From the NCBI GenBank assembly GCA_947585115.1, contig CANPWW010000013.1, positions 1 through 41,324 of the forward strand: 41,324 nt of DNA, given 5' to 3'. The stretch's first letter is position 1. Each line of letters starts with the position of its first letter. A program made the position numbers and the translations under genes. Under the pieces are notes generated by a model. The model was not told the origin of the DNA. It was given only the letters and a program-made list of their open reading frames with translations, and did no database searches. Positions 1 to 41,324 of this stretch are shown piece after piece. This stretch comes from an uncultured Monoglobus sp. GTDB taxonomy: Bacteria; Bacillota; Clostridia; Monoglobales; Monoglobaceae.

Positions 1-276
1 ATGGGTGTTTCGAGCCATGTATCTCATTTTGACGTTGGGCGTTGGAACGAGTATCCCGATTTGAGGCTGTATATGATCGATGAGCTTGAACCGCGGGTCA
101 TGAATATGACGGAGCGGCAGGTCATAGATCTTCTCGGTGATCCGTGTGATGTGTCAACACAAGGCGCTCGGACAGTTTATGATTATTACGCCGGACATCA
201 AACAATTGATGACATATTGATCAGAATAAGTTTCGAGGACGGAGTAGCCGTATTTGTGACATGGGTTGCAACATAA
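1..276 (+). CDS. Small hypothetical protein, possibly 5'-truncated
   Basis: The reading frame is open from the first base of the window to a TAA at 274-276 (91 residues). An ATG occupies bases 1-3, but no upstream sequence is available to show a ribosome site, so the true start may lie outside. The protein has no signal peptide or membrane segment. Its middle (about residues 35-65) contains an MTERQVIDLLGDP stretch followed by a YDYYAG strand. That is the 'x-x-V-x-x-LLG-x-P ... Y-x-Y' pattern seen in many short Firmicutes proteins with a BamE/SmpA-like fold. I infer fold similarity only, not function. Confidence 0.55.
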   Translation: MGVSSHVSHFDVGRWNEYPDLRLYMIDELEPRVMNMTERQVIDLLGDPCDVSTQGARTVYDYYAGHQTIDDILIRISFEDGVAVFVTWVAT

Positions 277-313
277 TAGTTTTAAAAAATTACACGATCG
301 TATACATTATTTG

Positions 314-342
314 TTGACAATCGTGCCACAATATTGTATAAT
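314..342 (+). promoter_or_regulatory. Sigma-A promoter and operator of the toxin-antitoxin operon
   Basis: TTGACA (314-319), a 17-bp spacer and TATAAT (337-342) match consensus. The palindrome ACAATATTGT (328-337) lies in the spacer, and the half-sites CACGAT (293-298) and ATCGTG (320-325) flank the -35 box. Palindromes in this position fit autorepression by a Phd-type antitoxin; that is inference. Confidence 0.8.
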
Positions 343-359
343 ATCATTGAGGTGATAAT

Positions 360-641
360 ATGAATTTTTATTCGGTCAGAGACTTAAGAACCACTCCGAA
401 AAGCGTTTGGGAGAATTTATCCGCGGACGGCGAGGTGGTTATTACCAACAACGGTAAGCCGACCGCGCTGATGCTGGATATTACCGACGGTTCGTTTGAG
501 GAAACATTAAAGGCGGTTCGGCAGGCGAGAGCGATGATCGCCTTTAATTCAATGCGCGCTAAAGCCGCAGAACGGGGATATATGTCCGATGAGGAGATCG
601 AGGCTGAGATCGCCGCGGCTCGCAGAGGTGAGAGGGAATGA
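360..641 (+). CDS. Type II antitoxin, Phd/YefM family
   Basis: This 93-residue protein is a Phd/YefM antitoxin. The N-terminus (MNFYSVRDLRTTP) and the 'VVITNNGKPTALMLDI' segment at about residues 27-43 are the family's DNA-binding half. The charged helical C-terminus (about residues 50-93) is the part that would wrap around and neutralise the toxin. A GAGGTG ribosome site at 349-354 supports the ATG at 360. Its stop overlaps the toxin start by four bases (ATGA at 638-641), so the pair is translationally coupled. By family knowledge the antitoxin also represses its own promoter, and a palindrome lies between the -35 and -10 boxes. Confidence 0.88.
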   Translation: MNFYSVRDLRTTPKSVWENLSADGEVVITNNGKPTALMLDITDGSFEETLKAVRQARAMIAFNSMRAKAAERGYMSDEEIEAEIAAARRGERE

Positions 642-1024
642 ATATTGTTGTTGACACAAATGTCATTGTTTCCGCGTTTTGGTCCAGAGACGGCAAGCCC
701 GCCGAAATTTTGGGCATGGTTTTAAACTGTAGGCACACGATATGCTATGATCACAGAATAATGACGGAGTACCGCGAAGTTTTGCGCAGACCCAAATTCG
801 GTTTTAGCGAGTGGGAGATCAACTCGGTTCTTGATTTGATCGAAACATACGGCAGTTCGGTTGTCGCCGAAAAAGCGGGCGATGATTTTATAGATGAAAG
901 CGATAAAAAGTTTTACGAGGTCGCCAAATTCTGCGGCGCGGTTTTGGTGACCGGAAACATCAAGCATTTTCCGCAAAAGCCTTTTATTATGACAGTATCG
1001 GATTTTTTGGAGCGATATAATTAA
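638..1024 (+). CDS. PIN-domain toxin of a type II toxin-antitoxin pair
   Basis: A 128-residue PIN-domain ribonuclease of the COG1569/PIN_3 type. The first acidic residue of the active site is Asp6 in VDTNVIVSAFW. Further conserved acidic positions lie in the REVLRRPKF and FIDESDKKF segments, and the family's late 'LVTGNIKHF' strand is present near residues 107-115. PIN toxins are metal-dependent RNases that stop translation when not bound by antitoxin. The start overlaps the antitoxin stop (ATGA). All recognisable catalytic segments are present, so the toxin looks intact. Which RNA it cuts cannot be told from sequence. Confidence 0.88.
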   Translation: MNIVVDTNVIVSAFWSRDGKPAEILGMVLNCRHTICYDHRIMTEYREVLRRPKFGFSEWEINSVLDLIETYGSSVVAEKAGDDFIDESDKKFYEVAKFCGAVLVTGNIKHFPQKPFIMTVSDFLERYN

Positions 1025-1049
1025 TACAAAACTTTAAAATAAAAATCTG

Positions 1050-1078
1050 TTGCCATTTTTTATCAAATATGTTATTCT
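1050..1078 (+). promoter_or_regulatory. Sigma-A promoter for the patatin/AEC operon
   Basis: TTGCCA (1050-1055), a 17-bp spacer and TATTCT (1073-1078) lie 38 bases before the patatin start. Confidence 0.6.
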
Positions 1079-1116
1079 ATATATGTTAGTCTTAAAATCA
1101 AGAAAAGAGGAATAAT

Positions 1117-1968
1117 ATGCAGGGCTTGGTTCTGGAGGGCGGAACGTTCCGTCCGATATTTTCGTGCGGCGTTATGGACGCGCTGCTTGAGATGGATATT
1201 CACTTCCCTTATGTTATCGGAGTGTCGGCTGGGATAGCGGACGGCGTTTCATACGTTTCAAGGCAGAAGGGGCGCAATCTTGAGATAATAACCAACTACC
1301 GCCACGACAAGCGGTACATCGGAATGAGAAATTTTTTAAAGGAGCGCAGCATGTTCGGGCTTGAATTTATATATGAGACGGTGCCCAACGAGCTGATACC
1401 CTTTGACTATGACACATATTATAACAGCCCGGGCGTCGTCAAGGCGGGCGTGACCGACGCGGAGCTCGGCAGGCCGTTTTATCTTGACGCCAAGAACCCC
1501 GAGACAAACTGCGAGCTGCTTAAAGCGACCTGCGCGCTGCCTTTGGCGTTTCCGCCGATTAAGGTCGAGGGCAGGGAGTATTTTGACGGCGGCATCTGCG
1601 ACCCGATACCGGCGCGGCAGGCGGAGAAGGACGGCTGCGACAAGCTGCTTATCGTTTTGACGCGGCCCGCGAGCTACCGCAAAACGCCTTCGGGCGCCAA
1701 CAAGTTCGCGGCCAAGGTCTACCGCAAAAAATATCCGAACCTTATCGAGCCGCTGCTGACGAGGCATGATGTCTACAACAGGCAGCTGGAGTACTGCGCG
1801 TTTCTTGAAAAGCAGGGCAGGGCGGTGAGCCTGCGCCCGAGCGAGGAGGCGCAGATCGACTCCTTTGAAAAGGATATGGACAGAATCAAAGGAGTGTACC
1901 GGTATGGCTATGATCTGACGTTTGAGAACGCCGAAAGAATCCGAAATTTATTTGCTGAGAAGGGATGA
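1117..1968 (+). CDS. Patatin-like phospholipase (RssA-type)
   Basis: This 283-residue protein is a cytoplasmic patatin-like serine acyl hydrolase. The glycine-rich oxyanion segment VLEGGTFRPIF is at residues 5-15. The nucleophile is Ser37 in GVSAG, and the dyad Asp157 sits in FDGG, so both catalytic residues are intact. The family hydrolyses acyl esters of phospholipids; the real substrate of bacterial members is usually unknown. A GAGGAA ribosome site precedes the ATG. The stop overlaps the start of the downstream transporter (ATGA at 1965-1968), so the two are one operon. Length is normal for the family and there is no signal peptide. Confidence 0.9.
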   Translation: MQGLVLEGGTFRPIFSCGVMDALLEMDIHFPYVIGVSAGIADGVSYVSRQKGRNLEIITNYRHDKRYIGMRNFLKERSMFGLEFIYETVPNELIPFDYDTYYNSPGVVKAGVTDAELGRPFYLDAKNPETNCELLKATCALPLAFPPIKVEGREYFDGGICDPIPARQAEKDGCDKLLIVLTRPASYRKTPSGANKFAAKVYRKKYPNLIEPLLTRHDVYNRQLEYCAFLEKQGRAVSLRPSEEAQIDSFEKDMDRIKGVYRYGYDLTFENAERIRNLFAEKG

Positions 1969-2888
1969 AATTGACCGAAAATATATTGATAGTCGGCACG
2001 CAGGTCATTATACTGTTCGTGCTGATCGCGGTGGGGTTCGGCTGCGCCAAGGCGAAACTGCTGAGCGATGGCGCGGTCAAGAGCATAATCGACTTTCTGC
2101 TGTACATAGTGACGCCGTGCGTTATAGTCCATTCATATCAGAGGGATTTTGATCCCGCCATGCTCAAGGGTCTGGGTATAACGTTCGCCGCGTCGCTGCT
2201 GTCACACGCCGCGACGATAGTGATCGCGCATCTGTTTATACATGACAAGGACAAGAGGCGCGAGAACGTGCTGCGTTTCGGCGCGGTGTTCTCGAACTGT
2301 GGCTACATGTCGCTGCCGCTCCAGAATGCGCTGCTGGGCGCCGACGGAGTTTTCTACGGCGCGACCTATATCGCGGTGTTCAACATCGTGATGTGGACCT
2401 ACGGCGTGTTCCTTATGGACGGCGGCGTCAGGAGCATTTCGCTAAAAAAAGCCTTTATAAATCCCGGCATCATCGGCACGGCCGCCGGGTTGTTGGTGTT
2501 TGTGCTCTCGCTCAGGCTGCCGCAGGTGATCTCGGAACCGATAGGTTACTTGGCGGCGCTCAACACGCCTCTTCCGATGATAGTCATCGGTTATCATCTG
2601 GCGTCGGCCAGGTTTAACATAAAAGGCGCGGGCACATATGCGGCCATGTTTGTTCGGCTGATAATATCGCCGCTTATAATGCTGGGCGGTCTGTATCTTT
2701 GCGGAATACGCGGCACGATCTTGGTGGCGTGCGTTATCGCGGCGTCAGCGCCCTGCGCGGCGGCGACAACTATGTTCGCCGAAAAGTTCGGCGGCGACAC
2801 CACGCTTTCGGCGGCCTGCGTGTCGATAACAACGCTGCTGTCGGTAATAACCATGCCCTTGATAGTGGCGTTGGCAACCGTAATTTAG
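1965..2888 (+). CDS. AEC-family transporter (auxin efflux carrier type)
   Basis: A 307-residue integral membrane protein with about ten hydrophobic segments spread over its whole length. It begins right after a short polar N-terminus (VGTQVIILFVLIAVGFG) and has the split halves typical of the AEC/Mem_trans family (PF03547). Family members export or import small organic acids, for example malate in lactic bacteria; the substrate here is unknown. The gene starts inside the stop codon of the patatin gene and is therefore translationally coupled to it. No terminator follows directly; instead an intergenic palindromic repeat begins at about 2898. Confidence 0.88.
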   Translation: MKLTENILIVGTQVIILFVLIAVGFGCAKAKLLSDGAVKSIIDFLLYIVTPCVIVHSYQRDFDPAMLKGLGITFAASLLSHAATIVIAHLFIHDKDKRRENVLRFGAVFSNCGYMSLPLQNALLGADGVFYGATYIAVFNIVMWTYGVFLMDGGVRSISLKKAFINPGIIGTAAGLLVFVLSLRLPQVISEPIGYLAALNTPLPMIVIGYHLASARFNIKGAGTYAAMFVRLIISPLIMLGGLYLCGIRGTILVACVIAASAPCAAATTMFAEKFGGDTTLSAACVSITTLLSVITMPLIVALATVI

Positions 2889-2897
2889 AAAGAAAAA

Positions 2898-2976
2898 CGG
2901 GCGGCAGGCGGGACGTCGAGGGCGCCGTCCCCTACACGTAATCACTACGTTTGTTGGGGCGGATAGTATCCGCCCG
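2898..2976. repeat. Intergenic palindromic repeat block 1
   Basis: Three members of the repeat set used across this window: a half copy of the GGGCGGCA type (about 2899-2908), a hairpin of the GGGACG...CGTCCC type (2910-2931), and GGGCGGATAGTATCCGCCC (2957-2975). They are joined by the linker AATCACTACGTT. The block separates the AEC transporter gene and pyrE. Confidence 0.85.
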
Positions 2977-3023
2977 TTGATATGCGAATACAATACCATA
3001 AATATAAAAAAGGAGGAGCAGCA

Positions 3024-3686
3024 ATGCTTAACGAATCAAAAAAACAATTTATCGAATTTATGATCGAGTCCGACGTGCTGCGTTTCGGCGACTTTGTGAC
3101 AAAGAGCGGACGCAACACGCCGTATTTTGTAAACACCGGAAACTACAGAACGGGAAAGCAGATAGCCGCGCTTTCGAAGTTCTACGCGGCGCTTATCAAA
3201 GAGAAGTGCGGTGACGATTTTGACTGTATGTTCGGTCCCGCCTACAAGGGAATACCTCTGGCGGCGTCAGCCGCGGCCGCGCTCTATAATGAGTACGGGA
3301 TCGATAAGCCGTATTTCTTCAACCGCAAGGAGGAAAAGGACCACGGCGAGGGCGGCTCGCTGGTGGGCTATAAGCCCAAGGACGGCGACCGCGTTATAAT
3401 CATTGAAGATGTTATCACCGCCGGCACCGCCATCCGCGAGACCATTCCGATCCTGACCGGAGCGGCAAAGGTGACCGTGCCCCATATGTTTATCTCGGTC
3501 AACCGCTGCGAGGTGGGTCAAACCCCCGGAAAGACCGCGATCATGGAAGTTATGGAAGATTTCGGGATCAATGTACACGCGATAGTCACCGTCCGCGACA
3601 TACACGAGTATCTGAAGCAGAGCGGCGCCGACGCCTCGATGCTTGAGCGTATGGAGCAGTATATGGACGCATACTGTGTGTTTTAA
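3024..3686 (+). CDS. pyrE: Orotate phosphoribosyltransferase
   Basis: PyrE joins orotate and PRPP to form orotidine 5'-phosphate, the fifth step of pyrimidine synthesis, in the cytoplasm. The protein has 220 residues. The PRPP-binding loop VIIIEDVITAGTA is intact, preceded by the family's 'FGPAYKGIPLA' segment and the NRKEEKDHGEGG loop that carries the catalytic Lys and His. I start at the ATG at 3024 because AGGAGGAGC (3011-3019) lies just before it; an in-frame ATG at 2982 has no ribosome site. The gene stands alone, without other pyr genes nearby. Confidence 0.95.
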   Translation: MLNESKKQFIEFMIESDVLRFGDFVTKSGRNTPYFVNTGNYRTGKQIAALSKFYAALIKEKCGDDFDCMFGPAYKGIPLAASAAAALYNEYGIDKPYFFNRKEEKDHGEGGSLVGYKPKDGDRVIIIEDVITAGTAIRETIPILTGAAKVTVPHMFISVNRCEVGQTPGKTAIMEVMEDFGINVHAIVTVRDIHEYLKQSGADASMLERMEQYMDAYCVF

Positions 3687-3708
3687 TTTTATTATAATTT
3701 GGCACAAA

Positions 3709-3748
3709 TAAAAAAGCCTTTTCTGCGCTTGGCGGAAAAGGCTTTTTT
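3709..3748. terminator. Bidirectional terminator between pyrE and the stalk-domain gene
   Basis: AAAAAAGCCTTTTC pairs with GGAAAAGGCTTTTTT around a short loop. Runs of A on one side and T on the other let it work for both converging genes. Confidence 0.9.
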
Positions 3749-3758
3749 GCTTAATTAT

Positions 3759-5018
3759 TTATTCGGCAATCTCTATCGAAATCGCGTATGACTGGGGCGG
3801 AATGCTGCGGGTCTCTGCCGCTTCGCGCACGCCCGTTATTTTTGTGCCGACCGTCAGGTCGTCGATTTTATAAATTCTTTTGTCAAGGCCGTGGGTGATT
3901 TTTGTGCCGTCGTCAATGTTCAGTGCTCTGGCCGTTCCGTTTTCGTCGATCACAATTTGACCCGCCTCGATATTCCGCTCGGTGATCGTGCCGCTGAACT
4001 CGGCGCTGTCGATGGACTCAACATAAGGAAGGCCGACAGAAACCGCCGTAGTCTGAGGCGGTATGCTCATGGTCATTGCCGGGCCGTACTCGACCGAAAT
4101 GGTGTTCCCCTCGGCGAGATCGGAAAGCACAATGCCCGTGATCTTGGTTTCGTCGGTGATCCTCGCGATAACCTCGCCGTGTGTCTCGTCCTCAACTATG
4201 ATATACTCTCCGTCCTCGTCGCTTTCAAGGGATTTGAATTTCACGATCGTTCCGGGCACGCTGTCGTCGACGGTCTCGATGGCCGGCGGTATGATCCTTA
4301 TCGCCGTGGTCTGAGGCGGAATGCTCATCGTCATGGCGAGGCCGTACTCAACTTCAAGTTCCGCGCCCTCGGGCATGGCCGTAAGGTCATAATCTTCGGG
4401 AATAACGATCGTGTCGGAAAACCGAACGATAACCTCGCCGCGCTTCGGATCGTTCACGCTTAAATATATTCCGTCATCGTCGGCTTGAACCGAGTTAAGC
4501 GTAACTTTGGCGGGTTCCGCGATAGTCACAACATTTTCGTCGCCGATGTAAACCGAAACGTCCAGAACCGAGGTCAGCATTTCGATCGGAACATATGTCA
4601 CGCTGTCCTGATAGAGATACGGCGCGCTCTGAAGCTCGGTATAAGGCACTGCGCTGCTGTTATACGCCGCCATTTTGTTGTAGTGATAACATTTCAAATC
4701 GCCTATAACCATTCCGACAACGGTCTCGTCGCGCACGCAGTCTATACCCTGAGTTTCATCGTTCCAAGCTACCGCATAGCCCATCTCCTCCATGACCTCG
4801 CGCAGAGGCACGGTCAAAGCTCCGTCATGCTCGATCGCTTGAACGTTAAACGTGCCGCCGTTGTGCGCCGCCGCGGGCTCTTGGGATTCGGGAGTTTGGA
4901 TCACCGGGCTGCCGCTCAGGTCAAAGGCCGGGGTGTCCGCGGCGAAAGCCGAGCCGCAGCTTAGGATCATGCCTGCCGCCGTCAGCGACGCCAGAATTTT
5001 TTTCGTGTTTTTTCTCAT
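3759..5018 (-). CDS. Secreted copper amine oxidase-like (stalk) domain protein
   Basis: A 419-residue exported protein. Residues 1-27 form a signal peptide ending in SAFAA. Residues about 50-165 match the copper amine oxidase N-terminal (stalk) domain pattern: 'LTVPLREVMEEMGYAVAWN' then 'VTYVPIEMLTSVL'. In Clostridia this domain is usually non-catalytic and found on surface proteins. The rest (about 168-419) is three related beta-rich repeats, each ending in an SIPPQ motif (MSIPPQTTA twice, RSIPPQSYA once). A GGAGG ribosome site supports the start. Function is unknown; a structural or binding role at the cell surface is inference. Confidence 0.75.
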   Translation of the reverse strand: MRKNTKKILASLTAAGMILSCGSAFAADTPAFDLSGSPVIQTPESQEPAAAHNGGTFNVQAIEHDGALTVPLREVMEEMGYAVAWNDETQGIDCVRDETVVGMVIGDLKCYHYNKMAAYNSSAVPYTELQSAPYLYQDSVTYVPIEMLTSVLDVSVYIGDENVVTIAEPAKVTLNSVQADDDGIYLSVNDPKRGEVIVRFSDTIVIPEDYDLTAMPEGAELEVEYGLAMTMSIPPQTTAIRIIPPAIETVDDSVPGTIVKFKSLESDEDGEYIIVEDETHGEVIARITDETKITGIVLSDLAEGNTISVEYGPAMTMSIPPQTTAVSVGLPYVESIDSAEFSGTITERNIEAGQIVIDENGTARALNIDDGTKITHGLDKRIYKIDDLTVGTKITGVREAAETRSIPPQSYAISIEIAE

Positions 5019-5125
5019 TATTTTGTCCTCCTTTTTGGCTGAAAATTAAAACAATTACTTTCTATTATCTTAGACTTAATTATACCACAAAAGGTTGCAA
5101 AAATAATCAATATTTCTGCACAAAA

Positions 5126-5171
5126 AAGCAATAAGGGATTTATATATGTTGCACATACATAAATCCCTTGG
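5126..5171 (-). terminator. Terminator of the GH28/Gfo-Idh operon
   Basis: On the minus strand AAGGGATTTATGTATG pairs with CATATATAAATCCCTT and is followed by ATTGCTTTTTTG. Confidence 0.85.
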
Positions 5172-5172
5172 T

Positions 5173-6270
5173 TTATTTGTTCCAAATCTGTTTTTCGCTT
5201 TTTACTGTTCCGCCGCTGTCGGCCGCTCTGTGAAGCAGTATCGACATATACGCGTCCTGCAGGGCGTCAGTGAGCGGATAGGGCTCGGGAGCGGCGCCTC
5301 TTGAGTATTCCGCGGTACCCGCCATCATTTCCGCGACCGCGGTCTCATCCTGCGGAAGGCCGCGCAAGCCGAACTTGGGAGTATAGATTTTTTCGCCCTC
5401 GAAGGTTATGTCGGTGACCTCCTCGATCCGGGCGAGGCTCGGGTTCGGGTCGCCTGTTTCGATTGTCCGCGTTTTTATTTCAAGCTCCGACTTTACGTCC
5501 TCGAATTTATCGTTCAGGTAATAAACGGTGTTGTCCGCTATCTCGCCGCGGCGGCCGCGGAGCTTTACCGAGTTGTGCCTTATCGGCGAGCGGTACTGCT
5601 CGGAGTCAAAGTCAAACAGCGCGGTCTTTCCGTTTTCGAATTCAAACACCGCCACGGTCCTCTTTTTGTCGGCTGTTCTGCCGTCGTGGAAGCGCTCGTA
5701 TCTGGTGAAGGTCTCGACCGTCGGATATTTATAAATTTTTCCGCGGACCGAAAATCCGACATCGGGCGAAACGCCGAGCAACGCCCGCGTAAGGCTGGCG
5801 CCGTGGTAGTCGTGAGCCAGCGAGATATTCAAAAAGTCGGGCACGCCTATGAGCTTTCGGTTTGCGAGCTCGATCAGCGCTTTGTATTGGGGAAAGCGAG
5901 TGAACTGCTCGGCAACAACGAGCTTTCGCCCCGCTTGGTGAGTTTTCCACAGCTTGTTCAGGTTCTCAATGTCGAGCGCCGCGGGAGTTTCGCACAGCAC
6001 GGACGGAACGCGCTCGACCCACTCGAGAGAGATGTCGGCTATCGAGGCCTTGCTGACCGCCACGACCGCGAAGTCGGGCTCAAAGCTCAGACATTCCTCG
6101 ATCGAAGTCGTTGCGCGTATATTATTTTCCCGCGCCATTTTTTCGGCCTTCTCGGGCGTCCTGCAATACATGGCGCAGAGCTCGAACATATCGGGCAGAG
6201 CCTTTGCCGCGCGCACATAATAGAGCGACCGCCACCCCGACCCGATTATAATAAATTTATATTTTTGCAT
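5173..6270 (-). CDS. Gfo/Idh/MocA-family oxidoreductase
   Basis: A 365-residue cytoplasmic NAD(P)-dependent oxidoreductase, probably of a sugar or sugar acid. The N-terminal Rossmann segment FIIIGSGWRSLYYVRAA is followed by the 'PDFAVVAVSKA' strand and 'VLCETPAA' (about residues 90-95), which holds the Glu of the family's E-K-P/E-T-P motif. The second half is the alpha/beta substrate domain. I use the ATG at 6270; a longer frame would run into the upstream gene. The start is only 10 bp after the GH28 stop and has a weak ribosome site, so translation is probably coupled. Operon membership with GH28 suggests a galacturonate-derived substrate; this is inference. Confidence 0.82.
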   Translation of the reverse strand: MQKYKFIIIGSGWRSLYYVRAAKALPDMFELCAMYCRTPEKAEKMARENNIRATTSIEECLSFEPDFAVVAVSKASIADISLEWVERVPSVLCETPAALDIENLNKLWKTHQAGRKLVVAEQFTRFPQYKALIELANRKLIGVPDFLNISLAHDYHGASLTRALLGVSPDVGFSVRGKIYKYPTVETFTRYERFHDGRTADKKRTVAVFEFENGKTALFDFDSEQYRSPIRHNSVKLRGRRGEIADNTVYYLNDKFEDVKSELEIKTRTIETGDPNPSLARIEEVTDITFEGEKIYTPKFGLRGLPQDETAVAEMMAGTAEYSRGAAPEPYPLTDALQDAYMSILLHRAADSGGTVKSEKQIWNK

Positions 6271-6280
6271 TTTTATATAA

Positions 6281-7606
6281 TCACATATTGTTTTCCGCGC
6301 CCTCAAGGTAGCAGTTCTCGTAATAAATATCATGGATAGACTCGGGATAGCCCTCAAGCGGATTGATCTTGACCGGAGCGCCCGCGCCGATGCAGTTGCA
6401 GTTCCTGAAATAAATATTTCTGATTTCCGGGATATCCTCGGGATCGTCGCTCTGAACGACGGGATCTCTGTAGTCCATCAGGTTGTGGACATAGTCCATC
6501 GTCATGATAACGGGCTGGTTCTTGATGTTTATCATCTGGATATTTTCAAGATAGATGTCCTCCACAACGCCGCCGCGGCCCATTGCGCTCTTGAATCTCA
6601 CGCCTATGTCCGAGTCGGTAAAGGTGCAGTTCTGCACAAGCACGTTCCGAACTCCGCGCGACATTTCGCTGCCTATAACAAAGCCGCCGTGGCTCTTGCC
6701 CACCTTGCAGTCGTGAACATAAACGTTTTCGCAGGGCTTTTTGAGCTTTCTCGCCTCTCTGTCTTTGCCGGATTTTAAGCAGATGCCGTCGTCGCCGGTG
6801 CGGAAGTCGCAGTTGTGGATATGCACCTTGTTGCAGGAATCCACGTCGATGCCGTCGCCGTTCTGGGCGTAGTACGGGTTTGTAATGAAAACGTTCCTGA
6901 CAGTCAGATTCTCGCAGAAGTACGGGTGAACGCTCCACGCGGGCGAGTTCTGAAGACGAACGCCCTCGATAAGCACATTGTTGCAGTGTCTGAGGCTTAT
7001 CATGACCGGTCTGTAGAAGTCGTAGTACGGAGCGGCAGCCGCGAGAGCTTCCTCGTATGTGGGATAGTCGTCGGGGAAAACCTCGCCCACGTATCTGGCG
7101 TCGTAGATAGATTTGGACGGAACCCAGATCTCGCCGTCATTGCCGTGGATTATGTATTCTGATCTCGCCAGCAGGCGGTCCCATTGTATGTCGGTCATTT
7201 TCCAGCGCTTGACCGGGCGCCAGAGCTGGCCGCTGCCGTTTATCGTGCCGCCGCCTGTGATGGCGATGTTCTCGGCGTGGTCCGCGGTGATGGGCGACAC
7301 GGTCCTGATCCTTTTAATTCCCTCATAGTCGGTGACGATCAGCGGATAGTCTTCCGGGCTCTTGTCAAACAGTATCAGAGCGTTGTCGTCAAGATGAAGC
7401 TCGACGCCCGATTTTAAGGTTATCGGCGCGGTGAGCCACACGCCGTCGGGCACAATGACCCTGCCGCCGTGCTCCGCCGCCGCGTCTATGGCCGCCGCGA
7501 AAGCCTTGGTGTTGGCCTCCTTGCTTCCCTGCGCCGCGCCGTAGTTGATTATATCAAACTCATTGTCAGGAAAAGTCGGTATTGTAACTGTAAATTCTTT
7601 AAACAT
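6281..7606 (-). CDS. GH28 polygalacturonase family protein, cytoplasmic
   Basis: A 441-residue right-handed beta-helix glycosidase of family GH28, which hydrolyses alpha-1,4-galacturonic acid linkages (or rhamnogalacturonan). The catalytic set is complete: Asn249-Gly-Asp251 in NGDGID, the Asp pair 272-273 in GDDG, His306 in SHGG, and Arg337-x-Lys339 (RFK). There is no signal peptide, so the enzyme should act on imported oligosaccharides, which fits exo-acting members. A consensus promoter lies at 7643-7671 and AAGGAGGGG sits just before the ATG. It heads an operon with a Gfo/Idh oxidoreductase. Exact substrate (galacturonan or rhamnogalacturonan) cannot be told from sequence alone. Confidence 0.92.
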   Translation of the reverse strand: MFKEFTVTIPTFPDNEFDIINYGAAQGSKEANTKAFAAAIDAAAEHGGRVIVPDGVWLTAPITLKSGVELHLDDNALILFDKSPEDYPLIVTDYEGIKRIRTVSPITADHAENIAITGGGTINGSGQLWRPVKRWKMTDIQWDRLLARSEYIIHGNDGEIWVPSKSIYDARYVGEVFPDDYPTYEEALAAAAPYYDFYRPVMISLRHCNNVLIEGVRLQNSPAWSVHPYFCENLTVRNVFITNPYYAQNGDGIDVDSCNKVHIHNCDFRTGDDGICLKSGKDREARKLKKPCENVYVHDCKVGKSHGGFVIGSEMSRGVRNVLVQNCTFTDSDIGVRFKSAMGRGGVVEDIYLENIQMINIKNQPVIMTMDYVHNLMDYRDPVVQSDDPEDIPEIRNIYFRNCNCIGAGAPVKINPLEGYPESIHDIYYENCYLEGAENNM

Positions 7607-7642
7607 AATTACCCCTCCTTAGGTATGTTTTTATATTTTAGT

Positions 7643-7671
7643 ATTATAGCATATTTGTCGGATAAATGCAA
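7643..7671 (-). promoter_or_regulatory. Sigma-A promoter of the GH28 operon
   Basis: On the minus strand TTGCAT (7666-7671), a 17-bp spacer and TATAAT (7643-7648). No clear operator is visible; the rest of 7672-7785 is AT-rich and holds nothing I recognise. Confidence 0.8.
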
Positions 7672-7787
7672 GTTTATTATTTCCCTTTCGCTTTAAACAG
7701 ATTATATTTCAAATTTAAAATATTTTAATAATATATGTTATATTACAAATAAGGGAATATAGTTCAGATCATATCCAAGCAATATTA

Positions 7788-7825
7788 TAAGACCGCCCGT
7801 TTTCTTGCGGGCGGTCCTTTGGATC
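7788..7825 (-). terminator. Terminator of the wall-hydrolase operon
   Basis: GACCGCCCG pairs with CGGGCGGTC around TTTTCTTG. The following T run on the minus strand is weak, so strength is uncertain. Confidence 0.65.
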
Positions 7826-7857
7826 AATTGGGAAGATTATTTTGGATTGATTTTCCG

Positions 7858-10413
7858 TTAATATAAGCTGCGCGCCGATATAAGCGGACACATATTTTCA
7901 TCCCATATCATCAGCTTGACCGGTGAGCCGTTGTCCGCCACAGACAGTACCACTTTGCCGCCATTCGGATTTTGAACATCACATTCTATGAGTTCATTTC
8001 CCGAATAGCTCGCGAGATAGCAAACCGCGTTTCCCATAGCGACGTCCGCTGTCACAACTTTTCTTCCGCCCGTTGTCATGACTTGTACATTTGATACAAC
8101 AGGCGATCCGACAGGAGATTGTATATTGACCGCTCCGTTTGAAATTCCGCAATCAACCAAGCCGCCGTTTATATTATACATTCTCATATCGCTTATTGAC
8201 AGCGCGGCCGCGCCCTGAGCGTCATCTTTGATTTTAAATAGGATTTTCAGAATATCCTCATTGCATGAGACAGATGTTGTTCCCGCGAAAGACACTCTGA
8301 TCTTGTCGGTATCGTAAGCGTCATTAATAATCGTCTGCCTATTTGTCAAAGCCCCCTGCGCTGTCGTCTTTATCACGCTCATTTTTGATGAATCGTACTG
8401 TATTGTGAAATTCCCGTCATATATATCATTCGCGCGAAGCGACACAGGCACCTCTACCACATCGCCGGGGCACCCGGATACCGAGCCGACGTTTATCAAA
8501 GGACTGCTGCCGTCGTCGCGCTCTAAAACCTCGACCTCATAGGATGTGGTTTTGCCGCCGTAGGATATGGTGACGTTCTTTCGACCCGGAGTGGAAAAAT
8601 CGTAATCAGCAGTAAATCCGGAATCTACCAACGTTGTGGTACCGTTGTTGTATGTTACTATAAGAGATAACCCCGTTGTATCTAACGTATCTCCGATTGA
8701 ATATGTTCTTTTTATAAGGGTTTCTTCTATATCTAATTCACTTACATTAATATCTTTAACATTAACCAGAAAAGAAGTTGTTTTACCTTTGTAAGAAATA
8801 GTAACTTGCTTATCTCCCGGTGTGCTAAAATCAGCTGATGCCGTAAAACCTGTTGTTATTTCTTCAAACTGTCCATTGCTGTAATAAACCTTTAATTTCA
8901 TACCCAACGGATCGAATTTATCACCTGTGCAATAAGACATTTTGTCCGGCATTGTAGAAATAGTAATGGAATCTAGTGTTACCGTGTATTCCAGAAAGTC
9001 AAGCAATATCCAACCGCTTTTACCGTCATAGTTTATATATCCCCAATTTTTGTCGACTTGTGTCACCTTAACAACAGTTTTATCCGGAACACTTCCCACG
9101 ACGGAATTGTTCACTCCGGGACCTGTTCTGAATCGCACAGGAGTTCCACCGGTATCTAATTTATATGAACCCGGTGCATAGGTAACAAATGCCTGTGTCG
9201 GATTTCCGTTGTGGTTGCACAATATCCATTTTTGGTTAGGGGCTCCGGTATATTTCTGGACTTTGAGCTGCGAACTCTTGCTGTTTGAATTGGCAGCAGA
9301 TGCGCTTGGAGCTATGACATATCCCTCTTTTGATGCAATCTCAAAAACATATTCCGTATCGTTTACGGGCCATATGTAAAACAGCTGAGCGGTATCGTCA
9401 TTGGGTGTCCATAGTTCTACGGACTGACCTTCGGCAACTGCGTTGTTTCCTCTCCGAATATCTACCACGCGGTTACTGCCGTTATTTGAACATTCAGCGT
9501 ATAACTTATATTTTCCGTTACCTTTGTGAACCACGTTAAATCTTTGGTCAATAGAACCATCGAATGTCCATGTAGTAACTTCTGTTCCGTCTTGATCAGC
9601 TCCACCCCATACGTTTAAAAATGTTCCTGAAGAAGCGTTTTTGAATGTAAAATAGCCATCTCTTACATGAGCAACGGTATCTTGATGTATGGGAGCCGAT
9701 ATATCATTTTTTATTTCCGGTATTGGTCCGCTTATATGTTGAGCGTAGTCTAACACACACCAACCGGTAATGCCGTTATAGTTATCAACTTTTCCCCATG
9801 TATATTGCCCTGAATATATTCTTTCAGTTATGTAAAAATATGCGTTATAGGGTATCGCGCCTACTTTGGAATGACCGGTTCCTGCGGCGCTTCTCACGTT
9901 TATACCTTCGGGAACCGTTACTCTCCATCGGGATTTATTAAGGTCGACATTTGGTATATCGCGGCCGTCCCAACCGCCCCAGCCTCTATATTTGCGGGAT
10001 GAGTCAATATCCAATTTTGTAATTCTTACTCCATTATAATCGGCATGTATTGCTGTGCCATCTCCTAATGCTATTCCGACATGTCCCCAATTTCTATATT
10101 CGCCGCCAACTGTGCCATACCAATCCCAAAATACTACAGCACCCCTTGGAGGATTTTTGTCAGTATGAGTAATCATTGCGTTGCCTGCTAAGGTCGCATA
10201 TGCATATCCTTTGTTTCCTATTCCTTGACTCTTCCAAGCATCTGATACAAATGCCAAGCAATAATAATTATAACTTTGATTACCTAACCTGTTACTAGCC
10301 CACGAAATTGCTCCTTCTATTTGACTATTTGTCAATGTGGCCGCTTGAACGCCCGGCATGATTGATATCAACAAGACCATTGTCATAATTGTGCATATTA
10401 TTCTTTTTCTCAT
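7858..10413 (-). CDS. Secreted CHAP/NlpC-like peptidoglycan hydrolase with SH3b, Ricin-like, Ig-like and cohesin domains
   Basis: An 851-residue exported multidomain protein. Order: signal peptide 1-24; CHAP/NlpC-like cysteine peptidase-amidase 26-157 with likely Cys52 (YYCLAF) and His111 (WGHVGI); SH3b 158-228; Ricin-type lectin-like beta-trefoil 250-400; second SH3b 417-477; two Ig-like (Big_3 style) domains 478-552 and 556-630; cohesin-like domain 637-765 (GDVVEVPVSL, then NFTIQYDSSKMSV); and a C-terminal module 768-851 ending in KLMIWDENMCPL. The catalytic domain should cleave peptide bonds in peptidoglycan while SH3b domains hold the wall. It follows a dockerin-bearing lysozyme by 14 bp, so the cohesin probably binds that enzyme. 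The cohesin call rests on pattern only. Confidence 0.82.
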   Translation of the reverse strand: MRKRIICTIMTMVLLISIMPGVQAATLTNSQIEGAISWASNRLGNQSYNYYCLAFVSDAWKSQGIGNKGYAYATLAGNAMITHTDKNPPRGAVVFWDWYGTVGGEYRNWGHVGIALGDGTAIHADYNGVRITKLDIDSSRKYRGWGGWDGRDIPNVDLNKSRWRVTVPEGINVRSAAGTGHSKVGAIPYNAYFYITERIYSGQYTWGKVDNYNGITGWCVLDYAQHISGPIPEIKNDISAPIHQDTVAHVRDGYFTFKNASSGTFLNVWGGADQDGTEVTTWTFDGSIDQRFNVVHKGNGKYKLYAECSNNGSNRVVDIRRGNNAVAEGQSVELWTPNDDTAQLFYIWPVNDTEYVFEIASKEGYVIAPSASAANSNSKSSQLKVQKYTGAPNQKWILCNHNGNPTQAFVTYAPGSYKLDTGGTPVRFRTGPGVNNSVVGSVPDKTVVKVTQVDKNWGYINYDGKSGWILLDFLEYTVTLDSITISTMPDKMSYCTGDKFDPLGMKLKVYYSNGQFEEITTGFTASADFSTPGDKQVTISYKGKTTSFLVNVKDINVSELDIEETLIKRTYSIGDTLDTTGLSLIVTYNNGTTTLVDSGFTADYDFSTPGRKNVTISYGGKTTSYEVEVLERDDGSSPLINVGSVSGCPGDVVEVPVSLRANDIYDGNFTIQYDSSKMSVIKTTAQGALTNRQTIINDAYDTDKIRVSFAGTTSVSCNEDILKILFKIKDDAQGAAALSISDMRMYNINGGLVDCGISNGAVNIQSPVGSPVVSNVQVMTTGGRKVVTADVAMGNAVCYLASYSGNELIECDVQNPNGGKVVLSVADNGSPVKLMIWDENMCPLISARSLY

Positions 10414-10427
10414 CGTACCTCATCCTT

Positions 10428-11390
10428 TCAAAAATCAATTCCCGCGGCTCTTCTGAGTATTATGCCGGCGTCGCCCGCGTCGGTCATTCCGTCGCCGTTT
10501 ATATCTCCGAGTTTGATCTGTTCCTGCGACAGAGTGATTATTCCGGCGTCAAATTTTAGTATCATACCGGCGTCTCCGGAGTCGGCCGTTCCGTCACCGT
10601 TTATATCTCCGGGTATGCCCTTGGAAACTCTCGGCTCACCGTACCAGATATCCATATCCACTCCGCCGCTTATGCCCGATACGCTGCCGTTATCCGTATA
10701 CTGCCACATGGTATAGCTGCCGCCGTATGTGCATGACGAGCTCCACTGCGCGACCCACTTATGCCAGGACGGATGATTTTCAAAGACGCTGCTTGTCAGC
10801 CGCGTGTTCCACCAGTTAAGATTGGCGTAAACGCCCACCTCATATCCCTCGTTCTGAAGTCTTGAGCAAAAAACATCCGCGATTTGCCCTATAAGCTCAT
10901 TTGAGCAGCTTCCGACAAGTTTATCCTCCAAATCAAGATACACGGGATAGGCGGGATCGTGTCCTTTTAACAGCCTTATCGCGTGGGCAGCCTCGCTTTC
11001 CGCCTCGAAAAGGCTGGCGGCATATGAATAAAGATATACGCCGTACGGAATTCCGAGGCGCTCGCATTCGCTCACGTTTCTTTCCCAGTATTCGTCATCA
11101 TATTCTTTGAAATCATCGCCGAATCCGCAGCGGATAATCGCAAATTCAATTCCGCTGTTTTTAACGGCGTCCCAATCAATAATTTTTTGATGAGAGCTGA
11201 CATCAATTCCTTTAATTCCGTCCGCCGCCGCTTCCGGCATATCGGGCCCAATCATTGGTCCCGATATGATCGGAACTCCGTTTTGGTACCTGAAGCTGTT
11301 TTCGGTCGGCGGCTCGTCACCCGCGGCTCTGATCGCCGTCGGCAAAACAAAACTGCACACTAACACAATACAAACTAATAATCGTTTCAT
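10428..11390 (-). CDS. Secreted GH25 lysozyme with type I dockerin
   Basis: A 320-residue exported muramidase. Residues 1-22 are a signal peptide. Residues 58-255 are a GH25 domain with Asp63 (GIDVSSHQ), Asp153 and the general acid Glu155 (YLDLED); it cuts the MurNAc-GlcNAc bond. Residues 259-320 are a dockerin of two EF-hand-like repeats, each GDINGDG...D (calcium positions Asp262, Asn264, Asp266, Asp273, and Asp296, Asn298, Asp300, Asp307). Residues at recognition positions 10-11 are Ser-Gly and Ala-Gly. A GGGAGG ribosome site precedes the ATG. It is the first gene of an operon whose second product carries a cohesin-like domain. Confidence 0.93.
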   Translation of the reverse strand: MKRLLVCIVLVCSFVLPTAIRAAGDEPPTENSFRYQNGVPIISGPMIGPDMPEAAADGIKGIDVSSHQKIIDWDAVKNSGIEFAIIRCGFGDDFKEYDDEYWERNVSECERLGIPYGVYLYSYAASLFEAESEAAHAIRLLKGHDPAYPVYLDLEDKLVGSCSNELIGQIADVFCSRLQNEGYEVGVYANLNWWNTRLTSSVFENHPSWHKWVAQWSSSCTYGGSYTMWQYTDNGSVSGISGGVDMDIWYGEPRVSKGIPGDINGDGTADSGDAGMILKFDAGIITLSQEQIKLGDINGDGMTDAGDAGIILRRAAGIDF

Positions 11391-11415
11391 TTATATCCTC
11401 CCTTCATATACTGAA

Positions 11416-11443
11416 ATAATAGCTTGTAGACAGCATAAAGCAA
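11416..11443 (-). promoter_or_regulatory. Possible promoter of the wall-hydrolase operon
   Basis: Minus strand TTGCTT (11438-11443), 16 bp, TATTAT (11416-11421). A hairpin formed by AAAGCGACG and CGTTGCTTT (about 11436-11468) overlaps it and may end transcription of the gene upstream. Confidence 0.45.
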
Positions 11444-11479
11444 CGCCTTTAAGATACGACGTCGCTTTATTTTAATTTT

Positions 11480-11695
11480 TTAATTTTGAGAACGCCCGTT
11501 TGGATTGGTACAAGCCCAAACAAGCGCTCCGATCCAACCCAAAACAGACCATCCCAGCAATATATCAAGTACAGTTATTGCGAGTTTATTGGGATGATTC
11601 CTCACGTGGGCTACAATAATCGGTATAATATATATTATTATAAAAATCAGGATCAAAAAAATCAATACCGCAATTGTGCCTAATCCGCTTCTCAT
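11480..11695 (-). CDS. Superinfection immunity family small membrane protein
   Basis: A 71-residue protein with two hydrophobic helices: about residues 5-27 (IAVLIFLILIFIIIYIIP) and 37-60, which ends in the family's 'GWIGALVWAC' signature. This matches the Imm_superinfect family (PF14373), named after phage T4 Imm, which blocks DNA entry of a second phage. Members are also common in chromosomes, where function is untested. I start at the ATG at 11695 because GGAGGTGA lies just before it; a longer frame from 11737 has no ribosome site. It is transcribed divergently from an XRE regulator, with a shared -35 region and a TACAAGTTGTA operator-like palindrome. Confidence 0.8.
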   Translation of the reverse strand: MRSGLGTIAVLIFLILIFIIIYIIPIIVAHVRNHPNKLAITVLDILLGWSVLGWIGALVWACTNPNGRSQN

Positions 11696-11727
11696 AAGTT
11701 TCACCTCCGATCGTCTGCTTTTTAAAC

Positions 11728-11756
11728 AATATAACATACAAGTTGTACTTTGTCAA
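11728..11756 (-). promoter_or_regulatory. Sigma-A promoter with operator-like palindrome
   Basis: Minus strand TTGACA (11751-11756), 17 bp, TATATT (11728-11733). The odd palindrome TACAAGTTGTA (11737-11747) fills the spacer and is a plausible site for the divergent XRE regulator. Confidence 0.75.
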
Positions 11757-11777
11757 TATTTATATACATTATATGCT
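11750..11777 (+). promoter_or_regulatory. Divergent promoter for the XRE regulator
   Basis: TTGTCA (11750-11755), 16 bp, TATGCT (11772-11777). Its -35 box overlaps that of the opposite promoter, so one bound repressor could block both. Confidence 0.5.
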
Positions 11778-11840
11778 AAGTTTTTATTACACTCTATATG
11801 ATAAAATATTCATATAATCAGTATTCGGAGATGAATTATT

Positions 11841-12152
11841 ATGAATAAATTGAGCGAGAGGATAAAGATGCTCAGGGAGCGTAGTAATATCAGTCAAGGC
11901 GAGCTGGCAAAAAAGCTTGACACTACGCGGGCTACCGTCAGTTCGTGGGAGATGGGGATCAACAGTCCGAACGCACACTTTTTGATCGAGCTTTCCAAAT
12001 TTTTTAAAATCTCATCGGATTATCTTCTGGGACTTGACGACAGCGAAAATATTAATATATCATCATTGAGCGCGGAAGAAAAGAAAATAATGATAATGCT
12101 GGCGGAGTATTTTGACAAAAACAATCAGCGTTTAAAAGGGGAGCCGCGCTGA
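11841..12152 (+). CDS. XRE-family helix-turn-helix regulator
   Basis: A 103-residue DNA-binding protein. Residues 5-65 form the Xre/Cro HTH: 'LSERIKMLRERSNISQGELAKKL' with the recognition helix TTRATVSSWEMG and the typical 'DYLLGLD' end at about residues 60-66. The C-terminal third is a short charged helix (EEKKIMIMLAEYF), probably for dimerisation. GGAG lies 10 bases before the ATG. The gene diverges from the superinfection-immunity-like gene, and the palindrome in that promoter makes that gene the likely target. Regulators of this size in Clostridia are often phage- or stress-linked; that is inference. Confidence 0.88.
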   Translation: MNKLSERIKMLRERSNISQGELAKKLDTTRATVSSWEMGINSPNAHFLIELSKFFKISSDYLLGLDDSENINISSLSAEEKKIMIMLAEYFDKNNQRLKGEPR

Positions 12153-12186
12153 CGGTTCTTTTTATGATAACGCCGCGATGCCATAA

Positions 12187-12215
12187 TTGACAGACGCCGG
12201 GCGTTATGATAAAAT
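12187..12215 (+). promoter_or_regulatory. Sigma-A promoter for the AlkZ-related gene
   Basis: TTGACA (12187-12192), 17 bp, TAAAAT (12210-12215), 34 bases before the start. Confidence 0.75.
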
Positions 12216-12248
12216 TAAATATATAATAATTCGAAAGGAGCGATACAT

Positions 12249-12920
12249 ATGCCGCTTTGCGAAGTGCGCTCGCCGGAGGATGTTATAGAGCTGGTGGAGG
12301 AGATCGGCTTTTTGCCGTTTTTCGAGAATGATGTTCCGGGGTTCTCGATCGAGGAATGCTGCCCGCCCGAGCTGTGGTTCTCGGCAGAGGCCGACGGCCC
12401 ATGGGAATGGAAGGGGCCGATCGCGCGGAGCCTCAGGTGCGTCTACGGCAAATTTTTTAAGGGCAAGGCGATGTTCATAAGCCGCGACTGGTTCCCGGAT
12501 TTCGCCAACCTGCGCCGAGACGGCTATGACTTTGACGCCCGCTTTAACGATGGTCTCGCCTCATACAAGGACAGGGAGGTATACGAGACAATCGCGGAAA
12601 ATAAGTATCTGCTCTCAAAAGAGCTCAAAAGAATGCTCGATTACCGAAAGGGCGGCAAAAAGGGCTTCGACACGGTGATAACACGACTCCAGATGCAGAC
12701 CTATGTCTGCATATCGGACTTTGTGTATATGCTTGACAAATTCGGCGCGCCCTACGGCTGGGGCGTCGCGGAATACGCTGCGCCCGAGGCGCTGCTCGGC
12801 GGAGACTTTGTGACCTCGGCTTACCGCCGCGATCCCGAGGAGTCGTGGGAGCGCATTGCCGAGCATTTGAAATCCGTGTTCCCCGATATTTCCGAGGATA
12901 AGCTGAGGACAATAATATAA
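12249..12920 (+). CDS. AlkZ-related protein, function uncertain
   Basis: A 223-residue soluble protein that I associate, with moderate confidence, with the Firmicutes group named 'AlkZ-related', loosely related to winged-helix DNA glycosylases of the AlkZ/YcaQ type. Features that suggest this: the 'GPWEWKGPI' segment near residue 56, 'YGKFFKGKAMFISRDWFPDFANLRRDGYDFDARF' split over about residues 66-99 (aromatic and Asp rich), and 'LQMQTYVCISDFVY' near residues 146-160. No catalytic activity is shown for this subgroup to my knowledge. GAAAGGAG lies before the ATG, and the gene has its own promoter. Cytoplasmic; no neighbour gives a further clue. Confidence 0.5.
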   Translation: MPLCEVRSPEDVIELVEEIGFLPFFENDVPGFSIEECCPPELWFSAEADGPWEWKGPIARSLRCVYGKFFKGKAMFISRDWFPDFANLRRDGYDFDARFNDGLASYKDREVYETIAENKYLLSKELKRMLDYRKGGKKGFDTVITRLQMQTYVCISDFVYMLDKFGAPYGWGVAEYAAPEALLGGDFVTSAYRRDPEESWERIAEHLKSVFPDISEDKLRTII

Positions 12921-12927
12921 AAAATTA

Positions 12928-12957
12928 TAGACACAATCATATCGGTTATGATATAAT
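12928..12957 (+). promoter_or_regulatory. Probable promoter of the VanX-like lipoprotein gene
   Basis: TAGACA (12928-12933), 18 bp, TATAAT (12952-12957), followed by AAAGGAG before the ATG at 12996. Confidence 0.55.
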
Positions 12958-12995
12958 TTACTTGAAGTATTTTACATCAAAAAGGAGTTGACGAA

Positions 12996-13799
12996 ATGAA
13001 TAAGAAATTGTTTAAGATGTTTGCCGTGATGATACTGGCGCTGGCGCTGACGGCTTGCTCATCGCAGGCCCCGACGCGCGAGGCGCAGCCTCAAACCGAA
13101 AATCAAAGCGCGGGATCAAGCGGGGCCGAAAGCGCGAAATCAAGCGGAGCCGAAAGCCCCGAAAAGGACGCGTCGGGCTTTGTTTCGCTTGCCGAGGCGG
13201 TGCCCGATGTGATACTTGAGATCAGATACTATTCCGAGTACAATTTTGTGGGAGAGAGAATCGACGGCTACGAGGAGCCCTGCGCCCTTATTTCAAAAGA
13301 GGCGGCTGCCGCTCTCGGAGAAGCGGCCCGCGACGCCGAGGAGCAGGGATACATGCTCAAGATATACGACGCGTACCGTCCGCAGACCGCGGTCAACGAT
13401 TTTATCGGCTGGGCCGAGGATGTCGACGACACGCGTATGAAAGAGTATTTTTATCCCGAGCTTGACAAGTCCGTGTTGTTCGATCAAGGCTATATCGCCG
13501 AGAAATCGGGCCACAGCCGCGGAAGCACGGTTGATTTGACGATTTTCGACATGAGCGCCGGGAAGGAAGTTGACATGGGCGGAACCTTTGATTATTTCGG
13601 AGAGCGCTCGCACCCGGATTACGTCGGCGACCTGACCGAGGAGCAGATAAACAACAGGAATATACTCAGGAACATAATGGTCGAGAACGGATTCAAGCCT
13701 CTTGACACCGAGTGGTGGCATTTCACCCTTGAGAACGAGCCCTATCCCGACACATATTTTGATTTTCCGGTAAGCGAGGATTCCGTTCCCGCGGCGTAA
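12996..13799 (+). CDS. VanX-like D-alanyl-D-alanine dipeptidase, lipoprotein
   Basis: A 267-residue M15D zinc peptidase. The signal ends in a lipobox, LTAC, with Cys21 as the lipidation site, so the enzyme should be anchored outside the membrane. A Ser/Ala/Glu linker (about 25-58) contains a short direct repeat (KSSGAES-like). Zinc ligands are His173 and Asp180 (SGHSRGSTVD) and His242; Glu239 (EWWHF) is the catalytic base and Arg128 (YDAYRPQ) the conserved arginine. VanX cleaves D-Ala-D-Ala. In vancomycin resistance it is cytoplasmic; this extracellular lipoprotein, without vanHA nearby, more likely recycles wall dipeptide. GGAG precedes the start. Confidence 0.9.
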   Translation: MNKKLFKMFAVMILALALTACSSQAPTREAQPQTENQSAGSSGAESAKSSGAESPEKDASGFVSLAEAVPDVILEIRYYSEYNFVGERIDGYEEPCALISKEAAAALGEAARDAEEQGYMLKIYDAYRPQTAVNDFIGWAEDVDDTRMKEYFYPELDKSVLFDQGYIAEKSGHSRGSTVDLTIFDMSAGKEVDMGGTFDYFGERSHPDYVGDLTEEQINNRNILRNIMVENGFKPLDTEWWHFTLENEPYPDTYFDFPVSEDSVPAA

Positions 13800-13814
13800 A
13801 ATAATTAAATCTTT

Positions 13815-13990
13815 AAAAACGGGCGGATAATATCCGCGCGTAATGCCACAAATGCCGTAGGGGACGGCGCCTCGACGTCCCGTACAAAACCAATTAAATC
13901 GTTAAAAGCGGGCGGATAATATCCGCCCCTACGGCGTGATGAAATCCGTAGGGGCGGCAACCTGCCGCCCGATTTAATCACTACGTTGTT
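13815..13990. repeat. Intergenic palindromic repeat block 2
   Basis: Four hairpin units in tandem: GGGCGGATAATATCCGC type (13821-13839), GGGACG...CGTCCC type (13861-13881), GGGCGGATAATATCCGCCC (13910-13928) and GGGCGGCAACCTGCCGCCC (13952-13970). Linkers contain TACGG, and ATTTAATCACTACGTTG ends the block. Nothing coding is visible in 13800-14028. Confidence 0.88.
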
Positions 13991-14028
13991 TCCGTTTTTA
14001 AAAATTTAAAAAATTTTAAAAAAAGCCC

Positions 14029-14057
14029 TTGACAAAAGTTCAAAAAGGCATTATAAT
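14029..14057 (+). promoter_or_regulatory. Consensus promoter of the tRNA-Leu/tRNA-Gln unit
   Basis: Exact TTGACA (14029-14034), 17 bp, exact TATAAT (14052-14057), typical of stable RNA genes. Confidence 0.9.
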
Positions 14058-14087
14058 ATTAGAGTTGTTTGGCAATGACAGCGACTT

Positions 14088-14171
14088 GCGAGCATGCTGG
14101 AACAGGCAGACAGGCACGTTTGAGGGGCGTGTGCTTATGGCGTGTGGGTTCAAGTCCCACTGCTCGCACCA
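14088..14171 (+). tRNA. tRNA-Leu (GAG)
   Basis: The 7-bp acceptor stem GCGAGCA/TGCTCGC is complete, with an encoded ACCA end. The anticodon stem CACGT/GCGTG encloses TTGAGGG, giving anticodon GAG. The T arm is GTGGG-TTCAAGT-CCCAC. The class II extra arm between them agrees with leucine. Confidence 0.95.
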
Positions 14172-14176
14172 TATGA

Positions 14177-14250
14177 TGCCTGATTGTGTAAGGGTAGCAC
14201 GAGTGACTCTGACTCACTTTGTCTGGGTTCGAATCCTAGTCAGGCAGCCA
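14177..14250 (+). tRNA. tRNA-Gln (CTG)
   Basis: Acceptor stem TGCCTGA/TCAGGCA with encoded GCCA. The anticodon stem AGTGA/TCACT encloses CTCTGAC, so the anticodon is CTG. The T loop TTCGAAT is normal. It is cotranscribed with tRNA-Leu, five bases downstream. Confidence 0.94.
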
Positions 14251-14281
14251 TAAGCGTCCGGATATTCCGGGCGCTTTTATG
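14251..14281 (+). terminator. Terminator of the tRNA unit
   Basis: AAGCGTCCGG pairs with CCGGGCGCTT around ATATT, followed by TTATGTTT. Confidence 0.8.
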
Positions 14282-14306
14282 TTTAGAATAAAAGGGAGGC
14301 GGAACC

Positions 14307-15572
14307 ATGCGCGAAAAGCTGAAACAAAAAACACTGTCGGCGGGAAATTATCTGCGCGCCTTTGTGAAATGGCTTATCCTTGCCACGATAACGGGCGGTC
14401 TGGGTGGCGCCGCTATTTCGCTGTTCCGCCTGTGCATAAACTATGTCACGGATTTTCGTGACGGACACAATTTGATAATACTTTTTCTGCCGCTGGCGGG
14501 AATTGTTATCGTCTTTATATACCGCCTCGCGGGGATGGACAAGACCGGAACCAACAGCGTGATACGCGCGGCGCGGAGCGAGGAAAAAGTGCCTCTGGCG
14601 CTGGCGCCGCTCATTTTTATCACCACCGCGCTGACCCACCTTTTCGGCGGCAGCGTCGGCCGAACGGGCGCCGCGCTGCAGATCGGAGGCAGCATAGGCG
14701 AGCTTGTCAAAAAGATACAGCGCCTTGACGAAACCGAGTCGGGCATAATAATCATGTGCTGCATGAGCGCCGTTTTCTCGGCCCTGTTCGGCACGCCTCT
14801 GGCCGCCACGTTCTTCGCGCTCGAGGTCATAATGGTCGGTGTTATCCGCTATTCGGCGTTTATACCCTGCTTGTTGTCCTCGGTGCTGGCCTACAAGATC
14901 ACGCTGCTTTTCGGGCTCGAGCCGGGTCTGTATCCCCTCGCGGGCGCGCCCGAGCTCAGCCTTGTCGTGTTTTTCAAAACGATAGCTGTCGCGGTCATCT
15001 GCGCGGCTGTTAGCATCGTGTTCTGCGTAGGTATCTACGGAGCCGAAAAGGGCATGAAAAAGCTTTTCAAAAATCCTTACATACGCGTTTTTGTCGGCGG
15101 AGCAGTCATTGCCGCGCTGACATTTCTGCTAGGGACCACCGACTATAACGGCGTGGGCACGCGGGTAATCGCCGCTGCGGTCCAAAGCGGCAGCGCCGCG
15201 CCATGGGCGTTCGCGCTCAAGCTTTTGTTCACTGTCATAACGATCGGAGCGGGCTTCAAGGGCGGCGAGATACTGCCCGCGCTGTTTATCGGCGCGACCT
15301 TAGGCTGCGTTTTGGGCGGCGTTTTCCGCGTCGATCCGGGCTTCGCGGCGGCGCTGGGCATGATCTCGATGTTCTGCGGCGTCGTCAACTGTCCGGTCGC
15401 CTCGATATTTTTCGGTGTCGAGATGTTCGGCGCGAGCGGTATCGTGCTATTCGCCACGGCCGCAGCGGTGAGCTATGTCATGTCCGGTTACTACGGTCTA
15501 TATAGCAGCCAGATCATAGAATATTCAAAGCTCGACTCGGAGCAGATAGACGTTCACACCAAAAGGAACTGA
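14307..15572 (+). CDS. CLC-family anion channel/transporter with altered gating motif
   Basis: A 421-residue membrane protein of the CLC family with about ten or more hydrophobic segments. The helix-F motif, normally GREGP, reads GRTGA (118-122): Thr120 occupies the place of the gating glutamate. The first anion-site motif (usually GSGIP) is replaced by TGTNSV (80-85). The segment 'PLIFITTALTHLFGGSVGR' resembles the fluoride-exporting eriC-F clade more than chloride exchangers. The C-terminal pore motif appears as GGEILPALFIG. Without a gating Glu, family knowledge predicts uncoupled channel-like transport. GGGAGG precedes the ATG. No fluoride riboswitch was seen upstream, so the transported ion is open. 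Confidence 0.85.
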   Translation: MREKLKQKTLSAGNYLRAFVKWLILATITGGLGGAAISLFRLCINYVTDFRDGHNLIILFLPLAGIVIVFIYRLAGMDKTGTNSVIRAARSEEKVPLALAPLIFITTALTHLFGGSVGRTGAALQIGGSIGELVKKIQRLDETESGIIIMCCMSAVFSALFGTPLAATFFALEVIMVGVIRYSAFIPCLLSSVLAYKITLLFGLEPGLYPLAGAPELSLVVFFKTIAVAVICAAVSIVFCVGIYGAEKGMKKLFKNPYIRVFVGGAVIAALTFLLGTTDYNGVGTRVIAAAVQSGSAAPWAFALKLLFTVITIGAGFKGGEILPALFIGATLGCVLGGVFRVDPGFAAALGMISMFCGVVNCPVASIFFGVEMFGASGIVLFATAAAVSYVMSGYYGLYSSQIIEYSKLDSEQIDVHTKRN

Positions 15573-15638
15573 CCCGAAAAGCCGAGCGATCGGCGCGGAT
15601 ATTAAGTGACATAATCTTTTTTCGTTTCGTGCCAAAGG

Positions 15639-15662
15639 ACGCTTGACAGCGTTCTTTTTTTA
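15639..15662 (+). terminator. Terminator of the CLC gene
   Basis: GGACGC pairs with GCGTTC around TTGACA and is followed by TTTTTTTA. The short stem includes one G-T pair. Confidence 0.65.
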
Positions 15663-15728
15663 TTGATATAGTTTTAACGTAATGTTTGGGCCGTCCGATT
15701 TTTAAATTAAAAATCACAAGAATAATTA

Positions 15729-15757
15729 TTGACAAACAATTACTTGTGTGATATAAT
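15729..15757 (+). promoter_or_regulatory. Orphan consensus promoter
   Basis: TTGACA (15729-15734), 17 bp, TATAAT (15752-15757), with no ORF downstream for over 1 kb. Confidence 0.7.
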
Positions 15758-16314
15758 TGCAAAAGAAATATATAAGAGATATATCACAGCCGCAGGCGGC
15801 CCGATTTTCGCGCCTTAGGTATTGTAAAATATGCAGTTCACGATACAGCCGTTGACAGAAAAATATAAGCTGTATACTTGAGACATAAGACATTTTTATA
15901 TAAAAATGATAATCGTAAAGCATAGAGCGGATTAAAAATTACATGAAACGGCCTAATTATTACAATAAAAAATTTTTCGCTTATTTTTGTGTTATAATTC
16001 TTTTGTAAAAAAGGAATTTCATCAGTATATGACAATGACAAAATATGCACAATACGAGGCGGCATAATAAGATAAAATTGTTAAAGCTGCACAAAATTCG
16101 GAAATTGAATAAATTTTATTGAAAAAAGTGGTCGTTTTCAGCTTTAAAAGTTGTCATATATAATGAGGAGGAATTTGTATAAATTTGCAGGTTACGCAAA
16201 AAAGTACGCGGCTTACGCAAGGTCGCGCGCATAGAGAAATATTTGTGATATAATTTTTTGCGGGGATAAAAAATCCCACTTAGACGTGATCGGTTCCCAC
16301 TTGGACATAAAATA

Positions 16315-16343
16315 TTGACAGCCAAAATCATGCGGCTTATAAT
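16315..16343 (+). promoter_or_regulatory. Second orphan consensus promoter
   Basis: TTGACA (16315-16320), 17 bp, TATAAT (16338-16343). It lies directly after the TCCCACTT direct repeats, which could be operator sites. Confidence 0.7.
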
Positions 16344-16375
16344 GAAATTTATAGATGGAATGTTTTTAGGCTAGC

Positions 16376-16705
16376 CTCATTTTAATGGGCAAACGGGCGG
16401 CAATAGATAGGCGCCCCCTTGGGGATAATCAGCAAGCTTGCTTGCGGGTTCAAAGCTATCTTTCAAAATTGCTTGCAATTTTGACTAAGAGCTTCCTTAA
16501 TGCTGCCGCCAACGGCGGCTGAGGGGGGAAGCCTAGTCTCTAGTGACTATTCCCTAGTCCCTACGTTCCCACCTCCGTCTGCGGCAAGCCGCAGCCACCT
16601 CCTCCCGGGAGGAGGCAAAAATGTGGTCGCGGGACGTCGAGGGCGCCGTTCCCTACGGTGATGGGCGAGGCAAGCGGACGGCCGCAGCCCCCACGGCATG
16701 ATAAT
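16376..16705. repeat. Hairpin-dense intergenic repeat block 3
   Basis: A run of strong inverted repeats: GCAAGCTTGCTTGC, GCCGCCAACGGCGGC, CTGCGGCAAGCCGCAG, the perfect 18-bp palindrome CCTCCTCCCGGGAGGAGG (about 16598-16615), and a GGGACG...CGTTCCC unit (16631-16652) of the same type as in the other repeat blocks. It is GC-rich compared with its flanks and has no coding frame I would support. This looks like a non-coding repeat element. Confidence 0.75.
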
Positions 16706-16803
16706 ACCTGCGTTTTCAAAAAACAATGTCCCCATATTGAAAAAATATGACTAATAATTATATGGGGGTGTTGTCAAACATAAAAGATAAGGAGTTGATA
16801 CCA

Positions 16804-16860
16804 ATGCGCAAACATAAAGCAATACTCAAAATAATTCAACAGCTAAATCAAAGCCGATAA
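16804..16860 (+). CDS. Possible 18-residue peptide
   Basis: ATG at 16804 to TAA at 16858-16860 encodes MRKHKAILKIIQQLNQSR, a cationic amphipathic peptide. AAGGAG (16789-16794) lies nine bases before the ATG, which is good spacing, and a TTGAAA/TATGGG promoter-like pair lies about 40 bases further up. A 10-bp inverted repeat (TGTTGTCAAA at 16769-16778, TTTGACAACA at 16882-16891) flanks the ORF, and its right arm overlaps the next promoter's -35 box. It could be a real small peptide, a leader peptide, or the remnant of a longer gene. Coding status rests only on the ribosome site and composition. Confidence 0.35.
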   Translation: MRKHKAILKIIQQLNQSR

Positions 16861-16882
16861 GTTTCAAACCGAATAAAATTAT

Positions 16883-16911
16883 TTGACAACAACTTATTGT
16901 TATGATATTAT
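16883..16911 (+). promoter_or_regulatory. Promoter of the pectate lyase leader RNA
   Basis: TTGACA (16883-16888), 17 bp, TATTAT (16906-16911). The predicted transcript starts near 16918, exactly where the first arm of the leader's closing stem begins. Confidence 0.8.
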
Positions 16912-16917
16912 ATATTT

Positions 16918-17091
16918 GCAACACAAGTTAATAATATTGACCTGATACTTTGGAATGGGATCGGCATTTTTGTCATAAGATAAAAATGCGTTCTCCATGA
17001 ATTTGATTCTGTTCCAAATTCGTTTTAACTTGTGTTGCAGCAGTCGGAGAATGTGTTTTTACGTGTTGTCCGACCGGGCAGCACGTTTTTT
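16918..17091 (+). ncRNA. Candidate riboswitch-like structured leader with terminator
   Basis: A long 5' leader with riboswitch organisation. A perfect 14-bp closing stem joins 16918-16931 to 17025-17038. Inside it lie an 11-bp hairpin with an ATAA loop (16964-16989; one G-T pair) and a second hairpin, GAATTTG/CAAATTC (16999-17005 with 17015-17021). TTTGGAA (16949-16955) can instead pair with TTCCAAA (17012-17018). Downstream, 17061-17071 pairs with 17076-17086 (11 bp) before a T run: a strong terminator. In the alternative fold, GTGTTGC (17032-17038, right arm of the closing stem) pairs with GCAGCAC (17078-17084), and GTCGGA (17043-17048) with TCCGAC (17069-17074), destroying the terminator. 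I do not recognise a known riboswitch class. A stable closing stem should favour termination. Confidence 0.65.
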
Positions 17092-17092
17092 G
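17061..17092 (+). terminator. Attenuator-type terminator before the pectate lyase gene
   Basis: ACGTGTTGTCC pairs with GGGCAGCACGT around GACC, followed by TTTTT. It ends 40 bases before the start codon, so it controls read-through and does not end a gene. Confidence 0.85.
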
Positions 17093-17131
17093 TTTAAAAA
17101 TAAAATCATAAAGAAAAAAGGAGGAAATTGT

Positions 17132-20100
17132 ATGAAGTTAAAACAAATGTGTTTGGTTTTTGCGGCGGCGCTGATTTTAAGTTTGGCGGTCTGCGCGGCG
17201 GTTTTTGCCGAAACCTCGGGTGATTTTGAGTATCAGATCAACTCGGACGGCACAACGGCCGCGATCACTCGGTACACCGGCAGGGATGAGGCGCTTGTCA
17301 TACCGCCGGAGATCGACGGCTACATAGTGACCGACCTGAAAATCTCGAGCGGAAACCCGAACGTCACAAGCGTCTCGATCCCGGATTCGGTCACCAATAT
17401 TACGCGAAGTTCAATAACGCTTTTGACAAATCTCGCTGAGATAACCGTGTCAAACGGCAGCGAAGCATATTCGAGCGCGGACGGAATACTGTATGACAAG
17501 GACATGACGCGGCTCATCGCGTGCCCGAGGAAAAAATCCGCGGATACATACGTTGTGCCCGACAGCGTTAAAACAATCAGCGTTCAGGCGTTTACGAATA
17601 ACTCGGGAATAGACGCGATCGTGCTGCCCGAGGGGCTTCAGGCAATAGAGGACGCCGCTTTCGTAAACTGCGCCGCTGTCGTGAATATTCCGTCGAGCGT
17701 TACGGAAATCGGCACGGGCGCTTTCGGAAGAAAGAAATTGAGGGAGATCGTTCTGTCGTCCGATAACAAAAATTTTGTGATATCGGACAATGTGCTGTAC
17801 AGCGCCGATATGACGCGCCTTCTGCTCTATTCCGACGAGAAAACCGACGCGGAGCTGAAACTTCCCGAGACGGTCGCCTCGATCGATAATTACGCTTTTT
17901 ACGGGAACCGTAATCTAACGTCTGCATATGTGCCCGACAGCGTGACCAAGCTTGGAACCTACGCGTTTTTAACATGCGCGAATCTTCGGGAGGCGAGACT
18001 TCCGGATTCGATCACCGTTATCCCAACCGCGACTTTTAACGGATGCGACCTTAGATATTTCGAGGTCGGCAAAAATGTCACAAAAATAGGGAACAACGCA
18101 TTTGAAGGCTGTTATGAATTGGCGATATCAATACCCGAAAGTGTGAACGAAATAGGCCTCAGGGCGTTCTCAACAGCCTCAAACGGCACAACCACAATAT
18201 ACAGCGTGGCGGGCTCATACGCCGAGACCTACGCGTCGGAAAACAATATTCCGTTCGCTGATATTTCGACAATGCCGACACCCGAACCGCACGGGACCGC
18301 AACGCCCGAACCGCCGCTTCCCACGGGCGAGGCCGACGGCTGGAAGTATACCGAGAACGCGGACGGCACGATAACGCTCAACGCGTACACCCTCGGTTCC
18401 GCGCGGAAGATCGAAATTCCCGCCGAGCTCGGCGGAAAGACCGTGACCGCGTTGGAGGGACAGCTGTTTACCGACATTTCTTCAAGTTTATTCCTGTCAG
18501 ATGTGACGCTGCCTGACACGATAAAGAAAATCGGGACCAATGCTTTCAGGAACTGCACAAATTTGAGCTCGATCAATTTTCCCGAGGGACTGACCGAAAT
18601 AGGCGCCGGCGCGTTTATAAGCTGCAACTCCCTAAAGAGCGCGCCTATCCCCGATAGTGTGACGGCCATAGGCGAAAACGCGTTTTACGGTTCGGGCCTG
18701 ACAAGCGTGACAATCCCTAAAAACGTGGAAAGTCTTGCCGCAAGCGCTTTCGGCAGCTGCCGCGGTCTGCCATCAATTGACGTCGCGCCCGAAAATCCCA
18801 ACTACGAGTCGGCGGACGGCGTGCTGTACACCAAGGGTAAGACCGAGCTGCTTATGTATCCATACGCGAAGCCCGACGCCGAATATACTCTTCCCGCCTC
18901 GGTGACGGCGATAAACGACGCGGCGCTCAGATTCTGCCCGAATATCGTCTCGATCACCATAGCGGACGGGAACCAAAACTTCAAGGCGGAAAGCGGCGTT
19001 CTGTTTTCAGGCGATATGACGCTTTTGATAAAATATCCTCAGAGCAAGACGGGAGCGTCTTACAAGGTTCCCGATTCGGTGACCGAGATCGGCTCTTACG
19101 CTTTTATACAGAACCCCAATATCAAATCGGTAAGCGGAGCGAATGTAAAAAAGATAGATCAGCAGGCGTTCAACAGCGCGGCTGTCGAGACAGCGGATTT
19201 TCCGGAGGCGATCGAGCTTGAAACCTCGGCGTTCGCGGCGACGAAACTGAAGAATCTCGACGGTTTCGATAAACTTTGGACCATAGGTAAGTCGGCGTTC
19301 AGAGGCTGCGCCGAGCTTACGTCGATACCCGCGAAACAAATCGGGACCGTAGGCGAGATCGCGTTTGCCGAAACGGGTTTGACTTCGATCAATTTGAACG
19401 GCATAGTCGAAGATATCGGCGCAAATGCTTTCTCAAACTGCCGCTCTCTGACAAGCGTTAAGTGGAGCGCTCGTGTGAACGCGATCCCCGAGAGCGCGTT
19501 TGAGGGCTGCTCCGCGTTGGCGAATATTGAAATACCTGAAAATGTTGTGTCTGTAGGCGCAAACGCGTTCTCGGGCTGCGGCAGCCTCGCGGATGTGTAT
19601 TACACGGGCATCGAGCCGCGATGGAAGATAATCGCGATAGCGAGTGGAAACGAGCCGCTGACCAAAGCAAATGTACACTTCGGTGAGCAGCTTCCCGAAA
19701 CTCCGCCTCCGGCGACATCAACGCCCGAGCCGACCGTAGCGCCGACACCAACGGCGAAACCGACACCCACGCCGATTCCGAAGATCACTCCGGCGCCGGC
19801 CACGGCAACGCCCGAACCTCCAAATGATATGCCTTTTAAAATAACCGGAATATCCGGCGGTTCGATTAGCATGGCCACGAGTAACGACGTCGAAAAGGGC
19901 ACTCCCTACACCTTGATCGCCGCGAAATACAAGGACGATATACTGCTTGATATTGCCATTGAAGACAAACAGACGGAAAACGACGGCGGTATCGGCTTTA
20001 CCGAAAAAATGAGCGAAATGCCGGCTGCTTTGAGAGAGGGCGAATATATTAAAGTAATGGTTTGGTCAAACGCGGACTCATGCGAGCCGCTCGCTTATCC

Positions 20101-21697
20101 CAGAACGACCACGCCGCTCCTCAAAGCCTTCCCCGGAGCCGAGGGCGGCGGACAGTTCGCGATCGGCGGACGGCGGAATTATGCCACGGAAATATACCAT
20201 GTCACCAATTTAAACGACAGCGGCCCCGGGTCGCTGCGCGACGCGGTCTCCAAGGCGGGCAGAATAGTGGTGTTCGACGTGGGCGGCACGATAAATCTTG
20301 AAAAGTCGATAAGGTATATCGGAGGCGTGACGATCCTCGGCCAGACCGCACCCGGCGACGGAATAACTATAACCGGCGCCAACCTTGAGCTTGACGGCAG
20401 CAATGTTATCCGTTATTTGAGAATAAGGCCGACGTTTAAGAACAAGATCGAGGCCGACGGCCTCGGAGGATACGGCGACACGCGAACGATAATCGACCAC
20501 TGCTCGGTGAGCTACAGCATTGACGAGTGCATTTCGTTTTATGAGTACACCGATTTCACGCTCCAGAACTGCATAAGCTCCGAGAGCCTCAAAAACGGCG
20601 GTCACTCCAAGGGCGCCCACGGCTACGGCGGCATCTGGGGAGGCACGAACGCGAGCTTCCACCACAACCTGCTGGCGAGCCACGACAGCAGAAACCCGAG
20701 ACTCGCGGCGGGTCGTTTAGAGGGTGACATTGATTATGATATGAGCGAGCAAACGACTCTGACCGATCTTCGCAACAACATAATCTACAACTGGGGCGGC
20801 AACTCGGCCTACGGCGGTCAGGGTGCCATGGCCGCGAACATAATTAACAGCTACTATAAGCCCGGCCCGTCGACAACCAGCCACCGCTCGAGAATATTTC
20901 AGACGACGTCCACCGGAAACGGACAAACCTCAAAATGGGCGACCGACCTGTATGTTGACGGAAACTATATGGACGGAAACCAAAGCGTGACCGCCGACAA
21001 CTCAAAGGGCGTTGATCACGACAGCGCGGCGGCGAAATACTATGTCTGGACAAAGGACAATATAACCGACGAGGCGAAAGCTGTGCATTTCAAATACGAG
21101 AACGACTATCCGGTGACAACTCAGACCGCTGAGGAGACATATAACACATTGCTCGACCACATCGGAGCGTCGCTGCCGAGGCGCGACGAAACCGACGCGA
21201 GAATAATCAGCGAGGTAAGAAACGGACAAGGCCGAATAATCGACAACGAGGCCGAGGTCGGAGGCGTTATGCAGTATGAGGCGGTGTACCGCCCGTTCGA
21301 GATCCCGCAGGATTGGAAAGACGAAAACGATATGGGAGACGTCTACGACGGAGACATAGTTCCGAGCGGCAAGTGGAAGGGATACACATGGATAGAGGCC
21401 TATGTCAATGATTGGACCGAGCGGCAGGAAAATCCGACCAATCCCGATGTTACCGCAAGCGCAAGCGCAAGCGGCAATAATATAGCGGTTTCCGCCGAGG
21501 CATCGCCCGTCGGCAACAGCCCGATAACAAAGATAGTGATCTACGACGGCGACAAAATAATATCCGAGCATGAAACGGACAAGGTGAATGTCAACATAGT
21601 TAGCGCCGAGGCCGGAAAGCACTACATCTCAGCCCTCGCCTACAACAAAAAAGGCGAAAGCACAAGAAGCACCATCGCAGTAGTTGAGGTGAAGTAA
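17132..21697 (+). CDS. Secreted multidomain protein: LRR (BspA type) repeats and PL1-like pectate lyase
   Basis: A 1521-residue exported protein. Signal peptide about 1-27 (ending VFAE). Residues about 50-375 and 400-850 are two blocks of type-5 leucine-rich (BspA-like) repeats with recurring 'P-x-S-V-T-x-I-G' and 'F-x-x-C' units, divided by a Pro/Thr linker. A second TPEP-rich linker spans 853-898. A module at 900-990 ends in KVMVWSNADSCEPLA. Residues about 993-1400 are a pectate lyase-like beta-helix (FPGAEGGG start; IDHCSVSYSIDE; HHNLLASHDSRNPR), as in PL1, which cuts polygalacturonate by beta-elimination. The C-terminus (about 1435-1521) is Ig-like. I start at 17132 because GGAGG precedes it; an in-frame ATG at 16997 lies inside the leader RNA. 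No SLH or dockerin is present. Confidence 0.9.
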   Translation: MKLKQMCLVFAAALILSLAVCAAVFAETSGDFEYQINSDGTTAAITRYTGRDEALVIPPEIDGYIVTDLKISSGNPNVTSVSIPDSVTNITRSSITLLTNLAEITVSNGSEAYSSADGILYDKDMTRLIACPRKKSADTYVVPDSVKTISVQAFTNNSGIDAIVLPEGLQAIEDAAFVNCAAVVNIPSSVTEIGTGAFGRKKLREIVLSSDNKNFVISDNVLYSADMTRLLLYSDEKTDAELKLPETVASIDNYAFYGNRNLTSAYVPDSVTKLGTYAFLTCANLREARLPDSITVIPTATFNGCDLRYFEVGKNVTKIGNNAFEGCYELAISIPESVNEIGLRAFSTASNGTTTIYSVAGSYAETYASENNIPFADISTMPTPEPHGTATPEPPLPTGEADGWKYTENADGTITLNAYTLGSARKIEIPAELGGKTVTALEGQLFTDISSSLFLSDVTLPDTIKKIGTNAFRNCTNLSSINFPEGLTEIGAGAFISCNSLKSAPIPDSVTAIGENAFYGSGLTSVTIPKNVESLAASAFGSCRGLPSIDVAPENPNYESADGVLYTKGKTELLMYPYAKPDAEYTLPASVTAINDAALRFCPNIVSITIADGNQNFKAESGVLFSGDMTLLIKYPQSKTGASYKVPDSVTEIGSYAFIQNPNIKSVSGANVKKIDQQAFNSAAVETADFPEAIELETSAFAATKLKNLDGFDKLWTIGKSAFRGCAELTSIPAKQIGTVGEIAFAETGLTSINLNGIVEDIGANAFSNCRSLTSVKWSARVNAIPESAFEGCSALANIEIPENVVSVGANAFSGCGSLADVYYTGIEPRWKIIAIASGNEPLTKANVHFGEQLPETPPPATSTPEPTVAPTPTAKPTPTPIPKITPAPATATPEPPNDMPFKITGISGGSISMATSNDVEKGTPYTLIAAKYKDDILLDIAIEDKQTENDGGIGFTEKMSEMPAALREGEYIKVMVWSNADSCEPLAYPRTTTPLLKAFPGAEGGGQFAIGGRRNYATEIYHVTNLNDSGPGSLRDAVSKAGRIVVFDVGGTINLEKSIRYIGGVTILGQTAPGDGITITGANLELDGSNVIRYLRIRPTFKNKIEADGLGGYGDTRTIIDHCSVSYSIDECISFYEYTDFTLQNCISSESLKNGGHSKGAHGYGGIWGGTNASFHHNLLASHDSRNPRLAAGRLEGDIDYDMSEQTTLTDLRNNIIYNWGGNSAYGGQGAMAANIINSYYKPGPSTTSHRSRIFQTTSTGNGQTSKWATDLYVDGNYMDGNQSVTADNSKGVDHDSAAAKYYVWTKDNITDEAKAVHFKYENDYPVTTQTAEETYNTLLDHIGASLPRRDETDARIISEVRNGQGRIIDNEAEVGGVMQYEAVYRPFEIPQDWKDENDMGDVYDGDIVPSGKWKGYTWIEAYVNDWTERQENPTNPDVTASASASGNNIAVSAEASPVGNSPITKIVIYDGDKIISEHETDKVNVNIVSAEAGKHYISALAYNKKGESTRSTIAVVEVK

Positions 21698-21725
21698 TCG
21701 AAATACCCCTACCACCGCAAGCGCG

Positions 21726-21945
21726 GAAGCGCGGGCGGATAATATCCGCCCCTACAGGCGCCGATAATATATCGGATCGCAATAACCACACAAATTGCGC
21801 CAAACTTGTAGGGGCGGCAATCTGCCGCCCGTCCTAATCACTAATCACTACGTTGGAAAACGGGCGGATAATATCCGCCCTACGGATTTCACTCACCAAG
21901 TCCGTAGGGGACGGCGCCCTCGACGTCCCGACCGAGTGTGGCAAA
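21726..21945. repeat. Intergenic palindromic repeat block 4
   Basis: Units in order: GGGCGGATAATATCCGCCC (21733-21751), GGGCGGCAATCTGCCGCCC (21812-21830), the linker CTAATCACTAATCACTACGTTGG without its last bases, GGGCGGATAATATCCGCCC again (21862-21880), and a GGGACG...CGTCCC unit (21908-21929). It sits between the pectate lyase stop and its terminator. Confidence 0.88.
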
Positions 21946-21982
21946 AAGAAAAACAAATTAATTTCTTCCCAATAAATACGCA

Positions 21983-22007
21983 GGGCGCCCGAACGGGCGC
22001 CATTTTT
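21983..22007 (+). terminator. Terminator downstream of the pectate lyase gene
   Basis: GGCGCCCG pairs with CGGGCGCC around AA, then ATTTTT. Confidence 0.85.
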
Positions 22008-22044
22008 AAAATCGTAAAAATTTTTATTTTTTATAAAATTTTTC

Positions 22045-22073
22045 TTGCATTAATCAAAGATTTATGTTAATAT
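22045..22073 (+). promoter_or_regulatory. Promoter of the T-box leader
   Basis: TTGCAT (22045-22050), 17 bp, TAATAT (22068-22073). Confidence 0.65.
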
Positions 22074-22085
22074 AAGTATACTATA

Positions 22086-22358
22086 TAAATGCGTTTGAGC
22101 GGAAACAAGTAGATGCGTGAAAGTCTTGAGAGAGTTGCCGGGAGCTGCGAGGCAATGACGGAAGCGTTTTCGAATACATTCCGCGAGCAGTGCACCGAAA
22201 GGGTTTGAGCCGCCTCAGTAGGCTGCAACGGGAGTTCCCGTCACAGAACATGGGTATTGATGATACCTTCTGAGGCCGCGGCCGTGAGGCAGCGGTGAAT
22301 TGAGGTGGTACCACGGGTGAAGCTCGTCCTCTGTTTAAAAATAGAGAGCGGGTTTTTT
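22086..22358 (+). ncRNA. Tyrosine-type T-box riboswitch
   Basis: A T-box leader that senses uncharged tRNA. Stem I closes with GCGGAA (22099-22104) and TTCCGC (22179-22184). The AGTA motif is at 22108-22111 and the AGAGAG bulge and distal loop around 22130-22155. The specifier-loop strand GAATACA places the codon TAC at 22175-22177, which reads tyrosine. The T-box core (AGGTGGTACCACGG, 22303-22316) has T after TGG at 22306-22308, and T pairs with an A73 discriminator, as in tRNA-Tyr. A terminator (CTCGTCCTCT with AGAGAGCGGG, then TTTTTT) ends the leader. Low charged tRNA-Tyr should switch the downstream symporter on. Confidence 0.9.
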
Positions 22359-22391
22359 GTTTGCCCGCAAAAAGAAAGGATGATTCAAAAA

Positions 22392-23939
22392 ATGGTTTTG
22401 AAAATCGGATTGTTGATCGTTTTCTTCGCGGTTATGGTCTCGGTGGGACTGTACTGCAGAAAGCACTCGACTGACGTAAGCGGATTTGTCCTCGGCGGAC
22501 GCTCTGTCGGCCCGTGGCTCACCGCTTTCGCTTACGGCACATCGTATTTCTCGGCGGTTATTTTCGTCGGATACGCGGGCCAGTTCGGCTGGAAGTACGG
22601 TATCGCCTCGTCTTGGATAGGTATAGGAAACGCGGTCATAGGCTCACTTCTCGCGTGGATAATCCTCGGACGGCGCACCAGACTTATGACCCAGCACCTG
22701 CACAGCGCCACTATGCCCGAGTATTTCGGAAAAAGGTATCAGAGCACGGCTCTCAAGATAGCGGCGTCCGTTATCGTGTTCATATTCCTGATCCCTTATA
22801 CCGCGTCGCTCTATAACGGCCTTTCGAGACTTTTCTCGATGGCGTTCCCGAAGATCGACTACTCGGTATGCGTTATCGTGATGGCGGTGCTGACAGGCGT
22901 TTACGTAATCGCGGGCGGATATATGGCCACCGCGGTCAACGACTTTATTCAGGGCGTTATCATGCTGTTCGGCATAGTGGCGGTCATCGCCGCGGTGCTG
23001 GTCCAGAACGGCGGCTTTGTCGAGGCTCTTAACGGCCTCGCCGCGATCGAGGCGCCCACAGGAGTCCCCGGAGCGTTTAACTCGTTCTTCGGCCCCGATC
23101 CGCTGGGACTGCTGTTCGTCGTGCTGCTCACCTCGCTGGGCACATGGGGACTGCCCCAAATGGTCCAGAAGTTCTACGCCATCAAGAGCGAGAACGACAT
23201 TCAGAAGGGAACTATAATTTCCACGTTCTTCGCGCTGGTTGTCGCGGGCGGCTGCTACTTCCTCGGCGGATTCGGCAGACTGTTCACCGACAAGCTCACG
23301 TTCCTGCCCGGCGGCGCCATCGAGGGCGGATTTGACGCGATCATACCCACAATGCTCTCGGGACTTCCGGATATTCTGATCGCGATCGTTATCGTGCTGG
23401 TGCTTTCGGCGTCCATGTCAACGCTCTCGTCTCTGGTTCTGGCGTCCAGCTCGACCATGACGCTCGACCTTCTCAAGGGCCACGTTATCAAGAACATGGA
23501 CGAGAAGAAGCAGGTTCTTATCATGAGAATACTTATCGTTGTGTTTATCGCAATATCGGCGATAATCGCGCTCAACAAGGATAAGCTCAGCGCCATAGCT
23601 CAGATGATGGGTATTTCCTGGGGCGCTCTGGCGGGCGCGTTCCTCGCTCCGTTCATGTACGGCCTCTACTGGAAGAGAACCAACAAGATCTCGGTTTGGG
23701 CAAGCTTTATCTTCGGCGCGGGCATTATGATACTCAATATCCTGACGCCCGGCATCTTCCCCGAGATCCTGAAGTCGCCCATTAACTGCGGCGTTATCGC
23801 GATGCTGGCGGGACTGGTTATCGTTCCGGTCGTAAGCCTGCTCACGGGCAAGCCCAAGGACCTCAAAGCGGTTGACGGTATGTTTGACTGCTACAACAAA
23901 GAGGTTGTGGTTCCCGCAAAAGAGTCGCTTGGAAAATAA
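22392..23939 (+). CDS. Sodium:solute symporter family transporter, T-box controlled
   Basis: A 515-residue SSS-family (LeuT-fold) membrane protein with about 13 hydrophobic segments. Family segments are clear: 'FVLGGRSVGPWLTAFAYG' near the N-terminus, GYAGQFGWKYG, the TMPEYFGKRY stretch, 'GVYVIAGGYMATAVNDFIQG', and 'SASMSTLSSLVLASSSTMT' at about residues 333-357, where the second sodium site normally lies. The family imports small solutes with sodium. The upstream tyrosine T-box implies uptake of tyrosine or a close aromatic compound; this is inference from regulation. I chose the ATG at 22392, after AAAGGA; an ATG at 22380 lacks a ribosome site. A strong terminator follows. Confidence 0.88.
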   Translation: MVLKIGLLIVFFAVMVSVGLYCRKHSTDVSGFVLGGRSVGPWLTAFAYGTSYFSAVIFVGYAGQFGWKYGIASSWIGIGNAVIGSLLAWIILGRRTRLMTQHLHSATMPEYFGKRYQSTALKIAASVIVFIFLIPYTASLYNGLSRLFSMAFPKIDYSVCVIVMAVLTGVYVIAGGYMATAVNDFIQGVIMLFGIVAVIAAVLVQNGGFVEALNGLAAIEAPTGVPGAFNSFFGPDPLGLLFVVLLTSLGTWGLPQMVQKFYAIKSENDIQKGTIISTFFALVVAGGCYFLGGFGRLFTDKLTFLPGGAIEGGFDAIIPTMLSGLPDILIAIVIVLVLSASMSTLSSLVLASSSTMTLDLLKGHVIKNMDEKKQVLIMRILIVVFIAISAIIALNKDKLSAIAQMMGISWGALAGAFLAPFMYGLYWKRTNKISVWASFIFGAGIMILNILTPGIFPEILKSPINCGVIAMLAGLVIVPVVSLLTGKPKDLKAVDGMFDCYNKEVVVPAKESLGK

Positions 23940-23948
23940 TAATAACAA

Positions 23949-23984
23949 AAACAAAACCCGCGTTTTTACGCGGGTTTTGTTATT
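23949..23984 (+). terminator. Terminator of the symporter gene
   Basis: AACAAAACCCGCG pairs with CGCGGGTTTTGTT around a T-rich loop. Confidence 0.9.
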
Positions 23985-24077
23985 TGGCGGAGTTGGTGGG
24001 ATTTGAACCCACGTGCCCGGATCTACGGACAACACGATTTCCAATCGTGCTCGTTATGACCACTTCGATACAACTCC
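23985..24077 (-). tRNA. tRNA-Ser (GGA)
   Basis: On the minus strand, acceptor GGAGTTG/CAACTCC with G73 and encoded CCA. The anticodon arm CACGA-TTGGAAA-TCGTG gives GGA. A long extra arm and the T arm GTGGG-TTCAAAT-CCCAC fit a class II serine tRNA. Confidence 0.95.
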
Positions 24078-24129
24078 GTAACCATAAAATAAATTATTAA
24101 TTTTTCCGCTGTGGATCACAGCAAAATCT

Positions 24130-24157
24130 ATTATACCATAAATTTTTAAAAATGCAA
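24130..24157 (-). promoter_or_regulatory. Promoter of tRNA-Ser
   Basis: Minus strand TTGCAT (24152-24157), 16 bp, TATAAT (24130-24135). A small GCTGTG/CACAGC hairpin lies between the promoter and the tRNA. Confidence 0.75.
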
Positions 24158-24211
24158 GAGTTTTTTTAAAATATTTTTTATATAAATCGTATAATTAAAT
24201 CCGGTTTTATT

Positions 24212-24769
24212 TTACGGTTTTTTCTTCAGGATCCCCGAAAAACGCCGCGCGTACAGTATCAGCGATATTATTATGAGAATAATGTTAAAGCAGATCAGCG
24301 CGTTTGCCAAGCCGGTATTGATGTCGGGGAACAGGATCAGAATCAGAAATACGACGTACAGCGCTATGGTGTTCAATTTGCCGTGCCACTCGGAGCTGTT
24401 CACCGTGTCGGTCCTTATGATCGTTTTAAGGCCCAGCACGCTGATTATGATCTCTTTCAAAATGAAAATTATAATTACCGCGAGCATCAGCTTATAACGG
24501 AAAGCCAGAGACACAATTATGGCGGCTTGAGTCAGTTTGTCGGCTATGGGGTCCAGTATCTTGCCGAAGTCGGACACCATATTAAATTTTCTCGCTATTA
24601 TACCGTCCGCCGCGTCGGTGGCGCCGGAAAGCAGAATAACAAACGACGCGGCATAATAATTGCCTTTAAAACAGTAAAGCCACACGATCAGCGGTATCAT
24701 CAGCAGTCTTGCGGTGCTGAGCAAATTGGGAATGGTTAGCACCTGTTCCCTTCTGAATATCCGCCGCAT
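24212..24769 (-). CDS. pgsA: CDP-diacylglycerol-glycerol-3-phosphate phosphatidyltransferase family
   Basis: A 185-residue integral membrane CDP-alcohol phosphatidyltransferase. PgsA forms phosphatidylglycerol phosphate, the precursor of phosphatidylglycerol and cardiolipin. The full catalytic motif is present: Asp52-x2-Asp55-Gly-x2-Ala-Arg60-x8-Gly69-x3-Asp73-x3-Asp77. Four or more hydrophobic helices surround it. AAAGGGG precedes the ATG at 24769; the longer frame to 24832 has no ribosome site. Length fits PgsA. A related CDP-alcohol transferase (for example cardiolipin synthase type) cannot be fully excluded from sequence alone. Confidence 0.85.
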   Translation of the reverse strand: MRRIFRREQVLTIPNLLSTARLLMIPLIVWLYCFKGNYYAASFVILLSGATDAADGIIARKFNMVSDFGKILDPIADKLTQAAIIVSLAFRYKLMLAVIIIFILKEIIISVLGLKTIIRTDTVNSSEWHGKLNTIALYVVFLILILFPDINTGLANALICFNIILIIISLILYARRFSGILKKKP

Positions 24770-24824
24770 AGAGCATGTCCCCTTTCTTGTTCGGTTGTTT
24801 CGTTTTTTGTATATTGTGTGACAA

Positions 24825-24861
24825 AGGCACATCGCATTTCAAGCGGGATGTGCCTCATATT
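24825..24861 (-). terminator. Terminator of the SLH protein gene
   Basis: GGCACATC pairs with GATGTGCC on either side of a 14-base loop region, with outer GTGACAAA/TTTGTCAC pairing. The minus strand continues CTTTGTC, a modest T run. Confidence 0.6.
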
Positions 24862-24884
24862 TTGTCACGAGTTTGGGCTTCGGC

Positions 24885-27242
24885 TTAATATTTTGCCAAA
24901 TTGTATATTCCCCAGATCACCTTTGCCGCCTCGGCGCGTGTCGCGCTGCCGCGAGGCTTAAAGCTGCCATCCTCGTATCCGTTCATTATGCCCAGGCCCA
25001 CCAGCTCGGCGACCGCGTCCTTCGCGTATTCCGCGATATTGTCGTTGTCGGTGAAGTTGAGCTCGGCCTTGTCGTTCGTCATGTTGATCGCTCTGTATAG
25101 GATCGTCGCCATGTCCTGACGCATGATCGACTCGCCGATGCCGAAATAATCGTCCGACTGACCTTGGACGAATCCCGCGTTGACCGCGGCGGTGACATAC
25201 GGCGCGTACCAGGCGTTTACGTCAACGTCGCCAAAATAGTTCGAGGTTTCCGAAGCGTCCAGTCCGTACATCTGGACTACCATCTTGCAGAACTGCTCGC
25301 GCGTCACGTTGCCGGCGGGATTGAATCCGCCGTCTCCCATACCGTTTACTATTCCGGCGTTTGTGAGGCCGATTATAGCTTCCCTTGCCCAGTCATAGCC
25401 GTCAATATCAACGTAAGGATTGTTGTCCGCCTGATTGGGAACGCGCGTCGCAGTCGGTCTGTCCGAACCGTCGGGCGCGGCGGTCGGTCTTTCGTTTGTG
25501 CTTGTGTTTCCGTCGTCGGTGCTCCAGCCGCCGGTGCTTCCGCCGCTGCTGCCGTTTGTGCCGAAGGTGCTGTTTTGCGATGAGTAGAATATCGTTGTTG
25601 AATGCTCGCCGATATAGTATGAGTTTGAGTCGACCTTGTAATAACACTTTACTGTGACATCGCCGCTTCTGCCGTACTTGTTCACGTTGGTAACGAGCGA
25701 GATGTTCATTGAGCGGTTGCCCGAGGCAAAGGCCTTATTGCTTACTTGATCTATAAGCTCGCCGTCTTTGTAAACGCTGACGTCAATATAGGCGTTTTGG
25801 TTCTCAAGACTTCTTGATCTGGTGACAGTGAAGTTCAGATTATGTCCCACCGTGAAGTTCTTGGGCAGCTCAAACGTGGGAAGGCTTTTCAGTATCTCGT
25901 TTCCGCTGTCAATTTTCTCGATGACAGAGTCGATCGACTGAAGCATATAATCCTTGTAATTGCCGTCATAGTTTGCGTTGACCTCGCTGCTGAGAGCTTG
26001 GGCTATGGCCTTAATTGAGGTCAGATATTCGGGGTAATAGGGATGGTCGTTGAATTTGTTCGCCGACGTCAGCTGAACATCCAAAGACATGATCTTGGTG
26101 TTATAGGTGTCATATGTCTTGTCGGCGGTTTTCTCAAGCGCCGATTCCACATATCCGCCGTATTCGTTGATCTTTGTGACCGCCTCGGTCAGCTGTTCCG
26201 CGGCGATTGCTGCGCGGCTGAGCGCGGTGGGGATCGTCATATCAACGAGTTCGGATGTTTTCTTGAGATATTCGTAGTTTATGGCGCTGTTGTCATTCGC
26301 TACTCCGTAATACGCGTCGCGCAGCTTCATAATTCCCATGGTGGTATTCATGGCGTCCGCCGCTCTCTGAGCCGCGTTTATCGCGGTGATTGATGTGCCG
26401 TTGGCTTTGAGGTTGTCGTCGATCTTTTGCTTGCTCGTATCGGTCTGCAGGTCATAAGCGTCCAACGCCTTTTTTATGGGATTTACATAAAGCGTATTTA
26501 TATCGTTATAGGTCTTTCCGTCCTCTTTGTAAAAGCTCATGCTTTCAGCCTTGGGAAGGCTTGTGAGAGCGTCGTAAACATTCTGCTCGCTCGGTGTCAG
26601 ATCTTTTATCTCGGTTCCGTCCGAAACGTTCAAATCAGGCGTTATCAAAAGAGTTTTTCCATCGGGCAGCTTGGCGGTGAAGGCCGTCACATCGGTATTT
26701 GAGTTTTTGATCGCCGTGTTTGACTCAACGGTCACGGTGAACAGCGTAACCGCTCCGCTCACCGGCAATGTGCCGTTTTCCCACTCGCAGGTGATCTCGG
26801 AGTCATCCTTGATCGAGCGGGATATATTTCCGTTTCCGCTGAAAGTTTCTCCGGCCTCAAGACCCTTTACAACCGCTCCGTCAAATTTCGCGGTGAAACT
26901 GAACGCGGTTATCTCGGGAAGAGACGCGCCGGTTTTGAAAACGATCCTGTATGTTTTTGAACCCGATTCCTTGTAGACCGAAGCGTTTATCCTGAGTGTC
27001 ATTTCCGAAGAATCCGGAGTCGATTCGGGTGTCGCCGTAGGAGCGGCTGTCGGCGTTTCCTCGGGCGCGGGTGTCGCTGTGGGAGCGGGCGCCTCGGTGG
27101 GTTCCGCCGCGTCGGGGCTGATCGCGGAAGGCGGAACGGGCTCCTCGTCGGCTATTACCGCGGTATATCCTCCCATGGAGATCAGCGCGGCCGAAAGCGC
27201 GCAGCATATCGTTTTTTTGAAGAAAATACTTGAGTTTTTCAT
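24885..27242 (-). CDS. SLH-domain surface protein with cohesin-like N-terminal domain
   Basis: A 785-residue cell-surface protein. Signal peptide about 1-31; Pro/Thr/Ala linker 35-80; a beta-sandwich about 81-205 ('ITAFSFTAKFDGAVVKGLEAG' pattern over residues 110-130) that resembles cohesin or CBM-like folds; an alpha-helical middle (about 210-480); a beta domain (about 485-570); a Ser/Gly/Thr linker; then three SLH domains (about 605-785) with WAREAI, WYAPYV and YAKDAV starts and TREQ/TRAEA motifs. SLH domains bind pyruvylated secondary wall polymer, so the N-terminus would face outward. GGAGG precedes the start. A WalR-like direct repeat lies above its promoter. The cohesin-like call is weak. 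Confidence 0.85.
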   Translation of the reverse strand: MKNSSIFFKKTICCALSAALISMGGYTAVIADEEPVPPSAISPDAAEPTEAPAPTATPAPEETPTAAPTATPESTPDSSEMTLRINASVYKESGSKTYRIVFKTGASLPEITAFSFTAKFDGAVVKGLEAGETFSGNGNISRSIKDDSEITCEWENGTLPVSGAVTLFTVTVESNTAIKNSNTDVTAFTAKLPDGKTLLITPDLNVSDGTEIKDLTPSEQNVYDALTSLPKAESMSFYKEDGKTYNDINTLYVNPIKKALDAYDLQTDTSKQKIDDNLKANGTSITAINAAQRAADAMNTTMGIMKLRDAYYGVANDNSAINYEYLKKTSELVDMTIPTALSRAAIAAEQLTEAVTKINEYGGYVESALEKTADKTYDTYNTKIMSLDVQLTSANKFNDHPYYPEYLTSIKAIAQALSSEVNANYDGNYKDYMLQSIDSVIEKIDSGNEILKSLPTFELPKNFTVGHNLNFTVTRSRSLENQNAYIDVSVYKDGELIDQVSNKAFASGNRSMNISLVTNVNKYGRSGDVTVKCYYKVDSNSYYIGEHSTTIFYSSQNSTFGTNGSSGGSTGGWSTDDGNTSTNERPTAAPDGSDRPTATRVPNQADNNPYVDIDGYDWAREAIIGLTNAGIVNGMGDGGFNPAGNVTREQFCKMVVQMYGLDASETSNYFGDVDVNAWYAPYVTAAVNAGFVQGQSDDYFGIGESIMRQDMATILYRAINMTNDKAELNFTDNDNIAEYAKDAVAELVGLGIMNGYEDGSFKPRGSATRAEAAKVIWGIYNLAKY

Positions 27243-27284
27243 TGCAATCCTCCTGTTTTCGGTATTTATCCAGATTATATTTTA

Positions 27285-27312
27285 ATTATAACATTGAATT
27301 ATTTTATATCAA
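27285..27312 (-). promoter_or_regulatory. Promoter of the SLH protein gene
   Basis: Minus strand TTGATA (27307-27312), 16 bp, TATAAT (27285-27290). Confidence 0.65.
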
Positions 27313-27321
27313 TTAATCTCA

Positions 27322-27338
27322 TGTTACATTAATGTTAC
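27322..27338. promoter_or_regulatory. Direct repeat resembling a WalR/PhoB-type box
   Basis: TGTTAC-ATTAA-TGTTAC: two hexamers with an 11-base period, matching the WalR pattern TGTWAH-N5-TGTWAH. It lies just upstream of the -35 box of the SLH gene. Confidence 0.5.
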
Positions 27339-27388
27339 AAATATATATTGTCAAAAACAACAAAAATTAAAAAAATTAAAAAAAACAC

Positions 27389-27417
27389 TTGCATTATGCG
27401 AATCTTTCTGTTATAAT
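27389..27417 (+). promoter_or_regulatory. Promoter of rpmB
   Basis: TTGCAT (27389-27394), 17 bp, TATAAT (27412-27417). Confidence 0.8.
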
Positions 27418-27463
27418 GTTTCGAGTTGATATTATGATTAGATTTGCGAGGAGGTGTATATAC

Positions 27464-27652
27464 ATGGCAAAGTGCGAAATTTGCGGAAAGGGCGTAAGCT
27501 TCGGTATCAAGGTGTCTCACTCACACCGCAGAGCCAATAAAATGTGGAAGCCCAATGTAAGACGTGTAAAGGCTGTTGTCAACGGTACTCCTAAGAAGGT
27601 TTATGTTTGCACAAGATGCTTGAGATCCGGCAAGGTTCAGAGAGCTGTATAA
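27464..27652 (+). CDS. rpmB: Ribosomal protein L28
   Basis: A 62-residue large-subunit ribosomal protein. It begins MAKCEICGKG and has the family's 'VSHSHRRANKMWKPN' core (residues 17-31) and the basic C-terminus. Cys4, Cys7, Cys49 and Cys52 form two CxxC pairs, so this is the zinc-binding (C+) form. GAGGAGGTG precedes the ATG at 27464; an in-frame upstream ATG at 27389 overlaps the promoter and is not used. The gene stands alone between its own promoter and a terminator. Confidence 0.97.
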   Translation: MAKCEICGKGVSFGIKVSHSHRRANKMWKPNVRRVKAVVNGTPKKVYVCTRCLRSGKVQRAV

Positions 27653-27695
27653 ATCGGAGCGCCGCCAAACGGCGGTCGGTACCGAAAATGAATTT

Positions 27696-27733
27696 AAAGC
27701 CGGGGAATTTTCCCCGGCTTATTTGTTTTTTTT
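27696..27733. terminator. Terminator between rpmB and the acetyltransferase gene
   Basis: AAGCCGGGGAA pairs with TTCCCCGGCTT, then ATTTGTTTTTTTT. It serves rpmB and possibly the converging minus-strand operon. Confidence 0.9.
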
Positions 27734-27735
27734 GC

Positions 27736-28317
27736 TTAATCTTGTTTATTAAGGTCAATTTCTCTGATGACTTTTGCCGGGATTCCCGCAGCTATTGTGT
27801 TTGCGGGAACGTCTTTTGTGACGACCGCGCCCGCCGCGATCACCGAGTTATCGCCTATCGTTACGCCCGGAAGTATCGTCGCGTTTGAGCCTATCCACAC
27901 GTTTTTGCCGATCGTGACCGAAGCCGGGATATTGTCGTGCCTTTTTTCCGGGGATATGTCGTGGTTTATCGTGGCGATAACGACGTTATGTCCGATAAGA
28001 GCGCCGTCGCCTATCGTTATGCCGCCCCAATCCTGAAAGCGGCAGCCGGAGTTGATAAACACGTTTTTCCCTATCGTGATATTCAGGCCGCAGTCGGTGT
28101 AAAACGGCGGGAAAAGCCCGAAGCTTTCGTCTATCGGCTTTCCGATAAGCTCCGAAAAGATCTCCCGAAGCTCTGCGGGCTCGTGATATTCTCGGTTGAG
28201 CCGCGCCGTTATTTTAAGCGCGCGCTGACTGAGCCCGTGCATCATCATATGCATATCCGAACCCGCTTTTGCCGTTGTTCCGCTTTTCATTTTTTGTAAA
28301 AATTCCTGTGTTGTCAT
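27736..28317 (-). CDS. Sugar O-acetyltransferase (Maa/LacA family)
   Basis: A 193-residue left-handed beta-helix acetyltransferase that moves an acetyl group from acetyl-CoA to a sugar hydroxyl. The N-terminal Mac domain helices (about 10-60) are followed by hexapeptide repeats such as IGDGAL, IGKNVW and IGDNSV, with the catalytic His in 'ATINHDISPEKR' (near residue 118). The physiological role of this family (maltose or galactoside acetyltransferase) is thought to be detoxification of sugars. AGAGGAT precedes the start. It is the third gene of the operon divergent from lysR, 36 bp after the DUF362 gene. Confidence 0.92.
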   Translation of the reverse strand: MTTQEFLQKMKSGTTAKAGSDMHMMMHGLSQRALKITARLNREYHEPAELREIFSELIGKPIDESFGLFPPFYTDCGLNITIGKNVFINSGCRFQDWGGITIGDGALIGHNVVIATINHDISPEKRHDNIPASVTIGKNVWIGSNATILPGVTIGDNSVIAAGAVVTKDVPANTIAAGIPAKVIREIDLNKQD

Positions 28318-28353
28318 AATATCCTCTGGTATTTCTTATTATTTGTCAGAGCT

Positions 28354-30648
28354 TTATTTGGCAATAGAGAACACCGCTGTAATATCGCCGCTGCCGAGAG
28401 CTTGCTCCCAGCCTGTTAAATCGTCGATATGTCCGAGCTTTGTATAGCTCCATGAATTTGAACCGTAAAACATAACGATCTGATTGCCGCTGTAAAGCAC
28501 GATGTCGCCTGGGACTGTTGTCATTTGAATGTTGCTCGCTGTGAGGCTTCTGTCGAGAGGACCCACCTTTTCAAATCCTGAATAATCACTCATATTGATT
28601 GTGACCGGTGCTTCCTTCATCATTGCGACAAACTCACGGGCCGCCGTGTTATCCTCAAGAGTGGCGGTAAATATCGCGTTTCCTATCTGAATATTCATTT
28701 TTGTTTCAGCCTCCGTATCGTCTTCCGCACCCTGCGCGAGCCGTATATCTATTTTTACACTGCCTGTGAGCGACTGCACAAACGGAATATCCTCATCGTA
28801 TATTTTACCTATAATTGTTCTTGTTCTTTTTGGCATACCCTCCTCATTATCACAGAGTATGGTAAACCAACCGTCAAACCAACCTATTTCGCCTATGCTC
28901 CATGTATCTTGATCCTCCGCACTGTCATGCGTCAATTCCTCCGAAACAGAACCGCACAAATCATCCGTTGCCATTGATACGGTTACGCTGTACGGGAGCA
29001 TCTCCTTAAATGCCTGTGCTGCTTGATTATCGTAGAGTTCCGCCCGCACATCAGTGCCGTTCATATTCAAAATAATAGTGGAAGCGCTTGGCGCGGGCGT
29101 TTCCGGTATAACTTCTTTTGCCTCACTTAATGGGCATATGGTTTTCATATCCCATAAAAATATTTTGATCTTATCCGAATTTTTGGAGTTTTCCTTGATA
29201 TTTGCCGTAAACGTGCCGCTTCCCTTATGCAGCTTCACGTCCGACAAAACATTGTTTTTGTAAAACGCCGTGATCAGAGTGCTGTTTTCGGGCGCGTTAT
29301 TGACCGTGATCTCGCCGCTTTCCTCATCATACTCCGCCGTCACATCTCCGCCCGCGTACGGCTTCGCCATAACGAGCTCTATGCCCTCGTCCTTGCCCAG
29401 GTTTCGGCTGTACTGCTTGTCGGTCGGGTTGTTCCAATGCTCATGCACGCCCAGATTGGTAATCGTTTCCCCGAAGCTGTCGGTATAGACCGTGCCCGAC
29501 GGCGCGTTTTCAACAAGCCCCGCTTCGTGCAGATAATTCTCGTTCGTTACGTCGCGGGCGGCATAATTGTTTTCCGTGACGGCAGGCTCGTTGATAATGA
29601 GATCCGCGCCTACCGAATCAATAGCGACCGGGTCCTGCGACACGAATATGCTTGAGGTAAAATCCCCGTTGAACGGCTCCTGCCGCCATTTTGAATTGTT
29701 GAGCGTGATCGACGCGCCCTCCGACGGGGCGCATATAATCGCGTCGAGCATATACAGAACCGTTTTTCCGCCGAGGTGCTTGTTCGCCATCAGGTCCACG
29801 AGCGGACTGTAGATTCCCATTTCATTCCTCGTCAGCCACCCATGCAGATTCGCTCCCTCGGGCGGACGCATCGCGTTTCCGTTTATAAACGAGCCGAAAT
29901 GGTTTTTGCCGCACAGCGTAATACCGTAGCTGTGCCCCTTTAAATTCGCCAGGTTGATCATATATTTCGCCTCGGTAACGCAGGTCGGGAGATAATTCAC
30001 CGCGCCGCTGAATTCGTGCGACCACACGATTGGCGCGCTTTCGTCGGCTGTTCCGTTGTCGCGGTTCACAAAATTCACGCCGCTGAGTATTCCCTCGGTG
30101 CACATCTTTTCCATGTAATCGGGGAACAGACGCGACACGTCATAGACCGTAATATCCGACGGAGCGGCTCCCGCGTCCTCGACCAGCGATGTCAAAAGCG
30201 CCTTTAAGAGAACGGGATTTGTGTAGCTCATGCTCGTTTCGCCCGAGGTGTCGTCGTCCATCACGGCCGAGCCGTTGATGTTGGCCTTTATCGCTATCTT
30301 TTCGCCCGTCTTATAGCCGCCGCTTTCGCCGTTTCGCTCGTTGCGGTTCTCAAAAAGCGCCCTCCAGCCGTCCGCCGCCGTCGAAGCTCCGCCGAGCGCT
30401 GCGACGGAATCGGAAACCATATTCCTCATGATGTCCTCGTTAAAATTATCCGGCTCCCACCAGTATCCGTTTCCGTCCCAGTCGACCGAGTCGGGCTCAT
30501 ACGACCATACAACGCGTCCCGGCATCGCGCCCACGCCCTCGCCGTAAGGCTCATGCGCGGGAAAACCGTCCGCCGCGCAGGTGGTTGAGGATATAGATAA
30601 TATCATGGCAAACGCAAGCGCAGCACAAAATTCCAATTTTTTCTTCAA
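28354..30648 (-). CDS. Exported DUF362 protein with two cyclophilin-like domains
   Basis: A 764-residue exported protein. Signal peptide about 1-25 (ending TTCAA). Residues about 40-410 form a DUF362 domain (KIAIKANINGS, 'INLANLKGHSYGITLCGKNHFGSF' around residue 235, then 'FVSQDPVAIDSVGADLI'). Residues about 430-510 hold the module ending KIFLWDMKTICPL, shared with two other secreted proteins here. About 515-640 and 650-764 are two cyclophilin-like domains (PF18050 pattern; 'NNTAAREF' like turns, LGHIDD). Translation appears to start at TTG (30646-30648), with AAAGGTGAT before it. DUF362 proteins are often tied to iron-sulfur or redox proteins, but no ferredoxin cysteines are seen here. Function unknown. 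Confidence 0.8.
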   Translation of the reverse strand: MKKKLEFCAALAFAMILSISSTTCAADGFPAHEPYGEGVGAMPGRVVWSYEPDSVDWDGNGYWWEPDNFNEDIMRNMVSDSVAALGGASTAADGWRALFENRNERNGESGGYKTGEKIAIKANINGSAVMDDDTSGETSMSYTNPVLLKALLTSLVEDAGAAPSDITVYDVSRLFPDYMEKMCTEGILSGVNFVNRDNGTADESAPIVWSHEFSGAVNYLPTCVTEAKYMINLANLKGHSYGITLCGKNHFGSFINGNAMRPPEGANLHGWLTRNEMGIYSPLVDLMANKHLGGKTVLYMLDAIICAPSEGASITLNNSKWRQEPFNGDFTSSIFVSQDPVAIDSVGADLIINEPAVTENNYAARDVTNENYLHEAGLVENAPSGTVYTDSFGETITNLGVHEHWNNPTDKQYSRNLGKDEGIELVMAKPYAGGDVTAEYDEESGEITVNNAPENSTLITAFYKNNVLSDVKLHKGSGTFTANIKENSKNSDKIKIFLWDMKTICPLSEAKEVIPETPAPSASTIILNMNGTDVRAELYDNQAAQAFKEMLPYSVTVSMATDDLCGSVSEELTHDSAEDQDTWSIGEIGWFDGWFTILCDNEEGMPKRTRTIIGKIYDEDIPFVQSLTGSVKIDIRLAQGAEDDTEAETKMNIQIGNAIFTATLEDNTAAREFVAMMKEAPVTINMSDYSGFEKVGPLDRSLTASNIQMTTVPGDIVLYSGNQIVMFYGSNSWSYTKLGHIDDLTGWEQALGSGDITAVFSIAK

Positions 30649-30654
30649 TTCTTA

Positions 30655-31653
30655 TCACCTTTCAAGATAATTATTAAAAAACTTCTCCAGCTTGTCAAAC
30701 GGAATAGCGTTCTTTCCCCCACCGTCGTACAGATCCGTATGAACCGCGTCGGGAATAATAAGCAGCTCTTTATTGTCCGTGTATTTGCTGCCGTTTACCA
30801 TATTCGCGTATGCGTCGCGGCTGAAATAGCACGAGTGCGCCATCTCGCCGTGCATAACGAGCACAGCGCATCTGATTTCATTGCTGTACTGCAAAATCGG
30901 CTGATTTATAAACGACATACACCCGATAATATTCCAGCCTCCGTTAGAGTTGAGAGAGCGCTTATGATAGCCGCGCTTTGTTTTATAGTAGTCGTAGTAG
31001 TCCTTTACGAAGAACGGTGCGTCATCGGGAAGCGGGTCAACGACTCCGCCGCCGAGCGCATAGCTGCCGTTTTTGTAGTCGGTTATTCTTTGCGCGTTGA
31101 GCGCTTTTTTTGCCTCATATCGTTTTTCTTCGCTGTCGTCCGCGTCGAAATAACCCTTTGCGTTAACGCGCGTCATGTCGTACATGGTTGACGCGACAGC
31201 CGCCTTGATACGCGTGTCGAGCGCGGCGGCGTTAAGAGCCATGCCGCCCCAGCCGCATATGCCGATTATGCCGATCCTTTCCGGATCAACGTTGTCCTGT
31301 ACAGACAAAAAATCCACTGCCGCCTGAAAGTCTTCTGTGTTAATATCGGGCGACGCCATATACCGCGGTTCACCGCCGCTCTCACCCGTGAATGACGGGT
31401 CAAAGGCAATCGTCAGGAATCCGTGCTCCGCCATTGTCTGGGCGTATAAGCCTGAAGCCTGCTCCTTAACGGCTCCAAACGGCCCGCACACCGCGATTGC
31501 CGCAAGCCTTCCGTCCGCGTCCTTCGGCGTATACATATCCGCAACCAATGTAATTCCGTAGCGGTTGCGGAACGTCACCTTTTTGTGGTTCACCTTATCA
31601 CTTTTCGCAAAAGTTTTGTCCCATTCGGTTGTAAGCATTATTGCCTCTGTCAT
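30655..31653 (-). CDS. Alpha/beta hydrolase with cysteine at the nucleophile elbow
   Basis: A 332-residue cytoplasmic alpha/beta hydrolase (COG1073-like). The nucleophile elbow reads GICGWGG, with Cys in place of the usual Ser, as in dienelactone hydrolases. The oxyanion strand 'AAIAVCGPFGAVKEQ' is at about residues 50-64, and late catalytic segments 'VLVMHGEMAHS' and 'IIPDAVHTDLY' supply likely acid and His. The substrate is unknown. It is the first gene of a minus-strand operon divergent from a LysR regulator, six bases before the DUF362 gene. The start at 31653 has AAGGA about 12 bases upstream; Met6 is an alternative. Confidence 0.85.
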   Translation of the reverse strand: MTEAIMLTTEWDKTFAKSDKVNHKKVTFRNRYGITLVADMYTPKDADGRLAAIAVCGPFGAVKEQASGLYAQTMAEHGFLTIAFDPSFTGESGGEPRYMASPDINTEDFQAAVDFLSVQDNVDPERIGIIGICGWGGMALNAAALDTRIKAAVASTMYDMTRVNAKGYFDADDSEEKRYEAKKALNAQRITDYKNGSYALGGGVVDPLPDDAPFFVKDYYDYYKTKRGYHKRSLNSNGGWNIIGCMSFINQPILQYSNEIRCAVLVMHGEMAHSCYFSRDAYANMVNGSKYTDNKELLIIPDAVHTDLYDGGGKNAIPFDKLEKFFNNYLER

Positions 31654-31771
31654 TTTTGATTTACCGTCCTTTCATAATAATTAATTTTTCAATAGCGGAC
31701 CGGAGACCCGTCAGTTGAAAAAATTTTTGCACCTTAATCATATGCTGAAAAAGCGCCTTTGTCAAATACCT

Positions 31772-31821
31772 ATATCACATATTATAATATGCTTGACGGG
31801 CATATCATCTCGTGATATATT
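31772..31821. promoter_or_regulatory. LysR-type divergent control region
   Basis: Plus-strand promoter TTGACG (31793-31798), 17 bp, TATATT (31816-31821) for lysR. The perfect palindrome CATATTATAATATG (31778-31791) and an ATATCAC/GTGATAT inverted repeat (31772-31778, 31812-31818) surround the -35 box and suit a LysR-type regulator. Confidence 0.65.
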
Positions 31822-31850
31822 AAAGACATGACAAAAGGAGGAATTATACA

Positions 31851-32738
31851 ATGGAAATACGGGTTTTAAAATACTTTCTCGCGATCGCGAGAGAATTGAA
31901 TATTTCAAAAGCCGCCGAGGCTTTGCATATCACCCAGCCCACGCTGTCACGTCAGCTTATGGATCTTGAGGAAGAACTCGGCACGAAACTTGTCGTGCGG
32001 AGCAGCAAAAAGCTTTCGCTGACCGGCGACGGCATGCTGCTTAAAAGACGCGCCGAGGATATAGTAAGCCTCGCGGATAAAACAATATCTGAATTTACAT
32101 CCGGAAACGAAATGATAAACGGCGATATTTACATCGGCGGCGGTGAATCGGACGCGATGCGCCTGATCGCGCGCGTTGCCGCTGAGATGCGGGAGGAATA
32201 CCCCAATGTTCATTTTCATATTTTCAGCAACGACAGCGACGATATAGCCGATAAGCTGAACAAGGGCTTGCTCGACTTCGGCATATTCATGGAGCCCGCG
32301 GATATAACAAAATACGAATATCTGCGCCTTCCGGCGTTCGACACGCTGGGTGTCTTAATGCGCAGCGACTGTCCGTTGGCCGCGCGCGATGTTGTCAGAC
32401 CCGAGGACTTGCATCATCTGCCGCTTATCGTTTCGCGTCAGATGCTGCACAGCAGAGATGTCATGAAATGGCTGAAAAAAGATTTTGAGCAGCTTAACGT
32501 CGCGGCGACCTATAACCTTCTGTATAACGCCGCGCTGATGGCGGACGAGGGATTGGGCTATGTTTTGTGCTTCGACAAGATCATACGGACCAATGAGAAA
32601 AAGACGATATGTTTCCGTCCGCTCGCGTCGGATATAAAAATGCATATCGACATCGCATGGAAAAAATATCAGGCTTTTTCAAAACCCGCGGAGCTGTTTT
32701 TAAAGAGGCTTCACGAGAATTTCGGCGACACGGTTTAA
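31851..32738 (+). CDS. LysR-family transcriptional regulator
   Basis: A 295-residue regulator. The N-terminal winged HTH is canonical: EIRVLKYFLAIARE, then 'NISKAAEALHITQPTLSRQL' (residues 18-37). Residues about 90-290 are a periplasmic-binding-like effector domain. LysR regulators usually activate a divergent operon when a small metabolite binds. Here the divergent operon encodes an alpha/beta hydrolase, an exported DUF362 protein and a sugar acetyltransferase, with palindromes between. AAAGGAGG precedes the ATG. The effector is unknown. Confidence 0.94.
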   Translation: MEIRVLKYFLAIARELNISKAAEALHITQPTLSRQLMDLEEELGTKLVVRSSKKLSLTGDGMLLKRRAEDIVSLADKTISEFTSGNEMINGDIYIGGGESDAMRLIARVAAEMREEYPNVHFHIFSNDSDDIADKLNKGLLDFGIFMEPADITKYEYLRLPAFDTLGVLMRSDCPLAARDVVRPEDLHHLPLIVSRQMLHSRDVMKWLKKDFEQLNVAATYNLLYNAALMADEGLGYVLCFDKIIRTNEKKTICFRPLASDIKMHIDIAWKKYQAFSKPAELFLKRLHENFGDTV

Positions 32739-32765
32739 GACTAATTTTTTTGTTAATTGCAGGTC

Positions 32766-33938
32766 CTAAATTAATATTTCGCGGGCGCGGTCTAAAATGC
32801 CGTTCAGCTTGGCGAGTGCTATGCCGTAGTTGGTTACGGGAACGCCCTGCTCCTCCGCGGTTTTAAGCCGCGTCATAACTTCACGCTTGTTTATCATGCA
32901 CATTCCGCACTGGATAATAAGGTCGTATTTTTCAAAGCTTTCGGGCGTGTTGTAGCCTGTGAAATACTCAAACTCGGGCTTTTCGCCCGCGTATTTTTCG
33001 ATCAGCTTAGGGATCTTCACCCGTCCGATGTCCTCGTGGGAGGTGTTGTGGGTGCAGCCCTCAAGCATCAGCACCTTTGAGTTTTTATTGAGCTTGTCTA
33101 TAGCGTCAGCGCCGCGGCACAGCTGCGCGAAGTTGCCCTTGCCCCGCGCCAGCAGCATAGAAAACGAGGTCAGCTTTATGTATTTGGGGACCAGACTGTC
33201 CACGAGCTTAAACGCCTGCGAGTCGGTTACTACCAGATCAACGCGGCTGAGCTCCGAGAGCGCGTCGGGCAGGGTATGCTCCGTGGTGACGTATGCCTTC
33301 ATACCATGATCGAGACAGTCGCGGATTAGCTGTACCTGCGGCAGAATAAGCCTTCCTTTCGGCGCCTCGCTGTCGATTGGGCACACCAATATCAGGCTGC
33401 TGCCCTCGGGCAGCAGATCCCCTATCAGAGTTTCGTCGTCGCGCTCCTGCTTGTTGAGCTCGCGCATTATTCTATCGCGCAGCGCGTCGAGGCTTTTTTC
33501 TCCGTAATCATTCATAAACACCGCGTTGGGATGATCCCGCCGCGCCTTTTTTATTGTCTCGTTATCCGCCAGATCGGTTTTGGTAAAAACGTCGATCACC
33601 GGCGCCTGTTTCAAATCGCTTTTAACGATTTCGTTGTCACAATTGATGTCCCGAACATATAATATTAAGTCAGCACGTTTTAAAATTTCCATGGTTTTCG
33701 CGTGTCTGCGGCCGCCCAGCTCGGTCGTGTCTCCGAGGCCCGCCGTGTCGATAAGCGCGACCGGGCCGTAGGGTATAAGCTCCATGGCTTTTGTGACCGG
33801 GTCGGTGGTGGTGCCGCTGATCTCCGAAACTATGGCGGCGTCCTGACCGAGCAGTTTGTTGAAAAGTGTGGATTTGCCGGCGTTGGTGCTGCCGAATATG
33901 GCTATGTGTTTGCGCATTGACAACGGTGTTTTTTCCAC
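32766..33938 (-). CDS. hydF: [FeFe]-hydrogenase H-cluster maturation GTPase HydF
   Basis: A 390-residue protein. HydF is the scaffold on which the diiron subcluster of [FeFe]-hydrogenase is built before transfer to HydA. The GTPase domain has Walker A GSTNAGKST (16-24), DTAGLGD and the TKTD specificity motif; then come the dimerisation domain and the cluster domain with 'GCTHNTSHED' and 'QCGMC'. The usual C-x-H...H-C-x-x-C cluster motif has Gln where many homologues have the second His. I start at GTG (33936-33938), since AAAGGA lies before it and it keeps the family's 'TP...' N-terminus; the ATG at 33917 is the alternative. hydE, hydG and hydA are not in the window. Confidence 0.92.
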   Translation of the reverse strand: MEKTPLSMRKHIAIFGSTNAGKSTLFNKLLGQDAAIVSEISGTTTDPVTKAMELIPYGPVALIDTAGLGDTTELGGRRHAKTMEILKRADLILYVRDINCDNEIVKSDLKQAPVIDVFTKTDLADNETIKKARRDHPNAVFMNDYGEKSLDALRDRIMRELNKQERDDETLIGDLLPEGSSLILVCPIDSEAPKGRLILPQVQLIRDCLDHGMKAYVTTEHTLPDALSELSRVDLVVTDSQAFKLVDSLVPKYIKLTSFSMLLARGKGNFAQLCRGADAIDKLNKNSKVLMLEGCTHNTSHEDIGRVKIPKLIEKYAGEKPEFEYFTGYNTPESFEKYDLIIQCGMCMINKREVMTRLKTAEEQGVPVTNYGIALAKLNGILDRAREILI

Positions 33939-33972
33939 TTTTGTACCACATCCTTTATAAAATTTTATTTTA

Positions 33973-34001
33973 ATTTTACTCCCCCGCGCCGGGTTTGTCA
34001 A
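33973..34001 (-). promoter_or_regulatory. Promoter of hydF
   Basis: Minus strand TTGACA (33996-34001), 17 bp, TAAAAT (33973-33978). Confidence 0.7.
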
Positions 34002-34059
34002 GACGGCACTCGGCGGCACTTGAAACGGAATAAAATTAATGATGAAGGAGGTGATGAAG

Positions 34060-34320
34060 GTGAAAGGCATAGACGCGGGAACTGCGGCGAGGACAATAGC
34101 GCTTGCTCTGGCGCTGTTCAATCAGGCCATGACAATGACGGGACACAAGATAATAGACGTGGCCGACGACGATATTTATCAGGCGGTCAGTCTGATATTC
34201 ACTATCGGAGCGTCGCTGGCGGCGTGGTGGAAGAACAACAGCTTCACCGCGGCGGCGAAGGCGGCCGACGAATACAAAAAGCAACTGAAATCGGGAGAAA
34301 TTCACTCGGAGGTGAAATAA
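34060..34320 (+). CDS. SPP1-type phage holin
   Basis: An 86-residue membrane protein of the SPP1 holin family (PF04688). It has two hydrophobic segments (ARTIALALALFNQAM, and 'AVSLIFTIGASLAAWW') followed by the family hallmark WWKNNSFT and a charged tail. Phage holins open the membrane so an endolysin can reach the wall. I favour the GTG at 34060, which sits eight bases after AGGAGG; ATG codons at 34039, 34042 and 34054 are too near or ahead of that site. The stop is directly followed by the amidase ATG. No phage structural genes are nearby. Confidence 0.85.
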   Translation: MKGIDAGTAARTIALALALFNQAMTMTGHKIIDVADDDIYQAVSLIFTIGASLAAWWKNNSFTAAAKAADEYKKQLKSGEIHSEVK

Positions 34321-35196
34321 ATGTACAAGGTTTTTATCGACCCGGGGCACAATCACGACGGAGCCGACACGGGAGCCGCGGGCTTCGGGCTCAAGGAGCA
34401 GGATATATCGGTGCTGATAGCCCAAAAGCTCAGACCCATGCTTGAGAAAAACGGCTTTTCGGTAAAGATGAGCCGCGAAAATATCAATGATAACGTGGCG
34501 AGCGGTCTGTCGGCCAGTCTTTCCAAAAGGGCGGAGGAGGCAAACGTCTGGGGCGCCGATATATTCGCCAGTATCCACTGCAACGCCGCCAACACCAAGG
34601 CGTACGGCTGCGAGACCTACTGCGTGAGCCGCTCGGGAAAGGCGGGCAAACTGGCCGAGGCGGTCCAGAAGCATATGCCCGAGGATACCGGCAGGTATGA
34701 CAGAGGCGTAAAGACTGCCAATTTCGCTGTGCTGACGCGAACCGTTATGCCCGCGATACTTGTGGAAACGGCGTTTATAGACAACTATGACGACAATAAA
34801 TTCCTGGGCACCGAGAGCGGCCGCGAAAAATGCGCCGCGGCTATATGCAAAGGTATCTGCGAATACTTCGGAACAGAATATAAAAATGAAAGCGAGGATG
34901 AGCTTATGAGCAAAGAGTATGACGAGCTTAAGGCCAAGAACGACAGCCAGGACAAGATAATCGGCGAGATCGGAATTGATATCCAAAACAACAAGACCGA
35001 GATCGACGGCATCAAAAACACTCTCAAGAGATACGATTATGTTGACGAGAACATGCCCGCCTGGGCGGTTCCCGCGATCACCAAGCTGGTGACCAAGGGC
35101 TACTTGATGGGCGACGAGAACGGCAGACTGAACCTGACCGAGGATCAGCTCAGACTGTACACCGTCAACGACCGCGCGGGTCTCTACGGCGAATAG
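34321..35196 (+). CDS. N-acetylmuramoyl-L-alanine amidase (Amidase_3), endolysin-like
   Basis: A 291-residue zinc amidase that cuts between muramic acid and the stem peptide. Ligands and catalytic residues are present: His10 (DPGH), Glu26, His86 (SIHCNA) and Glu149 (VETAF). There is no signal peptide, which fits release through the holin encoded just upstream. After about residue 195 comes a coiled-coil (to about 240) and a C-terminal wall-binding-like segment starting MPAWAVPAITKL. GGAGG inside the end of the holin gene serves as ribosome site, so the two are coupled. It could be a phage remnant or a mother-cell lysis enzyme such as the CwlC group; sporulation genes follow. Confidence 0.92.
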   Translation: MYKVFIDPGHNHDGADTGAAGFGLKEQDISVLIAQKLRPMLEKNGFSVKMSRENINDNVASGLSASLSKRAEEANVWGADIFASIHCNAANTKAYGCETYCVSRSGKAGKLAEAVQKHMPEDTGRYDRGVKTANFAVLTRTVMPAILVETAFIDNYDDNKFLGTESGREKCAAAICKGICEYFGTEYKNESEDELMSKEYDELKAKNDSQDKIIGEIGIDIQNNKTEIDGIKNTLKRYDYVDENMPAWAVPAITKLVTKGYLMGDENGRLNLTEDQLRLYTVNDRAGLYGE

Positions 35197-35222
35197 TCCG
35201 TCGGGAGCGATAATTTTAAAAT

Positions 35223-35250
35223 GCCCGGAGCAAACGCTCCGGGATTTTTT
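35223..35250. terminator. Bidirectional terminator between the amidase gene and spoVM
   Basis: CCCGGAGC pairs with GCTCCGGG around AAAC, then ATTTTTT. The last bases overlap the spoVM stop codon. Confidence 0.9.
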
Positions 35251-35338
35251 ACTCGTCGTCTTTTATTGTTTTCACTCCGAACATCAGCTTTAATATCCCT
35301 CTGATAATTTTCGGAGGACGAATGACAACTATTTGCAT
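35249..35338 (-). CDS. spoVM: Stage V sporulation protein M (29 residues)
   Basis: ATG at 35336-35338 to TAA at 35249-35251 encodes 29 residues beginning MQIVVIRPPKIIRGILKLMF. Aligned without gaps to Bacillus subtilis SpoVM (26 residues, from memory), it keeps Ile6, Pro9, Lys10, Gly14, Ile15, Met19 and Gly21, and Lys for Arg at 17. SpoVM is an amphipathic helix that senses the curved forespore membrane and anchors SpoIVA. AAAGGAG lies about 11 bases before the ATG. The gene follows a small membrane protein gene on the same strand and diverges from spoIVA, its known partner. Its size makes it easy to miss. Confidence 0.9.
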   Translation of the reverse strand: MQIVVIRPPKIIRGILKLMFGVKTIKDDE

Positions 35339-35360
35339 ATGTACCAACGCTCCTTTAAAA

Positions 35361-35543
35361 TTATTTTATGATAAACCAGATACCCGCCGCGATGAGCGCG
35401 ATCCCGAATATCACGATAAGCATATAGGGCGGTATTATGTTTGCCAGAAACACTCCGGCGCCCAGCGCCACCAGCACCGGCCCCAGAACCTTCACGCAGT
35501 TCTTTTTTTCGCACTTGGGCTTCGGCTTTTTCCTAAGCAACAT
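35361..35543 (-). CDS. Small two-helix membrane protein upstream of spoVM
   Basis: A 60-residue protein that I do not recognise by name. A basic, cysteine-containing N-terminus (LLRKKPKPKCEKKNC) is followed by two hydrophobic helices, about residues 19-37 and 42-59, divided by Pro-Pro. AAAGGG lies eight bases before the ATG at 35543; a GTG two codons upstream is an alternative. The stop is 22 bp before the spoVM start, so they probably share a transcript. Position between spoVM and spoIVA suggests a role in the forespore envelope, which is inference only. Confidence 0.65.
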   Translation of the reverse strand: MLLRKKPKPKCEKKNCVKVLGPVLVALGAGVFLANIIPPYMLIVIFGIALIAAGIWFIIK

Positions 35544-35612
35544 TATCACCGCCCTTTTTTAAAGCTTAATATAATATATTCCGCGGCGCGGTTTTTGTTA
35601 CGAAATCGGTAA

Positions 35613-35641
35613 TCATATTTCAGGCGTTTTCGGCATATCAT
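35613..35641 (+). promoter_or_regulatory. Sigma-E-like promoter of spoIVA
   Basis: TCATATT (35613-35619), 14-bp spacer, CATATCAT (35634-35641). This matches the sigma-E pattern (-35 KMATATT, -10 CATAnnnT) expected for spoIVA. Confidence 0.7.
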
Positions 35642-35688
35642 CTAACAAATGACGTATACCGCTGCACAAAGATTAAGGAGGAAACATA

Positions 35689-37152
35689 ATGCGAGATAAT
35701 TTATACGGCGACATCGCGCTCAGAACTCAGGGGGATATATATATCGGCGTGGTGGGTCCTGTGAGGACAGGAAAGTCAACTTTTATAAAGCGGTTCATGG
35801 ATCTGCTTGTGCTGCCAAATATAGGCGACGACTACAAGCGGGAGCGGGCAATGGACGAACTTCCCCAGTCCGCCGCGGGCAAGATGATAATGACGACCGA
35901 GCCCAAATTCATACCCAACGAGGCGGCGCGGATAACGGTGGGCGACCACGCAAATCTCAAGGTGCGCATGATCGACTGTGTGGGCTACATAGTGCCCAGC
36001 GCCCTCGGACATATCGAAAATGAGATGCCGCGCATGGTTATGACGCCGTGGTCGCAGACGCCCATGGAGTTCGAGCAGGCGGCGGAGATCGGAACGCGCA
36101 AGGTGATATCCGAGCACTCCACTGTGGGAGTTGTGGTGACGACCGACGGCAGCATAACCGAAATACCGCGCGCCGATTACGAAAAAGCGGAGGAGCGGGT
36201 CGTGAACGAGCTGTCGGCCCTCAAAAAGCCGTTTGTGATACTGCTCAACACCGCGGACCCGAGCGGCGCGGAGGCCGAAAAGCTGGCCGGGGAAATGAGC
36301 GCTAAATACGGCGCCGCGGTCATTCCCGTAAGCTGCGCTGACATGGACGAGAGCGACCTTAACAATATCATGGAAAAAATACTTTACGAGTTCCCCCTTA
36401 TGGAGCTTCGCGTCTCGGTGCCGTCGTGGCTGTCGTCGGCGCAGGGCGGCAGCGTCGCCGATGATATCTACGGTGTGATCGAAAACGCCGACAAGATATC
36501 CGACGTCGAGAGCCTGCCCGCTCTTCTGGCCGAAAGCTGCGGCTTTATCGAGAGCGCCAAGGTGACCGACATCAACCCGGGCTACGGTGAGGCGAAGATA
36601 GAGATAACCGTGCCCGAAAACCTGTTCTTTAAGACCCTCAACGAGCGCACCGGCCTCAATATAAACGACCGCCAGGCGCTGCTCGGGCAGCTTGAGGAAT
36701 TGGCGGACATGCGCAAAAAATACGAGAAGGTCGCGTTCGCGCTGGGCGAGGTCGAGCGGGACGGCTACGGCATAGTGTACCCCTCGATCGACGAGCTGAC
36801 TCTCGAGGAGCCCGAGATAATCAAACAGGGCAGCCGTTTCGGCGTTCGGCTCAAAGCGGGCGCCACTTCGATACACATGATAAAAGCCGACATAAAAACA
36901 GAGGTCAGCCCTCTTGTGGGCACCGAGCGCCAGTCCGAGGAGTTGGTGGAGTATCTGATGCGCGGCTTTGAGGACGACCCGAAAAAGATCTGGGAATCCA
37001 ACATATTCGGCAAATCCCTGCACGAGCTTGTAAATGAGGGCCTTCACAACAAGTTGGCGAAAATGCCCGACGACGCGCGCCGCAAGCTCCGCGAGACACT
37101 TGAGCGCATAATAAACGAAGGCAGCGGCGGACTGATCTGCATAATTTTGTGA
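35689..37152 (+). CDS. spoIVA: Stage IV sporulation protein A
   Basis: A 487-residue cytoskeletal ATPase of the mother cell. SpoIVA polymerises on the outer forespore membrane after recruitment by SpoVM and forms the base of the spore coat; it is also needed for cortex formation. The Walker A loop GPVRTGKST is at residues 23-31 and 'VRMIDCVGYIVPSA' holds the Walker B-like strand. The highly conserved C-terminus GGLICIIL, which contacts SpoVM, is intact. Length is the family norm (about 490). AAGGAGG precedes the ATG and a sigma-E-like promoter lies about 48 bases upstream. Confidence 0.97.
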   Translation: MRDNLYGDIALRTQGDIYIGVVGPVRTGKSTFIKRFMDLLVLPNIGDDYKRERAMDELPQSAAGKMIMTTEPKFIPNEAARITVGDHANLKVRMIDCVGYIVPSALGHIENEMPRMVMTPWSQTPMEFEQAAEIGTRKVISEHSTVGVVVTTDGSITEIPRADYEKAEERVVNELSALKKPFVILLNTADPSGAEAEKLAGEMSAKYGAAVIPVSCADMDESDLNNIMEKILYEFPLMELRVSVPSWLSSAQGGSVADDIYGVIENADKISDVESLPALLAESCGFIESAKVTDINPGYGEAKIEITVPENLFFKTLNERTGLNINDRQALLGQLEELADMRKKYEKVAFALGEVERDGYGIVYPSIDELTLEEPEIIKQGSRFGVRLKAGATSIHMIKADIKTEVSPLVGTERQSEELVEYLMRGFEDDPKKIWESNIFGKSLHELVNEGLHNKLAKMPDDARRKLRETLERIINEGSGGLICIIL

Positions 37153-37161
37153 TTAAAATAC

Positions 37162-37228
37162 AGCGGGCGGATAATATCCGCCCCTACGGCCTTTCCACAT
37201 CCATAGGGGCGGAGTCCTCGACGTAACG
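37162..37228. repeat. Intergenic palindromic repeat block 5
   Basis: GGGCGGATAATATCCGCCC (37165-37183) followed by CTACGG and a degenerate unit (about 37205-37227) ending CTCGACGTAACG. Confidence 0.8.
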
Positions 37229-37232
37229 CCTC

Positions 37233-37261
37233 TTGATTTTTAAAAATCTTTATGCTATAAT
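37233..37261 (+). promoter_or_regulatory. Promoter of the EamA transporter gene
   Basis: TTGATT (37233-37238), 17 bp, TATAAT (37256-37261). Confidence 0.65.
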
Positions 37262-37299
37262 CTTTTCCGAACGACTTACGGAGGGATAATACATAAACG

Positions 37300-38160
37300 A
37301 TGTGGATATTTTTGGTGACGATTTACGGACTGTTTAAGGGTGTCAGAGACATAACGAAAAAGAAGGCGATGCAGCTGAACTCCACCGCGGAGGTGCTGCT
37401 CGCCTACACCTTTTTGAGTTTTGTTCTCTGCGCCCCGCTCAGTTTTTTGGGCGGAGACGGTTCGCCGTTCGGCGTTGATCCTCGGCTGCTCGGCCTGATC
37501 GCGGTCAAGTCGGCGGTGATTTTTGTGGCGTGGATATGCTCGTTCGCGGCGATAAAAAAGCTGCCTATCGGTTTTTACGGCATTATGGATATGTCGAGAG
37601 TTATCATGGCGGCGCTGCTCAGCGTTATATTTCTGCGTGAGATACCGACCGCGTATAAGACTGTCGGCCTTATCCTGGTTCTGGTCGGTCTGCTGCTTGT
37701 GAACCTCAAAAAAGAGGGCTCGGGCGGCCGCGCAAGGCCGATATTTGTGGCGCTTGTGCTGATCTCGTGTCTGATGAACGCCGTGTCCGAGATATTCGAC
37801 AAGTATCTTATGTCGCGCACCGAGCTCACAAGCGGGCAGCTGCAGTTTTGGTACATGCTGTTTCTTGTGGTTTTCTACGGCGGATACGTGCTTCTGTCGA
37901 GAACCAAGATCAATTGGAAAAATTTATTTAAAAATTATTGGCTTATCATAATGAGCGTGCTGTTCGTAGCCGCGGACCGCGCTCTGTTCGAGGCCTGCAA
38001 GTACGAAAACAGCTCGGTCATAACCATGACGCTGATAAAGCAGTGCAGCGTGCTCGTGACGATACTTGGCGGCAGGCTGGTTTTCAAAGAAAAAAACACG
38101 GCGTACAAGCTGTTCTGCGCCGCGATAATAATTATCGGAATCGTGATCTCCGTGATGTGA
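37300..38160 (+). CDS. EamA/DMT-family transporter
   Basis: A 286-residue membrane protein with about ten helices arranged as two EamA repeats (about 1-135 and 145-286), typical of the drug/metabolite transporter superfamily. The first repeat ends with 'YKTVGLILVLVGLLLVN', the second with YKLFCAAIIIIGIVIS, the usual closing helices. Substrate is unknown; relatives export amino acids, metabolites or nucleotide sugars. GGAGGG is 14 bases before the ATG, a little far. The gene sits between spoIVA and sigK but has its own sigma-A promoter and terminator, so a sporulation role is not implied. Confidence 0.88.
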   Translation: MWIFLVTIYGLFKGVRDITKKKAMQLNSTAEVLLAYTFLSFVLCAPLSFLGGDGSPFGVDPRLLGLIAVKSAVIFVAWICSFAAIKKLPIGFYGIMDMSRVIMAALLSVIFLREIPTAYKTVGLILVLVGLLLVNLKKEGSGGRARPIFVALVLISCLMNAVSEIFDKYLMSRTELTSGQLQFWYMLFLVVFYGGYVLLSRTKINWKNLFKNYWLIIMSVLFVAADRALFEACKYENSSVITMTLIKQCSVLVTILGGRLVFKEKNTAYKLFCAAIIIIGIVISVM

Positions 38161-38170
38161 CCGTATATTC

Positions 38171-38201
38171 TGCCCGCCGGCCGATCGGCGGGCATTTTTT
38201 G
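38171..38201 (+). terminator. Terminator of the EamA gene
   Basis: TGCCCGCCG pairs with CGGCGGGCA around GCCGAT, then TTTTTTG. Confidence 0.9.
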
Positions 38202-38260
38202 TTATCGCGCCGAATATAATTAAAACGCGCTTGCGCGAAAACTATATCGGGGTGATAAAA

Positions 38261-38956
38261 ATGCTTGCTTTTTTAAATTCGCTTATCCATTCGCTTATAC
38301 TTCTGGTGTCGTATATCTCGGGGCAGAGCTCGTTCCCCAAGCCTCTCAAAAAGGCGGAGGAGGAAGAATATCTGCGCCGCATGGCCGAGGGCGACGAGGA
38401 GGCTAAAAACAAGCTGATCGAGCACAATCTGCGCCTTGTGGCGCATGTGGCGAAAAAATATTCAGCGGCCGTCCACTGCGGCAGCGACAGCGAGGACCTG
38501 CTGTCGATAGGCACGATCGGGCTTATCAAGGGCATATCGAGCTTTGATCCCTCAAAGGGCACGCGCCTCGCGACATACGCCGCCAGATGCGTAGAGAACG
38601 AGATATTGATGATGTTCAGGAGCCGCAAAAAAAGCCGCAACGACGTGTCGCTGAGCGACGCGATAGGCACCGACAAAGAGGGCAACGCCATAATGCTTAT
38701 GGACGTTCTCGAAAACGATGACAGCGACGTGTTTGACAAGATCTGCATGGGAAGCAGCGTCAAAAAACTCTATAAAAACCTGAGCGACAAGCTGACCCCT
38801 CGCGAGAGAAAAATAATCGTGCTGCGCTACGGACTGATTGACGGCAAATGCAGGACCCAGCGCGAGATCGCGGCGATGCTCGGGATTTCGCGCTCGTACA
38901 TCTCGCGAATTGAAAAAAAGGCGGTTTCAAAACTGGGTGATGGCATTAGAGACTAA
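38261..38956 (+). CDS. sigK: Sporulation sigma factor, pro-sigma-K
   Basis: A 231-residue sigma-70 family factor that directs late mother-cell transcription. Region 2 is strongly conserved: 'LIEHNLRLVAHVAKKY', DLLSIGTIGLIKGI, TYAARCVENEILM; region 4 ends in the HTH TQREIAAMLGISRSYISRIEKKA. The N-terminal hydrophobic stretch (about 1-17, before SYISGQSSFPKPL) matches the cleaved pro-sequence of B. subtilis pro-sigma-K, so proteolytic activation is likely. The gene is continuous, with no skin-type insertion. GGGGTGAT precedes the ATG at 38261, which I prefer to an in-frame start at 38231. Confidence 0.95.
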   Translation: MLAFLNSLIHSLILLVSYISGQSSFPKPLKKAEEEEYLRRMAEGDEEAKNKLIEHNLRLVAHVAKKYSAAVHCGSDSEDLLSIGTIGLIKGISSFDPSKGTRLATYAARCVENEILMMFRSRKKSRNDVSLSDAIGTDKEGNAIMLMDVLENDDSDVFDKICMGSSVKKLYKNLSDKLTPRERKIIVLRYGLIDGKCRTQREIAAMLGISRSYISRIEKKAVSKLGDGIRD

Positions 38957-38997
38957 AAACGCGTATATTTTTGCAAGATTTTTGAGCAGTTATTCAC

Positions 38998-39027
38998 TTG
39001 ACTTTAGTAGGTGTTATATGATATATA
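38998..39027 (+). promoter_or_regulatory. Probable promoter of the Cof phosphatase gene
   Basis: TTGACT (38998-39003), 18 bp, TATATA (39022-39027). Confidence 0.5.
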
Positions 39028-39071
39028 TTAGACTGATATAAAAACAATATTGAAATTTGGAGTGGTTAATT

Positions 39072-39857
39072 GTGATAAGGTTTATTGCGTGCGATTTGGA
39101 CGGCACACTGCTCAATTGCCGCAAGGAACTGCCTAACGGACTGAAGGAGATAATTGACAGACTGAACAGGAAGGGAGTTGTGTTCGCTCCCGCCAGCGGC
39201 AGGCAGTATTACCAGCTTAAAGCTCAGCTGGAGCCGGTGAGCCGCAATTTTATGTATATAGCGGAGAACGGGGCCTACGTGGTGATGGACGAAAAGATAA
39301 TCGTGCGCGACTGTCTTGACGCCGGGACCGCGATGGACGTGATAAAGCGCGCCAGGCGAATGCCGGGGGTTTACCCCGTGCTTTGCTGCGAGGACAGCGC
39401 GTACGTGGAGCGGAGCGGCCAGGGTATCAGCGAGGTCAAAAAGTATTACAGGCGCCTTGACACCGTGCCCGATCTGATAGACTACTGCGAGACGAAAAAC
39501 ATACTCAAGATCGCCATATTTACATACGGAAACGCGTTTGACGATATTTTCAAAAAGCTGCCCGAATACGAGAAGGCGCAGGTCATAGTCTCGGGCGCGA
39601 ACTGGGTGGACGTGATGAAAACCGGCGTCTCCAAAGGCTCGGCCGTGAAAAAGATACAGGAGGTCTGCGGATACGAGAAGGACGAGTGCATGTGCTTCGG
39701 CGACTACCTGAACGACCTTGAGATGCTCCATGAGTGCGGCGAGAGCTTCGCGATGGCCAACGGCCACGAGCAGCTGCGCATGGCCGCCAAGCATATAGCC
39801 CCGTCAAACGAGGAAAACGGAGTTATAAAGGTGATCTCCGAATGGTTCAACGTGTAA
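39072..39857 (+). CDS. Cof-type HAD phosphatase
   Basis: A 261-residue cytoplasmic HAD hydrolase of the Cof (IIB) subfamily, which removes phosphate from sugar phosphates, nucleotides or pyridoxal phosphate. Motif I is ACDLDGTLL (Asp8 and Asp10); motif II SGR near residue 43; motif III Lys in TGVSKGSAV; motif IV CFGDYLNDLEML. All are intact. The start is GTG at 39072, nine bases after GGAG; earlier codons in frame include only a TTG within the ribosome-site region. Substrate is not predictable. A terminator follows. Confidence 0.9.
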   Translation: MIRFIACDLDGTLLNCRKELPNGLKEIIDRLNRKGVVFAPASGRQYYQLKAQLEPVSRNFMYIAENGAYVVMDEKIIVRDCLDAGTAMDVIKRARRMPGVYPVLCCEDSAYVERSGQGISEVKKYYRRLDTVPDLIDYCETKNILKIAIFTYGNAFDDIFKKLPEYEKAQVIVSGANWVDVMKTGVSKGSAVKKIQEVCGYEKDECMCFGDYLNDLEMLHECGESFAMANGHEQLRMAAKHIAPSNEENGVIKVISEWFNV

Positions 39858-39861
39858 ATCA

Positions 39862-39892
39862 TCCCGCCGAAATACCGGCGGGTTATTTTTTG
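39862..39892 (+). terminator. Terminator of the Cof phosphatase gene
   Basis: CCCGCCG pairs with CGGCGGG around AAATAC, then TTATTTTTTG. Confidence 0.88.
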
Positions 39893-39962
39893 CGCTTTTA
39901 ACTTTCAACAATCCACGGGGGTTTCGAGCGGGTATATTTGTTAAAGTTTTTACAAATTCGGG

Positions 39963-39991
39963 TTGACGATTTTTGCATTTAGAGATATAAT
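39963..39991 (+). promoter_or_regulatory. Promoter of the serC-serA operon
   Basis: TTGACG (39963-39968), 17 bp, TATAAT (39986-39991). No T-box or other riboswitch is visible in the leader (about 40000-40051). Confidence 0.8.
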
Positions 39992-40051
39992 ATTTAAGTT
40001 GGTATTTTAAAGAAACACATTAAATTTTTACACTATTGGAGGAGATAATTT

Positions 40052-41134
40052 ATGAGCAGAGTATTCAATTTCTCGGCGGGTCCGTCAATGCTTCCCGTTG
40101 AGGTACTCAAGAAGGCGCAGGAGGAGATGCTCGACATGGGCGGCAGCGGCCAGTCCGTTATGGAGATGAGCCACAGGAGCCCCGAGTATCAGGCGATCAT
40201 CGACAAGGCGGAGGCCACATTCCGCGAGATCATGAACGTGCCCGACAACTACAAGGTGCTGTTTTTGCAGGGCGGAGCCTCGACCCAGTTCGCCATGGTC
40301 CCCATGAACCTGGGCGGAAAGTCGAAAAAGGCCGACTATGTCACAACGGGCCAGTGGGCAAAAAAGGCCCTCGCCGAGGCGAAGCGCTATATCGACGCCA
40401 AGGAGATCGCGTCGAGCGCTGACAAGACGTTCTCGTATCTGCCCGAGGTCGACAAGAGCATGCTTACCGACGGCGCCGACTACGTTCATATCACATATAA
40501 CAACACGATCTACGGCACGCACTACAACACCATGCCCGACTTCGGCGACAGAACGGTCGTTACCGACATGTCGTCCTGCATCCTCTCCGAGGAGGTAGAC
40601 TTCACAAAGTTCGGTCTGGTGTACGCCGGCGCTCAGAAGAACATGGGACCCGCGGGCGTCACGGTCGTGGTCGTGCGCGACGATCTGATAGGAAACGCGC
40701 TTGACATAACGCCCACGATGCTGAATTACCGGACCCACGCCGACAACGGCTCGATGTTCAACACGCCCCCGACATACGGCATATACATCTGCGGCCTTGT
40801 GTTCGAATGGATCAAGAACATGGGCGGTGTAAAGGTTATGCACGAGACCAACGTGGAGAAGGCGAAGATCCTCTATGACTTCCTTGACAACTCAAAGATG
40901 TTCAAGGGTACGGTCGTTCCCAAGGACCGCTCGCTGATGAATGTTCCGTTCGTGACCGACAGCGACGAGCTCAACGCCAAGTTTGTGGCCGAGTCCAAGG
41001 CTCAGGGCTTTGTGAACCTCAAGGGCCACAGAACGGTCGGCGGAATGAGAGCCAGCATCTACAACGCGATGCCCGTTGAGGGCGTCAAGGCGCTGGTTGA
41101 CTTTATGACTAAGTTTGAGAAGGAGAATTCATAA
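40052..41134 (+). CDS. serC: Phosphoserine aminotransferase
   Basis: A 360-residue PLP enzyme that converts 3-phosphohydroxypyruvate and glutamate to phosphoserine, step two of serine synthesis. It starts with the family's FNFSAGPSMLP segment; 'FLQGGASTQFAMVPMN' binds PLP phosphate; Lys196 in AGAQKNMGPAG is the Schiff-base lysine. The C-terminal part with GGMRASIYNA is typical. Full length for SerC. GGAGGAG precedes the ATG. Its TAA overlaps the ATG of the next gene (TAATG), so serC and serA form an operon. Confidence 0.97.
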   Translation: MSRVFNFSAGPSMLPVEVLKKAQEEMLDMGGSGQSVMEMSHRSPEYQAIIDKAEATFREIMNVPDNYKVLFLQGGASTQFAMVPMNLGGKSKKADYVTTGQWAKKALAEAKRYIDAKEIASSADKTFSYLPEVDKSMLTDGADYVHITYNNTIYGTHYNTMPDFGDRTVVTDMSSCILSEEVDFTKFGLVYAGAQKNMGPAGVTVVVVRDDLIGNALDITPTMLNYRTHADNGSMFNTPPTYGIYICGLVFEWIKNMGGVKVMHETNVEKAKILYDFLDNSKMFKGTVVPKDRSLMNVPFVTDSDELNAKFVAESKAQGFVNLKGHRTVGGMRASIYNAMPVEGVKALVDFMTKFEKENS

Positions 41135-41324
41135 TGTATAAGATCAGAACACTTAACAAGATTTCCAAAAAGGGTCTTGGCGTGCTGAAGAGCGACAAGT
41201 ATGAGGTCTCGGACGAGTGCCAAAATCCCGACGGAATTATTTTGAGAAGCTTTAAGATGCACGACATGGAGCTGCCCGACAGCCTCAAGGCGGTCGCCAG
41301 AGCCGGAGCGGGCGTCAACAATAT
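41134..41324 (+). CDS. serA: D-3-phosphoglycerate dehydrogenase, N-terminal part (cut by window end)
   Basis: The frame runs from ATG at 41134 to the end of the window (63 complete residues). It starts MYKIRTLNKISKKGLGVL, continues with DGIILRSFKM, and ends in AVARAGAGVNN, the conserved start of the substrate-binding half of 2-hydroxyacid dehydrogenases. With serC directly before it, overlapping by one base, this is most likely SerA, which oxidises 3-phosphoglycerate in the first step of serine synthesis. Start and identity rest on the operon and this N-terminal motif; the NAD domain is outside the window. Confidence 0.9.
   Translation, partial: MYKIRTLNKISKKGLGVLKSDKYEVSDECQNPDGIILRSFKMHDMELPDSLKAVARAGAGVNN

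Follow-up and report, generated by a model that had tools for sequence, protein, structure and literature searches.

A widespread candidate attenuator RNA in uncultured gut Clostridia and its possible antisense RNA input

What controls a large pectate lyase gene in an uncultured Monoglobus sp., and does the control belong to that gene? The window analyzed here, a stretch of 41,324 nucleotides (GenBank assembly GCA_947585115.1, contig CANPWW010000013.1), carries such a gene behind a highly structured leader. A preliminary description, made from the letters alone, took this leader for a possible riboswitch of no known class that serves the pectate lyase gene, for which a second messenger or a sugar acid would be a fitting ligand.

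The whole leader element is linked to a promoter and spans positions 16918-17090 (Table 1). Its predicted minimum free energy is -67.8 kcal/mol vs. -43.1 (sd 4.1) for shuffled sequences (z -6.0; 0/200 shuffles as stable). Much of the anatomy first described was recovered. The arms of the closing stem, 16917-16931 and 17025-17039, are 100% complementary, the terminator has the 11 pairs that had been counted, and the spacing from the -10 box puts the probable transcription start at 16918, the first base of P1, or nearby. The pseudoknot that had been suspected is real and longer than supposed, with 15/15 pairs (G-U pairs included) between 16982-16996 and 17046-17060; we call it the long-range helix. 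The “two hairpins” placed inside the stem were a loose description, as the interior forms a single extended rod of P2 and P3, whose 3' bulge is kept across the family. The pectate lyase domain was confirmed, behind leucine-rich repeats (LRR) of BspA type.

Table 1. Parts of the leader and the gene behind it, in window coordinates.
Feature	Position	Strand	Basis
Promoter, sigma-70 type, TTGACA-17-TATTAT with extended -10 (TG)	16883..16911	+	sequence; placement shared by the family
P1 5' strand	16918..16931	+	complementarity; P1 covaries at 13/13 pairs
P2 5' strand, partner 17005-17018	16949..16962	+	fold, 79% complementary; P2 covaries at 8/8 pairs (model-fitted alignments)
P3 hairpin GCATTTTTGTC/GATAAAAATGC	16964..16989	+	complementarity, family covariation
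Strand C, the P3 3' strand plus conserved bulge (proposed toehold), AAAAATGCGTTCTCC	16982..16996	+	15/15 pairs with 17046-17060; family covariation
P2 3' strand	17005..17018	+	fold and complementarity
P1 3' strand (P1')	17025..17038	+	complementarity
Linker, pairing with strand C (long-range helix) or the 5' side of the terminator (antiterminator)	17043..17060	+	
Antiterminator hairpin, closing pairs GUCGGA/UCCGAC (17043-17048/17069-17074)	17043..17074	+	fold and family alignment
Intrinsic terminator, 11-bp stem (17061-17086), then U tract	17061..17090	+	
Shine-Dalgarno GGAGG	17120..17124	+	sequence
Downstream gene, encoding a secreted protein of 1521 aa with BspA-type LRRs and a pectate lyase domain	17132..21697	+	LRR_5; PDB 9buj pectate lyase, E 8.4e-60

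The window holds two further perfect promoter matches (TTGACA-17-TATAAT; 15729-15757 and 16315-16343, + strand); they lie in a long intergenic region, and neither is followed by an evident gene. A T-box leader lies at 22085-22334 (+ strand, 105.8 bits) and precedes a gene for a sodium:solute symporter, whose called start (22305) falls inside the T-box; the real start is therefore probably later.

As the preliminary description had it, the element belongs to no known class. Rfam 15 at the gathering score gave no match over the element in the window and at 16 further loci, neither to the T-box (RF00230) nor to the c-di-GMP riboswitch (GEMM) nor to any other model, all hits lying outside of it; in E-value mode (window, four homologues and L149), overlapping hits had E-values of 0.2 or worse, far below gathering. 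On these scans a known riboswitch or leader class was ruled out. Full-text searches over the main text of openly available papers found no description of the element. A word search of PMC11109978 had no hits, and BspA, LRR, leucine-rich and pseudoknot go unmentioned in the text of PMC8040213 that was searched. The text of PMC8040213 presents large, mostly unnamed sets of candidate structured RNAs from the human microbiome; as these come from a similar habitat, the present family may be among them.

Relatives were initially found by DNA search within the same genus and family. Six of them were used to build a covariance model (R1), and 80 matches a refined one (R2). R1 (E ≤ 0.1) recovered the element in 34/38 genomes of the window's family, and R2 (E ≤ 1e-4) in 36/51 genomes of the order; the window's own family accounts for 35 of the 36, and one (G042) belongs to another. 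At the level of the class, 74/291 genomes had the element, in a patchy distribution: 64 of these 74 fall in 18 families other than the window's. The phylum sample (398 genomes, E ≤ 1e-5), which serves as a specificity control, yielded the window's own genome and 0/397 others, in a less sensitive search that scored eight candidates per genome (eight copies were seen in the window's genome) and in a sample with some members of the same class. One conserved stretch of the element occurs in 43 named records, comprising 41 gut MAGs with Oscillospiraceae or Clostridia labels, one Candidatus Avimonoglobus and one record labelled Bacteroides; the labels point to Clostridia as the host class. A plasmid or phage origin was considered and rejected: no plasmid matched, and one exact pattern had no counterpart in IMG/VR. 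Two faecal records labelled “phage”, both unannotated, were retrieved.

At E ≤ 0.001, R2 matches the window's genome 20 times; one of these matches is the antisense strand of the window copy, leaving ~19 copies. Twelve of these share 70-87% identity over 66 pairs (gaps excluded), and no near-identical, recently amplified copies were found among the 12. Across the family, a promoter stands at the window's distance in 162/168 members vs. 26.9 in shuffled upstream sequences, with 4 nt between the -10 box and the element start in 134 members and 5 nt in 25; the promoter-bearing members have a 17-nt spacer in 152 cases and the TG in 155. Tandem elements occur in L072, L074, L075, L163, L168 and L186, each with its own terminator and, where inspected, its own promoter. 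The block at 16690-16780 of the window, upstream of the element, sits in G002 downstream of a 93%-identical element (L007) that no LRR gene follows, which suggests loss or relocation of the element-gene unit. The many copies per genome, some of them in tandem, and this different placement in G002 would fit a MITE-like transposable palindromic repeat with no regulatory role. Such a repeat is hardly credible, however, given own-genome copies that have diverged while their structures covary, a fixed promoter spacing, and a phylum sample free of matches beyond the class. The preliminary description had named a transposable repeat found away from this gene as the contrary case; copies do exist elsewhere, but their divergence and constant promoter spacing give them the look of a dispersed regulon.

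Two other neighbors of the element are recorded here as observations. In L153, a Gut-1 RNA (RF01706), an orphan small RNA, lies at 1877-1948 (- strand), ~245 bases from the element. In L068 (own genome, C2:37240-37372, - strand), a gene-less element is convergent with a gene that by eye resembles hpf/raiA, and its antisense-like motif (see below) is weak.

Compensatory changes, which the preliminary description had proposed to look for, were found in homologues. In a plain MAFFT alignment of 47 members, P1 has 96.8% of cells paired with covariation at every pair, the long-range helix 94.7% with double changes at six pairs, and the terminator 93.2%. Among 66 members from other families, outside the training set of R2, P1, P2 and P3 are paired at 98.1, 92.0 and 96.2%, respectively (model-fitted alignment), and the long-range helix, which is absent from the model, at 95.5%, with 48 double-change cells vs. 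17.5 (sd 3.6) after shuffling. Two loci missed by the model (L287, UUCC/GGGG; L323, UUCC/GGAA) keep this helix with bases changed on both sides. Treated as a simple duplex, it exceeds the P3 hairpin in stability in 162/167 members, a comparison that does not include the loop cost of the pseudoknot.

The preliminary description had also noted the pairing that closes the antiterminator. This pairing exists in the window; over the family, the helix between linker and terminator 5' arm is paired at 85.8% vs. 82.4% when shuffled, a modest excess, and in two of five covariation measures (covarying-pair and pair-type numbers) it is not above shuffles. In a swap test, own strands paired better than swapped ones for both helices that compete for the linker, -13.4 (own strands) vs. 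-10.8 (swapped) for the long-range helix and -13.7 vs. -11.2 for the antiterminator; since both use the linker, each partly inherits the conservation of the other, and related sequences exceed shuffles somewhat even without structure. Sequence conservation runs through the linker, with a conserved GGAG, and the terminator, and the bulge has a conserved CUCU.

A second pairing that had been proposed as the switch, between the 3' arm of P1 (17032-17038) and the terminator (17078-17084), can form in the window and is not conserved in the family: over 47 members it is paired at 78.7% vs. 78.2% in shuffles, 196/500 of which score as high. A small excess in the swap test (-8.33 own vs. -7.76 swapped, sd of means 0.15) we put down to relatedness. 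What stands of the earlier reading is thus a structured cis-regulatory leader of attenuator design, with a different pair of exclusive folds. The family combines a conserved structured domain with expression-platform folds that, by their pairing, would be exclusive because strands are shared; as the linker could form the antiterminator instead of the long-range helix, the RNA looks like a strand-exchange attenuator. On this comparative evidence, we consider it very probable that the family is one of attenuators as such.

The genes behind the element bear on what it might respond to. The next ORF is on the same strand in 130/168 members, and in 109 of these it starts between -45 and +150 nt relative to the end of the terminator (0-59 nt past it in 79); ORFs were called by a mechanical rule that overlooks some genes and invents others, and several of the 59 members with “no close ORF” do have one. 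Of 107 candidate downstream proteins, 97 were scanned for families (ten were left out as apparently spurious or near-duplicate), giving 35 with LRR_5, eight with Cu_amine_oxidN1, five of MazE/AbrB type, two with SLH and others scattered, with no single metabolic or signalling theme. A signal-peptide-like N terminus was predicted for 53/69 downstream proteins of at least 100 aa vs. 38/273 other proteins of the same loci, by a simple rule and with paralogues inflating the count. The genes behind the element mostly encode exported or small unknown proteins, with no common pathway. A leader dedicated to pectate lyase is ruled out by the many other genes behind its copies, and the idea that for that enzyme it senses a second messenger or a sugar acid finds no support.

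Two small unknown protein families recur downstream of the element, a Cys-rich gene and a 77-aa gene (30 of 43 and 30 of 39 matches, respectively, were fetched and scanned). The element model matches directly upstream in 15 of the 30 Cys-rich loci and eight of the 30 77-aa loci, one match being weak in each set, and one more copy in each was added by eye (L287 and L323). Many of the loci in which no copy was detected have instead a divergent gene that by eye resembles an XRE-type repressor. The Cys-rich family (MIIDVTGI.LTPGN.GKDC; L183:2842-3054, L265-L294) is found behind either the element or this repressor-like gene.

In an orphan riboswitch, P1-P2-P3 and the pseudoknot would be a small-molecule aptamer whose binding decides between the long-range helix with terminator and the antiterminator. 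The conserved structure with its pseudoknot and conserved unpaired segments, the leader position with a terminator before genes, and the tandem copies would all suit it. We nevertheless regard it as unlikely, although it is the strongest of the rivals, because the downstream genes share no pathway, the conservation through linker and terminator is unusual for an expression platform, P1 sequences differ widely inside one genome, and gene-less copies carry antisense motifs (below). As a signal, c-di-GMP is further disfavored. GGDEF hits were found in 27/38 genomes of the family, and some element-rich genomes have none: G011 (94% complete, 22 R2 matches) gave no GGDEF hit at 1e-8, nor did G014, G019, G028, G031 and G033, whose completeness is 79-89%; most such genomes are incomplete.

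Proteins can also set termination on their leaders, as do PyrR, LicT and LoaP. An RNA-binding protein that reads the conserved bulge or linker would be in keeping with a multi-copy regulon of mostly exported proteins, with the conserved GGAG and CUCU, and with the repressor-like divergent gene that often replaces the element at homologues of the small genes. A target of this type would leave the antisense motifs and the diversified P1 unexplained, and we judge it improbable, clearly more so than the riboswitch.

A search for the ends of inverted-repeat cassettes behind genes, with each copy's own P1'-linker as query, found nothing above noise in gene-bearing copies and led to a motif in gene-less ones. 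This motif, ~30 nt antisense to the family P1' and linker, lies just past the terminator and is usually followed by another hairpin. By a rule applied to the 205 members (of 209) whose downstream sequence was long enough, it is present in 19/70 gene-less non-tandem members vs. 1/125 gene-bearing and 0/10 tandem members (Fisher p = 8.5e-9; threshold-free rank test p = 2e-12), and in 0/205 in the sense orientation or in shuffles. The lone gene-bearing copy with the motif (L112) has an ORF of just 41 aa. The threshold was chosen after earlier scores were known, 8 of the 19 motif copies come from genomes that were sampled further since the motif had already been seen there, and the 51/70 gene-less copies below threshold include copies with genes missed by the ORF rule.

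Gene-less copies have an antiterminator and a long-range helix that are as strong or stronger (109 vs. 48 members). They keep all helices, and their promoter, structure and terminator are self-contained, as expected of a stand-alone, trans-acting small RNA behind which downstream genes are expressed by leaky read-through. The frequent same-strand ORF start near the terminator argues against this, and an antiterminator would be purposeless in a simple small RNA; we give this explanation very little weight, though more than a transposable repeat.

If the motifs act as antisense RNAs, they might match copies in their own genome. In six well-sampled genomes, a same-genome copy ranked in the top three of ~208 targets for 12/32 gene-less regions vs. 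4.1 expected by label permutation (p = 0.002); the 12 include the tandem neighbor L074, which is trivial, and the weak L332 (-17.3 kcal/mol) and L372 (-14.1 kcal/mol). Gene-bearing regions gave 5/23 vs. 3.0 (p = 0.18) in the same test. In a stricter repeat without tandem cases, the count for gene-less regions is 11/29 vs. 3.75 expected (p = 0.002). For strong-match regions, with targets and labels restricted to five genomes in one genus, the own genome came first or second in 15/21 vs. 7.7 (p = 0.0015), first in 8 vs. 4.2 (p = 0.047) and within three in 15 vs. 10.5 (p = 0.045). Over 18 versions of the test, p ranged from 0.0005 to 0.167 (0.018 to 0.047 for best-match-only versions), with nearly all tested regions from one genus and the hypothesis drawn from the same data. 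Earlier tests had given a combined p of 0.005 (fewer targets) and then, in a second, 0.00015, with class-B lists picked by eye; the later motif and matching tests were rule-based, with L375 dropped as a poor match. Identical copies had been removed from the first member set (102 distinct of 111), which left G031 with eight of its nine copies as labelled targets.

The best antisense-target pairs are L138 to L367, L329 to L074a, L112 to L330 and L074b to L134, the last ranking second behind the sister-genome counterpart of L134, L333. For the motifs of L107, L181, L198 and L041, the best-pairing copy lies in another genome. That of L328 (G031) has its best target in L369 of the sister genome G028 and pairs poorly with own-genome copies. 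With such antisense stretches next to gene-less members and these pairings, we regard a putative RNA input to some of the family as likely. No antisense partner was identified for the window's own copy.

Our preferred reading is a transcription attenuator with antisense RNA input. The strong promoter would start the RNA at P1, and P1, P2 and P3 would fold first. On the OFF route, the linker would pair with the bulge of P3 as a toehold and branch-migrate along the P3 3' strand to give the 15-bp long-range helix; the antiterminator would then be blocked, the terminator would form and the gene would be OFF. On the ON route, a linker free of P3 would pair with the terminator 5' arm as antiterminator, turning the gene ON. 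The helices and the sharing of strands come from the comparative evidence, and we infer the folding order and the ON/OFF direction. The input would most likely be base pairing by other family members: a gene-less copy read through its own terminator would yield a ~30-nt antisense RNA to a P1'-linker, which would pair with P1' and linker of the copy with the matching P1, block its antiterminator and hold it OFF. P1, which varies and covaries, would serve as the address. For this mechanism in full, in a new multi-copy RNA family of Clostridia, we see the chances as evenly balanced.

Several known systems resemble parts of this scheme. In plasmids pT181 and pIP501, antisense RNA to a leader forces termination through exclusive antiterminator and terminator folds. 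The element has, as judged by sequence, a leader with such folds; it differs in being chromosomal and in many copies, in that the candidate antisense RNAs would come from separate loci that follow further copies of this attenuator, and in a P1 part of the antisense that varies like an address. In ZTP, fluoride and preQ1 riboswitches, a pseudoknot and strand displacement set the terminator; here too a pseudoknot with a segment after P1 is proposed to set terminator formation by strand exchange, in an element that, unlike those, has no known ligand, metabolic gene link or Rfam match and conserves the sequence of linker and terminator. T-boxes are likewise multi-copy attenuators in which an RNA partner (here a candidate one) chooses between terminator and antiterminator, but the element has no RF00230 match and the T-box of the window is separate from it.

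More tentatively, and with doubts that outweigh our confidence, the copies may form an RNA-only chromosomal network of up to two dozen attenuators per genome with P1 addresses, some driving genes and some antisense RNAs, in cascades with no dedicated protein regulator. In G031, L329 to L074a and L074b to L134 would be example links of such a cascade.

The element represents a family of folded RNAs that is widespread in gut bacteria and apparently undescribed, and it is directly testable in vitro with short RNAs. If the family is what it seems, uncultured gut Clostridia would have a so far undescribed layer of gene control that stands before surface adhesins and plant-fibre enzymes. Addressable RNA logic is known mainly from engineering. 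If the antisense part is true, the family would be a natural case of it, and the strong diversification of the closing stem between copies would be explained.
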